Below are positions 1 through 12,446 of a DNA stretch of 12,446 bases, piece after piece. The DNA is from Roseburia sp. AM59-24XD (GTDB lineage: Bacteria; Bacillota; Clostridia; Lachnospirales; Lachnospiraceae). Position 1 is the stretch's first letter; every line of letters starts with the position of its first letter. Location: contig NZ_QUET01000048.1 in NCBI RefSeq assembly GCF_003478445.1, positions 1 to 12,446 of the forward strand, read 5' to 3'. The translations under genes were made by a program, and so were the position numbers. Below the pieces are notes generated by a model. That model ran no database searches. It was not told the origin of the DNA and was given only the letters and a program-made list of their open reading frames with translations.

Positions 1-109
1 CCTTCAGATTCCATCTCACGATGGACACCCTTGCCTTCGGCTATATCCTTCCCACTACCGGGCGGATTCGGGACTTTAACCCGTTAGAAACGTGCGCCGC
101 TAGGCGCAC
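1..109 (-). mobile_element. Group II intron (class C-like), 5' end of domain I, partial
   Basis: Read on the minus strand, this stretch begins GTGCGCC, the GUGYG 5' boundary of group II introns. It continues with blocks I recognise from bacterial class C introns such as the Oceanobacillus iheyensis intron: AAAGTCCCGAA, then AGCC....GGCAAGGGTGTCC, then the ATCGTGAGAT hairpin and GGAATCTGAAGG. The intron runs off the left edge, so its reverse transcriptase ORF and 3' end are not visible. The 5' splice boundary is placed at 109/110. An intrinsic terminator stem lies just outside it (118-154), and class C introns are known to insert next to such hairpins. Open frames read through this segment on the plus strand are not real genes. 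Confidence 0.85.
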
Positions 110-117
110 ATCCAAAG

Positions 118-159
118 AAACGACCGGACACAAATATGTTGTATCCGGTCGTTTTTTTT
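118..159 (+). terminator. Strong intrinsic terminator, intron target hairpin
   Basis: An 11-bp stem (118-128 with 144-154) is followed after one mismatch by four more pairs (130-133 with 139-142) and a five-base loop. Eight T residues follow on the plus strand (152-159). It would end plus-strand transcription coming from left of the window. On the minus strand the stem is followed by only a poor T-tract and then, at 109, the 5' end of the group II intron. Confidence 0.85.
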
Positions 160-162
160 CGT

Positions 163-191
163 TTTACTTTTTTACAGATTTTGGGTATAGT
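163..191 (+). promoter_or_regulatory. Putative sigma-A promoter of the M16C-era-recO run
   Basis: TTTACT (163-168), a 17-base spacer and TATAGT (186-191) lie just upstream of the peptidase gene and just after the terminator. The -35 box is a 4/6 match, so this is a reasonable but not strong promoter. TATAAA at 191-196 is an alternative -10 without a well-spaced -35. Confidence 0.5.
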
Positions 192-232
192 ATAAATAGA
201 GAAACTTTGCAAAATGATAGATGGAGGTTTTT

Positions 233-3196
233 ATGGCATCAAGGATCAAAAACGTACAAGAGGTAAAAATACCGGAGACATATACACTGGAACAGTCAGC
301 ATCCATTCCTGAGATCGACAGCATAGCGCTGGCACTGCGTCACAAAAAGAGTGGAGCGAGAGTTTTGTTTTTAAGCAATGAGGATGAGAATAAGGTATTT
401 TCCATTGGCTTTCGTACCCCGCCAAAGGATGCGACCGGTGTACCGCACATTATTGAACATACGGTTCTGTGCGGCTCGAGAGAGTTTCCGGCGAAGGATC
501 CGTTTGTGGAGTTAGTAAAGGGCTCCTTAAATACCTACCTCAATGCAACCACATATCCGGACAAGACCCTGTATCCGGTTGCAAGCTGCAATGACAAGGA
601 TTTTCAGAATCTTATGCATGTCTATATGGATGCAGTATTCTATCCGAATATTTACGAGCATGAGGAGATCTTTAAACAGGAGGGCTGGCATTACGAGTTA
701 AATGCTCCGGATGAACCGGTCACCTATAACGGTGTTGTGTTCAATGAGATGAAGGGAGCATTCTCCTCTGCGGACGGAAAACTGGAGCGTTTTGTGATGA
801 ACGGGCTCTTTCCGGACAATACCTATGGCAATGAATCCGGCGGAGATCCGGCGAATATCCCGGATCTGACTTATGAGGAGTATCTTGACTTTCACCGTCA
901 TTATTATCATCCGGTCAACAGCTATATTTATCTTTATGGTAACATGGACATTGAGGAGCGTCTCGAGTGGATGGATCAGCATTACCTGAAGGACTTCCCT
1001 GCAATCGAGCTGGATTCTTCGATCCCTCTGCAGAAGCCGTTTACGCAGATGAAGTCGCTTGAGACCGAGTATGCAGTGTCCGAAAATGAGGACAGTGACG
1101 AAAAGACTTACTATGCCTTTGCGGCAGCTATGGATATTACGCTTGATGTCAAGACCTGCAAGGCGTTTGAGGTGCTTGCGTATGTTCTGGCAGAGATGCC
1201 GGGCGCACCGCTCAAGCAGGCACTTTTGGATGCCGGGATCGGAACGGACATCGATGTTGATTTCTGCGATATTCTGCGCCAGAGCTATTTTGCTCTGACC
1301 ACCCAGAATGCCAAAGCGGGTGAGCGCAAGCGATTTTATGATATTATCAAAAGCACTCTGCAGGAGCAGGTGGAGAAGGGCGTTGATCAGAAAGCACTGG
1401 AGGCGGCGATCAATGCAATGGAATTTAAGGAAAGAGAAGCCGATTACGGAATGTTCCCAAAGGGACTGATCTATGGTCTCAATACGATGAAGACCTGGCT
1501 GTATGATGATAAGATGCCGTATGATGCACTTTGCTTCCGGAGTGCTTATGAATTTCTACGTGAAAAGCTTGGAACCGGCTATTATGAAGAACTGATCCGG
1601 AAGTATCTGATCGACAACCCGCATGCTGTTCTTGTGGAAATGAAGCCGAAAAACGGACTTTCTGCCGAGGCAGAGCAGAAGGAAAAGGATCGTCTGGCAG
1701 CCTATAAGGCATCTTTATCTGACGAAGAGATTGCACAGCTGATCGAGGATACCAAAGCATTAAAGGCATATCAGGAGGAGCCGTCTCCGAAGGAGGTATT
1801 GGAGAAGATCCCGATGCTTTCCAGAGAAGATATTGATAAGAAGATCGCGCCGATCTACAACAGGGAGTGCAAGATTGAAAATGTTCCGGTGATGCACCAT
1901 GACATTCATACCAATGATATCGTATATCTTGATCTGCTGTTTGACGTAGATGACTGTAAGGAATTTATGCCGCAGATGAGCTTCCTTAAGACGCTGCTTG
2001 GCTATATGGATACAAAGGATTACAGCTACAGCAGTCTGGATACAGAGATCAATTTCCATACCGGCGGCATCGGTGCGGACGTGAACTTCTATCGTCTTTA
2101 TGGCAGAGAGGATGCCTGCCGTGTACGCTTTGAGATAAGCACGAAGGTGCTTCGCAGCAAGCTTTCCGAGGCTCTTGATCTGATGGCACAGATCATGTTT
2201 ACCACAAGCTTTGCGGATGAGAAACATCTGCGTGAGGTTGTTGCCGAGGCACGCTCACGTAAGAAGGTGAGCATGATGTCAGCAGGTCATCAGGCTGCAA
2301 TGGTGCGTGCGATGTCCCATCTTTCTGAGGTGGACTGGCTCAGTGACCGCTACGGCGGATACGGTTATTATGAATATCTGGCACAGCTGGACGATCAGTT
2401 TGATAAAGAAAAGGAACGTCTGCAGAAGGGCTGTGCGGCCTTGATGAAGAAGATATTTACCCGCTCCGGACTGACGATATCCTGTACGGCAGACCGGAAT
2501 GGATTAAAGGAAATTGAGAAGGAGCTTCCGGCATTCCTGAAACGTCTGGATACATTTGAACAGGAGGCAGAGGGCGGCAGTCTTAATGATGTGATGACAC
2601 CGTTTGTTATGGAGCTTAAACCGGTTAATGAAGGTATTATGACACCGGCAGAGGTACAGTATGTTGCGATTGCAGGTCAGTGTAAGGACATGAGCGGCAT
2701 TAAGCGTGGTGTGCTGGATGTGGCGCGCCATCTGCTCAATTTTGGTTATCTCTGGAATGAGGTTCGTGTCAAGGGAGGTGCCTATGGCGTATCCTGCCAG
2801 CTCATCCGTAACGGCGAGGGCTTCTTTACTTCCTACCGTGATCCGGGTCTTGGAAGTACACTCGAGGCATACCGGAAGGCGGCAGATTATCTCCGCAGCT
2901 TTGATGCCGAGGAGAGAGAGCTTCTCAAGACCATTATCGGAACGATCAGCGGACTGGATACCCCGAAGCCGCCGGCAGCAAAGGGCAAGCGCTCTATGGG
3001 AGTTTATCTTTCTGAGATCCCGGAGGAGGTTTTGCAGGAGGCAAGAGATCAGGTTCTGGCATGTTCCGGAGAGGATATCCGTGCTGTGGCAGATATGGCA
3101 GAGGCGATCGCTTCAACCGGCAGCATCTGCGTGATCGGTAATGAGAACCACATCAGGGAAGAGAAAGACTTATTTGATAAATTACTAACCTTATAA
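233..3196 (+). CDS. M16C-family zinc metallopeptidase (presequence protease-like, insulinase superfamily)
   Basis: A 987-residue enzyme of the M16C family, the bacterial relatives of mitochondrial presequence protease, which degrade unfolded peptides inside a closed two-half chamber. The inverted zinc motif HxxEH is at residues 72-76 (HIIEH), with the third zinc ligand expected at Glu172 in the block GVVFNEMKG. The second half carries NEVRVKGGAYG, whose Arg845/Tyr851 pair matches the substrate-binding R/Y of M16 C-terminal domains. There is no signal peptide, so it is probably cytoplasmic. The length matches the family. I chose ATG 233 because GGAGG at 223-227 sits five bases upstream; the in-frame ATG at 221 lies inside that binding site. 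Era follows after 21 bases, suggesting cotranscription. The family is certain; the physiological substrate is unknown. Confidence 0.95.
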   Translation: MASRIKNVQEVKIPETYTLEQSASIPEIDSIALALRHKKSGARVLFLSNEDENKVFSIGFRTPPKDATGVPHIIEHTVLCGSREFPAKDPFVELVKGSLNTYLNATTYPDKTLYPVASCNDKDFQNLMHVYMDAVFYPNIYEHEEIFKQEGWHYELNAPDEPVTYNGVVFNEMKGAFSSADGKLERFVMNGLFPDNTYGNESGGDPANIPDLTYEEYLDFHRHYYHPVNSYIYLYGNMDIEERLEWMDQHYLKDFPAIELDSSIPLQKPFTQMKSLETEYAVSENEDSDEKTYYAFAAAMDITLDVKTCKAFEVLAYVLAEMPGAPLKQALLDAGIGTDIDVDFCDILRQSYFALTTQNAKAGERKRFYDIIKSTLQEQVEKGVDQKALEAAINAMEFKEREADYGMFPKGLIYGLNTMKTWLYDDKMPYDALCFRSAYEFLREKLGTGYYEELIRKYLIDNPHAVLVEMKPKNGLSAEAEQKEKDRLAAYKASLSDEEIAQLIEDTKALKAYQEEPSPKEVLEKIPMLSREDIDKKIAPIYNRECKIENVPVMHHDIHTNDIVYLDLLFDVDDCKEFMPQMSFLKTLLGYMDTKDYSYSSLDTEINFHTGGIGADVNFYRLYGREDACRVRFEISTKVLRSKLSEALDLMAQIMFTTSFADEKHLREVVAEARSRKKVSMMSAGHQAAMVRAMSHLSEVDWLSDRYGGYGYYEYLAQLDDQFDKEKERLQKGCAALMKKIFTRSGLTISCTADRNGLKEIEKELPAFLKRLDTFEQEAEGGSLNDVMTPFVMELKPVNEGIMTPAEVQYVAIAGQCKDMSGIKRGVLDVARHLLNFGYLWNEVRVKGGAYGVSCQLIRNGEGFFTSYRDPGLGSTLEAYRKAADYLRSFDAEERELLKTIIGTISGLDTPKPPAAKGKRSMGVYLSEIPEEVLQEARDQVLACSGEDIRAVADMAEAIASTGSICVIGNENHIREEKDLFDKLLTL

Positions 3197-3217
3197 AATA
3201 TAAAATGGAGGAGTACC

Positions 3218-4135
3218 ATGGCAAAAAAACAGGAGTTTCGGTCCGGCTTTGTGACACTGATCGGCCGTCCGAACGTAGGAAAGTCAACGCTGATGAACCG
3301 GATAATCGGACAGAAGATCGCGATCACTTCCAACAAGCCGCAGACCACCCGTAACAGGATCCAGACTGTCTACACAGATGAGCGTGGACAGATCATCTTT
3401 CTGGATACACCGGGCATTCACAAGGCGAAAAACAAGCTCGGAGAATATATGGTTTCGGTGGCGGAGCGTACGCTTAAGGAGGTCGATCTGATCCTCTGGC
3501 TCGTTGAGCCGACGACCTTTATCGGCGCGGGAGAGCGCCATATCGCAGAGCAGCTTCGCAAGGTCAAGACACCGGTCTTTCTTGTGATCAATAAGATCGA
3601 CACGGTAGCAAAGGCAGAGATTTTAACCTTTATCGATGCTTATAAGGACATTGCTGATTTTGCGGAGATCATTCCGGTATCGGCATTGAAGGGAGAGAAT
3701 ACGGATGAGCTGTTGGAATCCATGTTCCGGTATCTCGAGACAGGTCCGCAGTATTATGATGAGGATACGATCACAGATCAGCCGGAGCGCCAGATCGTGT
3801 CAGAGCTTATCCGCGAGAAGGCTCTGCGTAACTTAAGTGATGAGATTCCGCACGGTGTTGCCGTGGCAATCGACCGGATGAAGGAGCGCCCGGGCGGAAC
3901 TTTGATCGATATTGATGCAACGATCGTCTGTGAGCGCAATTCCCATAAGGGAATCATTATCGGCAAGCAGGGTTCTATGCTCAAAAAGATCGGTACCGAT
4001 GCCCGAAAGGATATCGAGGCACTGTTAGATTGTAAAGTGAATTTGAAGCTCTGGGTAAAGGTCAAAAAGGACTGGCGGGACAGTGATTTTCTGATTAAGA
4101 ATTTTGGCTACCGCTCAGAGGGAAATGAGGAATAA
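3218..4135 (+). CDS. era: GTPase Era
   Basis: A 305-residue ribosome-assembly GTPase that binds the 3' end of 16S rRNA and helps 30S maturation. Visible motifs: G1 P-loop GRPNVGKST (16-24), the switch region around NKPQTTRN (39-46), G3 DTPG (63-66), G4 NKID (125-128) and G5 SAL (155-157). A C-terminal KH RNA-binding domain has the GxxG loop GKQG at 249-252. Length and domain order are those of normal Era. The start ATG 3218 is preceded by GGAGGAG. It sits between the peptidase and a small secreted protein, followed by yqzL-like and recO, close to the usual Firmicutes order era - yqzL - recO. Confidence 0.98.
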   Translation: MAKKQEFRSGFVTLIGRPNVGKSTLMNRIIGQKIAITSNKPQTTRNRIQTVYTDERGQIIFLDTPGIHKAKNKLGEYMVSVAERTLKEVDLILWLVEPTTFIGAGERHIAEQLRKVKTPVFLVINKIDTVAKAEILTFIDAYKDIADFAEIIPVSALKGENTDELLESMFRYLETGPQYYDEDTITDQPERQIVSELIREKALRNLSDEIPHGVAVAIDRMKERPGGTLIDIDATIVCERNSHKGIIIGKQGSMLKKIGTDARKDIEALLDCKVNLKLWVKVKKDWRDSDFLIKNFGYRSEGNEE

Positions 4136-4139
4136 TACG

Positions 4140-4829
4140 ATGTTTCAAAGAAAGCTAAAATATATTTTTGCAGCAGGTGTGCTGACAGCGTTTCTTGCGG
4201 CAGCAGCAATGCCGTCAGGCGCAACGGAGGAGAAAGCGGCAGCAGCGGTTACGGTAACACCGGCGGTGACGACAACGCCAAGACCAACCTCCACAGCGTC
4301 CGCTTCTGTTTCGGCAAGTCCGTCCGCTTCTGCATCTGCATCGGCAGCACCGAGTCCGAGTGTGAGTCCGACTCAGGAACCGCCGATGTCTGTGATGAAT
4401 GCACCGGTTCAGCAAAAGATTACCAAAAAGGGACTGATCTACGAGTATACCGGAACACATGCAAATCTGATCGGCTGTACGAAAGCCGCTCAGAGCAAAA
4501 CTGCAATCCGTATTCCTGCCAAGATCTGTGTGCAGGACATATATTATGATGTCAAAATGATCGATTTTGAAGCATTCCGGGGTTGCAGAAAGCTTAAAAA
4601 TGTCACGGTCGGAAGATATGTAACAAGGATCCAGTATGGGGCATTTCAGGGCTGTAGAAAGCTTGGAAAGGTTACATTTCAGGGCAGGAAATTAAATGAA
4701 GTGGGTGATGATGCATTTCGTTCCACGGCATCCGGGATACGGTTTGTGATGCCGCGTTCCGTCCGTACCAAATACAAAAAGCTTCTAAAAACAAGCGGTC
4801 CGAAGCGCGCTGTGTATAAGGGCATATAG
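4140..4829 (+). CDS. Small secreted BspA-type leucine-rich-repeat protein
   Basis: A 229-residue protein of unknown function, probably exported. Residues 1-28 form a signal peptide: basic MFQRKLK, a hydrophobic Ala/Leu-rich core, and a likely cut after PSGA. A low-complexity Thr/Ser/Ala/Pro tract (about 33-85) follows, resembling a cell-wall spacer. The C-terminal part holds degenerate TpLRR/BspA-type repeats, with the recurring AF..C.KL pattern at AF145-146, AF168-169 and AF192-193, a period of 23-24 residues. No LPXTG anchor or second membrane segment is visible. Start choice: ATG 4140 has GAGG nine bases upstream and lies four bases after the era stop. In-frame ATGs at 4104 and 4125 overlap era and are less well placed. 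Its position inside an era-recO operon is unusual. Confidence 0.8.
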   Translation: MFQRKLKYIFAAGVLTAFLAAAAMPSGATEEKAAAAVTVTPAVTTTPRPTSTASASVSASPSASASASAAPSPSVSPTQEPPMSVMNAPVQQKITKKGLIYEYTGTHANLIGCTKAAQSKTAIRIPAKICVQDIYYDVKMIDFEAFRGCRKLKNVTVGRYVTRIQYGAFQGCRKLGKVTFQGRKLNEVGDDAFRSTASGIRFVMPRSVRTKYKKLLKTSGPKRAVYKGI

Positions 4830-4884
4830 AAGATTCCATAAGCTTCCAGTATATCCGGGAGACCGTTTTGCCATCCTAAGAATA

Positions 4885-4906
4885 GACGGCAGGAATGCCT
4901 GCAGTC
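4885..4906 (+). other. Short stem-loop ahead of the yqzL-like gene
   Basis: GAC-G-GCAGG, loop AATG, CCTGC-A-GTC forms eight pairs around one mismatch, in the 103-base gap between the LRR gene and the yqzL-like gene. It is not followed by a T-tract, so it is not an intrinsic terminator. It may be an mRNA processing or stability element. No convincing promoter was seen in this gap. Confidence 0.35.
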
Positions 4907-4932
4907 AAGTAACGGGCAAAGGAGAACGGATC

Positions 4933-5142
4933 ATGGAATTACCGAATCGATGGGATTGTTTTATGGAAAGCGGACGTATAGAAGATTATCTGAATTACTG
5001 CAGAGCAAGACAGAATGATAACACAAGGGAACATAGTCCTGACGGGACGATGACAGAAAACAGGGTAGAGGCACGGTATGGCGGCGGAGCTGATAGAAGT
5101 GACCGGAATGGTGCTGACGGCATCTCCGGTAAAGGAATATGA
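4933..5142 (+). CDS. YqzL-like small protein
   Basis: A 69-residue ORF preceded by AGGAG at 4919-4923, nine bases from the ATG, a good ribosome binding site. The N-terminus reads W-x2-F-x2-SG-x-I-x2-YL-x-Y (residues about 7-22). This matches my recollection of the YqzL family, short Firmicutes proteins of unknown function encoded between era and recO. The position therefore supports the call as much as the sequence. The residues after about 40 are charged, Gly-rich and probably disordered. The last 65 bases overlap the start of recO in another frame, making the product longer than the usual roughly 45-50 residues. Confidence 0.65.
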   Translation: MELPNRWDCFMESGRIEDYLNYCRARQNDNTREHSPDGTMTENRVEARYGGGADRSDRNGADGISGKGI

Positions 5143-5842
5143 CAAACGAATAGAGCTGCTGACAAAAGAACGCGGGAGAATCTCTGCCTTTGTCACAGGA
5201 GCAAGAAGAGTCAACAGCGCAGTCTCTGCCTGTGCGATCCCTTTTACTTTTGGTACTTATCGACTGTACGAGGGCAGAAGCTCCTATAACGTGCAGTCTG
5301 CGCAGATTAAGAAGTTTTTTGCGGGAATAGCAGATGATTTTGACACTCTCTGCTATGCATCTTATTTTGCGGAGCTTGCAAGGTATTTTACAAGAGAAAA
5401 CGTTGAGGCACCGGATGAACTTCTGCTTCTGTATGTGGCATGCAGCGCAATGACCAGGGGAAAGATTTCACTGCCGCTTGTCCGGGTAATCTACGAGATG
5501 CGTATGATGCAGATCGAGGGTGAAGCACTTGAATTGTTTCAATGTCTTGGATGTAAAACATCACAGGGGAATCTTCGCGTTTATTTTTCGAGAGGTGGAT
5601 TTCTTTGTGACAGCTGCGCTGCGAAGTTTATGTCAGAGCAGAGGGAAAAGGGATACCGCCTTAGTCCGGACGCAGTTTATGCGCTGCAGTTTATAGTGAC
5701 GACACCGTTAGAGCGTTTATTTACATTTCGTGTTTCGGAACAGATAGAAAAAGAACTTTCAGAATTTATGACACACTATTATGAACATTATCTGCATCAT
5801 ACGTTTCAGTCTCTGGCTTTTCTGGAGTCTCTGCCGTATTAA
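5078..5842 (+). CDS. recO: DNA repair protein RecO
   Basis: A 254-residue recombination mediator of the RecFOR pathway; it helps load RecA on SSB-coated single strands and anneals complementary strands. The N-terminal OB-fold is recognisable from EVTGMVLTASPVKEYDKRI and LLTKERGRISAF...GARR. The C-terminal helical part carries a zinc motif of two CxxC pairs: C156/C159 and C177/C180. The ATG at 5078 is supported by AGAGG six bases upstream, and the OB-fold needs a start near here, so the overlap with the yqzL-like gene is real. The 3' end overlaps a convergent regulator gene by 77 bases. Confidence 0.95.
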   Translation: MAAELIEVTGMVLTASPVKEYDKRIELLTKERGRISAFVTGARRVNSAVSACAIPFTFGTYRLYEGRSSYNVQSAQIKKFFAGIADDFDTLCYASYFAELARYFTRENVEAPDELLLLYVACSAMTRGKISLPLVRVIYEMRMMQIEGEALELFQCLGCKTSQGNLRVYFSRGGFLCDSCAAKFMSEQREKGYRLSPDAVYALQFIVTTPLERLFTFRVSEQIEKELSEFMTHYYEHYLHHTFQSLAFLESLPY

Positions 5843-6170
5843 GATCAAGAAGCTTATCTATTGCGGGCTGCATGTCGGGATGGTTCCGGTATGCCTCGAT
5901 CAGCTTGTATTCCTGATTGGAAAGAGACGGAAGCTCTGTGCCGGAAGGCAGATACCCAAAAGCAGCCAGAACATTCTGGATATTATAAAAGCGGCACAGA
6001 TGCATCAGATTATCAGCACTGGGTTGTGTCTGTCCGTTCTCCCAGCCGTAAATTGTCTTTGTGGCAACATCAATATTCTTTTCACGCAGGTAAGCTGCGA
6101 CTTCATCGACAGATAAATGATTTATTTTACGATATTCTTTTAATTTTTCAGCAATTTTTGGATTTTTCAT
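5766..6170 (-). CDS. XRE-family helix-turn-helix regulator
   Basis: A 134-residue protein with an N-terminal Cro/C1-type HTH domain (residues about 5-65). The typical recognition-helix region TIYGWENGQTQPSADNLMHLC includes the W-E-N-G-x-x-x-P signature of XRE proteins. The C-terminal tail (about 85-134) is Glu/Pro/Thr-rich and not recognised. The start has GGAG (minus strand, 6177-6180) six bases upstream. It is transcribed from TTGACA-18-TAGTAT at 6242-6213 and faces away from the four-gene sulphur operon across a shared control region. It may autoregulate, control that operon, or both; the target is not established. Its 3' end runs 77 bases into the end of recO on the opposite strand. Confidence 0.85.
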   Translation of the reverse strand: MKNPKIAEKLKEYRKINHLSVDEVAAYLREKNIDVATKTIYGWENGQTQPSADNLMHLCRFYNIQNVLAAFGYLPSGTELPSLSNQEYKLIEAYRNHPDMQPAIDKLLDLNTAETPEKPETETYDADNVHNSVS

Positions 6171-6192
6171 AAGAATCTCCGATCCATCTGAG

Positions 6193-6208
6193 TATTTACC
6201 CTATTTAC
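6193..6208. promoter_or_regulatory. Direct repeat TATTTAC x2, possible operator
   Basis: TATTTAC occurs at 6193-6199 and again at 6202-6208, nine bases apart. They cover the expected transcription start of the minus-strand XRE gene, where autorepressors often bind. A related CTATTTA lies at 6313-6319 inside the promoter of the divergent operon. Function is inference. Confidence 0.35.
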
Positions 6209-6212
6209 ATTT

Positions 6213-6242
6213 ATACTATCAAACGAAAAATGACATTGTCAA
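6213..6242 (-). promoter_or_regulatory. Promoter of the XRE regulator gene
   Basis: On the minus strand a perfect TTGACA (complement of 6237-6242) is followed by 18 bases and TAGTAT (complement of 6213-6218). It is about 43 bases upstream of the regulator start codon. Confidence 0.75.
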
Positions 6243-6277
6243 GAAATCCTGCACTCAAAATGTGCGTAATACATAAA

Positions 6278-6296
6278 ATTCTCTTTAAAAGGGAAT
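6278..6296. promoter_or_regulatory. Dyad just upstream of the sulphur-operon promoter
   Basis: ATTCTCTTT-A-AAAGGGAAT is a 19-base near-perfect inverted repeat (eight of nine positions match). It ends nine bases before the -35 box at 6305. The placement fits an operator for one of the two adjacent HTH proteins. Binding is inference. Confidence 0.35.
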
Positions 6297-6304
6297 ACTA
6301 TGCG

Positions 6305-6333
6305 TTGAAATTCTATTTAAACGAGGATATAAT
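6305..6333 (+). promoter_or_regulatory. Strong sigma-A promoter of the four-gene sulphur operon
   Basis: TTGAAA (6305-6310), a 17-base spacer and a perfect TATAAT (6328-6333). Transcription should start near 6340, which rules out upstream ATGs of the first gene at 6230 and 6332 and supports its start at 6377. Confidence 0.85.
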
Positions 6334-6376
6334 GGAAAAAATGAAATATCCCTGTGAATGGAGAGGAGAGAAAGGC

Positions 6377-6592
6377 ATGGAAATAACGCATCGAGTGGTT
6401 GACTATATACAAAAGCATCATCTTTCGGCAGAGGAAATTGCCGGAAAGACGGGCGTTGCAGGAGAGATTCTTTCCGGAAAGGTGCAAAGAGGACTGAATG
6501 CGTCGGAGTTTTTGGCGATCTGCAGTTACCTGAAGGTGGATCCGTATGATTTTTATGACAGATCATCGGAAGAATGGAGAAAGGGATGCTGA
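6377..6592 (+). CDS. Small HTH (XRE/lambda-repressor-like) DNA-binding protein, 71 aa
   Basis: A 71-residue protein consisting of little more than one helix-turn-helix domain: VVDYIQKHHLSAEEIAGKTG...ILSGKVQRGLNASEFLAICSYLKVDPYDFY follows the XRE fold pattern. The ATG at 6377 follows GGAGAGGAG and lies downstream of the promoter at 6305-6333. The frame is open further upstream to 6230, but those ATGs precede the transcript start. It is the first gene of the operon, and its stop codon overlaps the start of the PAPS-reductase-family gene (ATGCTGA). It is probably the local regulator of the operon. It is unlike the divergent 134-residue regulator except in fold. Confidence 0.75.
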   Translation: MEITHRVVDYIQKHHLSAEEIAGKTGVAGEILSGKVQRGLNASEFLAICSYLKVDPYDFYDRSSEEWRKGC

Positions 6593-8361
6593 CATACCGG
6601 TGTTACGGAAGGCATGGACAGGGAAAACAGGAGAGGACAGATGGGCGGGAAGCAGCTGCATCGTATCTGCTGATTGAGGAGGCAGTCTGTCCGATATGCA
6701 AAAGCCGGGATCACGTTGAAGTGGAATCGCGGCTTTACTGGTGTACACACTGCCGGATACCGTTGTATGAAAAGAACTGTCCGCTGTGCCATGCGCCTGC
6801 GGAGGAGTTTGTACGTGACTGTCGTATAGTATTCCCTGAGGAAAAACGGCTTCTGGAGCTTTTGATGGAGGCAGAGCCCGGTACATATGACCACAGCAGT
6901 GTGTGGAACGGGGGAGGCATTTATTATGCGGATGGACTGAGGCTGCCGTTAGAGATCACGAAGCTGTCAGAGGAACAGATCCGTCGGGCAGCACAGAAGA
7001 TACCGGAGGCATTCCGAAATATTGACACGCGGGAGTTTGACCGGATGCGGGAACGGTTTGTGCGAGCTAATTGCAGGCGGTTTTGCGAGCTTGAAACAGA
7101 AGCCGTGGATTATATCCGAACCAGCGTGGAGCGGTATGGTATTTCTAAATGCTATGTTTCGTTCAGTGGCGGAAAAGATTCTACAGTTGTAGCAGAATTG
7201 GTGCGCCGTGCGCTGGGAATGGAATTGATGCACGGATTTGCGGATACTACCTTAGAACTTCCGCAGACACTGGAATACATCCGGCGTTACAGACGAAGTC
7301 ATCCGGATATCTATTTTATTGATGCAAAAAGCAGGGGCGAGCAGTTTGAAGCACTTTGTGAAATACTGGGGCCACCGAGCAGAGTCATGCGCTGGTGCTG
7401 TACGGTATTCAAAACAAGCGCATTAAACCGGCGGCTGGAAATGTGTTTCCCGGAAGGAGCGATCCTGTCCTTTCAGGGGATCCGGCGGGCAGAGTCTTAT
7501 GGGCGTCGGAAATATGACAGAACATCTCATAAAAACAAGATTGGCAGACAGATCACAGCATCGCCGATCATCGACTGGCAGGACTTTGATGTATGGCTGT
7601 ATATTGCCACAACAGGGATTGACTTTAATCAGGCGTATCGTCTGGGATATGCCAGAGTGGGATGCTGGTGCTGTCCCAATAACAGTACATGGTCAGAAAT
7701 ATTGGCACAGATTTATATGCCGCAGCAGCATCGCAGCTTTAAGCGGCTGCTTCTTGATTTTGCGGTCAAAACAAATAAAAAGGATCCGGAAGAGTATGTC
7801 CGCACCGGACAATGGAAAGCGAGACTGGGAGGATACGGTCTTGCGCATGCAAAACAGTCGGTCGTTTCGTATACGCCCTGTGTCAATGAAGCGGATGCGT
7901 ATCGTTATGAATTGACACGTCCGGTGACCGCTTCGTTTTTTGAACTGTGGAAGCCGTTTGGGTGGATCCACAGAGAACTCGGCAGCAGACATCTCGGTGA
8001 GGTTTATGTACTTGACCGGGATAAAATGCCGGTTCTTCGTCTGCAGGCAAGAGAGGGTGACATGGCGGTCAAGATTGTTGTTGAAGCCTTAGACAGAATG
8101 GGAACGAAAAGCAGGGACAAGGCGAGGAGATATGTGGAAGCACAGATCACCAAATATCAGATGTGCATCGGCTGTCATGCCTGTGAAGAAATTTGTCCGC
8201 ATGGTGCACTGCATTGTGATACAGAAGGTTACCGGATCAATGATGAAAAGTGTTTTCGATGCAGAAAATGTATTAATTATTTTAGTGGAGGCTGTTATAT
8301 CCGGAAAATCCTTTCAATTCCGCGGCAGCAGAGGAGCAAACATGAACAGGAAAACAGATAA
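6586..8361 (+). CDS. PAPS-reductase-family PP-loop ATP pyrophosphatase with zinc-ribbon N-terminus and C-terminal 4Fe-4S domain
   Basis: About 591 residues. The N-terminus has three CxxC pairs (C35/C38, C53/C56, C65/C68), probably zinc-binding. The central domain is the adenylating PP-loop fold shared by PAPS reductase, DndC and SspD: SGGKDS at 194-199, RWCC (269-272), the GIRRAES...R block, PIIDWQDFDVWLYI, and GCWCCP (C360, C362, C363). The C-terminus has a ferredoxin-like CxxCxxCxxxCP (C527, C530, C533, C537) and a second cysteine set C556, C559, C562 and C570. It probably activates a substrate with ATP for sulphur transfer; the substrate is unknown. Archaeal-type PAPS reductases with a similar domain order are an alternative. 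Start: ATG 6586 has GGAG six bases upstream; an in-frame ATG at 6574 has a poor binding site. Both ends overlap neighbouring genes. Confidence 0.85.
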   Translation: MLTYRCYGRHGQGKQERTDGREAAASYLLIEEAVCPICKSRDHVEVESRLYWCTHCRIPLYEKNCPLCHAPAEEFVRDCRIVFPEEKRLLELLMEAEPGTYDHSSVWNGGGIYYADGLRLPLEITKLSEEQIRRAAQKIPEAFRNIDTREFDRMRERFVRANCRRFCELETEAVDYIRTSVERYGISKCYVSFSGGKDSTVVAELVRRALGMELMHGFADTTLELPQTLEYIRRYRRSHPDIYFIDAKSRGEQFEALCEILGPPSRVMRWCCTVFKTSALNRRLEMCFPEGAILSFQGIRRAESYGRRKYDRTSHKNKIGRQITASPIIDWQDFDVWLYIATTGIDFNQAYRLGYARVGCWCCPNNSTWSEILAQIYMPQQHRSFKRLLLDFAVKTNKKDPEEYVRTGQWKARLGGYGLAHAKQSVVSYTPCVNEADAYRYELTRPVTASFFELWKPFGWIHRELGSRHLGEVYVLDRDKMPVLRLQAREGDMAVKIVVEALDRMGTKSRDKARRYVEAQITKYQMCIGCHACEEICPHGALHCDTEGYRINDEKCFRCRKCINYFSGGCYIRKILSIPRQQRSKHEQENR

Positions 8362-10318
8362 TATAAAGATGGAATGGCTTATAAAAGCAATGCACGAATT
8401 ACAGGGGCGACCGGAGCTGTTTGATAAAAACGGACGCATAGGGGCGGATATTCTCGGACATGCACCGGTTACTGTGCGCAATATCGGAACAAGGCTTACA
8501 GAACTGGGACTGGCACAGACGGGAAAGCAATCATTCCTGACACCGCTTGGAGAACTGGTTCTTCACTGTGATCCGTATCTGGAACGGTTCGAGTCTGCCT
8601 GGCTTCTTAACCGGACGGCACAGATGACAGGCGGAGCGGATGAGGCAATCGTACAGATTATTCAAGGTGCGTCTGGCCGGAAAATGCAGTGGAAATTGGA
8701 ACAGAACCTGTCTCTGCCGGAAGAACAGATGGCAGCCTGCTACAAAATGGCAGACCGGACATCGGTTGAACTTCTTCAGGATGGGATGATGCTGTTTTCG
8801 TGCCGGTATTATATTGAGAAAGGAATGCGCCGGATATATCGCTGCAGGGAATGTGCGCCGGAGGAATGTGAGACGGTTCTGGAACAGTCCTGTATGCGGA
8901 AACAGTCTGTCATCTGTCTGATTCGCGGAGAAATAACAGCATCGGATGAAATTCAGAATGTCATTGATCGGATAAGTACGTATCCGGCGATCATTGTCGG
9001 CAAGGTGGACGGACGGTGGAAGGCAGTGCGTGCCGGAAAGGGTGCGGTATCCTGCGAAAGTATAAGCCGTCTTCTGCAAATAATGTGGGAGCAAAGCAAA
9101 CAATATTATCCGGAAACACCGTTACTTCGAATGGAAACGTTGATGGCAGATGCTTTGACACTGACACAGCGCCGGGTGAGAATGAGAGTTATTGATGCAA
9201 TTTTCGGGCGGACGACAGGATATAAGAGGAGAACCTCTTATATGGAGGAAGAGCGTCTTTGCCGCTGTGTGGCAGAGATGACCGGGGCGAACGGAGACAA
9301 ACAGGCAGAGCCTGTCATGAATCGGATCCTGCTGCAGTTTCACCGGTTTATAGACGATGCACGGAAGAGTCCGCAAAATCTGCAGACATTGTACAATACA
9401 CTGCAAGCACCTCCGTATGGTCTGCCGGGAGGTATTATTCCTGTTCTTCTTGCAGTGGCGCTGATGGAACAGAAGCTGGATGGCGTGCTCCGCGTCGCAG
9501 CGGTAGAGCAGGTGATCTGTGGAAAGACGCTGGATAATGCAGATAAGGAACCGGCAAATTATGAGTTATATATAGAAAATGTATTTCTGCATCCACAGGA
9601 ATATCAGGAGGAACTTGCCGGTCTTTTTGACATTGACCGGGAAGAACTGGACAAAACCGGCAGGTTTGAGAGGACGAAGTTAGTGGCAGACCGGATCGCG
9701 GACTGGTATCAAAAGCTTCCGCTGTATACCTGGTCGATGGGGAGCACCGGAGCATGCGGGAAGCAGACGGAAGCATTTGTCAGAGCATGCCGCCGGAAGA
9801 GAGATCGTTTCTTTTCCTTCCTTTATCGGGACATCCCGGACTGTCTGCTGGCACAGAATGCAAAGGAATGCATTCAGGCACTGCAGGCGCAGAAGAGTCT
9901 TTTGGAAGCCTGCTATCCGAAACTGCAGAAAGAACTTTGTGAAATCACCGGGAAGATATGTGGAGAGGCATCGGTAGAAGAAACCGAGAGGCTTGCAAAA
10001 CAGCTTATGGGGGTTACAATGGAGTATTTTCAGCCGGACAGTGCTGAAATTTATGCCGGAAAGCTCCAAAACTATATGAATGAGAAACTTGGCGGAAAGT
10101 ATTCGGGGACTCCGACTCTGGAAATTGTTATTTGCGAAAAAGCTGCGAAGGATATCAGCTGCAGAATATATCATGAATCGCACGGGCAGACGGCACAGCT
10201 TCTGAAGCGGCAGATACATTATCTGATCGGGGAGACCAGAAATGCACTGGAACAGGAAGAGAAAGCAGCGGTTTTGATCCGGGTGCTGCAGGAGGTGATA
10301 GAGAATGATCTATCTTGA
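8342..10318 (+). CDS. Large protein with DUF4007-like N-terminus, unknown function
   Basis: A 658-residue protein, not confidently assigned. Residues about 10-95 follow the pattern I recall for DUF4007: a helix-turn-helix-like VTVRNIGTRLTELGL (43-57), LTPLGELV (66-73), DPYLE (77-81) and WLL (87-89). I recall DUF4007 proteins encoded beside PAPS-reductase-family and cysteine desulfurase genes in DNA-sulphur and related defence loci. The rest looks soluble and helical. It includes PPYG (357-360) followed by a hydrophobic helix, and a QKLPLYTWSMGSTG segment, faintly like the helical regions of large conflict-system ATPases, but no Walker A motif is present. No membrane segment or signal peptide. 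ATG 8342 has GAGGAG five bases upstream. It overlaps both neighbours, implying coupled translation. Confidence 0.6.
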   Translation: MNRKTDNIKMEWLIKAMHELQGRPELFDKNGRIGADILGHAPVTVRNIGTRLTELGLAQTGKQSFLTPLGELVLHCDPYLERFESAWLLNRTAQMTGGADEAIVQIIQGASGRKMQWKLEQNLSLPEEQMAACYKMADRTSVELLQDGMMLFSCRYYIEKGMRRIYRCRECAPEECETVLEQSCMRKQSVICLIRGEITASDEIQNVIDRISTYPAIIVGKVDGRWKAVRAGKGAVSCESISRLLQIMWEQSKQYYPETPLLRMETLMADALTLTQRRVRMRVIDAIFGRTTGYKRRTSYMEEERLCRCVAEMTGANGDKQAEPVMNRILLQFHRFIDDARKSPQNLQTLYNTLQAPPYGLPGGIIPVLLAVALMEQKLDGVLRVAAVEQVICGKTLDNADKEPANYELYIENVFLHPQEYQEELAGLFDIDREELDKTGRFERTKLVADRIADWYQKLPLYTWSMGSTGACGKQTEAFVRACRRKRDRFFSFLYRDIPDCLLAQNAKECIQALQAQKSLLEACYPKLQKELCEITGKICGEASVEETERLAKQLMGVTMEYFQPDSAEIYAGKLQNYMNEKLGGKYSGTPTLEIVICEKAAKDISCRIYHESHGQTAQLLKRQIHYLIGETRNALEQEEKAAVLIRVLQEVIENDLS

Positions 10319-11408
10319 TTATGCAGCAACCTCATATATAAAAGAAGAGTGTGTTTATCAGGAAATGGATCGCCTGTTTCGGACAATGTCCGTCAATGCA
10401 GGACGAGGAACATATCCGGCAAGCCGGCAGGCACAGAAGCTGATTGATGAGACGAGGGCGCAAATAGCATCGCAGACCGGCTGGTATGATCCTTCAGATG
10501 TCTATTTTACCGCGTCGGCAACTCAGGCGTGTAATATAGTGCTGCAAGGGCTATCCTGGGAGCAGGGGGATATTGTGTATTTATCGCCGTATGAGCACAA
10601 TGCAATCGCCCGTGTGATGGAAACTTTGCGTCTGCGGTATAAGCTTCAGATCAGGCTGCTTCCGGTAGATGGGGATGGTTACATTGATCTGGAGCAGACG
10701 AGACAGCTTTTCCGGACGTATGCACCCAAAGCTGTATGTGCGGTGATGGTCAGCAATGTGACCGGATATATCCTGCCGGTGAAACAGATAACACAATATG
10801 CACATGCCGCGGGTGCCGTTGTTATTTCAGATATGGCACAGGCACTTGGTATCGTTCCGGTTGAGCTGACAAAGGATGCACCGGATTTTATAATTTTTGC
10901 AGGGCATAAGGGGATTGGCGGACCGTTTGGTACGGGAGGATTTATTGTATGCGGCGGCAAAATGCCGGAGCCGGTTCTGTATGGAGGCAACGGCGTGGAT
11001 TCCCGGAATCTGCAGATGCCATTGACCGGAAGCGCACGTTATGAAGCCGGAAGCAGTAACGCACCGGCGATCGGAGCACTGAAAAAAGCACTGGAGGTTC
11101 TGCCTGATCCACGGGAAACATTGCAGAGAGAGCAGCATCAGATCGCATTGCTGCAGAAGGAGCTTCACGGACAGAGAGGAATCTGTTTTTATCCGGCGCA
11201 CCGTATTCAGGAGCAGTTTACGGGGATCCTGTCATTTCGTCTCAGAAGATACACACCGGAGGAAACGGCAGACATCCTAAGTGCGGAATACGATATAGCG
11301 TGCGCAGCGGATATCATTGTGCACCATATGTACATGACATTTACGGAACCGGAGATACAGGAACGGTTCGGGTCAGCGTGGGAAGATATACAACGGAGGA
11401 AGAACTGA
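10305..11408 (+). CDS. Cysteine desulfurase (class V aminotransferase), frameshifted before the catalytic cysteine
   Basis: The open frame gives 367 residues of a PLP-dependent cysteine desulfurase, which would take sulphur from L-cysteine and pass it on as persulfide. Family marks: MIYLDYAATS at the start, NAGRGTYPASRQA, D176-x-AQ179 for the cofactor ring, and the Schiff-base lysine K202 in FAGHKGIGGPFGTGG. It looks closest to the EF2568-type family of desulfurases. Frame is lost after A332 (11298-11300). The following 35 residues are not family-like, and the true end (VR.GYHCAP...) lies in the -1 frame to 11443. As read, the product lacks the catalytic cysteine and should be inactive. Translation starts at ATG 10305 behind an excellent AGGAGGTGA, overlapping the previous gene by 14 bases. 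Sequencing error, real mutation and recoding remain open. Confidence 0.85.
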   Translation: MIYLDYAATSYIKEECVYQEMDRLFRTMSVNAGRGTYPASRQAQKLIDETRAQIASQTGWYDPSDVYFTASATQACNIVLQGLSWEQGDIVYLSPYEHNAIARVMETLRLRYKLQIRLLPVDGDGYIDLEQTRQLFRTYAPKAVCAVMVSNVTGYILPVKQITQYAHAAGAVVISDMAQALGIVPVELTKDAPDFIIFAGHKGIGGPFGTGGFIVCGGKMPEPVLYGGNGVDSRNLQMPLTGSARYEAGSSNAPAIGALKKALEVLPDPRETLQREQHQIALLQKELHGQRGICFYPAHRIQEQFTGILSFRLRRYTPEETADILSAEYDIACAADIIVHHMYMTFTEPEIQERFGSAWEDIQRRKN

Positions 11409-11443
11409 TACGGCTGGCAGAGGTACTGCACAAGCTGTGCTAG
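11300..11443 (+). other. Displaced C-terminus of the cysteine desulfurase (-1 frame), including catalytic Cys
   Basis: Reading from g11300 in the -1 frame gives V-R-S-G-Y-H-C-A-P, then YVHDIYGTGDTGTVRVSVGR, then YTTEEELIRLAEVLHKLC and a TAG stop at 11441-11443. This is exactly the conserved end of group II cysteine desulfurases; the catalytic cysteine codon is TGT 11318-11320. It joins the upstream frame seamlessly (…YDIA|VRSGYHCAP…) if one G is restored at GCG|TG (11300/11301). The whole gene is therefore 10305-11443, about 379 residues if intact. No ribosome binding site supports independent translation of this fragment. Confidence 0.88.
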
Positions 11444-11485
11444 AGGCAGTTTCAAAAAAATGGAAAAAATACTTTGCAGAAAGTG

Positions 11486-11514
11486 TTGTATTTTGAAATC
11501 AAATTGAGTATACT
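11486..11514 (+). promoter_or_regulatory. Promoter of 6S RNA
   Basis: TTGTAT (11486-11491), a 17-base spacer and TATACT (11509-11514) lie immediately upstream of the 6S RNA 5' end. Transcription would start near 11521. Confidence 0.75.
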
Positions 11515-11520
11515 ATCTAT

Positions 11521-11705
11521 AAAAGAAATCACCTGGGGTGTGCGACACTCCTGACATTTTGAACCTACACTTTTGAACAGGGATTCCTATATCTATGTAT
11601 GGATGTCATGCCCTATTACCTGGGACGGCAGAAGTACATGTGCGGTTACCCACCTAGCACATGCTAGGACTCAAAATTCAGGAACCGGCATTTTGGGCTT
11701 CTTTG
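11521..11705 (+). ncRNA. ssrS: 6S RNA
   Basis: A noncoding stretch of about 185 bases with its own promoter and terminator folds as a long irregular rod, as expected of 6S RNA, which binds housekeeping RNA polymerase as a promoter mimic. The terminal stem pairs AAAGAA (11522-11527) with TTCTTT near 11699-11704. Further in, CCTGACATTTTGA pairs with TCAAAATTCAGG with one bulge, leaving a large central region. I recognise the CATTTTGAACCTACA...TTTTGAACAGGG block as Firmicutes 6S-like. A local hairpin GGGGTGT-GCG-ACACTCC near the 5' end could compete with the outer stem. Exact ends are estimates. Confidence 0.8.
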
Positions 11706-11710
11706 ACAGC

Positions 11711-11740
11711 AAGAGGATCATATTAATGTGGTCCTCTTTT
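11711..11740 (+). terminator. Intrinsic terminator of 6S RNA
   Basis: A 12-bp stem (11711-11722 with 11727-11738, with two G-U pairs) closes a TTAA loop and is followed by a T-rich tract (TTTT...TTTT). It lies directly after the predicted 6S RNA 3' end. Confidence 0.85.
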
Positions 11741-11776
11741 CGATTTTAAATTTTTTGCAAAAAATAAAAAAAAGAC

Positions 11777-11805
11777 TTGACGGAGATCGTGTCGGGTGTT
11801 ATACT
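11777..11805 (+). promoter_or_regulatory. Promoter of the tRNA-Ser genes
   Basis: TTGACG (11777-11782), a 17-base spacer and TATACT (11800-11805) are followed about 45 bases later by tRNA-Ser(UGA). Probably drives both serine tRNAs. Confidence 0.8.
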
Positions 11806-11849
11806 TGTCAAGCAGCGTTCGGGAAGACGGACGTCACAAATGAATATGT

Positions 11850-11935
11850 GGAGAGGTATCGAAGTGGTCATAACGAGGCGGTCTTGAAAACCGTTTGTCC
11901 GCAAGGGCGCGTGGGTTCGAATCCCACCCTCTCCG
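11850..11935 (+). tRNA. tRNA-Ser (anticodon UGA)
   Basis: The acceptor stem GGAGAGG (11850-11856) pairs with CCTCTCC (11928-11934), with discriminator G. The anticodon arm GCGGT-CTTGAAA-ACCGT gives anticodon TGA at 11885-11887. The long variable arm and the T-arm GTGGG-TTCGAAT-CCCAC confirm a class II serine tRNA. CCA is not encoded. It reads UCA and, by wobble, other UCN codons. Confidence 0.96.
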
Positions 11936-12037
11936 TTATTATTGCCCGGAGTCATATCGACACCGTGCAATTTTTTTCTGGCAAATGCAGCCGGGAGAAT
12001 AAAAGAACTAATACAATATTATGTGTTAGATCAGCTT

Positions 12038-12126
12038 GGAGAAGTACCCAAGAGGCTGAAGGGGCTCCCCTGGAAAGGGAGTAGGTCGTTAATAGCGGCG
12101 CGAGGGTTCAAATCCCTCCTTCTCCG
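12038..12126 (+). tRNA. tRNA-Ser (anticodon GGA)
   Basis: The acceptor stem GGAGAAG (12038-12044) pairs with CTTCTCC (12119-12125), with discriminator G. The anticodon arm CTCCC-CTGGAAA-GGGAG gives GGA at 12072-12074. It has a long variable arm and the T-arm GAGGG-TTCAAAT-CCCTC; CCA is not encoded. It reads UCC/UCU. It lies 102 bases after tRNA-Ser(UGA), probably in the same transcript. Confidence 0.96.
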
Positions 12127-12128
12127 TT

Positions 12129-12154
12129 ACACAGTAAGTTGATTCATACTGTGT
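12129..12154 (+). other. Stem-loop after tRNA-Ser(GGA)
   Basis: ACACAGTA (12129-12136) and TACTGTGT (12147-12154) form a perfect 8-bp stem with a ten-base loop two bases after the tRNA 3' end. There is no T-tract, so it is more likely a 3' processing or barrier structure than a strong terminator. Confidence 0.45.
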
Positions 12155-12192
12155 TGTGCACCGCAAGTTCGTTGGTGACACTGACGAGTTTT

Positions 12193-12214
12193 GATTTTCG
12201 AAAGGAAATCTTTT
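12193..12214 (+). terminator. Weak terminator-like hairpin before the rRNA promoter
   Basis: GATTTTC, a GAAA tetraloop and GGAAATC form a 7-bp AT-rich stem followed by TTTT. It is weak. Its T-run is also the left arm of a 10-bp stem TTTTCTGCAA (12211-12220) / TTGCAGAAAA (12242-12251), so the two folds could compete. Confidence 0.35.
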
Positions 12215-12251
12215 CTGCAAAGACGGTTGGAAGACGAGAGCTTGCAGAAAA

Positions 12252-12302
12252 TAAAAAAAACTTAAAAAAAGTGTTGACAACATCGAGAAAGCGTGCTAAT
12301 AT
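12252..12302 (+). promoter_or_regulatory. Strong rRNA operon promoter with A-rich upstream element
   Basis: A perfect TTGACA (12274-12279), a 17-base spacer and TAATAT (12297-12302) are preceded by an A-rich tract (12252-12270) that looks like an UP element. Transcription would start near 12309. Confidence 0.88.
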
Positions 12303-12308
12303 ATATAT

Positions 12309-12446
12309 CGTTGTCGCGCAAGACAAGCGAACAACAGACAAGCGGGAACGCTTGAGAGAAGCTTGATAATTGAACAGTAAAACAACCCTGAAAATTCTAA
12401 TAAAAGATGTGAATCACATCTTAAAAAAGATTTTCAAGATCAAAAC
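12309..12446 (+). other. 16S rRNA precursor leader (rrn operon), mature 16S beyond the window
   Basis: Noncoding leader typical of Clostridia rRNA operons, ending in the A-rich, GATTTTC-containing stretch that usually precedes the first bases of 16S rRNA; no mature 16S sequence is present. It holds a 6-bp hairpin with a GGAA tetraloop (12339-12354) and a perfect 8-bp hairpin around AAT (12404-12422). The latter is enclosed by GAAAAT (12390-12395) pairing with ATTTTC (12430-12435), a possible processing stem. The segment CTTGATAATTGAACAG (12362-12377) may be a BoxA-like antitermination site, but this is uncertain. Confidence 0.75.

Follow-up and report, generated by a model that had tools for sequence, protein, structure and literature searches.

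The locus described here is closest to the SspABCD(-SspE) defence systems of phosphorothioate DNA modification, with the dnd clusters and type 4 BREX as further relatives. In PMC7188994, SspA is taken to be the enzyme that mobilises sulfur from cysteine for SspD, a role is given to its catalytic cysteine, and loss of sspA in Vibrio abolishes modification despite a chromosomal iscS. PMC10853773 describes SspC as an AAA+ ATPase of the Cdc6/Orc type and assigns SspB a triple-wHTH architecture. In dnd clusters, dndA is missing from 19 of 31, with IscS serving in its place (PMC3519819), and in type 4 BREX, where a desulfurase is sporadic, substitution by housekeeping enzymes has been proposed (PMC12839542). 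The published cases thus disagree on whether such a module needs its own desulfurase: that of dnd is replaceable, and that of Vibrio Ssp is not. If the frame break reported below is real, the locus is a natural test of this need.

Results

On the window, as we call the whole 12,446-nucleotide stretch analysed, lie recO and genes for an LRR_5 protein, an SspD/BrxP-like protein and a cysteine desulfurase, two small ORFs that resemble regulators, an ORF of 658 aa, one gene for 6S RNA and a pair for tRNA-Ser, together with two genes, conserved in relatives, that we take to be PreP and era. The cassette is flanked on the left by recO (5078..5842, forward strand; RecO_N/RecO_C) and on the right by the 6S RNA gene (11527..11703, forward strand; RF00013, 66.8 bits). 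Divergent to the operon lies an HTH regulator gene, HTHm (5766..6170, reverse strand; HTH_3, 1.5e-7), and overlapping the SspD start is a small ORF, HTHp (6230..6592, forward strand), that is possibly a regulator and had no match in a Pfam search. Both have orthologs in equivalent places in L149, a stretch of the genome G313 (63% and 50% identity, respectively), and HTHm is 53% identical to a gene adjoining SspD in another stretch, L123.

The SspD/BrxP-like protein (6574..8361, forward strand; 595 aa) has a PAPS-reductase fold (PAPS_reduct, 1.4e-31) and a ferredoxin domain, and is 63% identical to its counterpart in L149 and 48% to that in L103. Its best profile score is to BrxP (5.3e-79 vs 2.7e-12 for SspD), a likeness to type 4 BREX (BrxP/DUF4007/BrxC); unlike that system, the window has no PglZ-like, BrxL-like or BrxC-size ORF between recO and 6S RNA. 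The 658-aa ORF (8342..10318, forward strand) and the SspA-like desulfurase, whose start at 10305 gives a 14-base overlap with the preceding ORF, complete the set. Judged from its sequence, the operon is Ssp-like, and so putatively one of phosphorothioate DNA modification, made up of SspD, a one-piece SspB-SspC and SspA; the sulphur operon claimed in the first-pass annotation is borne out to this extent. It has an SspD-type protein, an SspB-like N-terminus, the SspC C-terminal region and an SspA-type protein in the D-B-C-A order of SspABCD(-SspE), but differs from that system in having one short ORF for SspB and SspC, no AAA+ ATPase, no SspE match and a broken SspA.

The extent of the reduction can be seen against the reference operon in L103, a stretch of G007, which is a genome of the genus found via era loci. 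In order, this operon encodes SspD (616 aa), SspB (305 aa), SspC (1261 aa), SspA (389 aa) and finally a GmrSD/SspE-like protein. The 658-aa ORF joins an SspB-like N-terminus (about residues 7-91), aligning to the first third of SspB, to the C-terminal region of SspC (about residues 234-653), to which its SspC alignment is confined. On a profile of 18 SspC sequences (1189 positions) it matches 721-1035 and 1083-1189, and its 712-aa G313 counterpart matches 715-1189 and, weakly, 567-654. A Walker A motif is found at residues 59-65 in 18 of 18 profile sequences and also in two partial SspC proteins kept outside the profile, one running off its contig (L168) and one stopping a few bases before a contig edge (L181), for 20 of 20; it is absent from the 658-aa ORF and from its G313 counterpart. 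Searching by tblastn with SspC residues 1-640 gave no match in the window or L149. Two SspE-like proteins (tblastn, E 0.01) likewise matched nothing in these two stretches, which were the scope of that search, an effector encoded farther away in the genome being conceivable. With complete SspB, about the first third aligned, and DUF4007 reached 20 bits vs a cut-off of 27. Since the ATPase half, most of SspB and SspE were not found, what had been annotated as an otherwise intact operon is instead an ATPase-less Ssp-like module without SspE.

Alignment of the 658-aa ORF to its three listed homologs needs no internal gaps. Its predicted structure (mean pLDDT 37.1) was set aside, and the G313 counterpart had no sequence relative in the PDB at E 0.1. 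Scanning genome contigs with the 658-aa ORF found no relative, and with Era found relatives at up to 87%. Phage or plasmid origin was rejected: P0122 and P0002 had no match in scans of viral contigs, nor did P0122 in a tblastn search of plasmids. In the partial texts that our literature search returned, no published ATPase-less one-piece SspB-SspC was found, a search of this kind being no proof of absence.

The class-V desulfurase gene is out of frame in the window, and its catalytic cysteine is cut off. The upstream frame (10305..11408, forward strand; 367 aa) keeps family homology to codon 332 (10305-11300) and then adds 35 off-frame residues to a stop at 11408; full-length desulfurase profiles cover it only to about residues 328-336, in line with the earlier placing of the last homologous residue at A332. 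The class-V aminotransferase fold is present, with GHK conserved at residues 200-202, the lysine of which we take to be the PLP-binding residue. The C-terminus with the catalytic cysteine lies in an overlapping forward-strand frame (11300..11443), in phase with 11276/11300, that reads VRSGYHCAPYVHDIYGTG... to a stop at 11441-11443. Because the upstream frame covers positions 1-336 of the Aminotran_5 profile (8.2e-54) and the downstream frame positions 334-371 (3.3e-5), the second resumes where the first stops. The near-identical allele P0002 reads DIAVRSGYHCAP across the crossing in a single frame, with 0 residues extra or missing in the alignment, which means that the window's two frames abut. 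Both the one-base break and the out-of-frame C-terminus claimed in the first-pass annotation are thus confirmed.

SufS-type enzymes also have a catalytic cysteine. Aligned via P0003 to solved desulfurases of this type, the window's cysteine is the seventh residue past codon 332; the break is therefore near it, as annotated, but just before rather than "exactly before" it. In the window this residue is coded only by the overlapping frame, and in relatives it stands in frame. There is no repeat tract or long homopolymer at the break and no XXXYYYZ-type heptamer at the crossing, the closest being at 11113, and the RNA fold downstream of the crossing is unremarkable (z -1.05). Comparison with orthologs revealed no break in the other window ORFs.

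P0122 was searched against 397 of the family's genomes, themselves part of a larger group, and matched in 19, near full length in G313 only. G313 is a Lachnospiraceae MAG with a desulfurase identical to P0005; the other genomes given G numbers presumably belong to the Lachnospiraceae too. Its stretch L149 shares the window's order of PreP, era, LRR protein, recO, both regulator ORFs, SspD (557 aa), one-piece ORF (712 aa), SspA (379 aa, whole), 6S RNA and both tRNA-Ser genes. Identity between window and G313 falls from 95% for era and 78% for recO to 63% for SspD, 51% over 332 residues for SspA and 26% for the one-piece ORF, which evolves fastest (dN 0.77 vs 0.16 for recO). As synonymous sites are too diverged (dS above 1.8 or saturated in 9 of 9 genes compared), we dropped the dN/dS ratio and used dN and open frames. 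The frames are open, in SspA up to the break, and at saturated dS this means that, until recently, selection kept SspA as well as the one-piece ORF. The equal layout at the same site in this sister species, the whole desulfurase and the saturated divergence together make the slim operon an old, selected variant. That the one-piece fusion is a private collapse of this contig is ruled out by the syntenic 712-aa ORF. The 658-aa ORF is missing about 45 residues, after residue 548, that the G313 counterpart has.

Two relatives are without the cassette beside recO. G424, closer to the window than is G313 (recO 82%, PreP 85%), has an empty site in which recO runs directly into 6S RNA and the tRNAs. 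Its recO is five codons short exactly at the missing cassette (L163, 863-869), which fits a cassette deletion, and suggests that G424 lost the cassette and not that the window's lineage gained it. In the stretch read from the second relative, G425, neither the cassette nor 6S/tRNA-Ser genes lie beside recO.

We also compared alleles of the desulfurase. Of 7994 candidates scored, 4417 matched, and among the best 120 of these, P0002, P0003 and P0004 had at least 76% identity to the window desulfurase; a second search with an N-terminal query (47 matches listed) added P0125, P0126 and P0128. P0002 has 2 differences from the window in 331 residues and is continuous through the break site. It is 363 aa long and its last residues are GRYL; the window instead runs 17 residues beyond GRY, so that the end of P0002 is either a further break or a contig end. 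P0003 (379 aa, 76% identity) is whole, as is the syntenic 51% ortholog of L149. P0004 loses frame near codon 206, P0125 near 76, P0126 near 75 and P0128 near 59. Ahead of their breaks the last three have 0 differences from the window, and the four have 0-2 each. This makes five distinct breaks, including the window's, on nearly the same background, plus the uncertain end of P0002. The sequences come from two data sources, lgn for P0125 and P0126 and ena for P0002, P0004 and P0128, and that of P0128 occurs on two contigs. At least three of the other four breaks (P0004, P0126, P0128) seem, by our reading, to have an extra change beside them. The first-pass annotation had proposed comparing the locus in other isolates; the window's one-base break was found in none of the relatives compared, and there is no shared loss that would favour recoding.

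Homologs of the 658-aa neighbour have 888 + 31 + 4 = 923 listed members, 35 of them at 88-95% identity, vs 29 + 26 + 15 + 1 + 1 = 72 for near-identical desulfurase copies (P0003, with 1 member, left out), counts that are soft and of uncertain meaning, as some 98-99% identical proteins have separate database entries, and that through length limits have little power for broken copies of the 658-aa ORF.

As a control we took 23 stretches of other genomes. A complete SspA-like gene was found in 18, and in 18 of 18 it is in a single frame; 2 stretches were cut by a contig end, and 3 had no SspA-like gene in reach. Operons of this kind thus do not as a rule have a broken SspA, and 17 of the 18 genes adjoin SspB, SspC or SspD matches, the exception being in L104. 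Two stretches, L103 and L104, were reached via the desulfurase itself, which biases them toward whole copies, and the remaining 21 of 23 via SspD or P0122 matches.

Discussion

We favour, at about even confidence, the explanation that the window carries a genuine loss-of-function allele of recent origin, one among several that the species has, with SspD and the ATPase-less SspB-SspC still open. Recent recurrent loss is favoured by the two data sources, the presence of P0128 on two contigs and the member counts of 923 vs 72. Against it, differing indels on backgrounds 0-2 residues apart are a pattern that indel errors would also give. A sequencing or assembly error, the gene being whole in the organism and the other broken alleles being errors as well, has an appreciable but smaller probability. 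That the near-identical allele P0002 reads through, and that at least three breaks seem to be accompanied by an additional change, would suit such an error. The gene's four other distinct breaks in two sources, the remaining window ORFs without a visible break, and the far fewer listed members for the desulfurase than for its neighbour all argue against it.

Other explanations fare worse. The operon as a whole might be dying, with the SspB-SspC collapse and the ATPase loss already fatal and sspA the next casualty. The missing SspC ATPase half, most of SspB and SspE would agree with this, as would the clean absence of the cassette in the close relative G424, but the three-gene layout of G313 is fully open at saturated synonymous distance and the 658-aa ORF is gap-free internally against its homologs, making decay of the whole operon improbable. 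A phase-variable switch, in which reversible slippage would turn the desulfurase on and off, was an option in the first-pass annotation and would explain why nearly identical backgrounds carry both unbroken and broken alleles. It is very unlikely given a site without repeat or long homopolymer and other alleles broken at other places. Programmed -1 frameshifting, which would use the overlap of the frames at the crossing to yield the full protein, is the least credible of all. Recoding, already doubted in that annotation, is rejected on the missing heptamer, the ordinary fold and the single continuous frame of the relatives. A near-identical allele that reads through and breaks that lie elsewhere speak against recoding as a conserved feature and against a phase switch that is fixed.

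If the loss is real, it may be tolerated, since housekeeping desulfurases can supply sulfur, with dnd as the precedent and Vibrio SspA as the contrary case. SspD would take its sulfur from a housekeeping desulfurase, so that sspA would become dispensable and decay first. Alternatively, the module may be in the course of being switched off, its activity being costly. Dispensability of sspA is plausible here from the dnd precedent, the BREX proposal and additional desulfurase-like genes, three further ones in G313 and a match in 27 of 28 genomes in the genus of G002. Simple substitution is opposed by the Vibrio sspA that chromosomal iscS did not replace (PMC7188994). Like dnd clusters without dndA, the window would hold a phosphorothioation operon without its own working desulfurase, but in those clusters the gene is absent. 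The window still has it, sister lineages conserve it, and the break appears to be fresh.

More tentatively, the recO-6S RNA site of one Lachnospiraceae lineage may hold a stable, ATPase-less and desulfurase-independent Ssp variant, from which the desulfurase is now repeatedly being lost in one species with housekeeping enzymes taking over. Such a variant, if real, would work, if at all, without the AAA+ motor proposed to travel along DNA.

In the genus of G002, the one-piece form occurs in 0 of 28 genomes, and the 3 of 28 that match P0122 do so via ordinary SspB or SspC. In one SspC (L181, 1-75; G029:C145), the frame stops after about 610 residues, a few bases from the contig edge, and is either broken or an edge artefact. 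L104 (5977-7650; G012:C64) has a whole SspA-like desulfurase downstream of a 165-aa ORF that has no Pfam or PADLOC match, and no SspB, SspC or SspD match is present in the stretch read. In L123 (5376-9402; G012:C48), an SspD-SspB operon start and a similar divergent HTH gene directly adjoin 6S RNA, on the opposite side of the 6S gene relative to the window; such operons may have landed at the 6S region more than once.
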